From contig NZ_BMJM01000003.1 of the NCBI RefSeq assembly GCF_014643455.1, positions 62,001 through 126,000 of the forward strand: a DNA stretch of 64,000 nucleotides. Reading direction: 5' to 3'. The notes under the pieces were generated by a model that worked only from the letters and a program-made list of their open reading frames with translations, had not been told where the DNA came from and ran no database searches. Position numbers and translations under genes: made by a program. Shown piece after piece: positions 1-64,000 of this stretch. The DNA comes from Sandarakinorhabdus glacialis (lineage in GTDB: Bacteria; Pseudomonadota; Alphaproteobacteria; Sphingomonadales; Sphingomonadaceae). The stretch's first letter is position 1, and each line of letters begins with the position of its first letter.

Positions 1-2
1 CC

Positions 3-131
3 CGCTCGAAAAGCGGCGCCGGGCTCGGACTGTCGCTTGCGGCGGCAATCGCGCGGCTGCACGGCGGCACGCTGACGCTCACCGGCAACAACCCGGGGTT
101 GCGCGTCGAGATCGCTATTCCCGCGAATTAA
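3..131 (+). CDS. sensor histidine kinase, C-terminal fragment
   Basis: Only the last 42 codons are inside the window; the start lies upstream. The fragment reads GAGLGLSLAAAIARLHGG and then a short beta-rich tail ending at TAA. A G-x-G-L-G-L/S run followed by an alpha helix and HGG is the G2 (ATP-lid) region of HATPase_c domains, so this is the end of a two-component sensor kinase. The other end of the protein, and therefore its stimulus and partner regulator, cannot be seen. It converges on tyrS, whose stop codon lies 9 bases away on the other strand, and no obvious terminator separates them. Confidence 0.75.
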   Translation, partial: RSKSGAGLGLSLAAAIARLHGGTLTLTGNNPGLRVEIAIPAN

Positions 132-140
132 ACGACCCGG

Positions 141-1343
141 TCAGCCCGACACCAGCACCCCATGGCGCTTCTTCCCCGCCGAAATCCGGGCTCCCGGCCT
201 CGCCATCGCAGCCTCATCGGCAATGGCTTCGCCGTCGATACGCGCGCCGCCGCCGGCCACCAGCCGCCGCGCCTCGCCCTTCGACGCCGCAAACCCCAGC
301 CCGACCAGAGCATCGAGGATCGTCACCGGCCCCACCACCGCAAAGCTCGGCAAATCATCCCCTGCCCCGCCGGCAAAGGTCGCCGCCGCTGTCGCCGCCG
401 CAGCGTCCGCCGCCTCGCGCCCTCGGCACAGCGCCGTCGCCTCGGTCGCCAGCACCGCCTTGGCATGGTTGATATCGGCGCTTGTCAAGGTTTCGATCTC
501 GCCCAGCGGCAAGTCGGTGAACAGCCGCATGAACCGCGCCACATCGGCATCGTGGGTATTCCGCCAGAACTGCCAGTAATCGAACCCCGGCAGCGAATCC
601 TCGTGCAACCACACCGCACCGGCAGCGGTCTTGCCCATCTTGGCGCCATCGGCGCGGGTGATCAGCGGTGTCGTCAGCCCGAACGCGTCACGCGCATCGG
701 CGCGCCGGATCAGGTCGGTGCCGTTGACGATATTGCCCCATTGGTCCGACCCACCCATCTGCAGCACGCAGCCGAACCGGCGATTTAACTCGAGATAATC
801 ATAGGCCTGCATGATCATGTAGTTGAACTCGAGGAACGACAGCGACTGGTCGCGGTCCATCCGCAGCTTGACCGAATCGAAGCTGAGCATTCGGTTGACC
901 GAGAAATGCCGACCGATATTGCGCAGGAACGGGATATATTCCAGCTTTGACAGCCAGGCGTCGTTATCGACCATGATGGCATCGCTCGGGCCGTCGCCAA
1001 AGGTCAGGAACCGCTCGAAAATCCGCCGGATACTCGCCTTGTTGGCCTCGATCCGCTCGTCGTCGAGCAAGGGCCGGTCATCGCTGCGAAACGACGGATC
1101 GCCGACCTTGGTGGTGCCGCCGCCCATCAACACGATCGGCTTGTGGCCGGTTTGCTGGAGATGCCGCAGCATCATGATCGACACGAGATTGCCGATATGC
1201 AGGCTCGGCGCGGTGCAGTCATACCCGACATACGCCGTCACGACACCGTCCGCCGCCGCCGCATCGAGCGCCGCCGGATCGGTGATCTGGTGGATAAAAC
1301 CGCGCGCGTCGAGCGTGCTCAGGAAGGATGAAGCGTAGGTCAT
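141..1343 (-). CDS. tyrS: tyrosyl-tRNA synthetase
   Basis: Cytosolic class Ic aminoacyl-tRNA synthetase that charges tRNA-Tyr. The 400-residue protein has the HIGH-type signature as PSLHIGNL about 50 residues in, the GGSDQWGN tyrosyl-adenylate segment in the middle, a KMSKS-type loop read as KMGKT, and a C-terminal S4-like RNA-binding tail (GEARRLVAGGGARIDGE). The length is normal for the bacterial TyrS family. I chose the ATG at 1343 (MTYASSF...), because TyrRS proteins normally begin just before this SxFLxTLxxRGFIHQ helix; an in-frame ATG 7 codons upstream (1364) is possible. It is divergent from anmK, with a palindromic repeat between the two starts. Confidence 0.96.
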   Translation of the reverse strand: MTYASSFLSTLDARGFIHQITDPAALDAAAADGVVTAYVGYDCTAPSLHIGNLVSIMMLRHLQQTGHKPIVLMGGGTTKVGDPSFRSDDRPLLDDERIEANKASIRRIFERFLTFGDGPSDAIMVDNDAWLSKLEYIPFLRNIGRHFSVNRMLSFDSVKLRMDRDQSLSFLEFNYMIMQAYDYLELNRRFGCVLQMGGSDQWGNIVNGTDLIRRADARDAFGLTTPLITRADGAKMGKTAAGAVWLHEDSLPGFDYWQFWRNTHDADVARFMRLFTDLPLGEIETLTSADINHAKAVLATEATALCRGREAADAAAATAAATFAGGAGDDLPSFAVVGPVTILDALVGLGFAASKGEARRLVAGGGARIDGEAIADEAAMARPGARISAGKKRHGVLVSG

Positions 1344-1349
1344 GCCGCA

Positions 1350-1440
1350 CCCATACCCAGTCATCCCGTGTCATGCCAGCGCAGGCTGGCATCCCGAACG
1401 CGGACCGCACGCCCACAGCATGACAGCCACGATCCGCCGC
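1350..1440. repeat. palindromic intergenic repeat between tyrS and anmK
   Basis: The spacer carries GTCATCCCGTGTCATGCCAG followed by an inverted GCCAGC/GCTGGC pair and a second CAGCATGACAG half. It resembles the other GTCAT...-type palindromes of this window (14784, 54765, 62063, 10847). Both flanking genes read outward from it, so their promoters must lie within or beside the repeat. No clear -35/-10 pair was recognised. Confidence 0.5.
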
Positions 1441-1454
1441 GCTATCGTCCCCGA

Positions 1455-2552
1455 ATGATCCTCACCACCGCCATCGGCCTCATGTCCGGAACCTCCATGG
1501 ACGGCATCGACGCCGCCCTGATCGACACCGACGGCGAAGGTCAAATCATACCGCGCGGCTTCGTCTCGCTCCCCTACGACGCCGAATTCGTCCACCGTCT
1601 CAAGGCCGCCGCCGCCCACGCTTTGGAACAGCACCGCCCCGGCCCCGATGCTCTCATCGACGCCGTCGCCGCCGAACTGACCGGCCTCCACGCCATCGCC
1701 GTCCACCAATTGCTCGCCGAAACAGGCACCGATGCGTCCGACGTCGCCCTCATCGGCTTCCACGGCCACACCGTCGCCCATCGCCCCAACGGCGCCGCCG
1801 ATCGCCGCTGGACGTGGCAGATCGGCGACGGCCCATTACTCGCCGCCGCGACGCGCATCGCCGTCGTCCACGATTTCCGCTCCGCCGATGTCGCCGCCGG
1901 CGGCCAGGGCGCCCCTCTCGCGCCGGGCTACCACCGCGCGCGCTCCGAGGGGCTCGGCCGCCCGCTCGGCGTGCTCAATCTCGGCGGCGTCGGCAACCTC
2001 ACCTGGTTCAGCGAGGACCAGTGGGGCAGCTTCGACACCGGCCCCGCCAACGCCCTCATCGACGACTGGATCGCCTTCCACAGCGACCGCCGCTACGACG
2101 AAGGCGGCGCCATCGCCGCCACCGGCACGGTCTTCGAGGACGTGCTCACCAACATGCTCGACCTGCCCTGGTTCGACCTCGCCCCGCCAAAATCGCTCGA
2201 CCGCGCCGATTTCACCGGCCAAGCGGCGCGCGGATTGTCCCTCGCCAACGGTGCCGCGACACTGACCGCCTTCACCGCCGAGACCATCCGCCTCGCCCTC
2301 GGTCACGTCCCCCCACTCGCCCGCCTGCTGGTGACCGGCGGCGGGCGGCACAATCCGACGTTGATGGCGATGATCGAGGCGCGAACCGGCGTAAAGACCG
2401 AACCCGTCGAGGCGATAGGCTGGAACGGCGACGCGCTGGAGGCCGAAGCCTTCGCATGGATGGCCGTCCGCAGCGCCGCCGGCAAAGCCATCAGTTGGCC
2501 GGAAACAACGGGCGTCCCCCAAGCAATGACCGGCGGCAGACTAGCTGCCTGA
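1455..2552 (+). CDS. anmK: anhydro-N-acetylmuramic acid kinase
   Basis: AnmK phosphorylates and hydrates 1,6-anhydro-MurNAc to MurNAc-6-P in cytosolic peptidoglycan recycling. The 365-residue protein opens with the diagnostic GLMSGTSMDGIDAALIDTDG ATP-binding segment, has GFHGHTVAHRP and a WQIGDG loop, then LGGVGNLTWF and FDTGPANALIDDW, and ends with VTGGGRHNPTLM. All are family signatures of the AnmK branch of the ASKHA fold. The start at 1455 (MILTTAIGLMSG) is the only one that places the glycine-rich segment at the N terminus. An AmpD-like amidase of the same recycling pathway lies separately at 16599. Confidence 0.95.
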   Translation: MILTTAIGLMSGTSMDGIDAALIDTDGEGQIIPRGFVSLPYDAEFVHRLKAAAAHALEQHRPGPDALIDAVAAELTGLHAIAVHQLLAETGTDASDVALIGFHGHTVAHRPNGAADRRWTWQIGDGPLLAAATRIAVVHDFRSADVAAGGQGAPLAPGYHRARSEGLGRPLGVLNLGGVGNLTWFSEDQWGSFDTGPANALIDDWIAFHSDRRYDEGGAIAATGTVFEDVLTNMLDLPWFDLAPPKSLDRADFTGQAARGLSLANGAATLTAFTAETIRLALGHVPPLARLLVTGGGRHNPTLMAMIEARTGVKTEPVEAIGWNGDALEAEAFAWMAVRSAAGKAISWPETTGVPQAMTGGRLAA

Positions 2553-2553
2553 C

Positions 2554-2708
2554 TTCCCTCTCCCCTTGAGGGAGAGGGCGACTCGCACAGCGAGCGGGGA
2601 GAGGGGTGTCTCTGTCGACAAAGGCACCACTCTCCCCGGGCCGGCTCCGCCGTCTCTCGCCCTCTCCCTCAGCCGTAGGCGACGCCTTCGCGTCAACGGG
2701 AGAGGGTT
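2554..2708. repeat. dispersed palindromic repeats (CCCTCTCCC type and CAGCCGTAGGCGACGCC type)
   Basis: Starting one base after the anmK stop there is a perfect 9-bp inverted repeat, CCCTCTCCC / GGGAGAGGG (2556-2564 and 2570-2578, loop CTTGA). The block continues with GGGGAGAGGGGT and then a TCAGCCGTAGGCGACGCCTT module that also occurs at 28513 and inside dnaX at 10025. anmK and the convergent hydrolase meet here, so the hairpin could end transcription from both sides. It is part of a genome-dispersed family, also seen at 28087, 28354 and 41567. Confidence 0.8.
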
Positions 2709-3356
2709 TCACCGCCCCCCGTTAGCCAGCCGTTTGTCCAGATACCCGTCAACAACCCCCATCAAATCCCCCATCTCATGCTCGAAGAAATGGTTCGCCC
2801 CGGGTATGGTCTGATGCTCGATAGTAATATGCCGCTGCGTCTTCAGTTTATCGACCAGTTTCTGCACAGAAACCCCCGACACAACCTCGTCATTCTCGCC
2901 ATCGACGATGATCCCGCTCGACGGGCACGGCGCCAAAAACGTGAAGTCATACATGTTCGCCGGCGGCGCGATGCTGATGAAGCCCTTGATCTCCGGCCGG
3001 CGCATCAGCAACTGCATGCCGATCCACGCGCCGAACGAAAATCCGCCGACCCAGGTCGTGTGCGCCTCGGCGTTGAACTGCTGCATCCAGTCGAGCGCGC
3101 TGGCGGCGTCCGACAGTTCGCCGATGCCGTTGTCGAACGTCCCCTGGCTGCGCCCGACGCCGCGGAAATTGAACCTGAGCGTCGCAAAGCCGCGCTTCAC
3201 GAAACTGTTGTACATCGCGATGACGATCGGGTGGTTCATCGTGCCCTGCGCCGGGTGCGGCTGCAGCAGGATCGCGACCGGCGCGCGAGCGCGAGCGGCG
3301 GGCTGATAACGGCCTTCGAGACGACCTTCAGGGCCGGTAAAGATCACTTCGGGCAT
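2709..3356 (-). CDS. small alpha/beta hydrolase (COG2945 type)
   Basis: A 215-residue cytosolic alpha/beta hydrolase of unknown substrate. It shows the HPAQGTMNHPIV oxyanion-side loop, the LRFNFRGVGRSQG strand, the nucleophile elbow GGFSFGAW (Ser in G-F-S-F-G), a late acidic residue in VDGENDEVV and the catalytic His in GANHFFEH, so the Ser-Asp-His triad is complete. There is no signal peptide or lid insertion. The start was set at MPEVIFTGPEGRLEGRY. It is divergent from the cysteine desulfurase genes, with the two start regions about 50 bases apart. The association with the Fe-S genes is positional only. Confidence 0.85.
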   Translation of the reverse strand: MPEVIFTGPEGRLEGRYQPAARARAPVAILLQPHPAQGTMNHPIVIAMYNSFVKRGFATLRFNFRGVGRSQGTFDNGIGELSDAASALDWMQQFNAEAHTTWVGGFSFGAWIGMQLLMRRPEIKGFISIAPPANMYDFTFLAPCPSSGIIVDGENDEVVSGVSVQKLVDKLKTQRHITIEHQTIPGANHFFEHEMGDLMGVVDGYLDKRLANGGR

Positions 3357-3408
3357 GACGAATTCCGCGGATAAAGGGCGTGGTGGCAAGATTTGCCTCC
3401 TGCCCTAT

Positions 3409-4512
3409 ATGAGAGACATGGCCGAAATCGCAACGAAAACCCGAATCTATCTCGATCACGCCGCAACGACACCGGTGCTGCCGGCCGCAATCGCCGCGAT
3501 GATCGAGGCCGCCGCGGTGATCGGAAACCCGTCGTCCGTTCACGCCGGCGGCCGCGCCGCGAACGCCCTTGTCGAAACCGCCCGCGACGCGATCGCCGCC
3601 TGGGCCGGCGTCGCCCCCGATGCCATCGTATTCACCAGTGGCGGCACCGAGGCGCTCGCGCTCGCCCTCCACGGCACCCGCCTGCCCCGCCTGCTGGTGT
3701 CCGCCACCGAGCACAGCGCCGTTCTCGCCGCCCGCTCCGACGCCGCGCATATCCCCGTCGACGGCGACGGCCTGATCGACCTCGCAGCCCTCGAATCCGC
3801 GCTGTCCCACGGCCCCGCCCTTGTCGCCGTCCAGCACGCCAACAACGAAACCGGCGTCGTCCAACCCAGCGCCATCATCGCCGAAATGGTCGCCGCATCG
3901 GGCGGGCTCCTCCTCGTCGACGCCGTCCAGTCCGCCGGCAAGCTCCCGCTCCCCGCTGCCGATTTCGTCGCCGTCTCGGCCCACAAGCTCGGCGGTCCCC
4001 CCGGCATCGGCGCGCTCATCGTCCGCAATCCGGCCACCCTCACCGCCGTCCAGAAGGGCGGCGGCCAGGAACGCGGGCTGCGCGGCGGCACCCCCAATTT
4101 GCCCGGCATCGCCGGTTTCGCCGCCGCGGTTGCCGCCGCCTCCGACTGGTCCGCCGTCGCCGCTCGCCGAGACACGCTCGAGGCAAGCCTCCACACGCTC
4201 CACCCCGGCGTCCGCAGCCACTGCGCCGCCGCGCCCCGCCTGCCCAACTTCGCCAGCATCGGCCTGCCCGGCGTCAAGGCCGGCACCCAGGTCATGGCAC
4301 TCGATCTCGCCGGCATCATGGTCAGCGCCGGCGCTGCCTGTTCGTCGGGCAAGGTCGCGTCCAGCCATGTCCTCGCCGCCATGGGCCTCGGCGAGGCTGC
4401 GGGCGAAGCCATCCGCATCAGCCTCGCGCCATCGACGACCGACGACGATATCATTGCCTTCCTTGCCGCTTGGCACGACATGGCGAACCGGCTGTCACGG
4501 AAGGCAGCATGA
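3409..4512 (+). CDS. cysteine desulfurase family aminotransferase, copy 1
   Basis: PLP-dependent class V aminotransferase that removes sulfur from cysteine as a persulfide, normally to feed Fe-S assembly or tRNA thiolation. The 367-residue protein has YLDHAATTP at the N terminus, TEHSAV, HANNETG, the PLP-lysine motif VSAHKLGGPPG and the persulfide cysteine loop SAGAACSSGK. All catalytic residues are present. Two in-frame ATGs (3409, 3418) fit; a TATAT element sits on the first, so transcription may begin very close to the start codon. Its stop overlaps the start of a second desulfurase (ATGA), so the two are translationally coupled. It is related to but clearly diverged from copy 2. Confidence 0.9.
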   Translation: MRDMAEIATKTRIYLDHAATTPVLPAAIAAMIEAAAVIGNPSSVHAGGRAANALVETARDAIAAWAGVAPDAIVFTSGGTEALALALHGTRLPRLLVSATEHSAVLAARSDAAHIPVDGDGLIDLAALESALSHGPALVAVQHANNETGVVQPSAIIAEMVAASGGLLLVDAVQSAGKLPLPAADFVAVSAHKLGGPPGIGALIVRNPATLTAVQKGGGQERGLRGGTPNLPGIAGFAAAVAAASDWSAVAARRDTLEASLHTLHPGVRSHCAAAPRLPNFASIGLPGVKAGTQVMALDLAGIMVSAGAACSSGKVASSHVLAAMGLGEAAGEAIRISLAPSTTDDDIIAFLAAWHDMANRLSRKAA

Positions 4513-5639
4513 GCCTGCCCATCTACCTCGATTACGGCGCCACCACCCCGCTCGATCCCGCCGTCGCCGCCGCAATGGAGCCATGGGGCACCGCCGGTTT
4601 CGGCAATCCGCACAGCGCGCACATGTGGGGCTACCAGGCCAAGGCCACCGTCGAACTCGCCCGTGACAGCGTCGCTTCGCTTATCGGCGCCGCGCCCGAA
4701 ACCATCGCCTTCACCAGCGGCGCCACCGAAAGCACCAACTGGGCGCTCAAGGGCCTGCTCACCGCCCCCGGCCAGACCCGCCGCCGCATCGTCACCCTAG
4801 CCACCGAGCATAGCTGCGTCCTCGAAACCGCCGCCTATCTCGAATCGCTCGGCGCCATCGCCACGATCCTCCCCGTCCGCGCCGACGGCCGGCTCGATAT
4901 CGGCGACCTCGAACGCGCGCTGGGCGAAGACGTCGCCGTCGTCTCGGCAATGCTCGTCAACAACGAGATCGGCGTCATCCAGCCGATCTCCGAAATCGCC
5001 CGCGCCGCCCATGCCGTCGGCGCCGTCATGCACTGCGACGCGGCGCAGGGTTTCGGCAAGGTCCCGATCGACGTAGACGCCATGGGCATCGACCTGCTCG
5101 GCCTCACGGCACACAAGATCTACGGCCCAAAGGGCGTCGGCGCGCTTTATCGGCGGCCGTTCACGATGCTCACCCCCCTTCTCCACGGCGGCGGCCAGGA
5201 GGACGGCCGTTCGGGCACCCTGCCAACCGCGCTCATCGCCGGCCTCGGTGCCGCAGCGCGCATCGCCGGCGAAAGAATGGCTGCCGACCATGCGCACGCG
5301 CTGATGGTGCGCAACCGCCTGCTTGCCGACCTCACCGTGCCGTACATCGTCAATGGCAACCTCGATGCGCGCTGGCCGGGCAATCTCAACCTCAGCTTCC
5401 CGGCAACGACGATCCCTCTGCTCGCCCACCTCCCCGGCCTCGCCATGTCGTCGGGCTCGGCGTGTTCGGCGGTCACCGGCCGCCCCAGCCATGTCCTCAC
5501 CGCGCTCGGCCTGTCGGACGCGCGCGCCAAGGCTTCGCTGCGGATCGGATTCGGCCGCTTCACAACCGCCGCGGAAGTCGATACCGCAGCGCAGCAAATC
5601 AGCGCCGCGGTCGAGCGGCTAGCCAGCGAGGCCGCATGA
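4509..5639 (+). CDS. cysteine desulfurase (IscS/NifS type), copy 2
   Basis: Second class V aminotransferase, 376 residues. It has YLDYGATTPLDP, the TSGATESTNWALKG segment, TEHSCVLE, the PLP lysine in TAHKIYGPKG and the catalytic cysteine loop SGSACSAVTGRPSHVL. The longer loop around the cysteine resembles the IscS-like group more than copy 1 does. The start ATG overlaps the stop of copy 1, and its own stop overlaps the start of the ferredoxin, giving a three-gene coupled unit. No scaffold gene (iscU, sufU or sufB) lies in the window, so the sulfur acceptor is unknown. Confidence 0.92.
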   Translation: MSLPIYLDYGATTPLDPAVAAAMEPWGTAGFGNPHSAHMWGYQAKATVELARDSVASLIGAAPETIAFTSGATESTNWALKGLLTAPGQTRRRIVTLATEHSCVLETAAYLESLGAIATILPVRADGRLDIGDLERALGEDVAVVSAMLVNNEIGVIQPISEIARAAHAVGAVMHCDAAQGFGKVPIDVDAMGIDLLGLTAHKIYGPKGVGALYRRPFTMLTPLLHGGGQEDGRSGTLPTALIAGLGAAARIAGERMAADHAHALMVRNRLLADLTVPYIVNGNLDARWPGNLNLSFPATTIPLLAHLPGLAMSSGSACSAVTGRPSHVLTALGLSDARAKASLRIGFGRFTTAAEVDTAAQQISAAVERLASEAA

Positions 5640-5971
5640 CGCAGATCCGGTTCCTGTCCTCCGACGCCGCCCGCGAGCTGATCGTCGAGGCGCCCGCCGG
5701 CATCCGGTTGCTCGAACTTGCCCAGGCCCATGGCCAGCCCCTCGAAGGCACCTGCGAAGGCGCCATGGCGTGCTCGACCTGCCATGTCCTCATCTCCGGC
5801 GCCGATGCGGCGCGCCTGCCGCCGCCGTCGGACGAGGAGGAGGACATGCTCGATTTCGCCGTCGGTGCCAGCCGCGCCTCGCGCCTTTCCTGCCAGATCG
5901 TCCTGACGGCCGATATCGGCCAGCTCGATGTCCGCATGCCGCCAGGCAGCGTCGACATGAGCCGCCGCTAA
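5636..5971 (+). CDS. [2Fe-2S] ferredoxin, adrenodoxin type
   Basis: A 111-residue soluble electron carrier. Cluster ligands are Cys40, Cys46, Cys49 and Cys86, giving the C-x5-C-x2-C...C spacing of vertebrate-type/Isc ferredoxins (EGTCEGAMACSTC and RLSCQIV). The acidic segment SDEEEDMLDFAVG between the third and fourth cysteines is the usual partner-docking helix. The start ATG overlaps the stop of cysteine desulfurase copy 2. That coupling makes it the likely electron donor for the desulfurase or for cluster assembly, as Fdx is in the ISC system. It could also serve a P450 or an oxygenase elsewhere. Confidence 0.93.
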   Translation: MTQIRFLSSDAARELIVEAPAGIRLLELAQAHGQPLEGTCEGAMACSTCHVLISGADAARLPPPSDEEEDMLDFAVGASRASRLSCQIVLTADIGQLDVRMPPGSVDMSRR

Positions 5972-6033
5972 ACCGCTTGCGAATGCAGCGGCGCGGGACT
6001 AGCGCGAAGGCTCGTTGCAGGACAAAAACGACT

Positions 6034-7038
6034 ATGCGCCGCAGTTTGCTTTTGGCCTTCGCTTCTCTGGCACTTGCCGCGCCATTGCTGGCACCACCCC
6101 TGCTAGCGCAGGGCGCCAAAACCTCCTCGCCTTTCGGCACCAGCGTGCTGGCGCTGAAGCCCGGCCAATGGATCTGGGATGCCAGCGTCGCCCCGCAAGG
6201 CCCGATCATGGTGGTCATCAATTTGAAGACCCAGCGCGCCTATGTCTATCGCAACGGCATCCGCATCGGCGCCACCACCGTGTCGTCGGGCAAGCCAGGC
6301 AAAAAGACCCCGACCGGCATTTTCCAGATCCTGCAGAAGAACAAGGACCACAAGTCCAACCTCTATAACAGCGCGCCGATGCCTTATATGCAGCGGCTGA
6401 CCTGGGACGGCATTGCCCTCCACGCCGGCAATCTGCCGGGTTATCCGGCCAGCCATGGCTGCATCCGCATGCCGAAGGAGTTTTCGAAACACCTGTTCGA
6501 AGTCAGCAACATGGGCATGACGGTCGTCGTCCATGACGAGGCCGCCGAGCCGCAAACGGTCGCCGATACGGCGATGCTGGCACCGGTTACGCTGCAAGGC
6601 ACCCCCGATGCCGGTACCAGTTCGCTGTCATCCGACGAAGTCTCACGCTGGACTCCCGAGGCATCGCCGACCGGCCCGGTCACCATCGTGCTCAGCACCG
6701 GTTCCAAGCGCATCGTTGTCTATCGCAACGGCATCGAGATCGGCCGCAGCCGCATCGGTGTCGCCGCCGGCTTCGACATCGGCACCCGCGCCGCACAATT
6801 CGCCGGGCGGGATGCCGCCGGCAATGCCCAATGGATTTATCTGGCCTTGCCCGGCTACTCCGAGCGCAAGGGACAGAACGTCGAGCAGGACGCCATCAAC
6901 CAGGTCAAGATCCCGCCGCAGTTCTACGCCCAGGTGCGCAGCGTCATCGGCGAGGGCACGACATTGCTGGCAACAGACGGCGGCATCACCGGCGGCACGT
7001 CGGGCAAGGAACTGACGGTCATGGCAAGCGACAAATAA
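6034..7038 (+). CDS. L,D-transpeptidase (YkuD domain), secreted
   Basis: Periplasmic enzyme predicted to form 3-3 cross-links in peptidoglycan or to attach proteins to it. The 334-residue precursor starts with a typical signal peptide (MRRSLLLAFASLALAAPLLA then AQG). The YkuD domain spans roughly residues 50-170, with the catalytic motif H-x(n)-SHGCIRM (ALHAGNLPGYPASHGCIRMP) containing the nucleophilic cysteine. The C-terminal half (about 205-320) repeats the strand pattern VVYRNGIEIG seen in VYRNGIRIG of the first half, so it looks like a second, non-catalytic beta domain. AGGA lies 11 bases upstream of the ATG. Two secreted unknowns follow. Confidence 0.92.
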   Translation: MRRSLLLAFASLALAAPLLAPPLLAQGAKTSSPFGTSVLALKPGQWIWDASVAPQGPIMVVINLKTQRAYVYRNGIRIGATTVSSGKPGKKTPTGIFQILQKNKDHKSNLYNSAPMPYMQRLTWDGIALHAGNLPGYPASHGCIRMPKEFSKHLFEVSNMGMTVVVHDEAAEPQTVADTAMLAPVTLQGTPDAGTSSLSSDEVSRWTPEASPTGPVTIVLSTGSKRIVVYRNGIEIGRSRIGVAAGFDIGTRAAQFAGRDAAGNAQWIYLALPGYSERKGQNVEQDAINQVKIPPQFYAQVRSVIGEGTTLLATDGGITGGTSGKELTVMASDK

Positions 7039-7117
7039 CCAAATTGTTTCGGGTCCGCTTGCCCGGCGCAATACAACTGCTATCTATCGGGAATGAATTG
7101 CCGGGGGGCCAATCGAA

Positions 7118-7666
7118 ATGTCGCTATTACTGTCACTGCTGTTGGCGTCGGCTGTTCCGGTAACGCCTGCCAACTACGCGTCGCCGGCTATGGCCGAAAA
7201 ACCCGATGACATTGCCGCCGATTCGATGCGCGATCTCAAGGACAGCCGATATTACAACAAGGCCGGCGCCACCCGCGCAGATTACGACCATGACTGGCAG
7301 GAATGCCGGCTCATCGCGCGCGGCTCGAAAACGCCCGGCGGGAGCAGCGTCGTCGTCTACAATCCCGCTATCATCTCGCCCGCAGCGGCGGCCGGTGGCG
7401 GCATCATCGGCGCCATGATCGGCCAGGCCATCGTCGAAGGCCAGGTGCGCCGCGCCAATCGTCGCTCGTGCCTGATGTTCAGGGGCTGGCGCCTGGTCGA
7501 AGTCAGTGACGCCGACGAAAGCCGCTTTGCATTGATGCCTGAAACGGAGCGCGAGGCCCTGTTCATCACCGCGCTCGGCGTCGCCGAACCGGTTGGCAAG
7601 TCCGTCACGACCTGGACCAATGTCTTCGCCGAAATGCCCGTGCTGGCAGCGAAGGAGGCCAAATGA
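7118..7666 (+). CDS. secreted protein of unknown function with glycine-zipper segment
   Basis: A 182-residue protein with a short hydrophobic signal (MSLLLSLLLASAVPVTPA). The middle has AAAAGGGIIGAMIGQAIVEG, a glycine-zipper-like hydrophobic stretch that could insert into a membrane or pack against one, followed by RRSCLMFRGWRLVEV. Two cysteines are present (QECRL and RRSCLM). I do not recognise a characterised family. Its stop overlaps the ATG of the next secreted protein, so the pair is co-translated and probably acts together in the envelope. It lies just downstream of the L,D-transpeptidase. Confidence 0.72.
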   Translation: MSLLLSLLLASAVPVTPANYASPAMAEKPDDIAADSMRDLKDSRYYNKAGATRADYDHDWQECRLIARGSKTPGGSSVVVYNPAIISPAAAAGGGIIGAMIGQAIVEGQVRRANRRSCLMFRGWRLVEVSDADESRFALMPETEREALFITALGVAEPVGKSVTTWTNVFAEMPVLAAKEAK

Positions 7667-8436
7667 TGCGCGATATGCTCCGTGCCGCTGCCATTGCCGC
7701 GGCCTTGTCGGCGACTGTCCCGGCTGCCGCCCAGCTCAGCGTCAACAAGCGAGCCGATCTCGCGGCGCCCGTCGTCCTCGGTCCGAACCAGGGCGCAATC
7801 GTCGTCGGTTTCCGCCGGCCCGACGATTGGAGCGCCGGCAAATCGGGGACGATCGCCTTTGCGCGCTATGACGTCGAAAAACGCGACATGATCGCCCGCC
7901 CCGACAATGCGAAAAAGCTGGGCGACACCAATACCTACTGGGTTTCGGTCACCAGCGGCGATCGCAAGCTGGTGCTCGACCATGTCGTGATGCTGGTCTC
8001 GCCCGGCGATTATGTGTTGTACGGCGCCACTCCCGGCCCGGGCGGCATGGTCGCCAACAGCTTCTGCTTTTCGGCGCCGACGATCCGCGTCGCACCAGGC
8101 GAGATCGTCTATTTCGGCGATGTCACGCCCTACCTCGCGGCGCGCGTTGCCGGGGGCGGCCTGCACAACGGCATGGCCTATAGCGCCCACCCGGAAGACG
8201 CCCGCGCCGCCTTGGCAAACCAGCCCGCGCTTGCCGCAGCCTTCAAGTCCGGAGACGTCCGAAACGGCGCCAGCTACACCTGCTCGGGCCAGGCCATGAT
8301 GGCGTATATCGTCCCCGGCAAGCCGTCGCTGCCCGATCTCGCACCCGATCAAAAGCTCGGCAACTCACCCACCACGCCGCCGCGTGAAGCTGGCCCGCGT
8401 CCAACGGTTCCGATCCTGATTCCCACCGGCAACTGA
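7663..8436 (+). CDS. secreted protein of unknown function
   Basis: A 257-residue protein with a signal peptide (MMRDMLRAAAIAAALSATVPAAA, cut before QLSV) and a beta-rich body: VVLGPNQGAIVVGFRRP, KLVLDHVVMLVSPGDYVLYG, APGEIVYFGDVTPY. The C terminus is proline-rich and low complexity. Two cysteines (NSFCFSAP and SYTCSGQ) could form a periplasmic disulfide. No enzyme motif was recognised. It is translationally coupled to the glycine-zipper protein upstream (ATGA overlap) and is followed by the SRP RNA promoter. Confidence 0.72.
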   Translation: MMRDMLRAAAIAAALSATVPAAAQLSVNKRADLAAPVVLGPNQGAIVVGFRRPDDWSAGKSGTIAFARYDVEKRDMIARPDNAKKLGDTNTYWVSVTSGDRKLVLDHVVMLVSPGDYVLYGATPGPGGMVANSFCFSAPTIRVAPGEIVYFGDVTPYLAARVAGGGLHNGMAYSAHPEDARAALANQPALAAAFKSGDVRNGASYTCSGQAMMAYIVPGKPSLPDLAPDQKLGNSPTTPPREAGPRPTVPILIPTGN

Positions 8437-8443
8437 GCGGGCC

Positions 8444-8472
8444 TTGCTCCCGGGCGCACAATCCCCCATATG
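8444..8472 (+). promoter_or_regulatory. sigma-70-type promoter for the SRP RNA
   Basis: TTGCTC (8444-8449) is followed after exactly 17 bases by CATATG (8467-8472). A start site about 7 bases on falls at 8479, which is where the closing stem of the SRP RNA begins. The agreement between the promoter geometry and the RNA end is the main support. Confidence 0.65.
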
Positions 8473-8478
8473 CCCCGC

Positions 8479-8568
8479 GGGAGTCGGGCGGGCAGCGCCT
8501 TCGCCAACCCGGTCAGGTCCGGAAGGAAGCAGCCGCAACGAATTCGCGCTGGGTCGTTCCCGGCTCCC
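8479..8568 (+). ncRNA. ffs: signal recognition particle RNA (4.5S type)
   Basis: Small bacterial SRP RNA that binds Ffh and targets ribosomes making membrane proteins. The universally conserved apical core is present: GGTCAGGTCCGGAAGGAAGC, then AGCCGCAACG and CGCTGGGT, corresponding to the asymmetric loop, GGAA tetraloop and Ffh-binding site. The outer arms GGGAGTCGGG (8479) and CCCGGCTCCC (ending 8568) pair with a single G-U, which fixes the approximate ends. Position just upstream of dnaX is common in alphaproteobacteria. No T-run terminator is visible downstream, though a CAGCGC/GCGCTG hairpin lies at 8591-8606. Confidence 0.92.
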
Positions 8569-8762
8569 ACCGCGCAGCGCCGCGAGCGCACAGCGCAAGT
8601 GCGCTGAGCGCCGACAGGCGCAAGCGCGGCCGGCGAGGCAGCGCAGCCTTCCTGCGCTGAACTCGTCCGACGTCAGCATGGGCTTTGCCCATGCCCCTTG
8701 CTTCCTGACGCGATGTAACTAATCCCCTCGCCGCAGCCCCCCCAACCGGCTAGACCCCCTTC

Positions 8763-10526
8763 ATGTCCGACGACGAAGACTCCGCCTTCCCCGGCCTCGA
8801 CCTGCCCGACACCCCGCCCCCCGCGGCCGCCCCCGCCTATCGTGTCCTCGCCCGCAAATATCGCCCCGGCAGTTTCGAAACCCTGCTCGGCCAGGACGCC
8901 ATGGTCCGCACGCTCGGCAACGCCATCGCCCGCGACCGGCTGGCGCAGGCCTGGCTGCTGACCGGCGTCCGCGGCGTCGGCAAGACCTCGACGGCGCGCA
9001 TCATCGCCAAGGCGCTCAACTGCATCGGCGCCGATGGCAACGGCGGCGCGACGATCAGCCCATGCGGTGTGTGCGAGCCGTGCATCGCCATCGCCGCCGG
9101 CCGCCACATCGACGTCATCGAGATGGACGCCGCGTCGAACACCGGCATCGACAGCATCCGCGAGATCATCGAATCGGTGCGCTATGCGACCGTCTCGGCG
9201 CGCTTCAAGATCTACATCATCGATGAAGTCCATATGCTGTCGAAGGCCGCCTTCAACGGCCTTTTGAAAACGCTCGAGGAACCGCCGCCCCACGTCAAAT
9301 TCATCTTCGCCACCACCGAAGTCGAAAAAGTCCCGGTCACGGTCCTCTCGCGCTGCCAGCGTTTCGACCTGCGCCGCGTCCCCGCAGAAACGCTCGTCGC
9401 GCACTTCGCCTCGATCGTCACCGCCGAGGGCGCCAGCGCCGAACCCGAGGCGCTCGCCCTCATCGCCCGCGCCGCCGAAGGCTCGGTCCGCGACGGCCTG
9501 TCGGTCCTCGACCAGGCCATCGCGCATTCGGGCGGCACCGTCACCGCCGCCGCCATCCGCGACATGCTCGGCCTCGCCGATCGCGGCGCCGTCCGCCGGT
9601 TGTTCGGCCATGTCCTCGCCGGCGATGCCCCCGCCGCGCTCGCCGCCATCGCCGAGCAATACGACCTCGGCCTCGACCCCGAGATGCTGCTGCGCGAGCT
9701 GCTGCAACTTGTCCACGCCCTCACCCGCACGCGCCTGGCGCCGGTCGAAGACCCCGCGCTCAGCGTCGAGGAACGCGCGCAGCTAGCGGACTGGGCGCAA
9801 AAACTGCCGTTCACCGCGCTCCACCGGCTCTGGCAATTGCTCCTCAAGGGCCTCGCCGAAGTCCAGTCCGCCCCCGTGCCGCTGCAAGCCGCCGAAATGG
9901 CGCTGCTCCGCATCATCCACGCCGCCGACCTGCCCGACCCCAGCGAACTCGTCCGCCGCATCACCGAAGGCGGCGAGATGCCAGCCGCACGCGCCGTGCT
10001 GCCTCCTGCTTCTCCCCTCCCTTCTTCAGCCGCAGGCGACGCCTTCGCGTCAACGGAGGGGTCGGGGGTGGGTGAGTCTGCGGCCCAGGCCCCCCCTCCG
10101 CCAACAAAAGCCCCGCCACCGCCGCCCGAAACCACCCCCCTCCCCGACCACTACCCCGCCCTCGTCGCCCTCTTCCGCGAAAAAACCGAACCCCGCCTCG
10201 CCCACATTCTCAGCGAGGAACTCCGCCTCGTCGAATGGGCCCCCCCGACGATCATCATCGCCCATGACCAGCGCCACTCGCGCGACCAGCTCGCCGTCAT
10301 CGCCCGCCGTCTCGCCGACTGGATCGGCGATGCTTGGGAGCTACGCTTCGTCACCGAGGGCGGCGGCGCCACTGTCCGCGAAACCGAAGTCGCCGCCGAC
10401 GCTGCGCGCCTTGCCGCGGCGCGCAGCGACCCCGTCGTTGCCGCGTTGATGCACAGTTTCCCCGATGCCGAACTCACCGGCGTCGAGCCACTTCCCGAAA
10501 GGATTCCCCATGCCCAGTCTCGATGA
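8763..10526 (+). CDS. dnaX: DNA polymerase III subunit tau/gamma
   Basis: Clamp-loader ATPase of the replisome, 587 residues. Walker A is GVRGVGKT (68-75), the zinc module C-x(n)-CGVCEPC (about 87-107), Walker B IIDEVHML (152-159) and the SRC sensor motif near 196. After the clamp-loader domains (to about 375) comes a proline/alanine-rich linker (about 405-465) and a tau-type C-terminal domain (HYPALVALFREK...) that would contact the polymerase. Part of the linker (about residues 417-437) is encoded by a dispersed repeat that also occurs outside genes at 28505 and 2672. ybaB overlaps its 3' end. Confidence 0.96.
   Translation: MSDDEDSAFPGLDLPDTPPPAAAPAYRVLARKYRPGSFETLLGQDAMVRTLGNAIARDRLAQAWLLTGVRGVGKTSTARIIAKALNCIGADGNGGATISPCGVCEPCIAIAAGRHIDVIEMDAASNTGIDSIREIIESVRYATVSARFKIYIIDEVHMLSKAAFNGLLKTLEEPPPHVKFIFATTEVEKVPVTVLSRCQRFDLRRVPAETLVAHFASIVTAEGASAEPEALALIARAAEGSVRDGLSVLDQAIAHSGGTVTAAAIRDMLGLADRGAVRRLFGHVLAGDAPAALAAIAEQYDLGLDPEMLLRELLQLVHALTRTRLAPVEDPALSVEERAQLADWAQKLPFTALHRLWQLLLKGLAEVQSAPVPLQAAEMALLRIIHAADLPDPSELVRRITEGGEMPAARAVLPPASPLPSSAAGDAFASTEGSGVGESAAQAPPPPTKAPPPPPETTPLPDHYPALVALFREKTEPRLAHILSEELRLVEWAPPTIIIAHDQRHSRDQLAVIARRLADWIGDAWELRFVTEGGGATVRETEVAADAARLAAARSDPVVAALMHSFPDAELTGVEPLPERIPHAQSR
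10014..10073 (+). repeat. dispersed repeat inserted in frame in dnaX
   Basis: About 60 bases (CCCTCCCTTCTTCAGCCGCA, continuing through GGCGACGCCTTCGCGTCAAC to GGTCGGGGGTGGGT) match, nearly base for base, the intergenic copy at 28504-28561, and the core also matches 2672-2702. Here it is translated as PLPSSAAGDAFASTEGSGVG within the dnaX linker. The reading frame is preserved on both sides. Confidence 0.85.
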
Positions 10527-10836
10527 ACTGATGAAGGCCGCGCAGAACGTCCAGGAACAGATGCAGGCGGCACAGGCCAAGCTCGACACGATCGAAGTCG
10601 AAGGTGCCAGCGGCGGCGGCCTCGTCAAGGTCCGGGCCAGCGCCCGCGGCCGCATCCTCGGCATCGTCATCGACCCATCGCTGCTGACGACAGACTCGAA
10701 GGAAATGCTCGAAGACCTTGTTGTTGCAGCCTTCAATGACGCGAAGTCCAAGGCCGACCAGGCCGGCAGCGCTGAAATGAACAAGCTGACCGCCGGCATG
10801 CCGCTGCCCCCTGGCTTCAAGCTGCCGAACCTATAA
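10510..10836 (+). CDS. YbaB/EbfC family nucleoid-associated protein
   Basis: A 108-residue DNA-binding protein that forms a tweezer-like dimer. The N-terminal helix MPSLDELMKAAQNVQEQMQ and the conserved strand GGLVKVRASARGRILGIVID are typical of the family, with the acidic C-terminal helix and PGFKLPNL tail. AAAGGA sits about 7 bases before this ATG. The start lies 17 bases inside the end of dnaX in another frame, the usual dnaX-ybaB(-recR) order, although recR is not next here. An inverted repeat directly downstream probably ends the transcript. Confidence 0.95.
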   Translation: MPSLDELMKAAQNVQEQMQAAQAKLDTIEVEGASGGGLVKVRASARGRILGIVIDPSLLTTDSKEMLEDLVVAAFNDAKSKADQAGSAEMNKLTAGMPLPPGFKLPNL

Positions 10837-10846
10837 CCCGCAGCCA

Positions 10847-10879
10847 TTCGTCATGCTGAACCACGGTCAGCATGACGAA
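10847..10879. terminator. 13-bp perfect inverted repeat between convergent ybaB and mtgA
   Basis: TTCGTCATGCTGA (10847-10859) pairs perfectly with TCAGCATGACGAA (10867-10879) around a 7-base loop. It sits between two converging genes, so it can act as a bidirectional terminator, though there is no T run. The same core (GTCATGCTGAA...TTCAGCAT) recurs at 21031, so it also belongs to a dispersed repeat family. Confidence 0.65.
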
Positions 10880-10892
10880 GATATGCTACCCC

Positions 10893-11609
10893 TCACCGCA
10901 AGCAGGCGTCGATCTTCTCTCTCTTGATATACCGCGCCCGCTTCTCGATGCTGCGCGCATAGCGCTTCACATACCGCCCGGGCCGCGCCGCATCGCGCTT
11001 GATCGGCTGCGGCAATATCGCCGCGATGCGCGATGCCTGCGCCGTCGTCAGATCCGCCGCGCTTACACCGAAATAATGCTGCGCCGCTGCCTCGACGCCG
11101 TAGACCCCGGTGCCCATCTCGGCGATGTTGAGATAGACCTCCATGATCCGCGGCTTGCCCCAGACCGCCTCGATCAGCACGGTGAACCACGCCTCCAATC
11201 CCTTGCGGACATACGACCGCCCCGGCCACAGGAAGGCGTTCTTCGCCGTCTGCTGCGAAATCGTCGAGCCACCGCGCAGCTTGGTCTTGCCGTCGGCCTT
11301 GGCCTTTTCATTGCGCGCCGCGGCCTGCTCCATCGCCTCGAAATCGAAACCCTTGTGCTCGCAAAACCGCCAATCCTCGGCGCCGATTACCGCGCGCGGC
11401 ACCGCCGGCGCAATCGCCGACAGTGGCACCCAGTCGCGCTCGACATGGCGGCCCTCGATCGCATCGCGCGCCATCGGCCAGGTCAGTGGCACCGGCACAA
11501 ACCGATACGCCACAACCCACATCACGCTGAGAAGGATTAACATGAGTACGGCCTTGCCCGCAAAGACAAGGACGCGAACGATCGGATTGCGGCGGCTGGC
11601 TGTTGGCAC
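10893..11609 (-). CDS. mtgA: monofunctional biosynthetic peptidoglycan transglycosylase
   Basis: Inner-membrane GT51 glycosyltransferase that polymerises lipid II glycan strands. The 238-residue protein has one N-terminal membrane helix (VLVFAGKAVLMLILLSVMWV) and all GT51 motifs: EDWRFCEHKGFD with the catalytic Glu, RGGSTISQQTAKN, the KGLEAWFT segment and KPRIMEVYLNIAEMG. There is no transpeptidase domain, and the length is normal for MtgA. It converges with ybaB and follows rpoH on the same strand with a 67-base gap. Confidence 0.95.
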   Translation of the reverse strand: MPTASRRNPIVRVLVFAGKAVLMLILLSVMWVVAYRFVPVPLTWPMARDAIEGRHVERDWVPLSAIAPAVPRAVIGAEDWRFCEHKGFDFEAMEQAAARNEKAKADGKTKLRGGSTISQQTAKNAFLWPGRSYVRKGLEAWFTVLIEAVWGKPRIMEVYLNIAEMGTGVYGVEAAAQHYFGVSAADLTTAQASRIAAILPQPIKRDAARPGRYVKRYARSIEKRARYIKREKIDACLR

Positions 11610-11676
11610 TTGGATTCCGGCAGTGGAACGGTCTTGTGTCAGCCTGCCGGGCCAGACGTCAACAGCCCCAAATCAC

Positions 11677-12585
11677 TTATACCGGCTCGGGCAGCAAGCG
11701 CCGCTCGCCGGCCAGCGAATGCATCGCCTTCGACAGCTTCTCGAACGCCCGCACCTCGATCTGCCGCACCCGCTCGCGGCTGATGCCGTATTGCTGCGAC
11801 AGCTCCTCGAGCGTCTCCGGCTCATCGACCAGGCGCCGCTGGGTCAGGATGTGCTTTTCACGATCGTTGAGCGCATCCATCGCCGACGTCAGCAGCCCGT
11901 GGCGCTGGTCGCGCTCCTGCTCGTCGGCGACCATCTCGTCCTGCAACGGGCCGGTATCCGCCAGCCAATCCTGCCACTCGCCTTCGCCTTCCTCGCGCAG
12001 CGGTGCATTGAGCGACGTATCGCCGCCCATCGACATGCGGCGGTTCATGCTGATCACTTCGTCCTGGGTCACACCCAAAGTCGTCGCGATCTTCTCGACA
12101 TCGAGATGGCGCATGTCGCCGTCTTCCATGGCGTTGAGCTTGCCCTTCAGCCGCCGCAGGTTGAAGAACAGCTTCTTCTGCGCAGCCGTCGTGCCGATCT
12201 TTACCAGGCTCCACGAGCGCAGGATATATTCCTGGATCGAGGCGCGGATCCACCACATCGCATAGGTCGCCAATCGGAAACCCTTTTCGGCGTCGAATTT
12301 CTTGACGCCTTGGATCAGCCCGATATTGCCCTCGGAAATCAGCTCGGCGACCGGCAGGCCATAGCCGCGATAACCCATGGCGATCTTGGCGACGAGCCGC
12401 AGGTGCGACGTCACCAGCTTGGCGGCGGCCTCGGGATCCTGATGCTCCTCCCAACGCTTGGCGAGCATATATTCCTGCTCGGGCGCCAACAGCGGAAACT
12501 TGCGGATTTCGGACAAATAACGGTTCAACCCGGCTTCACCGCCGAGCGCGGGAATGCTGGTTTTGACTGCAGGCACATTGGCCAT
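11677..12585 (-). CDS. rpoH: RNA polymerase sigma-32 factor (heat shock)
   Basis: Alternative sigma factor for heat-shock promoters, 302 residues. It contains the region 2 block SHLRLVAKIAMGYRGYGLP with LISEGNIGLIQGVKKFD and WWIRASIQEYIL, the RpoH-box QKKLFFNLRRLKGKL that distinguishes it from RpoD, and region 4.2 SQQYGISRERVRQIEVRAFE. The start at MANVPAVK has a good ribosome site (AGGGAG) which overlaps the stop of rluD upstream, so the two genes are likely co-transcribed with a possible separate rpoH promoter inside rluD. The frame stays open upstream but the sequence there is not rpoH-like. Confidence 0.96.
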   Translation of the reverse strand: MANVPAVKTSIPALGGEAGLNRYLSEIRKFPLLAPEQEYMLAKRWEEHQDPEAAAKLVTSHLRLVAKIAMGYRGYGLPVAELISEGNIGLIQGVKKFDAEKGFRLATYAMWWIRASIQEYILRSWSLVKIGTTAAQKKLFFNLRRLKGKLNAMEDGDMRHLDVEKIATTLGVTQDEVISMNRRMSMGGDTSLNAPLREEGEGEWQDWLADTGPLQDEMVADEQERDQRHGLLTSAMDALNDREKHILTQRRLVDEPETLEELSQQYGISRERVRQIEVRAFEKLSKAMHSLAGERRLLPEPV

Positions 12586-12596
12586 GATAAAACTCC

Positions 12597-13556
12597 CTAA
12601 CCTTCGGCGCCTGAAAGACGACCGATTAACTCCATTATATCCGCTGGCAGCGCGGATTCGAAAGACAGTTTTTCTTGTGTGACCGGATGAACAAACCCCA
12701 GCGTCGCCGCATGGAGGGCCTGCCGCGCAAACCCAAGCTCGGTCATAACCGCCGAAAGGCTTCCCGGGGTCCGGCCATAAGCAGCATCTCCCAGTAAAGC
12801 ATGGCCAAATGACGCCATATGAACCCGGATCTGATGCGTTCGCCCGGTCTCCAGCCGGCATTCCACCTGCGCCGATGCCCGCAGCGGCGCTATGGTGCGG
12901 TAATGCGTCACGGCCCGTTTTCCCTTGCCCTCGGGGACGATCGCCATCTTCTGCCGGTTGGCGCTCGACCGTGCCAGCGACGCCTCGATGCGCCCCGCCG
13001 GCGGCACTGGATGCCCCATCACCACCGCCGTATAGCGCCGTTCGACGGTATGCGCCGCGAACTGCCGCGACAGGAATTCATGCGCCGGATCGGTCTTGGC
13101 GACCACCAGCAGCCCCGACGTATCCTTGTCGATGCGGTGGACGATCCCCGGCCGCGCCACCCCGCCGATGCCGGACAAGCGCCCGGCGCAATGATGCAGC
13201 AGCGCGTTGACCATGGTGCCGTCGTAATTTCCCGCCGCCGGATGGACGACCAGTCCCGCCGGCTTGTCGACGACGAGCAAGGACTCGTCCTCATAGACGA
13301 TGGTCAGCGGAATATCCTGCGCCAGCGTCTCCGAGGCTCGCGGCTCCGGAATGACCAATGTCAGCGCCTCGCCGCCCTTCACCTTGAGTGCCGGGTCCCA
13401 CAGCACCCCGGCCGGCCCAGTCACCCGCCCGCCGCCAACCAGCGCCTTCAGTCGCTCGCGCGAATGCTGCGGCAGCTCGATCGCCAGCGCACGGTCCAGC
13501 CGCAGCCCGGCCGCGCTCGCGGGCAAAACAAGATCAATCGACTTTTCGGCCCCCAT
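12597..13556 (-). CDS. rluD: RluA-family 23S rRNA pseudouridine synthase
   Basis: Isomerises uridines in the large-subunit rRNA, 319 residues. An S4-like N-terminal domain (RLDRALAIELPQHSRERLKALV) precedes the catalytic domain with GIVHRIDKDTSGLLVVAKTD, whose Asp is the catalytic residue, followed by RYTAVVMGHP, LETGRTHQIRVHMASFGH and the LLGDAAYG loop. This is the RluD-type layout; RluC-type specificity cannot be excluded from sequence alone. The gene is divergent from the JAMM peptidase gene with only 18 bases between starts, and rpoH follows 11 bases after its stop. Confidence 0.92.
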   Translation of the reverse strand: MGAEKSIDLVLPASAAGLRLDRALAIELPQHSRERLKALVGGGRVTGPAGVLWDPALKVKGGEALTLVIPEPRASETLAQDIPLTIVYEDESLLVVDKPAGLVVHPAAGNYDGTMVNALLHHCAGRLSGIGGVARPGIVHRIDKDTSGLLVVAKTDPAHEFLSRQFAAHTVERRYTAVVMGHPVPPAGRIEASLARSSANRQKMAIVPEGKGKRAVTHYRTIAPLRASAQVECRLETGRTHQIRVHMASFGHALLGDAAYGRTPGSLSAVMTELGFARQALHAATLGFVHPVTQEKLSFESALPADIMELIGRLSGAEG

Positions 13557-13574
13557 GTCCTAGCGGATGTGCTT

Positions 13575-14003
13575 ATGATCGTTCGAATTGCAAGCGGGGT
13601 CTTAGAATCCCTTCGCGCCGCAGCTTCAGCGGTTCATCCCAACGAATGTTGCGGGCTCATCACTGGCAAGCCCGGCCTCATCGAGGCGATCGTTCCGGCG
13701 CGCAACGTCAGCCCGCATCCGGCGACCAGCTTCGAAATCGACCCCGGCATCTTGCTCAAGACCCACCGCGACGTCCGCGCCGTCCAGCGACAGGTCCTCG
13801 GCCATTATCACAGCCACCCCAACGGCAGCACCGAGCCGTCGCCGCGCGACGCCGCCCGCGCCACTCACAACGGCCAGTTGTCGATCATCATCGCCGCCGG
13901 CAACATCACCGGCTGGGAGGTCGTTGCCCAGCAGAACCAGGACGACCCCGAATCCGACGCCGTCCACGGGCGGTTCGTGCCCGTGAAGCTGCTCGGCGTC
14001 TGA
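13575..14003 (+). CDS. JAMM/MPN metalloprotease-like protein
   Basis: A 142-residue single-domain Mov34/MPN/PAD-1 protein. The zinc motif is complete: an upstream Glu in HPNECCGL, then GHYHSHPNGSTEPSPRDA, which matches E-x(n)-HSHP-x(n)-S-x2-D. Bacterial relatives remove C-terminal tails from ubiquitin-like sulfur carriers such as ThiS/MoaD/CysO-type proteins, or act as peptidases with other partners. No carrier protein gene is adjacent. The stop overlaps the start of the cold-shock gene (TGATG), and chpT overlaps in turn, so all three are translationally coupled. Confidence 0.85.
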   Translation: MIVRIASGVLESLRAAASAVHPNECCGLITGKPGLIEAIVPARNVSPHPATSFEIDPGILLKTHRDVRAVQRQVLGHYHSHPNGSTEPSPRDAARATHNGQLSIIIAAGNITGWEVVAQQNQDDPESDAVHGRFVPVKLLGV

Positions 14004-14224
14004 TGGCCAGCGGTGCGGTGAAATGGTTCGATGCCAGGAAAGGCTTCGGCTTCATCACGCCCGATCTCGGCCCGCGCGACGTCTTTGTCCATGTTTCCGC
14101 GATCACCGCGGCCGGGCTTGAAATCGTCATCCCCGGCGATCGTTTCGATTTCGAACTGGCCCAGAGCGGCGACGGACGCCTCATCGCGCTCGGCCTGAGA
14201 CCGCGACAGGATCCTCCGGCATGA
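14003..14224 (+). CDS. cold-shock-domain protein
   Basis: A 73-residue OB-fold single-stranded nucleic acid binder. RNP1-like KGFGFITPD and RNP2-like DVFVHVSAI are both present after GAVKWFDARKG, and the sheet ends with GDRFDFELAQSGDGRLIALGL. The length is that of a CspA-type monomer with a short basic tail. Its ATG overlaps the JAMM gene stop and its own stop overlaps the chpT start, so expression follows this operon rather than a typical long cold-shock 5' UTR; no such leader is seen. Confidence 0.93.
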   Translation: MASGAVKWFDARKGFGFITPDLGPRDVFVHVSAITAAGLEIVIPGDRFDFELAQSGDGRLIALGLRPRQDPPA

Positions 14225-14763
14225 CCGATACCCTCCTCGCCGGCTTCATCGTCAAATGGATGACGCATGATTTCGCCAGCCCGATCGCCACGGCAATGAC
14301 CGCCAGCGAATTGCTGTCCGACACCCCCGATGCCGAAATCAACGGCCTCGTCCAGGAAAGCACCGTCCGCCTCGCCGGCCGCCTCCGGCTCGTCCGCGCC
14401 GCGCTGGCCCCCGGTGCGTCGCCGATCGGCGACGCCGCGCTCGAAAAACTCGTCCGCGGCGGCCTCGACGGCACCGCCATCACCTGGTCGCGCTCCGGCA
14501 CCGACAGCGACGGCCTGCGTGCCAAGGTCATCGCCGGCAGCGCGCTGCTGCTCGCCGACCTGCGCCGCGGCCAGCCGCTGACCGTCACCGACACCCATGC
14601 CCAATGGGAAACCCCCGTCGCGCTGCCCGACGCGGTCGCCGCCGCCCTCGCCGGCAAACCCGCCACCGACAGCCGCTCCGCCGTCGCCGCGCTGCTCGCT
14701 GCCACCGCCGCCAATGCCGGCCTCGTCCTCACCGCGACCGCCGACGGCATCGCCTGGGGCTAG
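14221..14763 (+). CDS. chpT: ChpT-like histidine phosphotransferase
   Basis: A 180-residue protein resembling ChpT, which passes phosphate from CckA to CtrA/CpdR in alphaproteobacteria. The N-terminal helix carries WMTHDFASPIATAMTASELL, matching the H-D-h-x-S-P-h phospho-accepting His of the pseudo-histidine-kinase dimerisation domain. It is followed by a second helix (VQESTVRLAGRLRLVRAAL) and a degenerate ATPase-like domain without ATP motifs. The start overlaps the cold-shock gene stop. Divergence from well-known ChpTs is marked, so the assignment is by motif and size rather than overall similarity. Confidence 0.75.
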   Translation: MTDTLLAGFIVKWMTHDFASPIATAMTASELLSDTPDAEINGLVQESTVRLAGRLRLVRAALAPGASPIGDAALEKLVRGGLDGTAITWSRSGTDSDGLRAKVIAGSALLLADLRRGQPLTVTDTHAQWETPVALPDAVAAALAGKPATDSRSAVAALLAATAANAGLVLTATADGIAWG

Positions 14764-14783
14764 ACGCGACAATTGTCCGTCCT

Positions 14784-14820
14784 GTCATCCCGGGCTCGAC
14801 CCGGGACCCAGTTGCGTCTC
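14784..14820 (+). repeat. dispersed CCCGGG palindrome
   Basis: GTCATCCCGGGCTCGACCCG, continuing as GGACCCAGTTGCGTCTC, forms a CCCGGG / CCCGGG stem (14789-14794 and 14800-14805). Very similar copies lie at 54765-54802 and 62063-62099. All three sit just after the end of a gene, which suits a transcription-end or REP-like role. Confidence 0.8.
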
Positions 14821-14965
14821 TGCGGCATGATAGACCGTAACCCGAGGCGAAACCCGAACGACAGATCAATCAATCACCTCGCAAAGGATCGAAAACAGTG
14901 CCTGAGCGGCGTGACCCGCGCCTTGCAATCCCCTAAGACCCACGGGTGACGCGAACTTTCCCCTC

Positions 14966-15733
14966 ATGAGCATCTGGGTCGTGATCGCCGGAGCCGCGAC
15001 CGCGCTGCTTGTCGGCGGGCCGCTCGGCGCGCTTGCCGCTTCGGCGAACCTTGGCAGTCGCAGCGCCGATGACCCTGCCCGCGAGCGCAGCAGCCTTGCG
15101 CGCGTCCGCGACGGTGGCCTCGCCCGCCTGCGCGCCGGCACGCAGGAACGCCGCCGCGTCGCCTTCACCATCGCCGCCATTGCACTGGCCGCCAAGATGG
15201 CGCGCGCCGATGGCGATGCATCGGCCGCCGAGTTCGCCACCTTCCAGCGGCTGTTCCAGGTCGACGCTCCCGAAACCGACAACGCCCGGCGTTTCTACGA
15301 TCTCGCCAAGAAATCCATGGCGGGTTTCGAATCCTATGCCGAACAGGTCGCGACCCTGCTCGGCGACGGGTCGCCGATGCTCGAGGACCTGCTCGACGCG
15401 CTCTGGCTGATCGCCGAAACAGATGGCTTCCACCCCGGCGAGATCGACTATCTCGATCAGGTCGCGGCGCGGCTCGGTTTCGACGCCGCCGCCACGGCAC
15501 GCATCCGTGCCCGTCACACCGGCCCGGCACAGGACGACCCCTGGGCGATCCTCGGCGTGCGCCCCGGCGCCGATGCTGCCGCCTTGCGCACCGCCTATCA
15601 CGCGCTTGTCCGCCAATATCACCCCGACCGACATCTTGCCGAAGGCGTGCCCGCCGAATTCATCCGCGTCACCGAAAGCCGCATGGCCGTCATAAATGCC
15701 GCCTATGCCCGCGTCACCGGAAAATCGGGATGA
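14966..15733 (+). CDS. TerB-like plus DnaJ-domain protein (DjlA-like)
   Basis: A 255-residue protein with an N-terminal hydrophobic segment (VVIAGAATALLVGGPLGALAA), a helical TerB/DjlA central region (about 60-170, with AAKMARADGDASAAEFATFQ and LIAETDGFHPGEIDYL, each with acidic metal-site residues), and a C-terminal J domain (about 185-250, DPWAILGVRPGADAAALRTA, with HPD in QYHPDRH). DjlA is a membrane-anchored DnaK co-chaperone; the same anchored layout is inferred here. Its stop overlaps the start of the EamA permease. Confidence 0.88.
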   Translation: MSIWVVIAGAATALLVGGPLGALAASANLGSRSADDPARERSSLARVRDGGLARLRAGTQERRRVAFTIAAIALAAKMARADGDASAAEFATFQRLFQVDAPETDNARRFYDLAKKSMAGFESYAEQVATLLGDGSPMLEDLLDALWLIAETDGFHPGEIDYLDQVAARLGFDAAATARIRARHTGPAQDDPWAILGVRPGADAAALRTAYHALVRQYHPDRHLAEGVPAEFIRVTESRMAVINAAYARVTGKSG

Positions 15734-16602
15734 AACCCAAGCACCTCCTGCTCATCCTCGTCATCAATTTCGTCTGGGCCTTCAACGTGGTCGCGGTGAA
15801 GATGGCGGTGACCGAGGCACAGCCGCTGACCGCCGTGGCGCTGCGCTACTGTATCGTGCTGCTTGTCTGCCTGCCGTGGCTGCGCTGGCAACCCGGCCGC
15901 ATGGGCACCATCCTCGTCACCGGCCTGATCGCCGGCGCACTGTTCATGGGCCTTGGCGGGCTCGGCTTTGCGCTCGCCGACAATGTTTCGGCGCTCGCCA
16001 TCGCCGGGCAATTGGGCGTGCCGTTCAGCCTGCTGCTCGCGGTCTTCGTCTACCGCGAACGCATCCGCTGGCCGCGCATCACCGCTGTCGTCCTCTGCTT
16101 CCTCGGCGTGGCCGTCATGGGCTTCGACCCCGCCATCGCCCACGAAAGCATCGCCCTGTGGCTCACCGTCACCGCGTCCTTGTGCTGGGCGATCGGCAAC
16201 CTCCTGTTCCGCAAGCTGGCGGGCATCAGCGTGCTGACCATCCACGCCTGGCTGGCGCTGATCAGCATCCCGATGCTCTTCGGCGCCAGCCTGATCTTCG
16301 AACCCGGCGCCTTCGCCCGCATCCCCGACCTGCGCCTCGATACCTGGGGCTGGATCACCTATTCGGCGCTCGGTGCGTCGCTGCTCGGCCATGGCGGCAT
16401 GAGTTGGCTGTTCCAACGCTACCCCGTCTCGACCGTGTCGCCGCTGACCCTGCCGGCGCCGCTGCTGTCGGTCATCATGGCCGTCGTCGTGCTCGGCACC
16501 CCGATCACCGGGCAAATGGTCGCCGGCGGCATCCTGACCCTGATCGGCGTCGCCATCATCACCACACGGACGGCGCAGAAACGCGACCTCGAACCGTCAT
16601 GA
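15730..16602 (+). CDS. EamA/DMT-family transporter
   Basis: A 290-residue inner-membrane permease with about ten predicted hydrophobic helices in two repeated EamA halves (FVWAFNVVAVKMAVTEAQPL near the N terminus and SLCWAIGNLLFRKLAG at the start of the second half). The substrate is unknown; members export amino acids, metabolites or nucleotide sugars. ATGA overlaps on both sides link it to the DnaJ-like gene and the amidase, forming a three-gene coupled unit. Confidence 0.9.
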   Translation: MKPKHLLLILVINFVWAFNVVAVKMAVTEAQPLTAVALRYCIVLLVCLPWLRWQPGRMGTILVTGLIAGALFMGLGGLGFALADNVSALAIAGQLGVPFSLLLAVFVYRERIRWPRITAVVLCFLGVAVMGFDPAIAHESIALWLTVTASLCWAIGNLLFRKLAGISVLTIHAWLALISIPMLFGASLIFEPGAFARIPDLRLDTWGWITYSALGASLLGHGGMSWLFQRYPVSTVSPLTLPAPLLSVIMAVVVLGTPITGQMVAGGILTLIGVAIITTRTAQKRDLEPS

Positions 16603-17267
16603 CTCCAATCCATCGCCCCAGCCCCAATTTCGACGCCCGCCGCCACCCGGTCTCGATGATCGTGCTCCACTATACCGGCATGGAGTCCGCCGCCGCCGCG
16701 CTCGACGCGCTGACCAGCCCCTTGTCGAAAGTCTCCGCGCACTGGGTCGTCGCTGAAGACGGCCAGGTCGTCGCGCTCGTCGACGAAACAGCCCGCGCCT
16801 GGCACGCCGGCGTCGCATATTGGCGCGGCATCACCGACGTCAACAGCGCCAGCATCGGCATCGAGATCGTCAATCCCGGCCATGAATTCGGCTATCGCCC
16901 CTTCCCCGAGCCCCAGATGGCCGCAGTCCAGCGACTCGTCGCCGCCGCAGTAAAGCGCTTCGGCATCGACCGGTCGAATGTCGTCGGCCATTCGGACGTC
17001 GCCCCCGCCCGCAAGCAGGACCCTGGCGAACTCTTCGACTGGCCCCGCCTCGCCCGCGCCGACCTCGCCGCGCCGATCCCGACCGGTGGCTACGACCCTA
17101 ACTGGACCGATCCCGGCACCCTCGCCGCCCTCGCCCGCTACGGCTACAACATCACCGACCCCCAAGCCGCCATTACCGCCTTCCAGCGCCGCTTCCGCCC
17201 GGACGTCGTGGACGGCATCATCGACCCAGAAACCCGCGAAATCCTCCGCTCCTTATCCTCCCCCTAG
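16599..17267 (+). CDS. N-acetylmuramoyl-L-alanine amidase, AmpD-like, with peptidoglycan-binding domain
   Basis: Zinc amidase that cleaves the MurNAc-L-Ala bond, 222 residues. The Amidase_2 domain (about 10-150) has the zinc ligands in IVLHYTG and GHSDVAPARKQDPGELF, with HWVVAEDGQVVALV and WHAG between. A C-terminal PG_binding_1-like helix bundle follows (about 160-220: LAALARYGYNI and AITAFQRRFRPDVVDGIID). No signal peptide is visible, so a cytosolic recycling role alongside AnmK is likely; extracytoplasmic action cannot be excluded. The stop lies within a dispersed palindromic repeat. Confidence 0.9.
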   Translation: MTPIHRPSPNFDARRHPVSMIVLHYTGMESAAAALDALTSPLSKVSAHWVVAEDGQVVALVDETARAWHAGVAYWRGITDVNSASIGIEIVNPGHEFGYRPFPEPQMAAVQRLVAAAVKRFGIDRSNVVGHSDVAPARKQDPGELFDWPRLARADLAAPIPTGGYDPNWTDPGTLAALARYGYNITDPQAAITAFQRRFRPDVVDGIIDPETREILRSLSSP

Positions 17268-17320
17268 AGGGGGGAGGCGAGAGACGCCTCTTGGCGGCCC
17301 GGGTGGGGGTGTCTCCCGCC
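17258..17320. repeat. dispersed CCTCCCCC repeat overlapping an amidase stop
   Basis: CCTCCCCCTAGAGGGGGGAG followed by GCGAGAGACG and GGCCCGGGTGGGGGTG is the same module that starts each unit of the tandem array at 28753-30775. Here it contributes the last codons and the TAG of the amidase gene. Confidence 0.75.
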
Positions 17321-17386
17321 CAGAACCAAGCCCACTCCCAGATGCACCAGTAGCCAACCCCGCCCTTTCAAGGCGAGGGTCACCCC

Positions 17387-18160
17387 ATGACCTACCCCCT
17401 CCCCAATTTCAGCACCGACCTTACCGGCCAGGTCGCCCTTGTCACCGGCGCCTCCGCCGGCCTCGGCTGGCGCTTCGCCAAGGTCCTCGCCGCCGCCGGC
17501 GCCCATGTCGCCGTAACCGCCCGCCGCACCGACAAACTCGACGCCCTCGTCGCCGAAATCACCGCAGCGGGTGGCAAGGCCCAGGCCTTCGCCCTCGACG
17601 TCACCGACGCCGACCAGCTCAAGACCATCGTCGGCACCGTCGAAGCCGCAATGGGCCCGGTCACCATCCTCATCAATAACGCCGGCATTCCCGACGCCCA
17701 GCGCGCCGTGAAAATGTCGCTCGATCTCATCGACCGCGTCCTCGACACCAACGTCCGCGCCCCCTTCATCCTGTCCTGCGAAGTCGCCCGCCGCCTCATC
17801 GAGGCCGAAACCCCCGGCCGCATCGTCAACATCGCTTCGATGGCCGCCTATGAATATGGCGGCAACGGCGCCGCACTCTACTCCACCAGCAAAGGCGCCG
17901 TCGTCCGCATGACCGAAGCGCTCTCTGTCGAATGGGCAAAGCAGCACATCAACGTCAACGCCATCGCACCCGGCGCTTTCAATTCCGAAATGATGGACGG
18001 CATGCTCGCCCGCGTCGGCGACATAAGCCAGCATTTCCGCCGCAAGCGCCTCGGCGACCCCGCCCAACTCGACAGCGCCTTGCTGTTCCTCGTCTCGCCA
18101 TCGTCCGATTTCGTCACCGGCACCGTGCTCAAGGTCGACGACGGCCAGGGGTCACGCTGA
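17387..18160 (+). CDS. short-chain dehydrogenase/reductase
   Basis: A 257-residue classical SDR. The NAD(P)-binding TGASAGLG (T-G-x3-G-x-G) is near residue 20, NNAG near 100, the catalytic Ser in NIASMAAY, and the Y-x3-K in YSTSKGA; the C terminus has the VTGTVLKVDDGQG block common to the family. Arg-Arg after the second strand (TARRTDK) favours NADP(H). It is the first gene of an SDR / enoyl-CoA hydratase / FadH-like cluster, coupled by a TGATG overlap, which suggests a beta-oxidation-like CoA-ester route; the substrate is unknown. Confidence 0.92.
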   Translation: MTYPLPNFSTDLTGQVALVTGASAGLGWRFAKVLAAAGAHVAVTARRTDKLDALVAEITAAGGKAQAFALDVTDADQLKTIVGTVEAAMGPVTILINNAGIPDAQRAVKMSLDLIDRVLDTNVRAPFILSCEVARRLIEAETPGRIVNIASMAAYEYGGNGAALYSTSKGAVVRMTEALSVEWAKQHINVNAIAPGAFNSEMMDGMLARVGDISQHFRRKRLGDPAQLDSALLFLVSPSSDFVTGTVLKVDDGQGSR

Positions 18161-18957
18161 TGATTTACACCACCATCACCGTCGAAAAGCGCGGCGCCAC
18201 GGACTGGCTCACCCTCAATCGCCCCGAGGCAATGAACGCCATCTCGCTGACCATGGTCCACGAGCTAAACGACTATTTCGGCGGCCTCTATAACGACAGC
18301 AGCACCCGCATCGTCGTCATGCGCGGCGCCGGCCGCGCGTTCAGCGCCGGCCTCGACATCAAGGACCAATCGCGCGACCCCGCCTCCGTCCCCTTCGGCG
18401 GCGGCTTCGGCTTCCAGGGCTATCTCGCCGACGTCTACATCAAGATGCGCCGCTGCCCGCAGCCGATCATCGCCCTCATCCACGGCCCCGCCTGCGGTGG
18501 CGGCTTCGCCTTCGCGCTCGCCTCCGACATCCGCATCGCCGGCGAAAGCGCCCGCATGAACGCCGCCTTCATCCGCCTCGGCCTGTCGTCGTGCGACATG
18601 GGCGTCAGCTATTTCCTGCCCCGCCTCGTCGGTGCCTCGGTCGCCGCCGAACTCATGCTAACCGGCCGCTTCATCCACGCCCCCCGCGCGCTCGCTGTCG
18701 GCCTGGTTTCCGAAGTCGTTCCCGACGACGCGCTCGAGGCCACCGCCCAAATCTATGTCGACGAGATGATCACCACCTCCCCCATCGGTTTGCGGATGAC
18801 CAAGGAAGGCCTCGCCATGGCGATCGACGCGCCCGGCCTTGAAGCCGCCATGGCCATCGAAAACCGCAACCAGCTCATGTGCGCCGCAACCAGCGATTTC
18901 GCCGAAGGCATGCGCGCATTTCTCGAAAAGCGGCCAGCCGTCTATACCGGGCGTTAA
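18160..18957 (+). CDS. enoyl-CoA hydratase/isomerase family protein
   Basis: Crotonase-fold enzyme, 265 residues. The oxyanion-hole segments are GRAFSAGLDIKD and HGPACGGGFAFALASDIRIA. The position that is the first catalytic Glu in true hydratases reads RLGLSSCDMGVSYFLPRLVG, so Ser/Cys/Asp stand around it and the canonical GlyGluSer is absent. That makes simple hydratase activity uncertain, with isomerase, hydrolase or a specialised lyase possible. The ATG overlaps the SDR stop, and the FadH-like gene follows 6 bases after its stop. Confidence 0.88.
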   Translation: MIYTTITVEKRGATDWLTLNRPEAMNAISLTMVHELNDYFGGLYNDSSTRIVVMRGAGRAFSAGLDIKDQSRDPASVPFGGGFGFQGYLADVYIKMRRCPQPIIALIHGPACGGGFAFALASDIRIAGESARMNAAFIRLGLSSCDMGVSYFLPRLVGASVAAELMLTGRFIHAPRALAVGLVSEVVPDDALEATAQIYVDEMITTSPIGLRMTKEGLAMAIDAPGLEAAMAIENRNQLMCAATSDFAEGMRAFLEKRPAVYTGR

Positions 18958-21000
<2,043 letters not shown>

Positions 21001-21030
21001 GGACTGACCAACCCCAAAAAAAATGCACTC

Positions 21031-21060
21031 GTCATGCTGAACTCGTTTCAGCATCCACCG
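21031..21060. repeat. GTCATGCTGAA palindrome
   Basis: GTCATGCTGAACTCGTTTCA then GCATCC: ATGCTGAA pairs with TTCAGCAT. It has the same core as the perfect inverted repeat at 10847 and sits just after the fadH-like gene, consistent with a dispersed transcription-end repeat. Confidence 0.65.
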
Positions 21061-21124
21061 CGCCGCAAAGCCAGGACCTCCCAGGCGCACCGGCTCGAAT
21101 TGCCATGCCTTACCCGAAGACAGA

Positions 21125-21246
21125 GCCGCCGGCGGCCGGGGCCGCAGGCCCCGGACCCCATCCAAAAGATTCGTCATCAGCGCCATTCACCACTGGCAAG
21201 GCACAACAAATGGGGTTTGGGGCCTGCGGCCCCAACCGCCGGAGGC
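21125..21246. repeat. 37-base imperfect inverted repeat between convergent genes
   Basis: The left arm 21125-21161 (GCCGCCGGCGGCCGGGGCCG...) and the right arm 21210-21246 are reverse complements with about five mismatches over 37 bases, separated by 48 bases. The arm core is GGGGCCGCAGGCCCC, itself a palindrome. It lies between the convergent fadH-like and carboxyltransferase genes. The size and the mismatch pattern resemble a MITE-like or REPIN-like doublet more than a simple terminator. Confidence 0.75.
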
Positions 21247-21255
21247 CTACCCCCG

Positions 21256-22803
21256 CTAAGGCCGCAACCCCCGCCCCCGTCGCCCAACCTTCAACGCCCG
21301 CTGCGCCAAATTGACGAACTCGCACAATTCCGCCCGCGTCTCGCGCGGATCGATGATCGCCTCGATCCCGTAATGCTCCGCCGTCCGGAACGGCGACCTA
21401 ACCCGGTTGAGGCGTTCCTTGATTTCCGCGAGCCGCGCCGCCGGGTCCTCGCACCCTTCCAGCTCGGCGCGATACGCCGCCTCGAGACCGCCCGAAATCG
21501 GCAAAGACCCCCAATCGCCCGATGGCCACGCCAGCCGCCAGCGGAACCGGTCGGCCGGCGCATGGCCGCTGCCTGCCATGCCGTACGCCTTGCGCAATAT
21601 CACCGCGCACCAGGGTACCGATGATTGATATATGGCTGCCAACGCCCTGGAACCCCAGCGAATTGTGCCTTCGTCCTCGGCCCGGCGCCCGATCAGGAAG
21701 CCCGGATTGTCGACAAGATGGACGACCGGCAGGTGGAAGGTATCGGCCAAATCCACCATCCGTTCGACCTTGCGCGCCGTCGCCGCCGTCCACAATCCGC
21801 CCAAGCTTTCCGAGTTCGAGGCGATCACCGCGACCGGCCAGCCGTCGATCCGCGCCAGCCCGGTGACGACGCCCAGCCCCCATTCGCGGCCGATCTCGAA
21901 CCAGCTATCTTTGTCGACAATCGCCTCGACGATCGGCCGCACCGGGTACAGCTTGCGCCCATCGCGCGGCACCGCCGTCGCCAGCCAGTCCTCGCCCTTG
22001 CGCCTTTTGTCCTTTACCGGGCCACGCGCCGACAATTCGTCAACGTTGCTCGGCAGATACGACAGGAACCTCCGAAGCCGTGCGAACGCCTCGGCTTCGC
22101 TCGACACCCGATCGTCGACAGCGCCGTTGCGCGCATGAATATGCGCGCCGCCGAGTTCCTCCTTGGTCCGCACCTCGCCGGCGGCGGCGACCACCGGCGG
22201 CCCGGCAACGAACATCTGCGCGACGCCTTCCACCAGCAGCGAATAATGCGCCATCACCTGCCGCCCGGCGCCAAGTCCCGCGACCGGCCCCAGCCCGAGC
22301 GCCACCACGGGCACGCGCGACAGATTGTCGACCATGATCTCCCAGCCGGGGATCTCGGGGATATAGGTATAGCCCATGGTTTCGAGCGTCCGTACCGACC
22401 CGCCGCCGCCGGTGCCCTCGATCATGCGAATGAGCGGCATGCCATATTCGCTCGCCAGCCGCTCGGCATCGGTCAGCTTGCGGTGCAGGCTGGCATCGGC
22501 CGCGCCGCCGCGAACGGTGAAGTCGTCGGCGGTCAACACCACCGGCCGACCATCGATGCTGGCACGCCCGAACAGGAAATTCGCCGGCTGGAACGACAGC
22601 ATGTCGCCATCCTCGGCATAGGCGGCGAAGCCCGCCAGTGCACCGATCTCGCGAAAACTGCCTTCGTCGGCGACCGCGGCAATGCGCTCGCGGGCGTTCA
22701 TCCGGCCCATGGCGCGCTGCTTTTCCAGCTTTGCCTCGCCCCCCATCGCCAGTGCCGCTTGGCGGCGCCGCGCCAGCTCGTCGAGTTCAAGGGTCCAGGT
22801 CAT
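21256..22803 (-). CDS. acyl-CoA carboxylase carboxyltransferase subunit
   Basis: Biotin-dependent carboxyltransferase beta-type subunit, 515 residues, with two crotonase-like halves. The acyl-CoA-binding oxyanion loops are IEGTGGGGSVRTLE in the N half (with YIPEIPGWEIMVDN) and the NPGFLIGRRAEDEGTIRWGS region in the C half, with ASNSESLGGLWTAATARKV before it. It is nearest to the propionyl/methylcrotonyl/geranyl-CoA group. No biotin carboxylase or biotin carrier gene is in the window, so its partners and substrate are unknown. Start at the second ATG (22803). It converges with the SDR/crotonase/FadH-like cluster. Confidence 0.85.
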   Translation of the reverse strand: MTWTLELDELARRRQAALAMGGEAKLEKQRAMGRMNARERIAAVADEGSFREIGALAGFAAYAEDGDMLSFQPANFLFGRASIDGRPVVLTADDFTVRGGAADASLHRKLTDAERLASEYGMPLIRMIEGTGGGGSVRTLETMGYTYIPEIPGWEIMVDNLSRVPVVALGLGPVAGLGAGRQVMAHYSLLVEGVAQMFVAGPPVVAAAGEVRTKEELGGAHIHARNGAVDDRVSSEAEAFARLRRFLSYLPSNVDELSARGPVKDKRRKGEDWLATAVPRDGRKLYPVRPIVEAIVDKDSWFEIGREWGLGVVTGLARIDGWPVAVIASNSESLGGLWTAATARKVERMVDLADTFHLPVVHLVDNPGFLIGRRAEDEGTIRWGSRALAAIYQSSVPWCAVILRKAYGMAGSGHAPADRFRWRLAWPSGDWGSLPISGGLEAAYRAELEGCEDPAARLAEIKERLNRVRSPFRTAEHYGIEAIIDPRETRAELCEFVNLAQRALKVGRRGRGLRP

Positions 22804-23357
22804 CACACCAGCTTACGGCGCGCTGACTAGAAGGAAACCCCCCAGAGGAACCCCCCCAGAGGAAACATCATTGTCCACGCTGCAGCAAATTTGCGGACTG
22901 CCTCGGCGCAAGTGCCGCGCCGCACGCTTGTTGATGTGATCACCTCCCGTCCAGCCAAAATGTCATTAACTGTAGCTAGTGCACGGAAGAAACGTCGGCA
23001 AAACTGTCCACGACCGTCGTCCTTCTGGGAGCGAGAACCGTTAACAATGCAATATCTGTTCCCTCCCGGCATAACCAGCCACAACGCCGAATCAGGAAGC
23101 GATTCTCGTGACTTTGCACATCTGGACTGCCAGTTGTGACAGTTCGGTACGCCTTCGTGGCAGCGCAATCCGGGTGCGATGCAGCAAATCTCCGCATAAA
23201 ACAGTTCGTTAACGATGATTACGCGGCGGTACGTTCCAAGGTTGCCACCAATGATCAGCCAAATGTGAAGGGAAACCTTGCTTCATCATGTCTTTTAAGC
23301 AAAAATGCGTAGTGAGTTTATGCTCGGATCGATCGAAAAACAAAGGCGGGTCAGCGG
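22804..23357. other. 554-base gene-free region upstream of the LuxR-type gene
   Basis: No convincing gene is seen here; short open frames on the minus strand lack ribosome sites and codon bias. The stretch is clearly richer in A and T than its neighbours. It holds a tandem duplication of CCCCCCAGAGGAA (22832-22864) just before the carboxyltransferase start, and several TTAAC half-sites (near 22972, 23041 and 23212), none of which makes a full TTAA-N7-TTAA CtrA box. It must contain the promoters of both divergent genes and leaves a long leader for the LuxR-type gene. Confidence 0.5.
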
Positions 23358-24062
23358 ATGCGCATCGGGTTTGATGAAGAATTGGCGGATACCCTTGACA
23401 TTCCGGCACCCGCAAGGCGGTGTGTTGTAGTGACAACACGGCCTCCCTTGCCGCAGCCCGACCTGTCTGCCCTGACCGATGGCCAGCGCGATTGTCTGCG
23501 CCTCGTTTACCAGCACATGACGTCCAAGGACATCGCCCGCATCCTCGGTGTCTCGCCCCACACCGTCGACATGCGCCTGCGCACTGCGATGAAGGTGCTT
23601 TCCGTTGGCAGCCGCATCGAAGCGGCGCGCCTGCTCGTGCAGGACGAAGCCGGCGGCGAAGTGATGCCCGACGCCTATCAACCTCTGATATATCAGGTAC
23701 CGGATGTTGCCGATGTAACGAATTCCGTCAACTTGGGGTCACCGGCCTCAAGCGGGGATGACGACAGTGCCCATCACCATCCCATGTCCCGCTTCAGTCC
23801 GGATGTCGGTCTGCCCGCCAGCGGCCCTCCCCGTCTGGCGGGCACATCGATGCCCTTCGAAATGTCGCAACAAGCCAGCTGGGCGGGTGCCTCGGTACAC
23901 GATCCTGACACCCGCTCACTGGCCGGGTCGCGGCCCTGGGGAAAAAAGAACGATCTATCCATCGGCGCACGCCTTGGTTGGATCCTGCTCATAGCGATCG
24001 GTTCGTCACTGGCGTTCGGCTCCCTCCTGGGTGCTCTCGCTGCCTTGAAGACCCTGCTCTAA
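23358..24062 (+). CDS. LuxR-type HTH protein with C-terminal membrane anchor
   Basis: A 234-residue predicted regulator. A GerE/LuxR helix-turn-helix occupies about residues 38-95 (LTDGQRDCLRLVYQHMTSKDIARILGVS then PHTVDMRLRTAMKVL), with the conserved K-D/E-I-A pattern. A low-complexity linker (about 110-200) leads to a single C-terminal hydrophobic helix, ARLGWILLIAIGSSLAFGSL. The N terminus is too short for an acyl-homoserine-lactone or receiver domain. The layout implies a membrane-tethered DNA-binding protein whose release or clustering could be regulated. Two small unknown genes follow on the same strand. Confidence 0.85.
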   Translation: MRIGFDEELADTLDIPAPARRCVVVTTRPPLPQPDLSALTDGQRDCLRLVYQHMTSKDIARILGVSPHTVDMRLRTAMKVLSVGSRIEAARLLVQDEAGGEVMPDAYQPLIYQVPDVADVTNSVNLGSPASSGDDDSAHHHPMSRFSPDVGLPASGPPRLAGTSMPFEMSQQASWAGASVHDPDTRSLAGSRPWGKKNDLSIGARLGWILLIAIGSSLAFGSLLGALAALKTLL

Positions 24063-24063
24063 G

Positions 24064-24088
24064 CTTCCGGATGATGGTCATCCGGAAG
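24064..24088 (+). terminator. 11-bp perfect hairpin after the LuxR-type gene
   Basis: CTTCCGGATGA (24064-24074) pairs perfectly with TCATCCGGAAG (24078-24088) around TGG, starting two bases after the stop codon. No T run follows, so it may slow or protect transcripts rather than end them alone; a second hairpin follows at 24099. Confidence 0.6.
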
Positions 24089-24098
24089 GATGACAATC

Positions 24099-24129
24099 AA
24101 CGCACCGGCGGGTTACCCGCCGTGCGTTT
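24099..24129 (+). terminator. second strong hairpin with short T tail
   Basis: AACGCACCGGCGGG (24099-24112) pairs with CCCGCCGTGCGTTT (24116-24129) with one bulged base and a TTA loop, and ends in TTT. It lies in the 82 bases between the LuxR-type gene and the next ORF, whose own ribosome site AAGGA starts just after. It may terminate upstream transcription or act as a leader structure for the downstream gene. Confidence 0.6.
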
Positions 24130-24144
24130 CCGAAGGAACGCGCC

Positions 24145-24531
24145 ATGATCGCAGTCAACAACGTCCAGGCTTTCACCAACACCGGCGGCCAGACCCGCAT
24201 CATGGCGAACCAGATTTCCGACCAGCTCATCGCCGCCGAAGCCGCAATCGACGCAGCCGTCTCCGCCGTCGCCATGCTCACCGCGCAAATGCCGTTGGTG
24301 ACACAACAGGCCAACCTCGGTACCCATATTGCCCAGGAAGCCCTGATGCACGCCATGGAAACCTGCCAGCAGCTGGTCAAGGCCCGTACCAACATCATTC
24401 GCACCCACAAGGCGCTGCGCACCGCGCAGATCGAGATCGGCCTCGGCGAAGTCGCGATCGGCGACATGCGCGGTTGCCCCGACAGCGCCGAACTGACCCC
24501 GCAGCGCCAGATCGCCGCCGTCGCCGCCTGA
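24145..24531 (+). CDS. small helical protein of unknown function
   Basis: A 128-residue protein, almost entirely predicted alpha helix and rich in Ala, Gln and Ile: MANQISDQLIAAEAAIDAAVS then AVAMLTAQMPLVTQQANLG and ALMHAMETCQQLVKARTNII. No membrane segment or known motif is seen; a coiled-coil or four-helix bundle is plausible. A good AAGGA site 8 bases before the ATG supports the start. It is placed between the membrane-tethered LuxR-type protein and a small membrane protein, all on one strand, so a shared function is possible but unproven. Confidence 0.7.
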   Translation: MIAVNNVQAFTNTGGQTRIMANQISDQLIAAEAAIDAAVSAVAMLTAQMPLVTQQANLGTHIAQEALMHAMETCQQLVKARTNIIRTHKALRTAQIEIGLGEVAIGDMRGCPDSAELTPQRQIAAVAA

Positions 24532-24538
24532 CCCTGGC

Positions 24539-24584
24539 CAGACTGCCGGCGGCTTGCACCATTACGGGAGCAGCCGCCAGTCTG
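24539..24584 (+). terminator. bulged hairpin after the small helical gene
   Basis: CAGACT...GGCGGCT (from 24539) pairs with AGCCGCC and AGTCTG (ending 24584), giving 13 paired bases with a three-base bulge and a loop of about 17 bases. It lies between two small genes, just before the GGAGGGAAC ribosome site of the next one. There is no T run. Confidence 0.45.
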
Positions 24585-24612
24585 TGTTCAACAGTTCTGG
24601 AGGGAACCTTAA

Positions 24613-25029
24613 ATGTTGTGGCAACTTCTCGGGTTTGCGGCGCTCGCCATCAGTTGCGGCGTCGCCATGAAATGGGGTGGCTTCGATGAACGCGTCGCCG
24701 CCTTCGGCCTGATCCTCGCCGTCATCGCATCGAACTTCGTCGGCGAAGGCAAATATCTGCACACCGAAAATGGCGTGCTCGTCGTCGACGTTCTGCTGTT
24801 CGGCGGCCTCCTGCTGCTCGCTCTCAAAAGCGACCGCTTCTGGCCGATGTGGGCCGCGGCGTTTCAGCTTGTCGGCACCATGATCCACTTCGCCAGCATG
24901 TCGCAGACCGGCAATGGCTGGGCCTATTTCGTGGCACTGATCTTCTGGACCTTCCCGGTCTTCATCGCTCTCGCAGTCGGGACCTGGCTCGAAGGTCGCT
25001 TCCGCCGCGACATGCCGCACTGGCAATAG
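24613..25029 (+). CDS. small integral membrane protein of unknown function
   Basis: A 138-residue protein with four predicted membrane helices (LLGFAALAISCGVAMKW, VAAFGLILAVIASNFVGE, GVLVVDVLLFGGLLLLAL and FVALIFWTFPVFIALAVGTW) and short charged loops, the last tail being basic (EGRFRRDMPH). The pattern is that of small uncharacterised membrane proteins in sphingomonads; no transport or enzymatic motif is evident. A strong GGAGG site precedes the ATG. It ends the three-gene run that begins with the LuxR-type gene. Confidence 0.75.
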   Translation: MLWQLLGFAALAISCGVAMKWGGFDERVAAFGLILAVIASNFVGEGKYLHTENGVLVVDVLLFGGLLLLALKSDRFWPMWAAAFQLVGTMIHFASMSQTGNGWAYFVALIFWTFPVFIALAVGTWLEGRFRRDMPHWQ

Positions 25030-25177
25030 TCGCGCCGGCGACGACACCGAAACGGCGGCGGGGACCATCCCCGCCGCCCTTTTCGCGTCATTCGCGCCTT
25101 TTTCCGCAGTGCGCGGCATCCTGAACAATTGCCCCGGGGCCGCTGCGACACTATCTCCAGAATAGCTTGCGATATGC

Positions 25178-25192
25178 GAACAAATCTGGAAC
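25178..25192 (+). promoter_or_regulatory. LexA (SOS) box upstream of uvrA
   Basis: GAAC (25178-25181), seven bases, GAAC (25189-25192). The alphaproteobacterial LexA operator is GTTC-N7-GTTC, which reads GAAC-N7-GAAC on the other strand. It ends 10 bases before the uvrA ATG, a position where bound LexA would block initiation. This is the only such box noticed near a repair gene in this window. Confidence 0.75.
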
Positions 25193-25202
25193 AAACCTCC
25201 TC

Positions 25203-28086
<2,884 letters not shown>

Positions 28087-28088
<2 letters not shown>

Positions 28089-28570
28089 ACCCCTCTCCCC
28101 TTGAGGGAGAGGGCGACTCGCGCCCCCGCGCGGCGGGGAGAGGGGTCAGCATCCCGCAGCAGGCGCCCCGCAAAACCCGCCGCCCTTAGCGGCGAGAGGG
28201 CAAGGGCCCTCTTCTTCCCCCCTCCCTTCTTCAAGGGAGGGGTCGGGGGTGGGTTAGTGCCCCAATTTCCCCAAGCCCCCCTCTCCCGCCCACGGGAGGG
28301 GCGACACGCGCCCCACCGCGGCGGGTGAGGGTGCACCCCATCCCCCCCTAACCCCCTCCCCTTGAGGGAGAGGACGACACGCGCCCCAGCGCGGCGGGGA
28401 GAGGGGTCCTCATCCCGCAGCAAGCGCCTAACCCCTCTCCCACTCGGGGAGAGGGAGGGGCCCGCCGCGTCTTCGCGGTGGGAGGGTGAGGGCACTCTCT
28501 GCCCCCCTCCCTTCTTCAGCCGCAGGCAACGCCTTCGCGTCAACGGAGGGGCCAGGGGTGAGTACGTGCA
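28087..28570. repeat. cluster of dispersed G/C palindromic repeats downstream of uvrA
   Basis: Starting at the uvrA stop there are two near-identical copies of the CCCTCTCCCCTTGAGGGAGA module (28090 and 28357) each followed by GCGGCGGGGAGAGGGGT and CATCCCGCAGCA. A third partial copy is at 28431, and two CCCTCCCTTCTTCA modules lie at 28213 and 28504; the second is the close match to the insert in dnaX. No coding potential was found. The long open frames here result from the absence of A/T-rich stop codons in all six frames. Confidence 0.8.
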
Positions 28571-28677
28571 ATCCTCTCCCAACCCGCTCCTCCCCACGAG
28601 GGCGAAGCAACCATCAACCCACACAGCCAAGCCGCCACCCGCGCAGAAAGCCCAAGCCCCCAAACCTCACCCCCACT

Positions 28678-30775
28678 ACCCGTCACCCCGGCGAAGGCCG
28701 GGGCCCATCTCCCGCCCCTCCAAAACGCCCAATCCACCAAAGCCCACCCTTGTCCTCCCCCTCAAGGGGGGAGGCGAGAGACGGCAAAGCCGGCCCGGGT
28801 GGGGGTGACGCAACAAGCCAACCCCTGCCCTCACCCCACGCGGGCGAGGCGTTCGTGCAGCGAGCGACGCAGATGCCAAGCCGCCCGGGAAGTCCTATCT
28901 CCCAAGGCCCGCCCCCTCCACCGTCACCCGGCAAAGCCCCACCCCCTCCACCCGTCACCCCGGCGGAGGCCGGGGCCCATCTCCCGCCCCTCCAGAACGC
29001 CCCAATCAAGCAAAGCCAGCCCGTCCTCCCCCTCAAGGGGGACGGCGAGAGACGGCAAAGCCGGCCCGGGTGGGGGTGACACAACAAGCCAACCCCTACC
29101 CTCGCCCCACACGAGCGAGGCGTTCGTACAGCGAGCGACGCAGGTGCCAGGCCGCCCGGGAAATCCTATCTCCCAAGGCCCGCCCCCTCCACCATCACCC
29201 GGCGAAGGCGCACCCCCTTCCACCCGTCACCCGGCAAAGCCCCACCCCCTCCACCCGTCACCCCGGCGCAGGCCGGGGCCCATCTCCCGCCCCTCCAAAA
29301 CGCCCCAATCCACCAAAGCCCAGCCTTGTCCTCCCCCTCAAGGGAGCAGGCGAGAAACGGCAAAGCCGGCCCGGGTGGGGGTGACGCAACAAGCCAACCC
29401 CTGCCCTCGCCATGAGAGCGAGCCGTTCGTACAGCGAGCGACGCAGGCGCCAGGCCGCCCGGGAAATCCTATCTCCCAAGGCCCGCCCCCTCTACCGTCA
29501 CCCGGCAAAGGCCCCCCCTTCCACCCGTCACCCGGCGTAGCCTCACCCCCTCCACCCGTCACCCCGGCGGAGGCCGGGGCCCATCTCCCGCCCCTCCAGA
29601 ACGCCCCAATCAACCAAAGCCAGCCCGTCCTCCCCCTCAAGGGAGCAGGCGAGAAACGGCAAAGCCGCCCCGGGTGGGGGTGACGCAACAAGCCAACCCC
29701 TGCCCTCACCCCACGCGAGCGAGCCGTTCGTGCAGCGAGCGACACAGGTTCCAAGCCGCCCGGGAAGTCCTATCTCCCAAGGCCCGCCCCCTCCACCGTC
29801 ACCCGGCGAAGGCCCACCCCCTTCCACCCGTCACCCGGCGTACCCCCGCACCCTCCACCCGTCACCCCGGCGCAGGCCGGGGCCCATCTCCCACCCCTCC
29901 AGAACGCCCCAATCAACCAAAGCCCACCCTTGCCCTCCCCCTCAAGGGGGGAGGCGAGAGACGGCAAAACCGGCCCGGGTGAGGGTGACGCAATGAGGAA
30001 ACCCCTGTCCTTGCCCCACGCGAGCGAGGCGTTCCCACAGCGAGCGACGCTGGTGCCAAGCCGCCCGGGAAATCCTATCTCCCAAGGCCCGCCGCCTCCA
30101 CCGTCATCCGGCGAAGGCCCACCCCCTTCCACCCGTCACCCGGCGTAGCCCCACCCCCTACTACCCGTCACCCCGGCGCAGGCCGGGGCCCATCTCCCAC
30201 CCCTCCAGAACGCCCCAATCAACCAAACCCAGCCCGTCCTCCCCCTCAAGGGGGGAGGCGAGAGACGGCAAAACCGGCCCGGGTGAGGGTGACGCAACAA
30301 GCCAACCCCTGCCCGCTCGCCCCACACGAGCGAGGCGTTCGTACAGCGAACGACGCAGGTGCCAGGCCGCCCGGGAAACCCTATCTCCCAAGGCCCGCCC
30401 CCTCCATCGTCACCCGGCAAAGGCCCACCCCTCCACCCGTCACCCCGGCGCAGGCCGGGGCCCATCTCCCGCCCGTCCAGAACGCCTCAATCCACCAAAG
30501 CCCACCCTGGTCCTCCCCCTCAAGGGGGGAGGCGAGAGACGGCAAAGCCGGCCCGGGTGGGGGTGACGCAACAAGCCAAACCCTGCCCTCGCGCCATGCG
30601 AGCGAGGCGTTCGTGCAGCGAGCCACGCAGGTGCCAGGCCGCCCGGGAAATCCTATCTCCCAAGGCACACCCCCTCCACCGTCACCCGGCGAAGGCCCAC
30701 TCCTTCCACCCGTCACCCGGAGTAGCGCCACCCCCTCCACCCGTCACCCCGGCGGAGGCCGGGGCCCATCTCCCG
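28678..30775. repeat. seven-unit tandem repeat array
   Basis: Each unit begins with CCTCCCCCTCAAGGGGGGAG and passes through GGCAAAGCCGGCCCGGGTGG, a GTGACGCAACAAGCCAACCC segment, GAGCGAGGCGTTCGT, GCCGCCCGGGAAATCCTATC, and one to three copies of a CCACCCGTCACCCGG sub-repeat, ending in GCCGGGGCCCATCTCCC and AGAACGCCCCAATC. Unit anchors are at 28753, 29024, 29329, 29628, 29933, 30237 and 30511, so spacings are 271, 305, 299, 305, 304 and 274. A partial unit (28678-28752) leads in, and the last unit ends abruptly at 30775. Units differ by scattered substitutions, mostly transitions, and by sub-repeat number. Long open frames cross it but have no ribosome sites. Confidence 0.85.
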
Positions 30776-31060
30776 ACTTCGCAGAAAACTGCCCTTTCCC
30801 ACCGCAGAACGCGCGACACCGTCGCAAACCGGCAGCAAAGCCGCGTCCGTCTACCGACAGGACCACTACCGCGCTCGTTCTGAATTACAGCAAGTCACAC
30901 AGCAGTCACTGTCGAGTAACGAACGACCAGTGAACAATGGCCATTGCAATCCGTCTGTTAATGTCTACTATCAAAGCGTTGACTTTGGCGTGAAGCGCGG
31001 CAGGCGGGATAACCGTCGGGCACGTGAGTCACTGCTACGGCGAGGCAAAGACTCAGGTCG
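30776..31060 (+). other. structured non-coding leader between repeat array and reverse transcriptase
   Basis: About 285 bases with no convincing gene, changing from G/C-rich at the array edge to mixed composition. TCGTTC (30875-30880) pairs with GAACGA (30921-30926) around short internal hairpins such as ACAGCAGTCACTGT. AGTCACTG occurs at 30904 and again at 31026. A 12-base direct repeat, ACCGACAGGACC, is at 30853-30864 and 31134-31145. Defence-associated and retron reverse transcriptases usually have a non-coding RNA in this position; whether this region is transcribed is unknown. Confidence 0.35.
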
Positions 31061-32329
31061 ATGCCAAGTTCGCGCGGCACGGGCCTATTGGTTCCGCTGC
31101 GAAGGTCAGCGCAGCGTCAGATGGGTCAGGCTAACCGACAGGACCCGCGAGACGTGCAATCAAAATTACTCAAATCTGTTCATTCTATGCATAATCTTGA
31201 AATGGCTTGGCGAGTCATAGAACGCAATGGTCGGCATTCAAATTCGGAAGCCGTGCGCAATGAGATCGCTAGATTTGCCGAGGACCCCTCCAAAAAATTT
31301 CGATCTATGCAGCGGGCGCTTTCGCGAAGCGACTTCGTCTTCGAGCAAGCTCGGGGAGTTCCCATTCCTAAGGTTGATGCGAGAGGAAAGCCAACCGGCA
31401 AATACCGCCCAATTGTTTTAGCTCCACTTGAGGCTCGAATAGTTCAGAGAGCCCTACTGAATGTACTTGTGGAAATTCCGGCACTTGTCCCATTCGTGAA
31501 CACGCCTTATAGTTTTGGAGGGCTCCGGAAGTCCAAGGGAAATTCTACGCTAGCCTCTAGCGATGATCGGAAGTCCATATCCGCGGTACCAGCAGCTATC
31601 GAAGCTATTTTAAATGAGATTTCAAAAGGCGCGCGCTATGTTGCGGGTGCAGATATTACGGCCTCCTTCACAAAAATATCAAAGTCTTCAGTTAGGAAGA
31701 TCATTTCCGAGGCTGTTAACGATCAGGAATTGATGAACTTTTTCGACAAGGCTATTACGGTCGAGCTGTCCAATATAATACGCCTCCGAGAACTTGCTGA
31801 TATTTTTCCTCGTGAGGATATTGGTGTGGCACAAGGAAATTCCTTGTCGCCACTTCTCGGGAATATACTATTGTTTGAGTTTGACCGGATCTTGAATGAA
31901 GGTGACTGCTCCTGCATCCGCTATATTGACGATTTTATCATCCTAGCTCCTTCTGAGAAGGCAGCAAATGCACGTATGCGCAAAGCCATTCAGTTGCTGG
32001 ACGCCCACGGTATGACTTTAGCTCCCGAAAAATCCTCAGAGACCGGTGTTTCGATTGAGAAAGGATTCGAGTTTCTTGGAATCTCGATTGTTCCGGGCTT
32101 GATCCGTCCTACCACTAAAAAGCAGGAGAAATTTCTGGCATCGATCGATGCCATTATACTGGACAGCGAACGTGCATTGATTGGCCTTAGAAACTCCTCT
32201 GAAATCGATCCAAAACTATCGTTGATTGCAACTTTGAAGCGACTTGATGGCACGATTGGGGGCTGGGGAAAACATTACTGGTTCTGTAATGATATCACCT
32301 CGTTTCGGGCCATTGATGACAAGCTTTGA
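31061..32329 (+). CDS. reverse transcriptase (unclassified), possibly truncated by an in-frame stop
   Basis: RNA-directed DNA polymerase, up to 422 residues from the first ATG; ATGs at 31121 and 31187 are also possible starts. Motifs in order: KPTGKYRPIVL and RIVQRALLNVL (about 110-136), first catalytic Asp in VAGADITASF (Asp198), the AQGNSLSPLLGNILL block (257-271), active site RYIDDFIIL (Asp290, Asp291), EKGFEFLGISI (333-343) and a thumb-like RLDGTIGGWGKHYWFCND (394-411). All palm residues are intact. Codon use is much richer in A and T at third positions than in every neighbour, which suggests transfer. A TGA ends the frame, but 56 further sense codons follow in frame. No maturase/endonuclease domain or retron signature was recognised. 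Confidence 0.88.
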   Translation: MPSSRGTGLLVPLRRSAQRQMGQANRQDPRDVQSKLLKSVHSMHNLEMAWRVIERNGRHSNSEAVRNEIARFAEDPSKKFRSMQRALSRSDFVFEQARGVPIPKVDARGKPTGKYRPIVLAPLEARIVQRALLNVLVEIPALVPFVNTPYSFGGLRKSKGNSTLASSDDRKSISAVPAAIEAILNEISKGARYVAGADITASFTKISKSSVRKIISEAVNDQELMNFFDKAITVELSNIIRLRELADIFPREDIGVAQGNSLSPLLGNILLFEFDRILNEGDCSCIRYIDDFIILAPSEKAANARMRKAIQLLDAHGMTLAPEKSSETGVSIEKGFEFLGISIVPGLIRPTTKKQEKFLASIDAIILDSERALIGLRNSSEIDPKLSLIATLKRLDGTIGGWGKHYWFCNDITSFRAIDDKL

Positions 32330-32500
32330 AAGAAGGTAAGAAGCTATTTGGGGTTGTATTCAAGTGTACGAACGGAACTGAGTGTAGATCGACAGCATTT
32401 ACCGCTCGGATTGACTAACATCGCACAGCTCATCCGTCAGCCGTTTGGATATCCTAAGCTGAAGAAGGGTGATGTCGCGCAGAGGCTTGAACTGGGCTAG
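32330..32500 (+). other. in-frame continuation of the reverse transcriptase after TGA
   Basis: After the TGA at 32327-32329 the same frame stays open for 56 codons to a TAG at 32498-32500. It reads as plausible protein: KKVRSYLGLYSSVRTELSVD then RQHLPLGLTNIAQLIRQPFG and YPKLKKGDVAQRLELG. The first part continues the amphipathic helix that begins at FRAIDDKL. The base composition matches the reverse transcriptase gene rather than the G/C-rich DNA that begins right after the TAG. A recent nonsense mutation or readthrough are both possible. Confidence 0.55.
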
Positions 32501-32691
32501 CCCGCCTGAGTTTGCTCGTGCGGGTACGCGGCCGGCGGCAAAGCCGCCGAGTCCGCAAAGACCAAGCAAGCCCAGCAAGAACGCGGCAAAGCCGCGCCGT
32601 CGGACGGGCTCGACGCGCTTCGCTCGCGTCGCCCCGCCGGCCGTGCCTGCGGCGTCTTGCAAGATACAAACGTATCTGGCAGCGCCTTGGC
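32501..32691. other. hairpin-rich spacer between reverse transcriptase and SRAP gene
   Basis: No gene seen. Composition returns sharply to G/C-rich at about 32500. It contains several short hairpins: GGCGGC-AAA-GCCGCC near 32533, GCGGC-AAA-GCCGC near 32583, CGACGCG/CGCGTCG near 32610 and AGATAC/GTATCT (32662-32677). They could terminate the reverse transcriptase transcript and mark the right edge of the foreign segment. Confidence 0.45.
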
Positions 32692-33351
32692 ATGTGCAAC
32701 GAAGTCGCTCGCCGTATCGCCCTCGGCCTCATCCGCGAGGACTTCAGCGAGCTCAAGATCGTCCTTAAATTCTCCGAAGGGCTCCCCAACCTCGCCGCCA
32801 GCGACAGCATCCGCATCACCGACACCACCGCCATCATCCGCGCCGCCGCCGACAACGAAGCCGACATGGTCCAGCGCCGCTGGAGCTGGCCCTCCCCCTC
32901 GAAAAAACCCGTCTACAACTACCGCTCCGAGGGCCGTGAGTTCGCCAACTCGGCAAAGGGCGGCCGGTGCCTCATCCCTGTCGACGGCTTCTACGAATTC
33001 ACCACCCCGGAAACCCCGCCCGGCGACCCGAAGCCCGGCCGCCCAAAACCCGCTCGCAAAGACAAATGGCTGTTCACCGCCCGCGCCGCCGGCGCCAAAC
33101 AAGACGCCAAGCCCCTCCTCTGCATCGCCGGCCTCTGGCGCGCCGATCCGCAAGTCGGCGAGGCCTTCACCATGCTCACCTGTGATCCCGGCCCCGACAT
33201 TGCCCCCTATCACTCCCGCCAGATCGTCCTGATGCCTCGTGAACGCTGGGCCGACTGGCTCGCCGGCACCGTCCCCGCCGCCAGCCTGATCGCCCCCACC
33301 CCCGCCGGCACCCTCCTGGTCACGCCAGCAACGCCCCCTCTCGACAAATAG
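32692..33351 (+). CDS. SRAP (HMCES/YedK) family protein
   Basis: SOS-response-associated peptidase-like protein that forms a thiazolidine crosslink between its Cys2 and abasic sites in single-stranded DNA. The 219-residue protein starts MCNE, so the catalytic Cys is at position 2 once Met is removed. Further conserved parts are RRWSWPSPS (usually RWGLIP-like), NYRSEGREFANSAKGGRCLIPVDGFYEF with the catalytic Glu in the FYEF motif, CIAGLW, FTMLTCDPGPDIAPYHSRQ with the active-site His, and RMP-like LMPRERWADWL. It starts about 190 bases after the reverse transcriptase frame, on the same strand. Confidence 0.93.
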   Translation: MCNEVARRIALGLIREDFSELKIVLKFSEGLPNLAASDSIRITDTTAIIRAAADNEADMVQRRWSWPSPSKKPVYNYRSEGREFANSAKGGRCLIPVDGFYEFTTPETPPGDPKPGRPKPARKDKWLFTARAAGAKQDAKPLLCIAGLWRADPQVGEAFTMLTCDPGPDIAPYHSRQIVLMPRERWADWLAGTVPAASLIAPTPAGTLLVTPATPPLDK

Positions 33352-33376
33352 TACCATATGGGTTATATACGCGCCC

Positions 33377-33925
33377 ATGGACACAAACCCCGACTTCACT
33401 CCCGTCCCACTCAAGGCACGCCACGACGGCTGGACTCCCGCGCGTCAGCATGAATTCATCATGCGCCTCGCCGACAGCGGCTTGGTCGCCGCCGCCGCCC
33501 GGCATGTCGGCATGAGCCTGCAGTCCGCCTACCGCCTGGGCCGCCACCACGATGCCGGTGATTTCCGCCTCGCATGGGATGCGGCGCTCGACCAGGCCGC
33601 CATGCAATTCGAACAGATTGCCGTCGAACGCGTCATCCACGGCGATGTCGAAACTGTCGAGAAAGCCGGCGCCGTCGTCCGCAGCACCCGCAAGCCGTGC
33701 AGCGACCGCCTGCTCATCTACATGATGGAACGCACCCGCCGCCGCCGCACTAACGCCGTGCCGGCCTATGGCGACCCGCAGGCCCACGAAGCCGGCAAGC
33801 TCGCCGATTTCGCCCGCGTCGCCCGGAATTTTCCCGACCGCCCCGGCCTCGAAGGCCCGGAACTCGATATCTGGGACCTCCGCAACATGCAGGAACCGCC
33901 AAAGATCACCAGCGCGGCGGACTAA
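33377..33925 (+). CDS. helix-turn-helix protein of unknown function
   Basis: A 182-residue protein. The N-terminal third contains a clear HTH-like segment, GWTPARQHEFIMRLADSGLV then AAAARHVGMSLQSAYRLGRH, resembling the DNA-binding parts of small terminase or transposase-related proteins. The middle is helical with VERVIHGDVETVEKAGAVVR and MERTRRRRTNAVPAYG; the end is proline-rich. There is no recognised catalytic domain. Similar proteins are stand-alone unknowns in sphingomonads. It starts 25 bases after the SRAP gene and converges on nuoF. Confidence 0.7.
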   Translation: MDTNPDFTPVPLKARHDGWTPARQHEFIMRLADSGLVAAAARHVGMSLQSAYRLGRHHDAGDFRLAWDAALDQAAMQFEQIAVERVIHGDVETVEKAGAVVRSTRKPCSDRLLIYMMERTRRRRTNAVPAYGDPQAHEAGKLADFARVARNFPDRPGLEGPELDIWDLRNMQEPPKITSAAD

Positions 33926-34006
33926 CCTTTATCACCTTTGAACCCGGCCGCCGCACCGCCGCCTGAAACAACCCCGGGACAGTCCCGCAACCGCCCCCAA
34001 AAGCCC

Positions 34007-35314
34007 CTATTCGGCCGCAACCGCCATCGCCGGCACCGCAATAAAGCCCTTGCGGCGCGCGATCCGACCCTCGATCTCGGGCCGGAAGTGCCGGATCAAC
34101 CCCTGGATCGGCCACGCCGCCGCATCGCCGAGCGCACAGATGGTATGCCCCTCGATCTCGGTCGTGACCTCCAGCAGCAGGTCGATTTCATGGGGTTCGG
34201 CGTCACCGGTGACCAACCGCTCCATGACCCGCCACATCCACCCAGTCCCCTCGCGGCAAGGCGTGCACTGGCCGCACGACTCATGCTTGTAGAAATAGCT
34301 AAGCCGCGCAATTGCCCGGACAATATCGGTCGACTTGTCCATGACGATGATCGCCGCCGTACCCAGCCCGGACTTCAGGTCCTTCAACCCGTCGAAATCC
34401 ATCGGCGCATCGATAATCTCATGCGCCGGCACCAGCGGCACCGAAGAACCCCCTGGAATCACAGCCAAAAGGTTATCCCAGCCACCACGAATCCCGCCGC
34501 AATGCACGTCGATCAACTCGCGAAACGGGATTCCCATCGCCTCCTCGACCACGCAGGGCTTGTTCACATGCCCGCTGATCTGGAACAGCTTGGTCCCCTC
34601 GTTCTTCGGCCGCCCGATCGCCGCGAACCAAGCCGGTCCCCGCCGCAGGATCGTCGGCGCAACCGCAATGGATTCAACGTTGTTGACCGTCGTCGGATTG
34701 CCATACAGGCCCGCGCCGGCCGGAAACGGCGGCTTCAACCGCGGCTGGCCCTTCTTGCCCTCAAGGCTCTCGAGCATCGCGGTTTCCTCGCCGCAGATAT
34801 ACGCCCCTGCCCCGCGGTGGACGACGACATCGAAGTCATACCCCGACCCACACGCATTCTTGCCAATCAAACCAGCAGCATAGGCCTCGCGCACCGCCGC
34901 AAACAGTGTCTCGGCCTCGCGCACATACTCGCCGCGAATATAGATATACGCCGCCACCGCCCGCATCGCGAACCCGGCAACCAGCGCGCCTTCGATCAAC
35001 TTGTGCGGATCGTGCCGGATGATCTCGCGATCCTTGCAGCTCCCCGGCTCGGACTCATCGGCATTGATCACCAGGTACGACGGCCGCTCGGGATTCGGCG
35101 TCTTCGGCATGAAGGACCATTTCATGCCGGTCGGGAAACCCGCCCCACCGCGCCCACGCAGCCCCGACGCCTTGATGGCATCGACGATCGCATCCGGCCC
35201 AACCGCGAGCAGCGCCTTGGTGTCCTCCCAATCGCCGCGCTTGCGCGCCGCCTCGAGGTTCCATGGCTGGAACCCATAAAGGTTGGTAAAAATACGATCC
35301 CGATCAGCGAGCAC
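34007..35314 (-). CDS. nuoF: NADH-quinone oxidoreductase subunit F
   Basis: NADH- and FMN-binding 51-kDa subunit of complex I, 435 residues, in the peripheral arm. The glycine-rich NADH/FMN site is [13 protein letters not shown] near residue 55, with the second NADH segment [20 protein letters not shown], and the N3 [4Fe-4S] ligands [16 protein letters not shown] with the fourth Cys further on in [13 protein letters not shown]. It is the last complex I gene present; nuoG does not follow as it normally would. A 61-residue membrane ORF lies between it and nuoE. Confidence 0.97.
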
Positions 35315-35342
35315 GGCGCGCGATCCCTTCCAAAACAGTCAT

Positions 35343-35528
35343 TTATCCGGCACCAAGCTTGCGAGACCTAACCCGCAGCGCAATCCCGAGCGCCAGCAAA
35401 ACCGTGCCCATAACCGAAAGCCCCCGCGACGGCGCAGCATAAAACGACAGGAAAACCGACACCAACAGCACGACGATCGCCGAGACCATGAATACCATGC
35501 CAACGCCCGCCGCGATCTTCGGCGTCAC
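35343..35528 (-). CDS. small membrane protein embedded in the nuo operon
   Basis: A 61-residue protein with a GTG start whose GTGA overlaps the nuoE stop. It has two predicted membrane helices (VGMVFMVSAIVVLLVSVFLS and GLSVMGTVLLALGIALRV) joined by a short loop with FYAAPSR, and a basic C-terminal tail (RSRKLGAG). It resembles no named complex I subunit. Its coupling to nuoE and placement 28 bases before nuoF make co-expression with complex I very likely; an accessory or assembly role is inference. Confidence 0.65.
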   Translation of the reverse strand: MTPKIAAGVGMVFMVSAIVVLLVSVFLSFYAAPSRGLSVMGTVLLALGIALRVRSRKLGAG

Positions 35529-36175
35529 TGCGCGGTCTCGAGCAACGACGTCGGTCCACCGTCCGGGCAACTCGCCGTCCGGCCGATCTGCGACCCCGGC
35601 GTTGGCACGTCGCCAGCGGCAAACGCATCGAGAATGCCGGCCATGGTCTCGTACGTCAGGTCCTCGTAATTATCATCGTTGATCTGCACCATTGGCGCAT
35701 TGGCGCACGCACCCAGACACTCGACTTCGGTCAGCGTGAACAGCCCGTCCGGCGTGTTGGCGCCCTTGACCAACCCCTTGTCCTTGCAGGCCCGCAGCAG
35801 ATCGTCGGAGCCCCGCAACTGGCACGGCGTCGTCCCGCAAACTTGGACATGAAACCGCCCGATCGGCTTCAAATTGTACATCGTATAGAAGCTGGCCACC
35901 TCGTAAACCCGGATATACGGCATCGACAACGTCCGCGCGATGAACTCGAGCACCGGCACCGGCAACCAAGCGCTGCCGGTCGCAGCGCCTATCTGGCCCT
36001 GTGCCAGCCACAACAGCGGCATCACCGCCGAAGCCTGGCGGGCGGCCGGATACAGCGCGATAACGCGGTCTGCCTCGACGGCATTCTCGCCGGTCCAGGC
36101 AAAATCGGCGAATGGCTTGGCCTTGGGCGCCGCGGCCGCCGTGTCGGAAATGGTCGCGTAAGTTCCGCCGCTCAC
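35525..36175 (-). CDS. nuoE: NADH-quinone oxidoreductase subunit E
   Basis: 24-kDa [2Fe-2S] subunit (N1a cluster), 216 residues. Thioredoxin-like fold with [20 protein letters not shown] then TTPCQLRGS and [15 protein letters not shown], giving C-x4-C and C-x3-C ligand pairs. The start is the GTG at 36175, which overlaps the nuoD stop and has GGGGAGG 7 bases upstream; the longer open frame upstream lies inside nuoD. The C terminus carries a Gly/Pro-rich tail not seen in the shortest homologues. Confidence 0.93.
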
Positions 36176-37410
36176 CGGTCGACCTCCCCGAAAACGATAT
36201 CGAGCGACCCCAGGATCGCCGGCGCATCGGCCAGCATATGGCCCTTGCACAGGAAATCCATCGCCTGCAGGTGCGCCATGCCAGTCGCCCGCACATGGCA
36301 TCGCCACGGCTTGTTGGTGCCATCGGCGACCATGAAGATACCGAACTCACCCTTGGGGCTCTCAGTCGCAACATAGGCCTCACCGGCCGGCACATGCAGG
36401 CCCTCGGTGTACAGCTTGAAGTGATGGATCAGCGCCTCCATCGAACGCTTCATCTCGCCGCGCGATGGCGGCGAAACCTTCCGATCAAGCGTCGCGTGCC
36501 GCCCCGCCGGCATTTCGGCAAGGCACTGCCGGATGATGCGCAGCGACTGCCGCATCTCGTCCATCCGCACCATGAAGCGCGCATAGCAATCGCCGTCGTC
36601 GGACATGATCACGTCGAAATCCATGCGATCATAGGCGTCGTAAGGCTGGCTCTTGCGCAAGTCCCAGGCAACGCCCGAGGCGCGGATGCAGGGACCGGTA
36701 AAGCCCCAGGCAATCGCGTCTTCCTTCGAAATCACGCCGATATCGACATTGCGCTGCTTGAAGATGCGGTTGTCGGCAACGAGCCCCTGGATCTCGTCGA
36801 GGACCCGCAGATAGCCGTCAGCCCAATCCTTGATGTCGCCAAGCAAGCCATCGGGCAGCTCCTGGTGAACGCCGCCGGGCCGGAAATAGGCCGCATGGAA
36901 ACGCGCGCCCGATACCCGCTCATAGAACTCGAGCAGTTTCTCGCGCTCCTCGAACATCCACAGGATCGGCGTCATCGCGCCGACATCCATGGCGTGCGTC
37001 GTCACATTCAGGATGTGGTTCAAGATCCGCGTGATCTCGGCAAACATCGTGCGTATGTACTTGGCCCGCAGCGGCACCTCGATGCCCGCCAACTTCTCGA
37101 TAGCGAGCACATAGCTATGCTCCATGCACATCGGGCTGACGTAATCCAGCCGGTCCATATACGGCAGCGCCTGCAGATACGTCTTGTATTCGATCAGCTT
37201 TTCGGTGCCGCGGTGAAGCAGCCCAATGTGCGGATCGCAGCGCTCGATGATCTCGCCGTCGAGCTCCATGACCAGCCGCAACACGCCGTGCGCCGCCGGG
37301 TGCTGCGGCCCGAAATTGATCATGTAGTTCTGGATGGCGTTGCCGTCCCGCGCCGGCAAAACGTCGATATTGTCTTCGGCGCGCCAAGCAACGCCTGCGA
37401 GTTCAACCAC
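36172..37410 (-). CDS. nuoD: NADH-quinone oxidoreductase subunit D
   Basis: 49-kDa subunit that helps form the quinone-binding cavity, 412 residues. Typical blocks: [72 protein letters not shown], and the C-terminal [10 protein letters not shown] set the start at GTG 37410 because it overlaps the nuoC stop by 8 bases and has GGAG 8 bases before; an ATG at MINFGPQHP would be too late for the family. It overlaps nuoE by GTGA. Confidence 0.95.
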
Positions 37411-38062
37411 CGATCTTCTCCGCCTTCTCATCGCCCGGCAGCACGTAATCCGTACCCTCCCAGGGCGAGAGGAAATCAAAACTGCGGAAATCCTGCGCCA
37501 GCTTCACCGGCTCATAGACCACCCGCTTGTGCTCCTCGGAATAGCGCAGCTCGACATAGCCGGTCAGCGGGAAGTCCTTGCGGAACGGGTGCCCTTCGAA
37601 ACCATAGTCGGTCAGGATGCGGCGCAAATCCGGATTGCCTTCGAACAGCACGCCATAACAATCCCAGGTCTCGCGCTCGTACCAGCCGGCGACGGGGAAC
37701 AATCCCGTCAGCGACGGCACGGGAGTCCGTGCATCGGTCGTCACCTTAACCCGCAGGCGCAAATTCTTCGCCATCGACAGCAGCTGGTAAACAACGTCGA
37801 AACGCTCGGCGCGATCGGGGTAATCGACCCCGCAAATATCGATCAACTGGTTGAGCCGCAGCGCCGGATCATCGCGCAGCTTCGTCACCGCACCGACCAG
37901 GCCCTCGCGCGTGACGACAACGCACGCTTCGCCGACATGCTCGTAAATCTCGACAATCGCGTCGCCGAGCAACGCCGTCAGATGTGCCTCGATGCCATCG
38001 ACGACGCTCATCACCGGCCAACTGTGCCGGCCAAGCTCGGGATTCACCACTAGCGCCGTCAC
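37403..38062 (-). CDS. nuoC: NADH-quinone oxidoreductase subunit C
   Basis: 30-kDa peripheral-arm subunit, 219 residues. Key block: [20 protein letters not shown] then [20 protein letters not shown] and [25 protein letters not shown], the family signature around E-R-E-x-D/C and HPxRKDFPL. The GTG start at 38062 overlaps the stop of nuoB. nuoC and nuoD are separate genes, as usual in alphaproteobacteria and unlike the fused nuoCD of E. coli. Confidence 0.95.
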
Positions 38063-38628
38063 CGTTCGAAACTCCCGACACGGCGGATTTTCCGCTGCAG
38101 CGCCAGCACACCATACAGCAGCGCTTCGGCAGTCGGCGGGCATCCCGGAACATAGATATCGACCGGCACGATCCGGTCGCAACCGCGCACCACCGAATAG
38201 CTGTAGTGATAATAGCCGCCACCATTGGCGCAACTGCCCATCGAAATGACGTAGCGCGGTTCGGCCATCTGGTCATAAACCCGGCGCAGCGCCGGCGCCA
38301 TCTTGTTGCACAGCGTGCCCGCGACGATCATCACGTCGGACTGGCGCGGCGACGCCCGCGGCGCAACGCCGAAACGCTCGAGATCATAGCGCGGCATGTT
38401 GGTGTGCATCATCTCGACAGCGCAGCACGCCAGCCCGAACGTCATCCACCACATCGAGCCGGTGCGCGCCCAATGGAACAAGTCCTCGGTCGAGGTGACG
38501 AGGAAACCCTTGTCATCGACTTCCTTGCTCAGGTCGCCGAGGAACTGGTCGCGATTGTTCTCGGGCAGCGCCAGGCCGCGGAACTGCTGGTCTTCGGTCA
38601 GGCCCTCGGGCACGGAAATCACTCCCAT
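38059..38628 (-). CDS. nuoB: NADH-quinone oxidoreductase subunit B
   Basis: PSST subunit that carries the terminal N2 [4Fe-4S] cluster next to quinone, 189 residues. The four ligands are visible: adjacent cysteines in [10 protein letters not shown], one in [12 protein letters not shown] and one in [15 protein letters not shown]. The segment [10 protein letters not shown] is also conserved. Its start lies 10 bases inside the end of nuoA. Coupled to nuoC by a GTGA overlap. Confidence 0.97.
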
Positions 38629-38996
38629 TCCAGGGCTCCCACCTTCCAGGCAAACACCAGCCCGATGGTTAGTTCAGCAAGGAACTCCATCATTGCCCAC
38701 CACGCCGCCGGCCCGCCCCAATGCAGCGAAACTGCCCAAGGGAACAGGAACGCCGCCTCGAGATCGAAGACGATGAACAGGATCGCGACGAGATAGAAGC
38801 GCACATCGAACTGCGCCCGGCTGTCCGAAAACGCCGGGAATCCGCTCTCATATTCGCTCAGCTTGATCGTATCCGGCTTCGACGTGCCCGCGAGTTTCGA
38901 CACCAGCATCGGCGCGCCGACGAAAATCAACGCGAAGACAATCCCGACCGCCAGGAACAGCAGGATCGGCAAATATTGATGGGCAATCTCGGACAT
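38619..38996 (-). CDS. nuoA: NADH-quinone oxidoreductase subunit A
   Basis: Small membrane subunit at the junction of the arms, 125 residues with three helices ([40 protein letters not shown] and [20 protein letters not shown]). The SEYESGF/P motif and the acidic residue in [13 protein letters not shown] are the family signatures. The start is MSEIAHQY at 38996. It is the first gene of the operon; the promoter must lie in the 85 bases before the M28 peptidase stop or further up. Confidence 0.94.
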
Positions 38997-39080
38997 GGCC
39001 GAAAAGGGCTTTCGATCGAGGAGTCGTGTTGCCCGCCTTCTATGCCGCAGCGCAGCGCCTAGCAAGTGCGGCGCGTTCCC

Positions 39081-40688
39081 TCATTCTTCATCGTCGACAT
39101 AGGCAAACGGGTCGGTCTCCTTCGGCCGGGTCGGCAACGGCGGCCGCGGCAACGGCGCATCGGCGTTCGCCGCATTCCACAGGAAGCTCGCCATGATGAC
39201 CGAAGCCTGGCGCAAATCCGCCGCCTTCAGATGATCGAAGGTGTCGACATCCGAATGGTGCGTCCGCGTTTCATAGTCGAGAGGGTCCTGGATGAACTGG
39301 AACCCCGGCAGCCCGACCGACTGCATGAAGACATGGTCGGTGCCCGTGGTGCGGCTCGAAACCACCGCGTCGGCGCCCATGCCGGCAAACGGAGCCAGCC
39401 ACTGTGTAAACGTCGCCGCGACCGCTGGATTACCCTCGGCATAGATGCCGCGGATCTTGCCCGAGCCATTGTCGAGGTTGAAATACGCCGCCAACTCATT
39501 GAATTCGGACTTCGGCGTGATCGGATACCGCGTCGGCCAGGTGTAATAGGGGTTGACCTTGGCCAGCGCCGGATCGGTGATCGGCGCCCGCGTCACCAGA
39601 TGCTGGACGAGATAGGCGATGCTGCCGTACAGCCCCTGCTCCTCGCCGGACCAGAGCGCAAAACGGATCGCCCGCTTCGGCTTGACCCCGAGCCCTGCTA
39701 AAATCCGCGCTGCCTCCATCACTACCGCCGAGCCAGCCGCATTATCGGTCGCCCCATCCGCCCCAACCCACGAATCGAGATGCGCCCCTGCCATCACATA
39801 CCCCGCCTTGGGATCACGACCCGGCAAGTCGGCAATGACATTGTTGGCGCGCGTATCGGCCGAATGAAAGGTCACCCGCGTGTCGATTTCCAGCGCCACC
39901 GGCTCGCTGCCCTTGGCCAGCCGCGCCAGCCGCCGATAATCCTCCGCCGCCATCTGTATGCCGGGCACCCGGCGCGCATCGCCCGCCGCATAGCCCTCGC
40001 CCTCGCCCGAAATCAGCCCGCCATCGCGATAGGATTTCGAAACCCATGCCTTGGCGCCCTCGGCCGCCAGGAACGCATCGCGCCGCGCCCCGAAACCGTC
40101 ACGCCTGATCGTCTTGGCGAGATCTGCAGCGCTCGTTTTGGGCTGGTCGAACACATCGAGCTTGGTGATCGCCGGGCTGTCATAGCGCTCGAACGCCGCG
40201 TCCTTCGGCTCATCTGCCTCCCCGGGCATGCTGACCAGCACGATCTTGCCCGCCAGCTTGCCGCGCCACTTGGCAAAATCCCGGTCCCGGCGCAGCGGCG
40301 CCACGACGATCGGCGCAGTCACCGCGCCGCCGGTCCCCGGAGTCCACGCCACCGGAATCGACCGCAGCGTCAGCACCCGCGGCGCCGTCATCCGCACCTG
40401 CGAACTATCGATCGACCACCCCTGCCCGAATTCGAACGGCTCCAACCGTGCATTCGACAGGCCATATTCGGCGAACCGTTGACGGGTCCAGTTCTCGGCG
40501 GCGCGCATCTGCGGCGAGTTGGTCATCCGGCCGCCGATCCGGTCGGTCAGATACGCCACCGTCTCCATGACGTCGCCGTGGTTCATCCCGGCATCAATGA
40601 TCCGGCCGTTCACGACAGGGTCGGGCACCGCAGCAATTGCAGGCATGGCAGCGGCCAGCGCCAAAGCGGCGCAAAACGTCAAACGCAT
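39081..40688 (-). CDS. M28-family metallopeptidase, secreted
   Basis: A 535-residue zinc peptidase with a signal peptide (MRLTFCAALALAAAMPAIAA). A protease-associated-type insert sits in the N half, and the M28 core has the di-zinc ligands in AGAHLDSWVGADGATDNAAG, WSGEEQGLYGS with the catalytic Glu, YFNLDNGSGKIRG and late HHSDVDTFD. Such enzymes are amino- or carboxypeptidases that act in the periplasm or outside. It precedes nuoA on the same strand but is probably an independent unit, since there are 84 bases between them. Confidence 0.92.
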   Translation of the reverse strand: MRLTFCAALALAAAMPAIAAVPDPVVNGRIIDAGMNHGDVMETVAYLTDRIGGRMTNSPQMRAAENWTRQRFAEYGLSNARLEPFEFGQGWSIDSSQVRMTAPRVLTLRSIPVAWTPGTGGAVTAPIVVAPLRRDRDFAKWRGKLAGKIVLVSMPGEADEPKDAAFERYDSPAITKLDVFDQPKTSAADLAKTIRRDGFGARRDAFLAAEGAKAWVSKSYRDGGLISGEGEGYAAGDARRVPGIQMAAEDYRRLARLAKGSEPVALEIDTRVTFHSADTRANNVIADLPGRDPKAGYVMAGAHLDSWVGADGATDNAAGSAVVMEAARILAGLGVKPKRAIRFALWSGEEQGLYGSIAYLVQHLVTRAPITDPALAKVNPYYTWPTRYPITPKSEFNELAAYFNLDNGSGKIRGIYAEGNPAVAATFTQWLAPFAGMGADAVVSSRTTGTDHVFMQSVGLPGFQFIQDPLDYETRTHHSDVDTFDHLKAADLRQASVIMASFLWNAANADAPLPRPPLPTRPKETDPFAYVDDEE

Positions 40689-40752
40689 GTATTTTCCCCG
40701 AAGTTCAGACAACGAAGCTAAGCTGCCGAAATCTCCGTGGCAAGCGCAGGCC

Positions 40753-41550
40753 TTACCGAACCGCACCCGCAACCAGACGGTGCAGCTTCGACTGGATATT
40801 GCCATTGGCGGCAACGATTTCCGACCGCGCCACCATATTGTCCTGGCCGCGATAATCGGTCACGAAACCGCCGGCCTCGCGCACCAGCAATATGCCGGCC
40901 GCCACGTCCCAATACTGCAAGCCCGACTCCCAAAAGCCGTCGAAGCGCCCCGCCGCGACCCAGGCAAGATCGAGCGAAGCGGCGCCGAAACGCCGAACCC
41001 CGGCAACCTCGGGCATGACGGCCGACAGGATGCCCGAGAACTCATTGAACTTGCCATGGCCCTGGAACGGGATGCCAGTCGCCACGACGCAATCGACAAG
41101 GTCGCGCCGTGCCGAAACGCGCAAACGGCGATCCGACAACCACGCGCCCCTGCCCTTTTCGGCCCAGAAACTCTCGCCCGTCAAAGGCTGGTGCACCAGG
41201 CCGGCAACGACTTCACCATGGACTTCGGCCGCAATCGAAATCGCGAAATGCGGCATGCCGTGGAGAAAATTCGTCGTCCCGTCGAGCGGATCGACGATCC
41301 ACCGCGCCTGGTTATCGCGCCCGATGGTCTCGCCCGATTCTTCCATCAACAGGCCCCAATCGGGGCGCGCGTGCATCAGCACCTCGCCGATCGCCTGTTC
41401 GGCGGCGCGGTCAGCGTTCGACACGAAATCGGCAGGCCCCTTGCGGCTGACCTGCAGCGCATCGACCTCGTTGAAATCCCGGCGCAACCGCGGCGCCGCC
41501 TTGCGAGCGGCCTTTTCCATCACGGTGATCAGGGCAGAATGCGCAACCAT
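40753..41550 (-). CDS. suhB: inositol monophosphatase family protein
   Basis: Mg-dependent phosphatase, 265 residues. The metal-binding motifs are complete: EESGE, WIVDPLDGTTNFLHG (D-P-L-D-G-T) and ESGLQYWDVAAGILLVREAGG (W-D-x-A-A-G). Substrates in this family include inositol monophosphates and other sugar phosphates, and the SuhB branch also acts in rRNA antitermination; the symbol is given by similarity of length and motifs. It is followed downstream by the M28 peptidase and preceded by efp with a dispersed repeat between. Confidence 0.85.
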   Translation of the reverse strand: MVAHSALITVMEKAARKAAPRLRRDFNEVDALQVSRKGPADFVSNADRAAEQAIGEVLMHARPDWGLLMEESGETIGRDNQARWIVDPLDGTTNFLHGMPHFAISIAAEVHGEVVAGLVHQPLTGESFWAEKGRGAWLSDRRLRVSARRDLVDCVVATGIPFQGHGKFNEFSGILSAVMPEVAGVRRFGAASLDLAWVAAGRFDGFWESGLQYWDVAAGILLVREAGGFVTDYRGQDNMVARSEIVAANGNIQSKLHRLVAGAVR

Positions 41551-41564
41551 ATTAGTCCTTCTTC

Positions 41565-41655
41565 CCCTCTACCCTTGCGGGAGAGGGCGACCCGCGCAAA
41601 GCGCGGCGGGGTGAGGGGTCGTTGCTGCTTACGCCCCCTCACCCCGGGCCAGCAG
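41565..41655. repeat. CCCTCTCCC-type dispersed repeat between efp and suhB-like gene
   Basis: CCCCTCTACCCTTGCGGGAG followed by AGGGCGACCCGCGCAAAGCG and CGGCGGGGTGAGGGGT is a diverged copy of the module at 2554 and 28090. A second CCCCTCACCCCGGGCC segment follows. It lies 20-odd bases downstream of the efp stop on the minus strand. Confidence 0.75.
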
Positions 41656-41672
41656 CAGTAAAGACCGTAAAA

Positions 41673-42236
41673 TCAGTCGGCGCGCCGCACATATTCGCGC
41701 TCATACGTATCAACGACGATCTTCGTCCCCGCGTTAATAAACGGCGGCACCATCACGCGCACGCCATTCTCGAGGATCGCCGGCTTATAGCTCGAAGACG
41801 CCGTCTGGCCCTTCACGACCGCCTCGGTATCGCGGATCACTGCTTCGATCGTATCGGGCAACTGCACCGAAATCGGCTTTTCGTCATAGGTTTCCATGAC
41901 GACATCCATGCCGTCCTGCAAAAACTCGGCCGCATCGCCAAGCAGATCGCGCGGCAGGCTGACCTGGTCGTAGTTCAGCTTGTCCATGAAGGTCAGGTCA
42001 TCGCCCTCGGCATAGAGGAACTGGAAATCACGCGTATCGAGCCGCACCTTCTCGACCGACTCCGCCGAGCGGAAACGCTCGTTGGTCTTGCGGCCATCGA
42101 TCAAATTCTTGAGCTCGACCTGCATATAGGCACCGCCCTTGCCCGGCTGCGTATGCTGGATCTTCACCGCGCGCCACAGCCCGCCCTGATACTCGAGGAT
42201 GTTGCCGGGGCGGATATCGACACTGTTGATCTTCAC
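41673..42236 (-). CDS. efp: elongation factor P
   Basis: Translation factor that rescues ribosomes stalled at polyproline, 187 residues with three OB/KOW-like domains. The tip loop TQPGKGGAY holds Lys33, the residue that is beta-lysylated, rhamnosylated or otherwise modified in various bacteria. No epmA/epmB or earP gene is in the window, so the modification state is unknown. The start [18 protein letters not shown] is canonical. Confidence 0.97.
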
Positions 42237-42307
42237 GGGGGATGGTCTCTTTGCCGAAACGGGAAGCGGCAGCCCTTAGCCGCTTCCGGCCCCGCTGCCA
42301 ACTCGCG

Positions 42308-43135
42308 CTATTTCGCCTTTGCCAAGTACGGCAGCACATCGACGTTGCGATAGCCCGGCACCAGGCCGGCGAAATGGCGCAGCCAGAAGCCGTGGCCGCC
42401 GCCATAAACGACCAGCACCCGGTCTCCGGGTTTCGCTACCTGCATCAGCTTCCCGAAGATCTTGGCGTTACGCAGATACCAGGCAGCGTTGAGGTCGGCC
42501 CCGGTCTGCGCATCACGGTCGCCGATCGCCAGCATCCCGTAATAGCTGTCCATATTGCCCTGGATCCCGGCCGGATCGTTCATCTTCAGCAGCATCTGCC
42601 CGACGCTATGGGTCTTTTGCGCCGCCTCGAAGTTTTTCAACCAGGCCACCACCGGCACGCCGAGCGCCTCGAGCGCGGCCGTCTGGCCAAACTTGGCCGC
42701 GGTTTCCTGCACCTTGCTATAGGGATAATAGTCGGGCTCTCCGTCCTTTGATTGCTCGTCGATGCCGTTCACGGTCTTCAAACCCGCCTGCCGCGCCGTA
42801 CGATAGCCGATCTGGACGATCTCGTTGGCTTCCTTTGCCAGCATCGCATCATTGAAGCTGGCGTATTCGGCGATCGCAAAGTCCGGCGCCTCGCTCTGCA
42901 TCTCGACCATCACGTGGGTCGGCCGAAACATCGCCAGCGCCTTTGCAACGCGGTCGAGATCACGCTGCCGCTTCGGTATCAGCACGGAATCGACCTTGAC
43001 GTTGTGCGTGTCCAACCCCGGATTGCCGAAATGATAGGCGCCCAGCACCATGACCTCGACCGGCGCAACTATCGGCGCCGAATTCGCCGCCACAGGCACC
43101 AGGGCGACCGCCGCGAGTAATGCATATCCTAACAT
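42308..43135 (-). CDS. secreted DUF5694-like protein (TraB/EreA-like fold)
   Basis: A 275-residue protein with a signal peptide (MLGYALLAAVALVPVAANSA). The mature part has EVMVLGAYHFGNPGLDTHN, HVMVEMQSEAPDF, NEIVQIGYRTARQAGL and VYGGGHGFWLRHFAG. The GxxHF...H-V-x-x-E pattern with a late GGGH resembles the ChaN/TraB/erythromycin-esterase superfamily of putative metal-dependent hydrolases. The activity is unknown. ATG 43135 has a better spaced GGGGG site than ATG 43141. Confidence 0.75.
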   Translation of the reverse strand: MLGYALLAAVALVPVAANSAPIVAPVEVMVLGAYHFGNPGLDTHNVKVDSVLIPKRQRDLDRVAKALAMFRPTHVMVEMQSEAPDFAIAEYASFNDAMLAKEANEIVQIGYRTARQAGLKTVNGIDEQSKDGEPDYYPYSKVQETAAKFGQTAALEALGVPVVAWLKNFEAAQKTHSVGQMLLKMNDPAGIQGNMDSYYGMLAIGDRDAQTGADLNAAWYLRNAKIFGKLMQVAKPGDRVLVVYGGGHGFWLRHFAGLVPGYRNVDVLPYLAKAK

Positions 43136-43191
43136 CGCCATCCCCCGCGTGTATTGCCGTCCATACACACTTGGCGATCGCCTCCTACCTG

Positions 43192-43890
43192 TCAAGCCGT
43201 GCCATCGCCGAGCACCGAAGCGAATGACGCCACCCCCGACGCCGGGCCATTTGGATGCTTCCAAACCGCATTGACCACCGCGATGAAGTCCGCCCCCGCA
43301 GCCACGATCGGCGCCGCATTGTCCGGCGTGATCCCGCCGATGGCCACGCACGGCAACTGGCTCAATACCGTCCACCACGACAGGATCTCGGGCCCCGGAC
43401 GATACTGGCTCGGCTTGGTCGTCGTCTCGTAGAACGCCCCGAATGCCACATAATCGGCACCCTCCTCGCCGGCTTCCATCGCCAAATGCCGGCTATCGTG
43501 GCACGTCCGCCCGATCTGCGCATCGCGCCCCAGCAGAGCCCGCGCCTCGGCAATCGCGCCGTCCGACTGGCCCAGATGCACGCCATCAGCACCAATTTTG
43601 GCAGCCAGGTCGGCGCGATCGTTGAGCAGGAACGCCACCTCATGATCGTTGCAGATCGGCAGCAATGCCTCCGCCGCGCGCAGCACTTCGTCGTCCGAAA
43701 CATCCTTCAACCGAAGCTGAAACGCGGCAACCGGACCCCCGCCCAGCGCCGCCTTCAACGCCTCGACAAAGTCCGGCAACACGATCGCCGGCGGCGACAC
43801 GACATAAAGCTGGCACGCCGGCCGGAACTGCCGGTCGAAGCGATCGCCGAACCCCGGATCGAGCGGGATCATTTCATCATTATCAGTCAT
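43192..43890 (-). CDS. thiE: thiamine phosphate synthase
   Basis: Couples HMP-PP to the thiazole phosphate to make thiamine phosphate, 232 residues, cytosolic TIM barrel. Signature segments: FQLRLKD (K/R-LKD), FLLNDRADLAAKIGADGVHL then GQSDG, IGRTCHDSRHLAMEAGEEGA, and VAIGGITPDNAAPIVAAGAD. No TPP riboswitch was recognised upstream. The gene stands apart from other thi genes and is followed downstream by the DUF5694 gene. Confidence 0.93.
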   Translation of the reverse strand: MTDNDEMIPLDPGFGDRFDRQFRPACQLYVVSPPAIVLPDFVEALKAALGGGPVAAFQLRLKDVSDDEVLRAAEALLPICNDHEVAFLLNDRADLAAKIGADGVHLGQSDGAIAEARALLGRDAQIGRTCHDSRHLAMEAGEEGADYVAFGAFYETTTKPSQYRPGPEILSWWTVLSQLPCVAIGGITPDNAAPIVAAGADFIAVVNAVWKHPNGPASGVASFASVLGDGTA

Positions 43891-43947
43891 CGGCGGCACA
43901 AACTCCCAAGGGACGCAGCCCTATCCGCCGCATCCTTCCCCGGCAAG

Positions 43948-44625
43948 TCAGGCCGCGCCGACATGGATGAGCATGAAGCCATCCCAATGCTTGGCGCCGA
44001 CGGTCTGGATCGCCGTCGCCGCCAGCCGCGGCTGCAGCGCAATCTCGTCGAACAGCGCCCGCGTTCCGATGACCCGCGGATCGTCGCTATCGGCATCGAG
44101 GATCGCGCCTTCGCGAACGACATTGTCGACGATGATCATCGCCCCAGGCCGGCACAGCGCCATCGACGCGCGCAGATACGCGACATTGCCCGGCTTGTCG
44201 GCGTCGATGAATACCATGTCGAAGTCGCCCTCGCCGGCGGCGATCATCGCCTCCAGCGTTTCGATCGCCGCCCCGACGCGCACCTGGGCGCGCCCGCCCG
44301 CGCCGGCATTGTCGAGGTTCCGCACTGCCACCGCGGCATGCAGCGGCTCGAGCTCGAGGCTGATCAGACAGCCATCCTTCGGCAGCGCCCGCAGCAGGCA
44401 GATCGTCGAATAACCGCCGAGCGTGCCAACCTCGAGTATTCGCCGCGCGCCGATCATCCGCGCCAGCAGCTCGAGCATGCGCCCCTGCGCCGCCGACACG
44501 TCGATGGGCGGCAATCCGGCCGCTGCATTCGCTGCCAGCGCCGCTTCGAGCGCCCGATCGACAGGCAGCAGCTTCGACGCGATATAAGCATCGACCGCCG
44601 CCGCCTGCAGGTTATCGGGCGTCAT
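43948..44625 (-). CDS. class I SAM-dependent O-methyltransferase (caffeoyl-CoA-OMT type)
   Basis: A 225-residue methyltransferase. The SAM-binding loop is RRILEVGTLGGYSTICL, followed by LISLELEPLHAAVAVRNLDN, GAAIETLEAM and the metal-linked FDMVFIDADKPGN motif; the late MIIVDNVVREG is also typical of the catechol/caffeoyl-CoA O-methyltransferase group. The substrate is unknown. The ATG overlaps the stop of the aldolase gene (TGATG), so it is translated with the glycolytic cluster. Confidence 0.9.
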   Translation of the reverse strand: MTPDNLQAAAVDAYIASKLLPVDRALEAALAANAAAGLPPIDVSAAQGRMLELLARMIGARRILEVGTLGGYSTICLLRALPKDGCLISLELEPLHAAVAVRNLDNAGAGGRAQVRVGAAIETLEAMIAAGEGDFDMVFIDADKPGNVAYLRASMALCRPGAMIIVDNVVREGAILDADSDDPRVIGTRALFDEIALQPRLAATAIQTVGAKHWDGFMLIHVGAA

Positions 44626-45551
44626 CAATCCTGGCCAAGATAGATGTCGATGACCTTGTCGAGCATCGCCAGTGCCTCGGCGCGCGGCCGCTGGAAGGTG
44701 TTGCGGCCGATGATCGAGCCATTGCCGCCGCCGTCGCGAATATCGCGCGCATCCTGGTAGATCGCATCAGCGCCCTTCGACGCACCGCCCGAGAACACCA
44801 CGATCCGGCGACCGTTGAAACACGCCTTCGCCACATGCGCGACGCGCTTGGCCTGGGTCGACCAATCGCCGTCCTCATACGCCTTTTTGGCGTCCTTCTG
44901 CTCGATATGGTCGGTCGGCAGCTTTACCTTGATAATGTGCGCGCCGGCCAGCGCCGCCATGTGCGCGGCATAGGCACCGACATCGAGCGCCAGTTCGCCG
45001 GCCTTGGAAATCTCGCCGCCGCGTGGATACGACCAGATCACCGTCGCGATGCCGACCGCCTTGGCTTCGCTCGACAGTTCGCGGATTTCTTCCATCAGCT
45101 CGAAGATATCGTCCGAACCCGGATAGATAGTAAAACCGATCGCCGAGCAACCGAGACGCAGCGCGTCCTCGACCGTCCCGGTGACCGCCTGGTTGATGCT
45201 CGTCGACCAGCTGTTCGAGCTGTTGACCTTGAGGATCGTCGGGATCTGCCCAGCAAACGTATCGGCGCCCGCCTCGATCATGCCCAAAGGCGCGGCATAG
45301 GCCGACAGCCCGGCATCGATCGCCAGCTGAAAATGGTAATGTGGGTCATAGGCATCGGGGTTGGGCGCAAAGCTGCGCGCCGGGCCGTGTTCGAAACCCT
45401 GGTCGACCGGCAGGATCACCAGCTTGCCGGTGCCGCCCAGCCGGCCCTGCATCAGCATCCGCGCCAGGTTTGCCTTGGTGCCGGGATTGTCGCTTTCGTA
45501 GTTAGCGAGAATGGCGCGGACTGCCGGGGTCATCGATGTGGTCTGGGACAT
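44625..45551 (-). CDS. fructose-bisphosphate aldolase class I (DhnA/archaeal type)
   Basis: Schiff-base aldolase, 308 residues. Segments VILPVDQGFEHGPARSFAPN, ILKVNSSNSW, EDALRLGCSAIGFTIYPGS, VIWSYPRGGE and HIIKVKLPTDHIE, with a final FSGGASKGADAIYQDAR, match the DeoC/FbaB/LacD-like archaeal-type class I aldolases. The Schiff-base Lys is the one in IIKVKLP. AGGAG lies 9 bases before the chosen ATG. It belongs to a tkt, gap, pgk, unknown, fba run on the minus strand. Confidence 0.93.
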   Translation of the reverse strand: MSQTTSMTPAVRAILANYESDNPGTKANLARMLMQGRLGGTGKLVILPVDQGFEHGPARSFAPNPDAYDPHYHFQLAIDAGLSAYAAPLGMIEAGADTFAGQIPTILKVNSSNSWSTSINQAVTGTVEDALRLGCSAIGFTIYPGSDDIFELMEEIRELSSEAKAVGIATVIWSYPRGGEISKAGELALDVGAYAAHMAALAGAHIIKVKLPTDHIEQKDAKKAYEDGDWSTQAKRVAHVAKACFNGRRIVVFSGGASKGADAIYQDARDIRDGGGNGSIIGRNTFQRPRAEALAMLDKVIDIYLGQD

Positions 45552-45563
45552 AAAGCTCAACTC

Positions 45564-45896
45564 CTACTTGCCGAAATGCTGTTCCGCCACCTGGACGTAC
45601 AGCTCGAAAATGCTCTCCGCGATCTCGCTCGCCTCGGTCTCGGTCATCGTCGCCAGGGTGTTTGCAACCGCGCCGGTCTTGACCGCGCCGTTCTCGACGA
45701 TGGCACCGGCCCGCGTCATCCGGTCGGTGACTTCATTGTAAATGATGCGTTCCTCAGGGCCGAATTCCTCGCCCTTCAAGTCGCGAATGCCCCGAAACGC
45801 CTCGCCGACACGCTCGTGAATGGTATCCGCCGACCGCGCCAGCTTCCATGCCGAAGGGTACAGCTTTTCGTACAGGCGCGCGGTGTCGACAGTCAT
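45564..45896 (-). CDS. uncharacterised helical protein in the glycolytic cluster
   Basis: A 110-residue, almost entirely helical protein: [20 protein letters not shown] then [20 protein letters not shown] and [20 protein letters not shown]. No known motif is recognised. It overlaps the pgk stop (ATGA) and ends 12 bases before the aldolase start, so it is firmly inside the glycolytic operon. A regulatory or scaffolding role with pgk and aldolase is inference only. Confidence 0.7.
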
Positions 45897-47095
45897 GCTC
45901 GTCCCCTCTTCAACGCTTCGACGCCCGGCAGCGCCTTGCCTTCCATCCATTCGAGGAAGGCACCCCCCGCCGTCGAAACATAGGTAAACTGCGACCCGAC
46001 GCCCGCATGATTGAGCGCCGCGACGGTATCGCCGCCACCCGCCACCGACAGCAGCCCGCCGCTTTGCGTCAACGCCCCCCCAATCCGCGCCAGCGCGACA
46101 GTCCCCGCGTCGAACGGCTCCATCTCGAACGCACCCAAGGGCCCGTTCCACACCAACGTCCGGCACGTCTTCAGCGCATCGCCGAGCGCCTCGACGGCAG
46201 CCTCACCCAGATCGAGGATCATCTCGTCGGCAGCGACCTCATGGACATTGCACGTCCGGTGCGGCGCGTTAGCCGCGAACTGCTTCGCCACCACGACATC
46301 GTAGGGCAAATGCACCGTGCACCCCGCCGCCTCGGCACGTTTCAATATATCGAGCACCGTCGGCGCGAGATCATGCTCGCAAAGCGACTTGCCGACATCG
46401 ACGCCGCGCGCCGCGAGGAACGTGTTCGCCATGCCGCCGCCGATCATGAGGTGATCGACCTGCGTCACCAGATGCGTCAGCACATCGAGCTTCGACGACA
46501 CCTTGGCGCCGCCGACAACCGCCGCCACCGGATGCTCGGGCTTGCCCAGCGCTTTCTCGAGCGCCGCTAGTTCGGCCTCCATCGATCGCCCCGCAAACGC
46601 CGGCAACACATGCGCCAGCCCCTCGGTCGAGGCATGCGCTCTGTGTGCCGCTGAAAACGCATCGTTGACGTAGAAATCGCCCAGCTTCGCCAGCTCGGCA
46701 ACGAATGCCGGATCATTGGCCTGCTCGCCGGTATGAAAGCGCGTGTTCTCGAGCACCATCACATCGCCCGCCGCCATGGCAGCGACAGCCGCCTCAACCG
46801 TCGGGCCAACACAATCGCCCACAAACGCCACCGGCCGCCTCAGCACATCCGACAAAGCCGGCGCCAGCGGCGCCATCGTGCACGACGCGTCGACGCTCTT
46901 GGGCCGTCCGAAATGCGAAAGCAGCAACACCTTGGCGCCGCGATCCGACAGCGCCGCGATCGTCGGCACCGCCGCCGACAGCCGCGTCGCATCGCTGACA
47001 TAGCCATTCGACATAGGCACGTTGAGATCGACCCGAACCAGCACCGCCTTGCCGGCGAGGTCGGGCATATCGTCTATCGTCGCAAAATCGCCCAC
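45893..47095 (-). CDS. pgk: phosphoglycerate kinase
   Basis: Transfers phosphate from 1,3-bisphosphoglycerate to ADP, 400 residues. Blocks: [91 protein letters not shown] and [19 protein letters not shown] start at 47095 is used because pgk proteins begin about 10 residues before the [11 protein letters not shown] strand; the gap stop lies one base away. The 110-aa helical protein overlaps its stop. Confidence 0.96.
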
Positions 47096-47096
47096 G

Positions 47097-48107
47097 TCAG
47101 AGCAACCGGCCCATCGCTACCGCCGTATCGGCCATGCGGTTCGAAAAACCCCATTCATTGTCGTACCACGACACCACCCGCACCAGATTGCCGCCGATCA
47201 CCGTCGTCTCGAGCGAATCGACCGTAGACGACGCCTGGTCGTGGTTGAGATCGATCGAAACCAGCGGCTCGTCGGTCCACTCCAGAATACCGACCAGCGG
47301 CCCCTCGGTCGCCGCCTTCTTCAGCGCCGCATTGACTTCTTCCCTGGTCGTATCACGCGCTGCAACGAACGTCAGGTCGATCAGGCTGACATTCGGCGTC
47401 GGCACCCGCACCGCCGACCCATCGAGCTTGCCCTTCAACTGCGGCAGCACTTCGCCAACCGCCCGCGCCGCACCCGTCGTCGTCGGGATCATCGACAGCG
47501 CCGCCGCCCGCGAACGCCGCGGATCTTCATGGATCTGATCAAGGATCTTCTGATCGTTGGTATAGCTGTGGATCGTCGTCATCAGCCCCTTAGTCAGCCC
47601 GAACTCGCGATCGAGCACCATCGCAACCGGCGCCAGGCAGTTCGTCGTGCACGAAGCATTCGAGACGATCTTGTGCTCAGCGGTAAGCTTGTCGTGGTTG
47701 ACACCGTAAACCACCGTCAGATCGACACCCTTGCCCGGCGCCGAGATCAGCACGCGCTTGGCGCCCGCGGTCAAATGCAGCCCGGCCTTGTCGGCGCCGG
47801 TGAAGAAACCCGTGCACTCCATGGCGATATCGACGCCCATCTCGCCGTGCGGCAGCTTGGCCGGATCGCGCTCGGCGGTTACGCGGATGCGCTGCCCGTC
47901 GACGACGATATAGTCGCCATCGACTTCGACGCTGCCGGCAAACGGCCCATGCACCGAATCACGCTTCAACAGCCGCGCATTGGCAGCGGCATCACCCAGG
48001 TCGTTGATCGCGACGACGACGATATCGTCGCGCTTGGCTTCGAGAATAGCACGGAGGACATTGCGGCCGATGCGACCGAACCCGTTGATGGCGACCTTGA
48101 TGGCCAT
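47097..48107 (-). CDS. gap: glyceraldehyde-3-phosphate dehydrogenase
   Basis: NAD(P)-dependent enzyme of glycolysis and gluconeogenesis, 336 residues. The Rossmann segment [18 protein letters not shown], the catalytic [14 protein letters not shown] with the nucleophilic Cys, and [20 protein letters not shown] are conserved. The residue after the second strand (VAINDLG) includes Asp/Leu typical of NAD use. It lies between tkt and pgk, one base from pgk, in the arrangement common to alphaproteobacteria. Confidence 0.97.
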
Positions 48108-48195
48108 ATTCGTTCAACTCCATTTTATCGTCCCGGGCGCGCCCCACGACAAGATTACTGTCCCGAGGCGTCCCGGGACTTCCGACAATTCCGCT

Positions 48196-50166
48196 TCAGG
48201 CTGCTAGCCGAATTTTCACCCGCTCGGCAATTTTCGGGCCGGTCAGCCCGAAATGTTCGTACAACGCCTCGATCGGCGCCGAAGCGCCAAAGCTGTCCAC
48301 CCCGATATTGATTCCGGACGTGCCGGTATAACGTTCCCAGCCCAGCGTCACCCCGGCTTCGACCGAGACGATCAACGCGTCCGCCGGCAATATATCGCGG
48401 CGATATGCTAATGTCTGCGCATCGAACGCCTCCCAGCACGGCATCGACACGAGATCGCAGCCAATGCCCCCGGCTTCGAGCAGGTCGGCAGCCGCCAACG
48501 CCACTTCGACTTCAGACCCCGTCGCAACAAACACGACTTTCCGCCCCGCCGCCGCCGCGCGCAGTCGATAGCCGCCCTTCGCGGTCAGATTCGCCCCCGC
48601 CACGGTCCGCAACTGCGTCAAATTCTGCCGGCTCAGCGCCAGCACCGACGGCCGCGTCACATCGGCCAGCGCCAGCGCCCAGGCCTCGGCCGTCTCGACC
48701 GCATCACAAGGCCGGTACACCGCCAGGTTCGGAATCGCCCGCAGCGACACCATATGCTCGACCGGCTGGTGGGTCGGCCCATCCTCGCCGAGCCCGATCG
48801 AATCATGCGTCAGCACATAGACGACCCGCGTCTGCTGCAGCGCCGACATGCGGATCGCGTTGCGCATGTAGTCTGAAAATACCAGGAACGTGCCGCCATA
48901 AGGAACAACGCCGCCGTGCAGCGCCAGGCCATTCATCGCCGCCGCCATGCCGAACTCGCGAATGCCGTAATAAACGTAACGGCCGTCATAGGAATCCGCC
49001 GTAAACGCCTGCTGATCCTTGGTCTTGGTATTGTTCGACCCCGTCAGATCGGCCGACCCGCCAAGCATCAACGGTGCCTGCGGATTGATCGCCCCGAGCG
49101 CAATCTCCGACGCCTTGCGCGTCGCGATCTTCTGCGGCGCCGCGATCAGCCCGGCGATATGCGCCTCGAGCGCCGCCACCGCCGCCGCCGGCATCTCGCC
49201 TGCCATGCGCGCCTCGAATTCCGCCGCGCGATCCGAAGCCGCAAGCCGCGCCTCCCAAGCCGCTCGCTCGACGGCGCCGCGGCCGCCAGCCACGCTCCAC
49301 GCCGCCGCAATATCCTCGGGGATCTCGAACGGTGCATGCGCCCAGCCCAGCGCCGCCCGCGCCCCCTCGATCTCCTTGGCCCCCAGCGGCGAACCATGCG
49401 AGCCACTGGTTCCGGCCTTCGTCGGCGCCCCGAACCCGATCGTCGTTCGGCACGCGATCAGCGTCGGCCGCGGATCGGCCTTCGCCTCGGTCAAAGCTGA
49501 ATCGACCGCCGCGAAATCATGCCCGTCGCACGCAATCACATGCCAGCCAGCCGCCTCGAAACGCAGCGGAATATTCTCCGAAGTCGACAGCGACGTTGGC
49601 CCATCGATCGAGATCCGGTTATCGTCCCACAACACGTTCATCCGGCCCAGCTTCAGATGCCCGGCCAGCCCGATCGCCTCATGGCTGATGCCCTCCATCA
49701 GGCAACCATCGCCGGCGATCACCCAGGTGTGATGATCGACCAGATCATCGCCATAGACCGCGTTCAGATGCCGTTCGGCCATCGCCATGCCGACTGCCGT
49801 TGCCAGCCCCTGCCCCAGCGGGCCTGTCGTCGTCTCGATCCCCGCCAGCTCGAAATTCTCGGGATGCCCGGCGCACGGGCTGCCCAATTGCCGGAAATTG
49901 CGGATGTCCTCGATCGTCGGCCGTTCATATCCGGTCAGGTGCAGCAGCGCATAGATCAGCATCGAGCCATGCCCCGCCGACAGAACGAATCGATCCCGAT
50001 CGGCCCAATGCGGCCGTTTTGGATCGAATTTCAGATGCCGTGTGAACAGCGCCGTCGCCGCGTCGGCCATGCCCATCGGCATGCCGGGGTGCCCCGAATT
50101 GGCCGCTTCGACGGCATCCATGGCCAGGGCGCGAATGGCATTTGCCATGGAGCGGAGATCGGTCAT
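48196..50166 (-). CDS. tkt: transketolase
   Basis: Thiamine diphosphate enzyme of the pentose phosphate pathway, 656 residues. N-terminal domain: ANSGHPGMPMGMADAATALF, VLSAGHGSMLIYALLHL, TTGPLGQGLATAVGMAMAER and the TPP motif AGDGCLMEGISHEA...NVLWDDN. Pyrimidine domain: REFGMAAAMNGLALHGG, THDSIGLGEDGPTHQPVEHM; C-terminal domain with VSVEAGVTLGWERYTG. It is first in the tkt/gap/pgk/fba run. The region upstream to 50386 is shared with the divergent coiled-coil/zapA unit. Confidence 0.97.
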   Translation of the reverse strand: MTDLRSMANAIRALAMDAVEAANSGHPGMPMGMADAATALFTRHLKFDPKRPHWADRDRFVLSAGHGSMLIYALLHLTGYERPTIEDIRNFRQLGSPCAGHPENFELAGIETTTGPLGQGLATAVGMAMAERHLNAVYGDDLVDHHTWVIAGDGCLMEGISHEAIGLAGHLKLGRMNVLWDDNRISIDGPTSLSTSENIPLRFEAAGWHVIACDGHDFAAVDSALTEAKADPRPTLIACRTTIGFGAPTKAGTSGSHGSPLGAKEIEGARAALGWAHAPFEIPEDIAAAWSVAGGRGAVERAAWEARLAASDRAAEFEARMAGEMPAAAVAALEAHIAGLIAAPQKIATRKASEIALGAINPQAPLMLGGSADLTGSNNTKTKDQQAFTADSYDGRYVYYGIREFGMAAAMNGLALHGGVVPYGGTFLVFSDYMRNAIRMSALQQTRVVYVLTHDSIGLGEDGPTHQPVEHMVSLRAIPNLAVYRPCDAVETAEAWALALADVTRPSVLALSRQNLTQLRTVAGANLTAKGGYRLRAAAAGRKVVFVATGSEVEVALAAADLLEAGGIGCDLVSMPCWEAFDAQTLAYRRDILPADALIVSVEAGVTLGWERYTGTSGINIGVDSFGASAPIEALYEHFGLTGPKIAERVKIRLAA

Positions 50167-50303
50167 CGAAAAAAGCCTGAATTAGGTGCAAAAAAGCGCG
50201 GCCGATCAACGCGCCGGCGAATCGCTGCGGACATTGGCCAGACGCCGGCAAGGGCGTCAACACCGACCCGCGACCTTGGATGTAGTTAACCCTATTGATA
50301 TGA

Positions 50304-50332
50304 TTGACGCCGTCTCATAGTTCGCCTTACAA
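50304..50332 (+). promoter_or_regulatory. sigma-70-type promoter upstream of the zapA unit
   Basis: TTGACG (50304-50309), a 17-base spacer and TTACAA (50327-50332). It faces right, toward the small coiled-coil gene and zapA, in the 219-base gap to divergent tkt. The predicted start site is near 50339. Confidence 0.5.
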
Positions 50333-50385
50333 GGGGGCCAGAAGCTCTTGAACTCAAAGGCAAAGACATTAACGATTCGCCGGCC

Positions 50386-50577
50386 TTGATTAACCGTCTC
50401 GAACGCGCATTCGAAAGAATTGAAACGAGACTAGCGTCTCGGGAGACTGAAGTGGCCCGTTTGCGCCGCGTCGAAACCGGTGCCGCGACCGCATTGGCGG
50501 ACCTCGATCAGCTCATCGAGGCAGCCGCTGCATCGATGCCGGTCGCCGCTCCCAAGGACAAGCAATGGGCAAGGTAA
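50386..50577 (+). CDS. small coiled-coil protein upstream of zapA
   Basis: A 63-residue helical protein, LINRLERAFERIETRLASRE then TEVARLRRVETGAATALADL and DQLIEAAAAS, rich in Leu/Glu/Arg heptads. Only TTG (50386) is available as an initiation codon in this frame; the frame is open further upstream, so the true start is uncertain. It overlaps zapA by 13 bases in another frame. Short coiled-coil genes at this place are common in sphingomonads and may act with ZapA in Z-ring assembly, but this is positional inference. Confidence 0.55.
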   Translation: MINRLERAFERIETRLASRETEVARLRRVETGAATALADLDQLIEAAAASMPVAAPKDKQWAR

Positions 50578-50882
50578 CGGTCGCAATCGGCGGTCGTTCC
50601 TATCCGCTGTCCTGCCGCGACGGGGACGAAAGCCATCTGACCGCACTCGCCGCCAGTGTTGCCGACAAGGCCGAGGGTCTGACCAGGTCGCTCGGATCGA
50701 TGAGCGAGGCCCGCCTGCTGCTCATGGCCGCCCTTACAGTTGCCGACGAACTCCATGAAATCCGCGGCGGCGGCGCTCCGATCGTGGTCGTACCCCCGGA
50801 AACCGCGGATCCTGCGGCGGAAGCCAGACTGGCATCGCTCGTCGCCCGCGCCGAGCAGCTCGCCGACGCGCTCGATGGTTGA
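50565..50882 (+). CDS. zapA: cell division protein ZapA
   Basis: FtsZ-bundling protein, 105 residues. The N-terminal globular domain reads VTVAIGGRSYPLSCRDGDES then HLTALAASVADKAEGLTRSL, the ZapA pattern of I-x-I-x-G-x-x-Y-x-L-x-C followed by a helix, and LLMAALTVADELHEI continues it. A shorter C-terminal helix (ARLASLVARAEQLADALDG) would form the coiled coil. 6S RNA and 5-formyltetrahydrofolate cyclo-ligase follow, the same order as in E. coli. Confidence 0.92.
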   Translation: MGKVTVAIGGRSYPLSCRDGDESHLTALAASVADKAEGLTRSLGSMSEARLLLMAALTVADELHEIRGGGAPIVVVPPETADPAAEARLASLVARAEQLADALDG

Positions 50883-50897
50883 TTTCAGCCGCACCTG

Positions 50898-50926
50898 TTG
50901 AGCCGCGGGCCAAGAGCGCCTATATT
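50898..50926 (+). promoter_or_regulatory. sigma-70-type promoter for 6S RNA
   Basis: TTGAGC (50898-50903), 17 bases, TATATT (50921-50926). The predicted start is about 50933, just before the closing stem of the 6S RNA. Confidence 0.6.
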
Positions 50927-50932
50927 GACTTT

Positions 50933-51110
50933 CGGCGGGTACTGCCCGGAACGAGCACCGAGCATCCCTGAGGCGATTCACTATCCTAGGGGGCTGGCCC
51001 TGGGCGGATCCTGGTCCGTCCTATCTGGTTCCCACCTGACGTAAACGGCGTCAGAGGATCTCTCATGCAAACGACCCATGGTGGTCCCGCCACTCGACCT
51101 TGCTCCTGAG
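50933..51110 (+). ncRNA. ssrS: 6S RNA
   Basis: Regulatory RNA that binds sigma-70 RNA polymerase in stationary phase. The assignment rests on the zapA / RNA / 5-FCL context and on structure. GAGCA-CGAG near 50953 pairs with CTCG...TGCTC ending at 51105, a largely open central region follows (GGCGATTCACTATCC and CTGACGTAAACGGCGTCAG on the two sides), and a promoter ends about 7 bases before the proposed 5' end. The exact ends are uncertain by roughly 20 bases; the mature form may start at the closing stem. Confidence 0.7.
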
Positions 51111-51121
51111 CGACAGCCTCC

Positions 51122-51685
51122 ATGCCCCCCGACAAGACCCTGTTGCGGCGCCAGTTCCGGTCGGTCCGGCGCGATCACGTCGCGGCACTTTCCCCTGAAG
51201 ATCGCGCGGCTGCGAAAATCGCCCTCGCTGCGATCGTGGCTCCGCTGCTCCACCCCGGCGCCATCGTTGCAAGCTACGCCGCTCACCGCTCGGAGATCGA
51301 TCCCAGCCACGTCGAGGCACTGGCTCCGCACCTTGCCTTCCCCCGCGTGACCGGCGACAGCCTCGGCTTCTACCGCTGCGCCTGGCCAGACCTCGTTCCC
51401 GGTTTCGCCGGCATCCCGGAGCCCCCGTCAGGACTGCCCCAGGTCATCCCCACGATCGTCCTCGTGCCGCTGCTCGCCGCCACGCCCGCCGGCCTGCGCC
51501 TCGGCCAGGGCGCCGGCTATTACGACCGCGCCCTCGCCGCCCTGCGTGCTGCTGGCCCTGTCCTGGCCATCGGGCTCGCCCATGAGGTCCAGCTGGCCGA
51601 CTGGCTTCCCGCCGACTCATGGGACCAGCCGCTCGATTTCGTCGCGACACCGCGGCGTCTGGTGAACTGCGCCCGGAATCGCTAA
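51122..51685 (+). CDS. 5-formyltetrahydrofolate cyclo-ligase
   Basis: ATP-dependent conversion of 5-formyl-THF to methenyl-THF, 187 residues, cytosolic. N-terminal KTLLRRQFRSVRRDH, the substrate-binding SEIDPSHVE loop, VLVPLLAATPAGLRLGQGAG then YYDRALAAL, the family's G-x-G-x-G-Y-Y-D signature with one Arg/Gln variation, and a C-terminal DFVATPRRLV. It starts immediately after the 6S RNA, the order conserved from E. coli (zapA-ssrS-fau). Confidence 0.92.
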   Translation: MPPDKTLLRRQFRSVRRDHVAALSPEDRAAAKIALAAIVAPLLHPGAIVASYAAHRSEIDPSHVEALAPHLAFPRVTGDSLGFYRCAWPDLVPGFAGIPEPPSGLPQVIPTIVLVPLLAATPAGLRLGQGAGYYDRALAALRAAGPVLAIGLAHEVQLADWLPADSWDQPLDFVATPRRLVNCARNR

Positions 51686-51694
51686 AGCCCGGCC

Positions 51695-51910
51695 ATGGAA
51701 CCAAGCTGGCGCAAACCGGCGGGCGTAATTGGCCTGCTACTCTATCTCACCATCTACGCGGGCATCGTCGCCGCGTTCGCGAACGAACTGTCGCAACTAC
51801 CGACGGCCTTGATGGTCATCGCCTATCTGCTGCTCGGCATGGCCTGGGTGCTGCCGCTGCGGCCGCTGTTCATCTGGATGAACACCGGTCGCTGGACGGC
51901 GCGTAAATGA
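51695..51910 (+). CDS. DUF2842 family small membrane protein
   Basis: A 71-residue protein with two predicted membrane helices (GVIGLLLYLTIYAGIVAAF and ALMVIAYLLLGMAWVLPL) and a conserved tail PLFIWMNTGRW. This is the DUF2842 pattern found across alphaproteobacteria, function unknown. Its stop overlaps the start of the chorismate mutase gene (ATGA). Confidence 0.88.
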   Translation: MEPSWRKPAGVIGLLLYLTIYAGIVAAFANELSQLPTALMVIAYLLLGMAWVLPLRPLFIWMNTGRWTARK

Positions 51911-52203
51911 TACCCGCCGAATGCGAAACCATGGCCGATGTCCGTGCCGGCGTCGATGCCCTCGATCGCGAGCTGGTTGCGCTTCTCGCCCGGCGCTTCG
52001 CCTTCATGGATGCCGCCGCCCGCATCAAGTCCGATCGCTGCGCCGTCCGCGACGAACCGCGCAAGGCCCAGGTCATCGCCAATGCCGTCGACGCTGCGAG
52101 GGCGGCCGGCATACCCGCCGAGGCAATCGCGCAGATGTGGGAAATACTGGTCGAAGCTTCGATCGCGCACGAACTCGGCAAATGGGACAGTCTGCGGCGC
52201 TGA
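51907..52203 (+). CDS. chorismate mutase, AroQ class
   Basis: Converts chorismate to prephenate in Phe/Tyr synthesis, 98 residues, all-alpha monofunctional enzyme. Conserved: VRAGVDALDRELVALLARRF with the first active-site Arg, AARIKSD, PRKAQVIANAVDAARAAGIP and MWEILVEASIAHE. There is no fused prephenate dehydratase or dehydrogenase. A 22-base tandem repeat begins in its last two codons, so the gene's exact 3' end has been remade by duplication. Confidence 0.92.
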   Translation: MIPAECETMADVRAGVDALDRELVALLARRFAFMDAAARIKSDRCAVRDEPRKAQVIANAVDAARAAGIPAEAIAQMWEILVEASIAHELGKWDSLRR

Positions 52204-52276
52204 CTGTGTGTGCACGCGGCGCTGACTGTGTGTGCGCGAGGCGCTGACTGCATGTGCGCGCGGCGCTGATTGGGCG
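52195..52276 (+). repeat. 22-base tandem repeat spanning the chorismate mutase stop
   Basis: CGGCGCTGACTGTGTGTGCA(CG) occurs at 52195, 52217 and 52239, with a partial fourth copy at 52261. The first copy contains the last two sense codons and the TGA of the gene. Copies two and three differ from it by 1 and 4 bases. It is likely a recent slippage product. Confidence 0.85.
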
Positions 52277-52277
52277 C

Positions 52278-52295
52278 CCACCCGGTTGAACCGGG

Positions 52296-52298
<3 letters not shown>
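52278..52298 (-). terminator. hairpin directly after tRNA-Asp
   Basis: CCACCCGG (52278-52285) pairs with CCGGGTGG (52291-52298) around a 5-base loop. The right arm includes the three bases encoding the tRNA's CCA end, so the hairpin starts inside the tRNA sequence. It is placed to end tRNA transcription, although it lacks a T run. Confidence 0.5.
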
Positions 52299-52372
<74 letters not shown>

Positions 52373-52552
52373 AGTTCCCTTGCGGAAGCGGCGGGATAGG
52401 CACCCCCCTCCCCGCTGTCAAGCACGCAACACATTCATCCACAGCATTCTGCAGCATGTGGCCCATTACGCATGTCAGTCCGCATCATCACAGATGACAG
52501 TCCAGTATCATCACGGATGACAGGCCGGCATCACCCGGCTAACCGTGAAGGC

Positions 52553-53458
52553 ATGAATACGACCGCCGCCACCGCTCCAAGTTTCCCCGATCACGCCGGC
52601 AGCACCGGCCGCCTGCTCGACCTGCTCGATGTCGAGCGCATCGAGGACGACCTCTACCGCGGGCAGTCGACCAACGCCGGCTGGCAGCGCGTTTATGGCG
52701 GCCAGGTCGTGGCCCAGGCCTTGATGGCGGCGTCGAAGACCGTCGACCCGTCTCGCCTCTGCCATTCCCTGCACAGCTATTTCATCCGGCCCGGCGACCC
52801 TGCCCATCCCATCGTCTACCGCGTCGAGCGCGACCGCGACGGTGCCAGCTTCACCACGCGGCGCGTCGTGGCGATCCAGAAAGGCCGTGCCATCTTCAAT
52901 CTGGCGGCCAGCTTCCAGGTCGAGGAAGCCGGCCTCAGCCACAGCTTCCCGATGCCGGCCGCACCGCCCCCCGAGGGACTGCAAAGCGACGCCGAATGGG
53001 CGATCGAGAACGCCGATTCCGCCCCGGAGCCGTTCCGCACGATCTGGAAGACCCGCGAGCGCCCGATCGAATTTCGCGCCGTCTCCAAGCTCGACCCGTT
53101 CAACCCGGTCGCTCAGCCGCCGCGTGCCCAGCACTGGTGCCGCGCCGCCGCGCCGGTGGATGTCACGCCGCCGGTCGCCCGCGCGCTGTTCGCCTATGCC
53201 AGCGACATGACGCTGCTCGATACGGCGCTGCTGCCCCATGCCATTGCCTGGAACAACCCGCAGCTCCAGGTCGCCAGCCTCGACCATGCGATCTGGTTCA
53301 ATGCGACCCCCGACCTCAACGACTGGCTGTTGTTCGACCAGGATTCGCCGATGGCCGGCGGCGGCCGCGGCCTCAATCGCGCGCTTGTCTACAGCCGCAG
53401 TGGCCAACCTATCGCCAGTGTCGTCCAGGAAGGCCTGATGCGCCATCGCCCCAAGTGA
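52553..53458 (+). CDS. tesB: acyl-CoA thioesterase II
   Basis: Hydrolyses acyl-CoA to free fatty acid and CoA, 301 residues, double hot-dog fold. N half: LLDLLDVERIEDDLYRGQST then RVYGGQVVAQALMAASKTV, and HSLHSYFIRPGDPAHPIVYR; TTRRVVAIQKGRAIFNLAAS. C half: LFAYASDMTLLDTALLPHAI (the catalytic Asp in Y-x-S-D), HAIWFNATPDLNDWLLFDQD and GRGLNRALVYSRSGQPIASV. GAAGG before ATG 52553 supports that start. The GTG of the Nramp-family gene overlaps its stop. Confidence 0.94.
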   Translation: MNTTAATAPSFPDHAGSTGRLLDLLDVERIEDDLYRGQSTNAGWQRVYGGQVVAQALMAASKTVDPSRLCHSLHSYFIRPGDPAHPIVYRVERDRDGASFTTRRVVAIQKGRAIFNLAASFQVEEAGLSHSFPMPAAPPPEGLQSDAEWAIENADSAPEPFRTIWKTRERPIEFRAVSKLDPFNPVAQPPRAQHWCRAAAPVDVTPPVARALFAYASDMTLLDTALLPHAIAWNNPQLQVASLDHAIWFNATPDLNDWLLFDQDSPMAGGGRGLNRALVYSRSGQPIASVVQEGLMRHRPK

Positions 53459-54753
53459 AGAAGCCGCCGGCACCAGACCCTGCCGCAGCATCAACGACGG
53501 TCCCGCCACGGCGCTTCAACCCCTTCGCCGCGCTTGGGCCTGGCCTCGTCACCGGCGCCGCCGACGACGACCCCTCTGGCATCGCCACCTATTCGCAAGC
53601 CGGCGCCCGCTTCGGCTTCGGCATGTTGTGGACGATCGTCCTCACCTATCCATTCATGGCGGTTTTCCAGCTGATCTGTGCGTCGATCGCGCGCGTCTCC
53701 GGCTACGGCCTCGCCGCCAACATGAAGCGCAGCTTTCCGATCGGCGTCGCGCGCAGCGTCGTCACGCTGTTGCTGATCGCCAATGTCCTCAATATCGCCG
53801 CCGATATCGCCGCGATGGGTGTCGCTGCCGAAATGGTTACAGGCCTTCCCCATCACGGCCTCACAATCGGTTTCGCGCTGCTGTCTCTGCTGCTGCAATT
53901 GTTCGTGCCGTACCACCGCTATGTCAGCCTGCTAAAATGGCTGACCCTCTCGCTGTTCGCCTATGTCGGCGTCGTCCTGCTTGTGAGTGTGCCCTGGGCG
54001 CGAGTCGCATCGGCGATCGTCTGGCCGCAAATGCCGATGACCGCCGCTGCCGCGACCATGGTCGTCGCGATCTTCGGCACCACCATCAGCCCGTATCTGT
54101 TTTTCTGGCAGGCCGCGCAGGAGTTGGAGGACAGCAACGCCCGCAAGCAGCGCCCCTTGCGCCGCGACCACAAGCACGCGGCCGGCGAATTCCGCCGCCT
54201 CGCCATCGACACCTGGGGCGGCATGGCGTTTTCCAACATCATCGCCCTTGCGATCATGATCAGTACCGCCGTCACCCTCAACGCCGCCGGTATCACCAAT
54301 ATCGCCACCGCCGCCGACGCCGCCGAAGCTTTGCGCCCAATCGCCGGCGAATTCGCCTTTGCACTGTTCGCTATCGGCATCATCGCCACCGGCATGCTCG
54401 CGGTCCCGGTCCTTGCCGGTTCAGGTGCCTATGCCTTGTCCGAAGTCATGGGCTGGCAGACGGGCCTCGCGCTAAGGCCGCGCGCCGCCCGAAATTTCTA
54501 CGGCATCATTACCCTCGCCATCGTCGCCGCAACGGCCCTCGATTTTCTCCGCATCGATCCGATGCTGGCGCTGTTCTGGAGCGCCATCGTCAACGGCGTC
54601 GTCGCCGTGCCGGTGATGACCGTCATCATGCTGCTCGCCGGCCGTCGCAGCGTCATGGGCGCCTACACCGTAAAAGGCTGGCACCGTGCCATCGGCTGGG
54701 CCGCGACGGCGCTGATGGCGCTGGCCTCGGTCATAATGTTCGCAACGCTCTAA
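53455..54753 (+). CDS. Nramp-family divalent metal transporter with atypical binding site
   Basis: A 432-residue membrane protein with about eleven helices. Helix 1 carries GAADDDPSGIATYSQAGARF, where canonical Nramp transporters have D-P-G-N. Helix 6 reads FGTTISPYLFFWQAAQELED in place of the canonical M-P-H-N block. So the Asp and Pro are kept but the soft ligands Asn and Met are missing, as reported for Nramp-related proteins that handle other cations such as magnesium. Specificity is therefore unlikely to be a classical manganese/iron one. GTG start overlaps the tesB stop. Confidence 0.85.
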   Translation: MKKPPAPDPAAASTTVPPRRFNPFAALGPGLVTGAADDDPSGIATYSQAGARFGFGMLWTIVLTYPFMAVFQLICASIARVSGYGLAANMKRSFPIGVARSVVTLLLIANVLNIAADIAAMGVAAEMVTGLPHHGLTIGFALLSLLLQLFVPYHRYVSLLKWLTLSLFAYVGVVLLVSVPWARVASAIVWPQMPMTAAAATMVVAIFGTTISPYLFFWQAAQELEDSNARKQRPLRRDHKHAAGEFRRLAIDTWGGMAFSNIIALAIMISTAVTLNAAGITNIATAADAAEALRPIAGEFAFALFAIGIIATGMLAVPVLAGSGAYALSEVMGWQTGLALRPRAARNFYGIITLAIVAATALDFLRIDPMLALFWSAIVNGVVAVPVMTVIMLLAGRRSVMGAYTVKGWHRAIGWAATALMALASVIMFATL

Positions 54754-54764
54754 CCAGTGAGGCT

Positions 54765-54802
54765 ATCATCCCGGGCCACACCCGGGAACCAGTTTCTTCT
54801 CA
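54765..54802 (+). repeat. dispersed CCCGGG palindrome
   Basis: ATCATCCCGGGCCACACCCG then GGAACCAGTTTCTTCTC. CCCGGG arms at 54770-54775 and 54781-54786. It is a copy of the repeat at 14784 and 62063, and lies between the convergent Nramp-family and DctA-type genes. Confidence 0.8.
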
Positions 54803-54815
54803 GCCAAAACGCCGT

Positions 54816-56174
54816 CTAGTCGACATCGGCCTCGACCGGTGCAATCAAATTCGGTGCGCCGAACTCCCGCCGCGTAAACACCGCCGCAAAGCACTCCTCG
54901 TCGATGCCGCCTTCCCAGCGCGAAACCACGACGCACGCCACCGCATTGCCGACGAAATTGGTCAGCGCCCGGCATTCCGACATGAAACGATCGACGCCCA
55001 AAATCAATGCCATGCCGGCAACCGGCACGCTGGGCACGATCGACAGCGTTGCCGCCAACGTGATGAACCCGGCCCCCGTCACCCCCGCCGCACCCTTCGA
55101 CGACACCATCGCCACCAGCAGCAACATCACCTGCTCGCCCAGCGTCAGCTCGGTATTGGTCGCCTGGGCGATGAACAGCGCCGCCAGCGTCATGTAGATG
55201 TTGGTGCCGTCGAGGTTGAACGAATATCCCGTCGGCACCACCAGCCCGACGATCGGCTTGGGGCAACCGGCGCGCTCCATCTTCTCCATCAGGCTCGGCA
55301 GCGCCGATTCGGACGAACTCGTCCCGAACACCAGCAACAGCTCCTCGCGCAGGAACCGGATCAGCGTCAGGATCGAAAAGCCCGCCAGCCGCGCCACCAG
55401 CCCGAGGATGACGAGCACGAACACCAGCGCCGTCAGGTAGAACGTCGCCACCAGCGCGGCGAGATTGGCGATCGAGCCGACGCCATATTTGCCGATGGTG
55501 AAGGCAAAGGCGCCGAACGCCCCGATCGGCGCTGCCTTCATGAAAATCTCGACCAGCTTGAACATGCCCGCGCCAGCCGATTCGAACACCTTCATCAACG
55601 GCCGCGCGCGCTCGCCGACCAGCGCCAGCGCGATCCCGAAGCTGATCGAAAAGAACAGCACCTGGAGCAGATTGCCCTCGGCAAACGCGCCGGCGATGGT
55701 GTCCGGGATGATCCCCGACAGGAATCCGGTGATGCTCGCATCGGCGGCCTTGGCGACATAGATATCGACTTCGCCGGTCACCAGCGTCGCCGGGTCGATA
55801 TTGAGCCCCCGCCCCGGCTGGACGACATTGGCGACGACCAGCCCGAGGATCAGCGCCAACGTCGACAGCGTGAAGAAATAGGCAAACGCCTTGCCGGCGA
55901 CCCGGCCCACACTGCCGACGTCGCGCATTCCGGCGATACCGGTGACGATGGTCAGGAAGATCACCGGCGCGATGACCATCTTCACCAGCTTGATGAAACC
56001 ATCGCCAAGCGGCTTGAGCGCTACGCCGGTACCGGGCGCAAAATGTCCGATCAGGCCGCCGGCGATGATCGCCACGACCACCCAGAAATACAGCTGGCGA
56101 TAAAATGGCCGCCTTTCACGCGCGGCGGCAACAGATGTCAGGATGGCGATGGTCGAACCCCTTTGTCGGTGCAT
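54816..56174 (-). CDS. dicarboxylate/amino acid:cation symporter (DAACS family)
   Basis: Secondary transporter, 452 residues, inner membrane. Family signatures: [37 protein letters not shown] (the serine-rich reentrant loop HP1), [20 protein letters not shown] (helix 7) and [20 protein letters not shown] (HP2) with [17 protein letters not shown]. This is the DctA/GltP/GLT-1 fold; C4-dicarboxylates are the likeliest substrates. The start is the ATG at 56174. It converges with the Nramp-family gene and is followed upstream by a BaiN-type flavoprotein gene. Confidence 0.93.
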
Positions 56175-56230
56175 CAAAGAACATCGCCCGCGCGGCGACA
56201 AGCCCCGAGACCCATTTCAGGCCAACGCGT

Positions 56231-57415
56231 CTAGCCCTCGCCGATCGCCGCCCCCGCCGCCCAGCCGCTAGCCCACGCCCATTGAAAATTATAGCCGCCG
56301 AGCCAGCCCGTCACATCGACCGCCTCGCCGATCGCATAAAGCCCCGGCACCTTTTTCGCCTCCATCGTCCGCGACGACAGCCCATCCGTCGATATTCCGC
56401 CAACGGTCACCTCGGCCTTGGCATAACCTTCGGAACCATTCGGCACGAACTGCCAGTCCGACAGCATCCGCTCGACATCGCCAAGCACCGCATCGGTCAT
56501 GCTATTGAGATCGCCATAAAGCCCGATGCGCTGCCACAGCATGTCGGCCAGCCGGTCGGGCAACACCGCCGCCAACTGGTTGCGCAAAAAACTCCGCGGC
56601 CGCACGCGCTTGGCCGCTACCAGCCACCCCGCCGGCGCATCCGGCAGGAAGTCGATCCCCACCGGCTGCCCATTCCGCCAGTAACTCGAAACCTGCAAAA
56701 TCGCCGGCCCCGACAACCCCCGATGCGTAAACAGCGCCGCCTCGCGAAACGCGGTCTTCCCGCACCGCGCCTTCACATCCGCCGCCACCCCCGAGATATC
56801 GCGAAACAGCGTCTCGTCACCTCCCAGCGTCAACGGCACCAGCGCCGGCCGCGGCTCGACGATGCTCATCCCGAACCGCCGCGCCAGCCCATAGGCATAA
56901 TCGGTCGCGCCCATCTTCGGGATCGACGGCCCACCCGTCGCGATCACCAACGCCGGCGCGCTCGCTGTCTGGTCGCCATACGCGACGCTATATCGCCCAT
57001 CGGCATGCCCGATTTCGCCGATCCCCCGCTCCAGGCTGATCGTCACCCCGCCCGCCTCGCACTCGTCGAGCAGCATCGCCACGATCGCCTTGGCCGACCC
57101 ATCGCAGAACAATTGCCCCAGCGTTTTCTCGTGATACGCGATGCCATGCTTCTCGACCAATTCGATGAAATCCCGCGCCGAATACCGCCCCATCGCGCTC
57201 TTGGCGAAATGCGGGTTCGCCGAAATATACCGCTCGGGCACGGCGCCGATATTGGTGAAATTGCACCGCCCGCCGCCCGAGATCAGGATCTTCTTGCCCA
57301 CCTCATCGGCATGATCGATGACCAGCACGCGCTTGCCCGCCTGCCCCGCCACCGCCGCACACATCAATCCGGCCCCGCCGCCGCCAAGCACGATCGCGTC
57401 ATATTCGTTGTTCAT
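56231..57415 (-). CDS. BaiN/HI0933-family flavoprotein (NAD(P)/FAD-dependent oxidoreductase)
   Basis: A 394-residue FAD protein. The N-terminal dinucleotide motif is AIVLGGGGAGLMCAAVAGQA, followed by the family-specific KILISGGGRCNFTNIG, THRGLSGPAILQVSSYW, KAEVTVGGISTDGLSSRTME and the C-terminal GLYAIGEAVDVTGWLGGYNF with QWAWASGW. The family includes BaiN (bile acid reductase of Clostridium scindens), but most members have no known role. The gene lies upstream of the symporter on the same strand and is divergent from argD. Confidence 0.92.
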   Translation of the reverse strand: MNNEYDAIVLGGGGAGLMCAAVAGQAGKRVLVIDHADEVGKKILISGGGRCNFTNIGAVPERYISANPHFAKSAMGRYSARDFIELVEKHGIAYHEKTLGQLFCDGSAKAIVAMLLDECEAGGVTISLERGIGEIGHADGRYSVAYGDQTASAPALVIATGGPSIPKMGATDYAYGLARRFGMSIVEPRPALVPLTLGGDETLFRDISGVAADVKARCGKTAFREAALFTHRGLSGPAILQVSSYWRNGQPVGIDFLPDAPAGWLVAAKRVRPRSFLRNQLAAVLPDRLADMLWQRIGLYGDLNSMTDAVLGDVERMLSDWQFVPNGSEGYAKAEVTVGGISTDGLSSRTMEAKKVPGLYAIGEAVDVTGWLGGYNFQWAWASGWAAGAAIGEG

Positions 57416-57473
57416 CGCGCACGCCTGTCCGCAACCACCCTGAAACGCAATAGGCCACCTGCGAGGGCGCTAG

Positions 57474-57588
57474 GCGCTGGGGTTGAGACCCAGCGCACAA
57501 ATCGCTATATCAGCCTCCAGGCGGTCGCTCGAGGCCGCCTTTTTGCGTTGCCGGTATTCGCTTCGAATACCGTTCCGGAGTGCAAGCG
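57474..57588 (+). promoter_or_regulatory. structured leader of argD: promoter, terminator-like stem and RBS-proximal hairpin
   Basis: Three hairpins in a row precede argD: GCGCTGGG/CCCAGCGC (57474-57496), an 8-bp AGGCGGTC/GGCCGCCT stem followed by TTTTT (57519-57544), and a perfect 9-bp CGGTATTCG/CGAATACCG stem with loop CTT (57552-57572) that ends three bases before the CGGAG ribosome site. TTGAGA (57483-57488) and TATATC (57506-57511) make a promoter with a 17-base spacer. A transcript from it would start at about 57518, at the base of the second stem. Its function is undetermined; it may be an attenuator-type leader. Confidence 0.45.
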
Positions 57589-58821
57589 ATGACAATTACT
57601 GCCCTGATGCCCGTCTATGGCCGCTGCGAGGTCGAGCCGGTGCGCGGGGAAGGTTGTTACCTCTACGACGCGCAAGGCCGCGAATGGCTCGATTTCGCCA
57701 GCGGTATCGCCGTCAATATCCTTGGCCACAGCCACCCGCACCTCGTCGGCGCCATCCAGAAACAGGCCGCGACGCTGATGCACACCTCGAACCTCTACAA
57801 TGTCCCCGCCCAGGCCGCCCTCGCCCAGCGACTCGTCGACTTGACCTTCGCCGACACGGTATTCTTCACCAATTCGGGCGCCGAGGCGATCGAGTGCGCC
57901 GTCAAGACCTGCCGCAGCCATCACTACGCCGCCGGCCACCCCGAGAAATTCCGCATCCTGACCTTCTCGAACGCCTTTCACGGCCGCACCCTCGCCGCGA
58001 TCTCCGCAACCAACCAGGAAAAGATGCGCAAGGGCTTTGAACCCCTGCCCGACTGGTTCCATGTCCTGCCGTTCAACGACCTCGAAGCCGTCACCGCCGC
58101 CATCGACCCGTCGATCGGCGGCATCATGGTCGAGCCCGTCCAGGGCGAAGGCGGCATCCGCGCCGCGACGCCGGAATTCCTCAAGGGCCTGCGCGCGCTC
58201 TGCGACGAGCACGGCCTGATGCTCATCCTCGACGAGGTCCAGTGCGGCGTCGCGCGCTCGGGCACGCTGTTCGCGCATGAGCAATATGGCATCACGCCCG
58301 ACATCATGGCGATCGCCAAGGGCATCGGCGGCGGCTTCCCCGTCGGCGCCTGCCTCGCCACCGAACACGCCGCCAGCGGCATGATCGTCGGCGCCCACGG
58401 CTCGACCTATGGCGGCAACCCGCTCGCCATGGCCGCCTGCGAAGCCGTCCTCGACGTCGTCACCGAGCCGGCATTCCTCAGCCATGTCAACGAGATGGCC
58501 GCCCGGCTTCGCTCCAGCCTCGAACAGATGATCCCCAACCATGACGATTTGTTCGAAAGCGTCCGTGGCCTCGGCCTGATGATGGGCCTGAAGCTCAAAT
58601 CCGACAGCCGCGCCTTCGTCAACCACGCCCGCAGCCACGGCATCCTGCTCGTCGCCGCCGGCGAAAACGTTGTTCGCCTGCTGCCGCCGCTGATCATCAC
58701 CGAAGCCCATATCCGCGAATGCGTCGACAAGCTCTCGGCGGCGGCAAGGGCCTATACCCCACCCGTCGCCGCCCCGGTCGTTGCCGCCGCGCCGCCGATC
58801 GCCGCTGCCGCCGCAGCCTGA
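57589..58821 (+). CDS. argD: acetylornithine/succinyldiaminopimelate aminotransferase
   Basis: PLP enzyme of arginine (and often lysine) synthesis, 410 residues. N-terminal YDAQGREWLDFASGIAVNIL then GHSHPHLVGAIQKQA; FFTNSGAEAIECAVKTCR; HGRTLAAISATNQEKMRKGF; LILDEVQCGVARSGTLFAHE; the PLP lysine in DIMAIAKGIGGGFPVGA; and TYGGNPLAMAACEAVL. The last 25 residues are an Ala/Pro-rich tail (AAPVVAAAPPIAAAAAA) that is not part of the fold. ATG at 57589 has CGGAG 8 bases before. First gene of the argD/argF/hslO/queC/queE chain. Confidence 0.95.
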   Translation: MTITALMPVYGRCEVEPVRGEGCYLYDAQGREWLDFASGIAVNILGHSHPHLVGAIQKQAATLMHTSNLYNVPAQAALAQRLVDLTFADTVFFTNSGAEAIECAVKTCRSHHYAAGHPEKFRILTFSNAFHGRTLAAISATNQEKMRKGFEPLPDWFHVLPFNDLEAVTAAIDPSIGGIMVEPVQGEGGIRAATPEFLKGLRALCDEHGLMLILDEVQCGVARSGTLFAHEQYGITPDIMAIAKGIGGGFPVGACLATEHAASGMIVGAHGSTYGGNPLAMAACEAVLDVVTEPAFLSHVNEMAARLRSSLEQMIPNHDDLFESVRGLGLMMGLKLKSDSRAFVNHARSHGILLVAAGENVVRLLPPLIITEAHIRECVDKLSAAARAYTPPVAAPVVAAAPPIAAAAAA

Positions 58822-58859
58822 ACCCGCCCTGCTTCAGGGGCGTTCTTCCCTCCTCTCAC

Positions 58860-58885
58860 GCCCCATCCCCGGCCACTCCGGCCGG
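58860..58885 (+). repeat. CCCCGGCC palindrome between argD and argF
   Basis: CCCCGGCCACTCCGGCCGGG lies in the 81-base argD-argF gap, related to the CCCCGGCGnAGGCCGGGG sub-repeat of the tandem array. It may also act on mRNA stability in the operon. Confidence 0.5.
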
Positions 58886-58902
58886 GGACCAGGAATCATC
58901 CA

Positions 58903-59829
58903 ATGCCCCATTTTCTCGATATCGCCGCCGCCACCGCGCCGGGCCTGCGCGCCATTCTCGATGAAGCGCATCGCCGCAAGGCCCTGCGCGCCGGCAAGCC
59001 CAAGGGCACGTCCGACGACGACCTGCCGCTCGCGGGACACACGTTGGCGATGATCTTCGAAAAACCCAGCACCCGCACCCGTTTCAGCTTCGACATGGCA
59101 ATCCGGCAACTGGGCGGCACCAGCATCGTGACGTCGGCGGGCGACATGCAGCTCGGGCGCGGCGAAACCATCGCCGACACCGCGCGAGTCCTCGGCCGCA
59201 TGGTCGACGCCATCATGATCCGCACCAACAGCCACGCGACGCTCGATGCGCTCGCCGACAACGCCGGCGTGCCGGTCATCAACGCCCTTACCGATATCAG
59301 CCATCCGTGCCAGATCATGGCCGACATCATGACCTTCGAGGAACGCACCGGGCGTCCCGTCGCCGGCAGCTGCTGGGCCTGGCTCGGCGACGGAAACAAC
59401 ATGGCCAACTCCCTGATAGAAGCGGCTTCCGTCCTCGGCTTCGACCTCCGCCTCGGTGTCCCGCACGGCTATGATCCCGACCAGGCCGTGCTGGCGACCG
59501 CCGGTTGCCGCGGCGGCAGCATCGACCTGCTGCGGAGCGCCGCGGCCGCCGTCGACGGTGCCGAAGTCGTTGTCACCGACACCTGGATTTCGATGGGCCA
59601 GGTCGATACCAAGGACAAGTTGAACGCGATGCTGCCGTTCCAGGTCAATGCGACGTTGATGGCCAAGGCGGCCCCTGGCGCGCTTTTTCTTCACTGCCTG
59701 CCCGCCCACCGCGGCGAGGAAGTCACCGCGGCCGTCATCGACGGCCCGCAATCGGCAATCTGGGACGAGGCCGAAAACCGTCTTCACGTTCAGAAGGCCA
59801 TCCTGCTCTGGTGTCTCGGAAAGCTATGA
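58903..59829 (+). CDS. argF: ornithine carbamoyltransferase
   Basis: Makes citrulline from ornithine and carbamoyl phosphate, 308 residues. The carbamoyl-phosphate motif is [11 protein letters not shown], with [46 protein letters not shown] and the catalytic [13 protein letters not shown]. Length and motif order are standard for the anabolic type. Its stop overlaps the hslO start (ATGA). Confidence 0.96.
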
Positions 59830-60722
59830 ACGTCATGCTGGAAGGTCTCGCCCCCACCGCCGACCGTGCCCTTGGATTCAGCGTTTCGGCGCGCAACGTC
59901 CGCGGCCAGATGGTCCGGCTCGACACGGCGCTCAACGCCGTGCTGGCGGCGCATGCCTATCCCGCGCCGCTCGCCCGCCTGCTCGCCGAGGCATTGACCG
60001 TCACCGCGCTGCTCGGCGCCACGCTGCGCCAGGATGAAGGCCAGTTGACCCTCCAGGCGCAATCGAAGGGCGGCGCCATCGACCTGATGGTCTGCGACTA
60101 TCGCGCCGGCGCCGTCCGCGGCTATCTCAGTTTCGACTCAACCGCCGAGATAGCGGAAGGCTTGTCGCTGCAACAGCTGTTCGGCGATGGCCATCTCGCC
60201 ATCACCCTCGACCAGACCGCCGCGTCCGAACGCTACCAGGGCATCGTCCCGCTCGAAGGCCATTCGATCGCAGAGGCCATCGAAGGCTATTTCGCCAATT
60301 CCGAACAACTGCCGACGCTGATCCGCGTCGGCGTCGCCGGCAGCAGCGAAACCGGCTGGATAGCCGGCGGCTTGCTCGTCCAGCATCTCGCCCGCCGCGA
60401 ACTCGGCGGCGAGCGTCTCGACGCGGTCGAACTCCACCCCGACTGGCAGCATGTCATGACATTGGCGGCGACGACCACCGACGCCGAGCTGACCGACCCG
60501 ACGCTCACCGAGGAAGGCCTGTTGTGGCGGCTGTTCCACGAGGAGGAAGTCCGCATCGTCGACGGCGCCACGCCCGGCCGCGGCTGCCGCTGCAACCTCG
60601 CCCATATCCGCGGCGTCCTCGAAAGCTTCCCCGAGGCCGAGCGCGCCGACATGCGCGGCGACGACGGCAGGATCAGCGTCGACTGCAAATTCTGCTCGCG
60701 CGTCTTTGCAATCGAAGCATGA
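59826..60722 (+). CDS. hslO: Hsp33 redox-regulated chaperone
   Basis: Holdase activated by oxidation, 298 residues, cytosolic. The N-terminal core has [40 protein letters not shown] and [20 protein letters not shown]. The C-terminal zinc switch has the four cysteines in [15 protein letters not shown] and [14 protein letters not shown], that is C-x-C and C-x2-C. The ATG overlaps the argF stop and its own stop overlaps queC, so a stress chaperone is coupled between arginine and queuosine genes. Confidence 0.95.
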
Positions 60723-61426
60723 GCAGCGGCTTGAATCCTTCTGGCCCCCTCGCTGTCGTCCTGCTGTCGGGCGGCCTCGATTCGACCACCGTCGCCGCGA
60801 TGGCGCGCGCCTCGGGCTATCGCCTGCTGGCGCTGACCATCGACTATAACCAGCGGCACCGTATCGAGCTCGTCCACGCCGCGCGCGTCGCCGAGGCACT
60901 CGGTGCCGAACGCCATATCACCCTGCCGCTCGACCTGCGCGGTTTCGGCGGCTCGGCGCTGACCGATGACATCGACGTCCCCAAGGGCGGCGTCGAACCC
61001 GGCATTCCGGTGACGTATGTTCCAGCGCGCAACACCATCTTCCTGTCGGTGGCGCTTGGCTGGGCCGAATCCGCCGGCGCGCGTGACCTGTTCATCGGCG
61101 TCAACGCGCTCGACTACAGCGGCTATCCCGACTGCCGGCCGGAATTCATCCAGGCTTTCGAGACGATGGCCAACGCCGCCACCAAGGCCGGCGTCGAGGG
61201 CGACAGCTTTCGCGTCCACACCCCGCTGGCAGCGATGACCAAGGCCGACATCGTCAAGGCCGCCGAATCGGTCAACGCGCCGCTCCACCTGACGTGGAGC
61301 TGCTACGATCCGACGCCTGCCGGAACGCCCTGCGGCGAATGTGACAGCTGCCGCCTGCGCGCCAAGGGTTTCGAGGAAGCCGGCGTTCCCGACCCGGCAT
61401 TCGGCTCCGCCGCACAAGAACGATGA
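60719..61426 (+). CDS. queC: 7-cyano-7-deazaguanine synthase
   Basis: ATP-dependent conversion of CDG to preQ0 for queuosine, 235 residues. The PP-loop is [17 protein letters not shown]; then [48 protein letters not shown] and the zinc-binding SCYDP...[18 protein letters not shown]. All catalytic and zinc residues are present. Overlapping ATGA junctions on both sides tie it to hslO and queE. Confidence 0.96.
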
Positions 61427-62055
61427 CGTACGCCGTCAAGGAGCTGTTCCTCACCCTGCAAGGCGAAGGCGCCCAGACCGGCCGCCGCGCCGTCTTCCTG
61501 CGCTTCTCCGGCTGCAACCTGTGGACCGGCCGCGAGCAGGACCGCGCCACCGCCGTCTGCACCTTCTGCGACACCGATTTCATCGGCACCAACGGCCCCG
61601 GCGGCGACAAGTTTCCCACCGCCATCGGCCTCGCCGAAACCGCCGCCGCAACCTGGGGCCCGACGACTGCGCATCGCCTCATCGTCTGCACCGGCGGCGA
61701 ACCCCTGCTGCAACTCGACCTGCCGCTCATCGACGCCCTTCACGCCGTTGGCTTCGAAATCGCCATCGAAAGCAACGGCACCCAGCTGGCGCCCCCCGGC
61801 ATCGACTGGATCTGCGTCAGCCCCAAGGCCGACGCGCCGCTCCGCCTGACGTCGGGCAACGAGTTGAAGCTCGTCTATCCGCAACCCCTCGCCATGCCCG
61901 ACCGCTTCGAAACCCTCGCCTTCGAGCATTTCTTTCTCCAGCCGATGGACGGCCCCGACCGCGAGGCCAACACCCAGGCCGCGATCGCCTATTGCCTCGA
62001 ACACCCCCGCTGGCGCCTCGGCCTGCAAACCCACAAGATGACCGGCCTACCCTGA
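61423..62055 (+). CDS. queE: 7-carboxy-7-deazaguanine synthase (radical SAM)
   Basis: Radical SAM enzyme that makes CDG from CPH4, 210 residues. The cluster ligands are in [20 protein letters not shown] and TFCDTDF, a C-x14-C-x2-C arrangement known for one QueE type rather than the common C-x3-C-x2-[39 protein letters not shown] and VSPKAD follow as in the family. Its start overlaps queC. queD is not in this window. Confidence 0.95.
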
Positions 62056-62062
62056 TTTACTT

Positions 62063-62099
62063 GTCATCCCGGGCTTGACCCGGGACCCAGTTACTTCTC
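62063..62099 (+). repeat. dispersed CCCGGG palindrome
   Basis: GTCATCCCGGGCTTGACCCG then GGACCCAGTTACTTCTC, 8 bases after the queE stop. Third copy of the family seen at 14784 and 54765; the three differ mainly in the loop and the last few bases. Beyond it, 62100-62305 holds no recognised gene or signal. Confidence 0.8.
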
Positions 62100-62305
62100 C
62101 GTGCAGCACCAGCAAGCTGTCCTACACACGACATTTCCGGTATCAGAACCGCTTGCTATCGAACGCACGCGCTCTTTGAAACTGTCAGCACGACCATCCC
62201 GCAGTCAGTCCAGCCACGTCCAGTTCGCATCGCCTCTCGCAGCTCCACGGAAAACCGCCGAAAGCGGAAAATGTGGAACATGTCAATCATTGTGACGGTC
62301 GGCCC

Positions 62306-62767
62306 TTACCCCCGCCCGCGATACCCAGCCACCCCCTGATCCGGTACCCACAAGCCAACCGGCACCGGCCCCGAAGCCCAGAACACATCGATCGGTATCC
62401 CCCCGCGGGGATACCAATATCCCCCGATCCGAAGCCACTTCGGCGCCATCTCCGCCACGAGTCGCTGTCCGATCCCGACAGTCACGTCCTCATGAAACCC
62501 GGCATGATTCCGAAAACTCCCGAGAAACAGCTTGAGCGACTTCGATTCGACGATCCGATCGCCCGGAACATAGTCGATAACCAGGTGTGCAAAATCCGGC
62601 TGCCCCGTGACAGGACACAGCGATGTAAACTCCGGCGCCGAGAATCGCACGACATAGTCGCTGCCGATCCTTGGATTCGCTGGATAATCGAGCACCGCGA
62701 CGTCAGGCGATGCCGGCAGGGTCGAAACCTGCCCCAGCTGCGTTGTACCAATGTCCATGCCTGCCAT
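62306..62767 (-). CDS. queF: NADPH-dependent 7-cyano-7-deazaguanine reductase
   Basis: Reduces preQ0 to preQ1, 153 residues, the short (YkvM-type, tunnelling-fold) form. The catalytic Cys lies in [16 protein letters not shown] and the QueF motif in [23 protein letters not shown] 62767 (MAGMDIGTT) has GAGGG 8 bases upstream; an ATG 10 codons earlier is less likely. It converges on queC/queE and shares the substrate pathway, so all three steps from CPH4 to preQ1 are encoded within 2 kb. Confidence 0.95.
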
Positions 62768-62849
62768 GTGAATATCCCTCGGTTTGGCGGATGACATGGC
62801 GTCTTGCCCCTACTATGTCACGCTTAACAATGAAGTTTGGGAGTGTACG

Positions 62850-63689
62850 ATGAACCCGCTGGTGACAACCGAATGGCTCGCCGCCGAACTGGGCAAGAGC
62901 GACATTCGCGTCATCGATGCGACGATGTTCCTGGCCGCTCATGGCCGGAATGCCCGCACCGAATTCGAAGCGGCCCATATTCCGGGCGCGGTCTTCTTCG
63001 ATATCGACGAGGTATCCGAGCTCGGTACCGACCTGCCGCACATGTTGCCGCCGCCCGAAAAATTCGCCAGTCGCATGCAGGCGCTCGGCCTTGGCGATGG
63101 CAGCCGGATCATCGTCTACGACAACTCGCCCCTACGCTCGGCAGCGCGGGTCTGGTGGATGCTGACGCTGTTCGGCGCACATGAAGTCGCCATTCTCGAC
63201 GGCGGTTTCGCCAAGTGGCAGGCAGAAGGTCGCGGCGTCGAGAGCGGCAAGCCAATCGTCCGCCATCGCCATTTCACCGTCTGGGCCGACAAGAGCCTTG
63301 TCCGCGATATCAAGCAGATGACCGACAATCTTCGCAGCAAGACTGAACAGGTCATCGACGCGCGTTCGGCCGGGCGCTTCGCCGGTACCGAGCCCGAACC
63401 CCGCGCCGGTCTGCGCAGCGGTCACATCCCCGGCTCGAAGAACCTGCCCTACGACCAGCTGTTTAACGAAGACGGCACCTACAAGTCGCGCGACGAGATA
63501 CAGGCAGCCTTCGACGCCGCCGGCATCGACCTCGCCAAGCCGCTGGTCGCCACCTGCGGCTCGGGTATCACCGCAGCAGTGCTCGTCTTCGCGGCCGCAC
63601 TGCTCGGACACCCCAAGGTCGCCATCTATGACGGCGCCTGGAGCGAATGGGGCGCCAGCGCGACCAACCCCGTCGTTACCGGCGCGTAA
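62850..63689 (+). CDS. 3-mercaptopyruvate/thiosulfate sulfurtransferase
   Basis: Two rhodanese domains, 279 residues. N domain VTTEWLAAELGKSDIRVIDA then GRNARTEFEAAHIPGAVFFD, IIVYDNSPLRSAARVWWMLT; C domain VIDARSAGRFAGTEPEPRAG with the active-site loop ATCGSGITA. A C-G-S-G-[IV]-[ST] loop is the mercaptopyruvate sulfurtransferase (SseA) type rather than thiosulfate-specific. GGAG precedes ATG 62850. It is divergent from queF, and a lyase gene of sulfur amino acid metabolism starts 7 bases later. Confidence 0.92.
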   Translation: MNPLVTTEWLAAELGKSDIRVIDATMFLAAHGRNARTEFEAAHIPGAVFFDIDEVSELGTDLPHMLPPPEKFASRMQALGLGDGSRIIVYDNSPLRSAARVWWMLTLFGAHEVAILDGGFAKWQAEGRGVESGKPIVRHRHFTVWADKSLVRDIKQMTDNLRSKTEQVIDARSAGRFAGTEPEPRAGLRSGHIPGSKNLPYDQLFNEDGTYKSRDEIQAAFDAAGIDLAKPLVATCGSGITAAVLVFAAALLGHPKVAIYDGAWSEWGASATNPVVTGA

Positions 63690-63696
63690 GGGAAAA

Positions 63697-64000
63697 TTGA
63701 TCACTCGCCAGCCACCCCGCATCTTGCCGGCCAACGAGGGTGCCGCAACGTCATTGACCCATGCCGGGCGCGGGCCGGGTTTTGCCGAGGGCATCGTAAA
63801 CCCGCCCGTCTGGCGCGCCTCGACGATCCTGTTCGACAATCTGGCGGCGCTCGACGCCGCCATCGCCTCCCCCGACAAGGGCCTCTACTACGGCCGCCGC
63901 GGCACCCCGACCCAATGGGCACTCGAAGACGCCCTGACCGGGATGGAGCCCGGCGCGGCAGGCACCAAGTTGTTCGCCTCCGGGGTTGCGGCAATCGCGA
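63697..64000 (+). CDS. cystathionine beta-lyase, N-terminal fragment
   Basis: The gene runs off the right edge; 101 codons are visible. It starts with a TTG (AAGGGA just before) and reads SLTHAGRGPGFAEGIVNPPV then WRASTILFDN, KGLYYGRRGTPTQWALEDAL and GTKLFASGVAAIA. This is the N terminus of the Cys/Met-metabolism PLP family, and the YYGRRGTPT block is characteristic of MetC-type lyases. The PLP lysine would lie beyond the window. Coupling to the sulfurtransferase supports a role in sulfur metabolism. Confidence 0.85.
   Translation, partial: MITRQPPRILPANEGAATSLTHAGRGPGFAEGIVNPPVWRASTILFDNLAALDAAIASPDKGLYYGRRGTPTQWALEDALTGMEPGAAGTKLFASGVAAIA

Follow-up and report, generated by a model that had tools for sequence, protein, structure and literature searches.

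The window analyzed here, a 64,000-nucleotide stretch of the Sandarakinorhabdus glacialis genome, carries a reverse transcriptase (RT) gene whose composition sets it apart from its neighbors. The locus raises the question of which class of RT it encodes and whether the DNA just upstream belongs to the same system.

The reverse transcriptase and its island

An open reading frame at 31061 to 32329 (+) was confirmed and matches Pfam RVT_1 (E = 6e-18). The RT has a GC content of 0.464 and a GC3 of 0.46, compared with GC values of 0.66 to 0.67 (uvrA and SRAP) and GC3 values of 0.79 to 0.90 for its neighbors, which bears out the AT-richer island with contrasting codon use described in an earlier note on this DNA. 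The island starts near 30800, since the element takes in a promoter and an RNA upstream of the RT. Given that the RT is the only match in its own 3.3-Mb genome and that its spread is patchy (1 carrier among the 24 genomes sampled from the genus), the locus was probably acquired horizontally. The tandem array that the same note had placed at the left edge is indeed there (28661 to 30760); it consists of 305-bp units, ~5 copies plus partials, with a CACCCGTCACCCCGGCGAAGGCCGGGGCCCATC-type palindrome, and pieces of the unit (mostly 32 to 88 bp) are scattered at ~40 other sites in the genome. The island is flanked by uvrA (25167 to 28088) and, on the right, by an SRAP gene of the YedK/HMCES type (32692 to 33351), both of which are DNA repair genes. 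The earlier note had also suggested comparing genome neighborhoods, and when this was done for 47 relatives, no neighboring gene recurred. Since neither uvrA nor SRAP lies beside other G2L4 RTs, the proximity of DNA repair genes to the island is probably a coincidence.

The palm motifs previously read as intact (GADITASF, AQGNSLSP, YIDD, and FEFLG) were all found in the window RT. The enzyme had been called unclassified, but it is almost certainly a member of the G2L4 family. The nearest solved proteins are group II intron-like 4 RTs (PDB 9d5x and 9d4s; E = 1e-58), with the next family at 1e-12, and a tree of 74 RTs, drawn up with UG, retron, and CRISPR RTs left out, places it by comparison in a 65-row, mostly YIDD clade apart from the group II intron RTs (support, 100/97). 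The nearest relatives in this tree are loci L073, L015, and L074. Like nearly all clade members, the window RT carries YIDD instead of YADD, a published hallmark of G2L4 (PMC4244168). Active-site variants within the clade are YVDD (L004, L079, and L080) and FIDD (L062). In the alignment to 9d5x, the RT3a plug has E204 for D182, R212 for R190, and a two-residue gap at R191, while R19 alone is kept among the dimer-interface residues R12, Y15, and R19 of the NTE.

Models for other RT classes fit less well. The maturase model TIGR04416 scored 118.5 bits against a cutoff of 300, so that, as previously reported, no maturase domain is recognized, and the retron RT model NF038233 scored 34.8 bits against a cutoff of 235, in line with the earlier exclusion of a retron. 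An Rfam search, both at gathering scores and with E values of up to 10, detected no group II intron RNA (domain V or D1 to D4) around the open reading frame. The view of a group II-like RT lying outside any group II intron is upheld, the enzyme being in a separate clade and without an endonuclease. Nor is the locus a diversity-generating retroelement (DGR), as had also been stated, since the window contains a single copy of the upstream repeat described below and no template/variable pair with A-specific changes at this locus. PADLOC reported its generic RT model (E = 9e-36) and UG17 (E = 3e-27), the latter spanning residues 176 to 420 only and scoring below the generic model. These matches reflect generic RT-core similarity, whereas the PDB match and the tree point to G2L4.

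Although the open reading frame of the earlier note exists and encodes an RT, its start does not hold. The first 31 codons (31061 to 31153) are not protein, since they are conserved as noncoding RNA and the same frame contains stop codons in several relatives. Translation likely starts at GTG 31154, 10 nt past an AGGA. The 3' end of the gene is interrupted, as follows.

31154 to 32329 (+): G2L4-type RT with a GTG start, 391 amino acids, ending at a premature TGA (PDB match, tree, and alignment)
32327 to 32329 (+): in-frame TGA, an Arg codon in the nearest relative, L073 (EKVRSAIGAYLG versus DDKL*KKVRSYLG in the window)
32330 to 32500 (+): remnant of the C terminus, in frame to TAG 32498 to 32500 (KKVRSYLGLYSSVRTEL...RQPFGYPKL), aligning with the C termini of relatives and containing no further stop

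The relatives' C-terminal REPFSYPK is matched by RQPFGYPK beyond the TGA. The thumb, group II-like in the reading of the earlier note, is incomplete, because the TGA interrupts a frame that is open to TAG 32498. The lost tail of ~57 codons corresponds to about residues 375 to 411 of 9d5x, the end of the thumb including α4/α5, where mutation weakens the dimers and stability of G2L4 RT (PMC12337344). C-terminal residues 390 to 411 of the dimer interface are thereby removed from the window RT; since relatives keep the C-terminal extension, the lineage is G2L4 and the window copy is a truncated member of it. The simplest reading is a recent nonsense mutation at 32327, with a sequencing error being possible. 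Given that the TGA removes the tail, including the thumb end used for dimerization, the window RT is probably impaired or being lost.

A structured RNA element upstream of the RT

When ~60 relatives were compared, most G2L4 loci had a common layout of promoter, R1, spacer S, R2, H, and RT. The window keeps one promoter-like site (P1), one R, and H ahead of the RT and lacks S, a second promoter-like site (P2), and a leader ORF.

30944 to 30971 (+): P1, promoter-like TTGCAA-N16-TACTAT, ending ~10 to 12 nt before R (read from the sequence)
30981 to 31114 (+): R, putative RNA domain structured as three hairpins, of which most relatives have two copies (R1 and R2) and the window one (covariation)
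31115 to 31126 (+): H1 (CGTCAGATGGGT), which in two-copy relatives pairs with S1; its partner is missing in the window
31134 to 31146 (+): H2 (ACCGACAGGACCC), which holds the likely RT ribosome-binding AGGA (31140 to 31143) and in two-copy relatives pairs with S2; its partner is missing in the window

The R domain is 120 to 150 nt long, and comparison of 25 loci, including the window, indicates that its fold has been maintained by covariation. The 27 predicted pairs were 96.1% paired, compared with 87.5% in shuffles and 34 to 48% in slid controls, and there were 54 compensatory cells versus 14.9 in shuffles (0 of 500). Because the structure was derived from the same alignment, the slide control flatters the fold, and more weight belongs to the shuffles and the compensatory counts. 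A covariance model that included the window in its training set matched R there at 30965 to 31154 (E = 2e-46), and it gave no useful E values in far relatives. In far relatives (RT identity of 27 to 35%), folding R alone produced the same order of three hairpins; for many loci, the gain of single-sequence folding over shuffles was only modest (z, +0.1 to −4.2). No Rfam family matched R. Taken together, these data make it very probable that a conserved RNA element lies upstream of the G2L4 RT.

Three other readings of the upstream DNA were rejected. A small membrane protein was considered since an open reading frame runs through R2 in some relatives, but this was replaced by the RNA reading because stops occur in others, no start is conserved, and the distance from R1 to R2 is not divisible by 3. 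A DGR template/variable pair in relatives was discarded since the R1/R2 differences are not A specific, and a group II RNA remnant was discarded since Rfam recognizes none. One annotated protein, the 64-amino-acid hypothetical WP_124169534.1 of Pseudomonas aeruginosa (L055, 5732 to 5926), overlaps R2 and is probably a spurious call; another frame of the same motif there encodes the conserved CKNVP leader ORF.

R1/R2 pairs of at least 70 bp were present in 39 loci, typically measuring 117 to 152 bp with starts 334 to 425 bp apart. Within a locus, the two copies had a median identity of 99.2% (minimum, 91.3%), whereas the median identity to the nearest other locus was ~81%; this comparison revealed greater identity within than between loci in 30 of 39 cases; the remaining loci had a near-identical sister among those compared. 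Elsewhere in the same loci (718 kb), close direct repeats were found in only two, as tandem arrays, a third listed match being L071's own RT element. Two R copies were also seen in closed or complete records (G641/L073, G615/L074, G763/L083, G331/L062, and plasmids L055 and L056), indicating that the two-copy state is not an assembly artifact. Among other RTs checked (five from group II introns and two others that are divergent), only that of Streptomyces had a repeat upstream (112 bp, 80% identical). The layout may reach beyond G2L4, since a very divergent Acinetobacter plasmid RT with YADD (L056, 3400 to 5197) is nevertheless preceded by a 126-bp R1/R2 pair.

The transcription signals follow the same arrangement. 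P1 of the window is weak and absent from the output of the consensus scan. In 38 relatives, the best σ70-like site (mean score, 7.33 versus 6.46 in shuffles) ended a median of 11.5 nt before R1 (4 to 14 nt in 29 of 38), so R1 begins within a few nucleotides of the expected transcription start. P2 (TTG...AAAAA...TANNCT) lies within S, ~75 to 150 nt before R2, in most loci. A spacer motif, ATGCAAAAACGTGCC, is shared by the majority of two-copy loci, and single-copy loci having upstream sequence all lack it; in 30 of 32 motif loci, it lies in a short leader ORF with an SD (M-x-[C/S]KNVP), where it reads as CKNVP or SKNVP. A scan of viral contigs with this motif was set aside because only 1 of 8 matches (L071) has a G2L4 RT and the others look like chance.

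R is single copy in the genome to which the window belongs, and the spacer motif is absent from that genome, which contains one chance match with 1 mismatch. The reduced arrangement would be what either recombination between R1 and R2 or assembly collapse of the repeats leaves behind. About 16 loci, including the window, have a single R; they are scattered over the tree and several have an intact RT, so two R copies cannot be strictly required. Although collapse of 130-bp repeats may lie behind the single-R state in many short-read drafts, L063 is single-R in a 2-contig genome.

Predicted spacer-leader pairing and candidate functions of the locus

In two-copy loci, S1 immediately follows R1 and S2 comes ~40 nt later, while H1 and H2 immediately follow R2, before the RT start. 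S1-S2 and H1-H2 occur in the same order, which rules out S as an inverted copy of H. In ungapped and anchored tests, S1:H1 complementarity scored 23.2 within loci and 16.0 across loci, and the 21 distinct S2 octamers matched H2 at 7.26 of 8 positions within loci and 5.87 of 8 across loci. Neither value was reached in 100,000 permutations (0 of 100,000 each), a significance that is somewhat overstated since loci were treated as exchangeable; a free duplexfold comparison was too permissive per locus. S2:H2 had 39 compensatory cells versus 13.8 in shuffles (0 of 500). The paired sequences themselves differ between distant loci (L055, GGGGCTCATCAG/CTGATGAGCCCC; L038, CTTACCAG/CTGGTAAG; and L047, CCTGTCGA/TCGACAGG). 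Comparison across loci thus indicates that S:H complementarity is maintained by compensatory change. An exact 12-nt copy of H2 (ACCGACAGGACC) is present at the left edge of the island (30853 to 30864), 281 bp upstream of the other copy (31134 to 31145); an H2-like insertion target was considered and rejected because the 12-mer at 30853 has no counterpart in other loci.

We favor, as the probable reading of these comparisons, a horizontally acquired two-component module consisting of a G2L4-family RT and a structured RNA encoded directly upstream, in which R would bind an RT dimer and S:H pairing would tie the RNA to RT expression. In the intact form (e.g., L073 in a closed genome or the P. aeruginosa plasmid L055), P1 would start the RNA at R1, whose three hairpins would be followed by S1, S2, P2 within the spacer, the leader ORF, R2, H1, H2, and the RT. 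The RT probably binds R, and two R domains would suit a homodimeric RT. S:H pairing would link the R1-S transcript with the leader of the RT and set RT synthesis, since H2 overlaps or adjoins the ribosome-binding site, although H2 lacks an SD in some loci (e.g., L055); that this pairing regulates the RT is about an even proposition, perhaps a little less. The RT would then help to mend broken DNA, a role already demonstrated for its P. aeruginosa counterpart. A bolder extension appears unlikely to us: that G2L4 RTs are RNA-protein machines using a two-domain RNA with group II-like guide pairing as guide or template, with copying by the RT keeping the 130-nt domains identical. By itself, R1/R2 identity could come from ordinary recombination.

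The pairing also fits regulation alone, in which R1-S would act as a small RNA of the antisense type, with R2-H serving as a leader that controls translation of an RT that never uses the RNA. S1 and S2 pair with H1 and H2 just upstream of the RT start, the P2-like site and conserved leader ORF resemble an attenuation leader, and the purified P. aeruginosa G2L4 RT joins ends without added RNA (PMC12337344). Since the identity of R1 and R2 over ~130 nt and the strong R fold would be left unexplained, we consider this account less probable, if a serious competitor. The repeats could instead mark a template of the A-B-A' type, in which the RT reaches the 5' end of R1 and the cDNA reanneals to R2, producing tandem-repeat DNA as in DRT2 and DRT10. 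R1 starting near the predicted transcription start, the R1/R2 identity within each genome, the preference of G2L4 RT for strand annealing (PMC12337344), and the A-B-A' realignment used by DRT10 (PMC12632851) are in keeping with this; on the other hand, DRT10 repeats are a few nucleotides rather than 130, B holds a promoter-like sequence as well as a leader ORF, no effector gene recurs as a partner, and the unit length varies freely (334 to 425) without reading-frame constraint, all of which make templating quite improbable. Retro-copying, in which EBS/IBS-like S:H pairing would direct a copy of the 5' portion of the R1-S transcript to the position of R2, would keep R2 equal to R1 and would explain why the repeat starts near the predicted promoter start and ends where S:H pairing begins, with S1-S2 and H1-H2 in an order that fits EBS/IBS topology and R1/R2 evolving in concert. 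Recombination between direct repeats homogenizes too, however, and the R1/R2 differences bear no copying signature such as A-specific change, nothing resembles Rfam group II RNA, and S1 shows no complementarity to the would-be primer, the bottom strand; we find retro-copying very unlikely.

The stand-alone anti-phage RT suggested by the earlier note is likewise a long shot. The patchy distribution and the PADLOC matches given above could be taken that way, and many RT-ncRNA pairs are defense systems, but those matches are to the RT core of what the PDB match and tree place in G2L4, the SLATT partner needed by UG17/DRT10 does not recur, and the G2L4 enzyme studied is a double-strand-break-repair RT (PMC12337344). 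With no recurrent neighbor in 47 relatives, the suggestion is left without specific support. A tandem duplication devoid of RNA function, with recombination alone keeping R1 and R2 alike, would draw on the readiness of direct repeats to recombine and on the existence of single-copy loci; it can scarcely be credited given that the same layout accompanies very divergent RTs, that two copies are retained even though repeats are prone to deletion, and that the covariation of R and of S:H strongly disfavors it.

The RT family is already known, whereas we found the folded RNA element that usually precedes it described nowhere, although an earlier mention is possible. The G2L4 literature searched, which did not take in Park et al. 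2022 (Cell) or the 2017 survey of RT-associated RNA motifs, makes no mention of an upstream RNA or operon; a PNAS paper calls domesticated RTs free-standing, and the crystal structure and atomic force microscopy (AFM) papers treat G2L4 RT as a free protein on broken ends (PMC12337344 and PMC13015716). G2L4 RT is under active study as an enzyme domesticated to repair DNA; should a structured RNA with an internal 130-nt duplication and maintained guide-like pairing always come with its natural locus, then its regulation, and perhaps its substrate, has been missed so far. If the module is real, G2L4 would join the RTs known to operate together with a dedicated ncRNA (retrons, DRT2, DRT9, and DRT10) and would provide a new example of concerted evolution beside an RT.

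Comparison with known systems

DRT10 (UG17; PMC12632851) likewise combines an RT with an adjacent structured ncRNA bearing an A-B-A' repeat, but its A/A' repeats are 2 to 4 nt versus ~130 nt here, it needs a SLATT protein, of which none recurs here, and its RT probably belongs to a different clade. DRT2 (PMC12039810), with an RT from a different family, has an upstream pseudoknotted ncRNA and repeat-making cDNA synthesis; for the endless ORF of DRT2, there is no evidence in the repeat unit here. Mobile group II introns share RT ancestry with G2L4, and the S1-S2/H1-H2 order corresponds to EBS2-EBS1/IBS2-IBS1, which is a resemblance only; domain V, a D1 to D4 match, a maturase-level score, and an endonuclease are missing here. 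DGRs have a near-identical repeat pair beside the RT, as do the relatives, in which, in contrast, both copies are noncoding and upstream of the RT, the differences are not A specific, and there is no variable protein.

The closest comparison is with the P. aeruginosa G2L4 RT (9d5x and 9d4s), a homodimer that acts in double-strand-break repair via microhomology-mediated end joining (PMC12337344). It belongs to the same family, has YIDD, and aligns with the window RT over nearly its full length (E = 1e-58), although the window RT lacks about residues 375 to 411 (the thumb end and α4/α5 of the dimer interface) and a counterpart of R191 in RT3a. Published G2L4 work treats the RT as free-standing, without RNA (PMC12337344). 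In contrast, the P. aeruginosa plasmid relative L055 (E = 1e-117 to 9d5x) has the same RNA element upstream, which makes the question directly testable.
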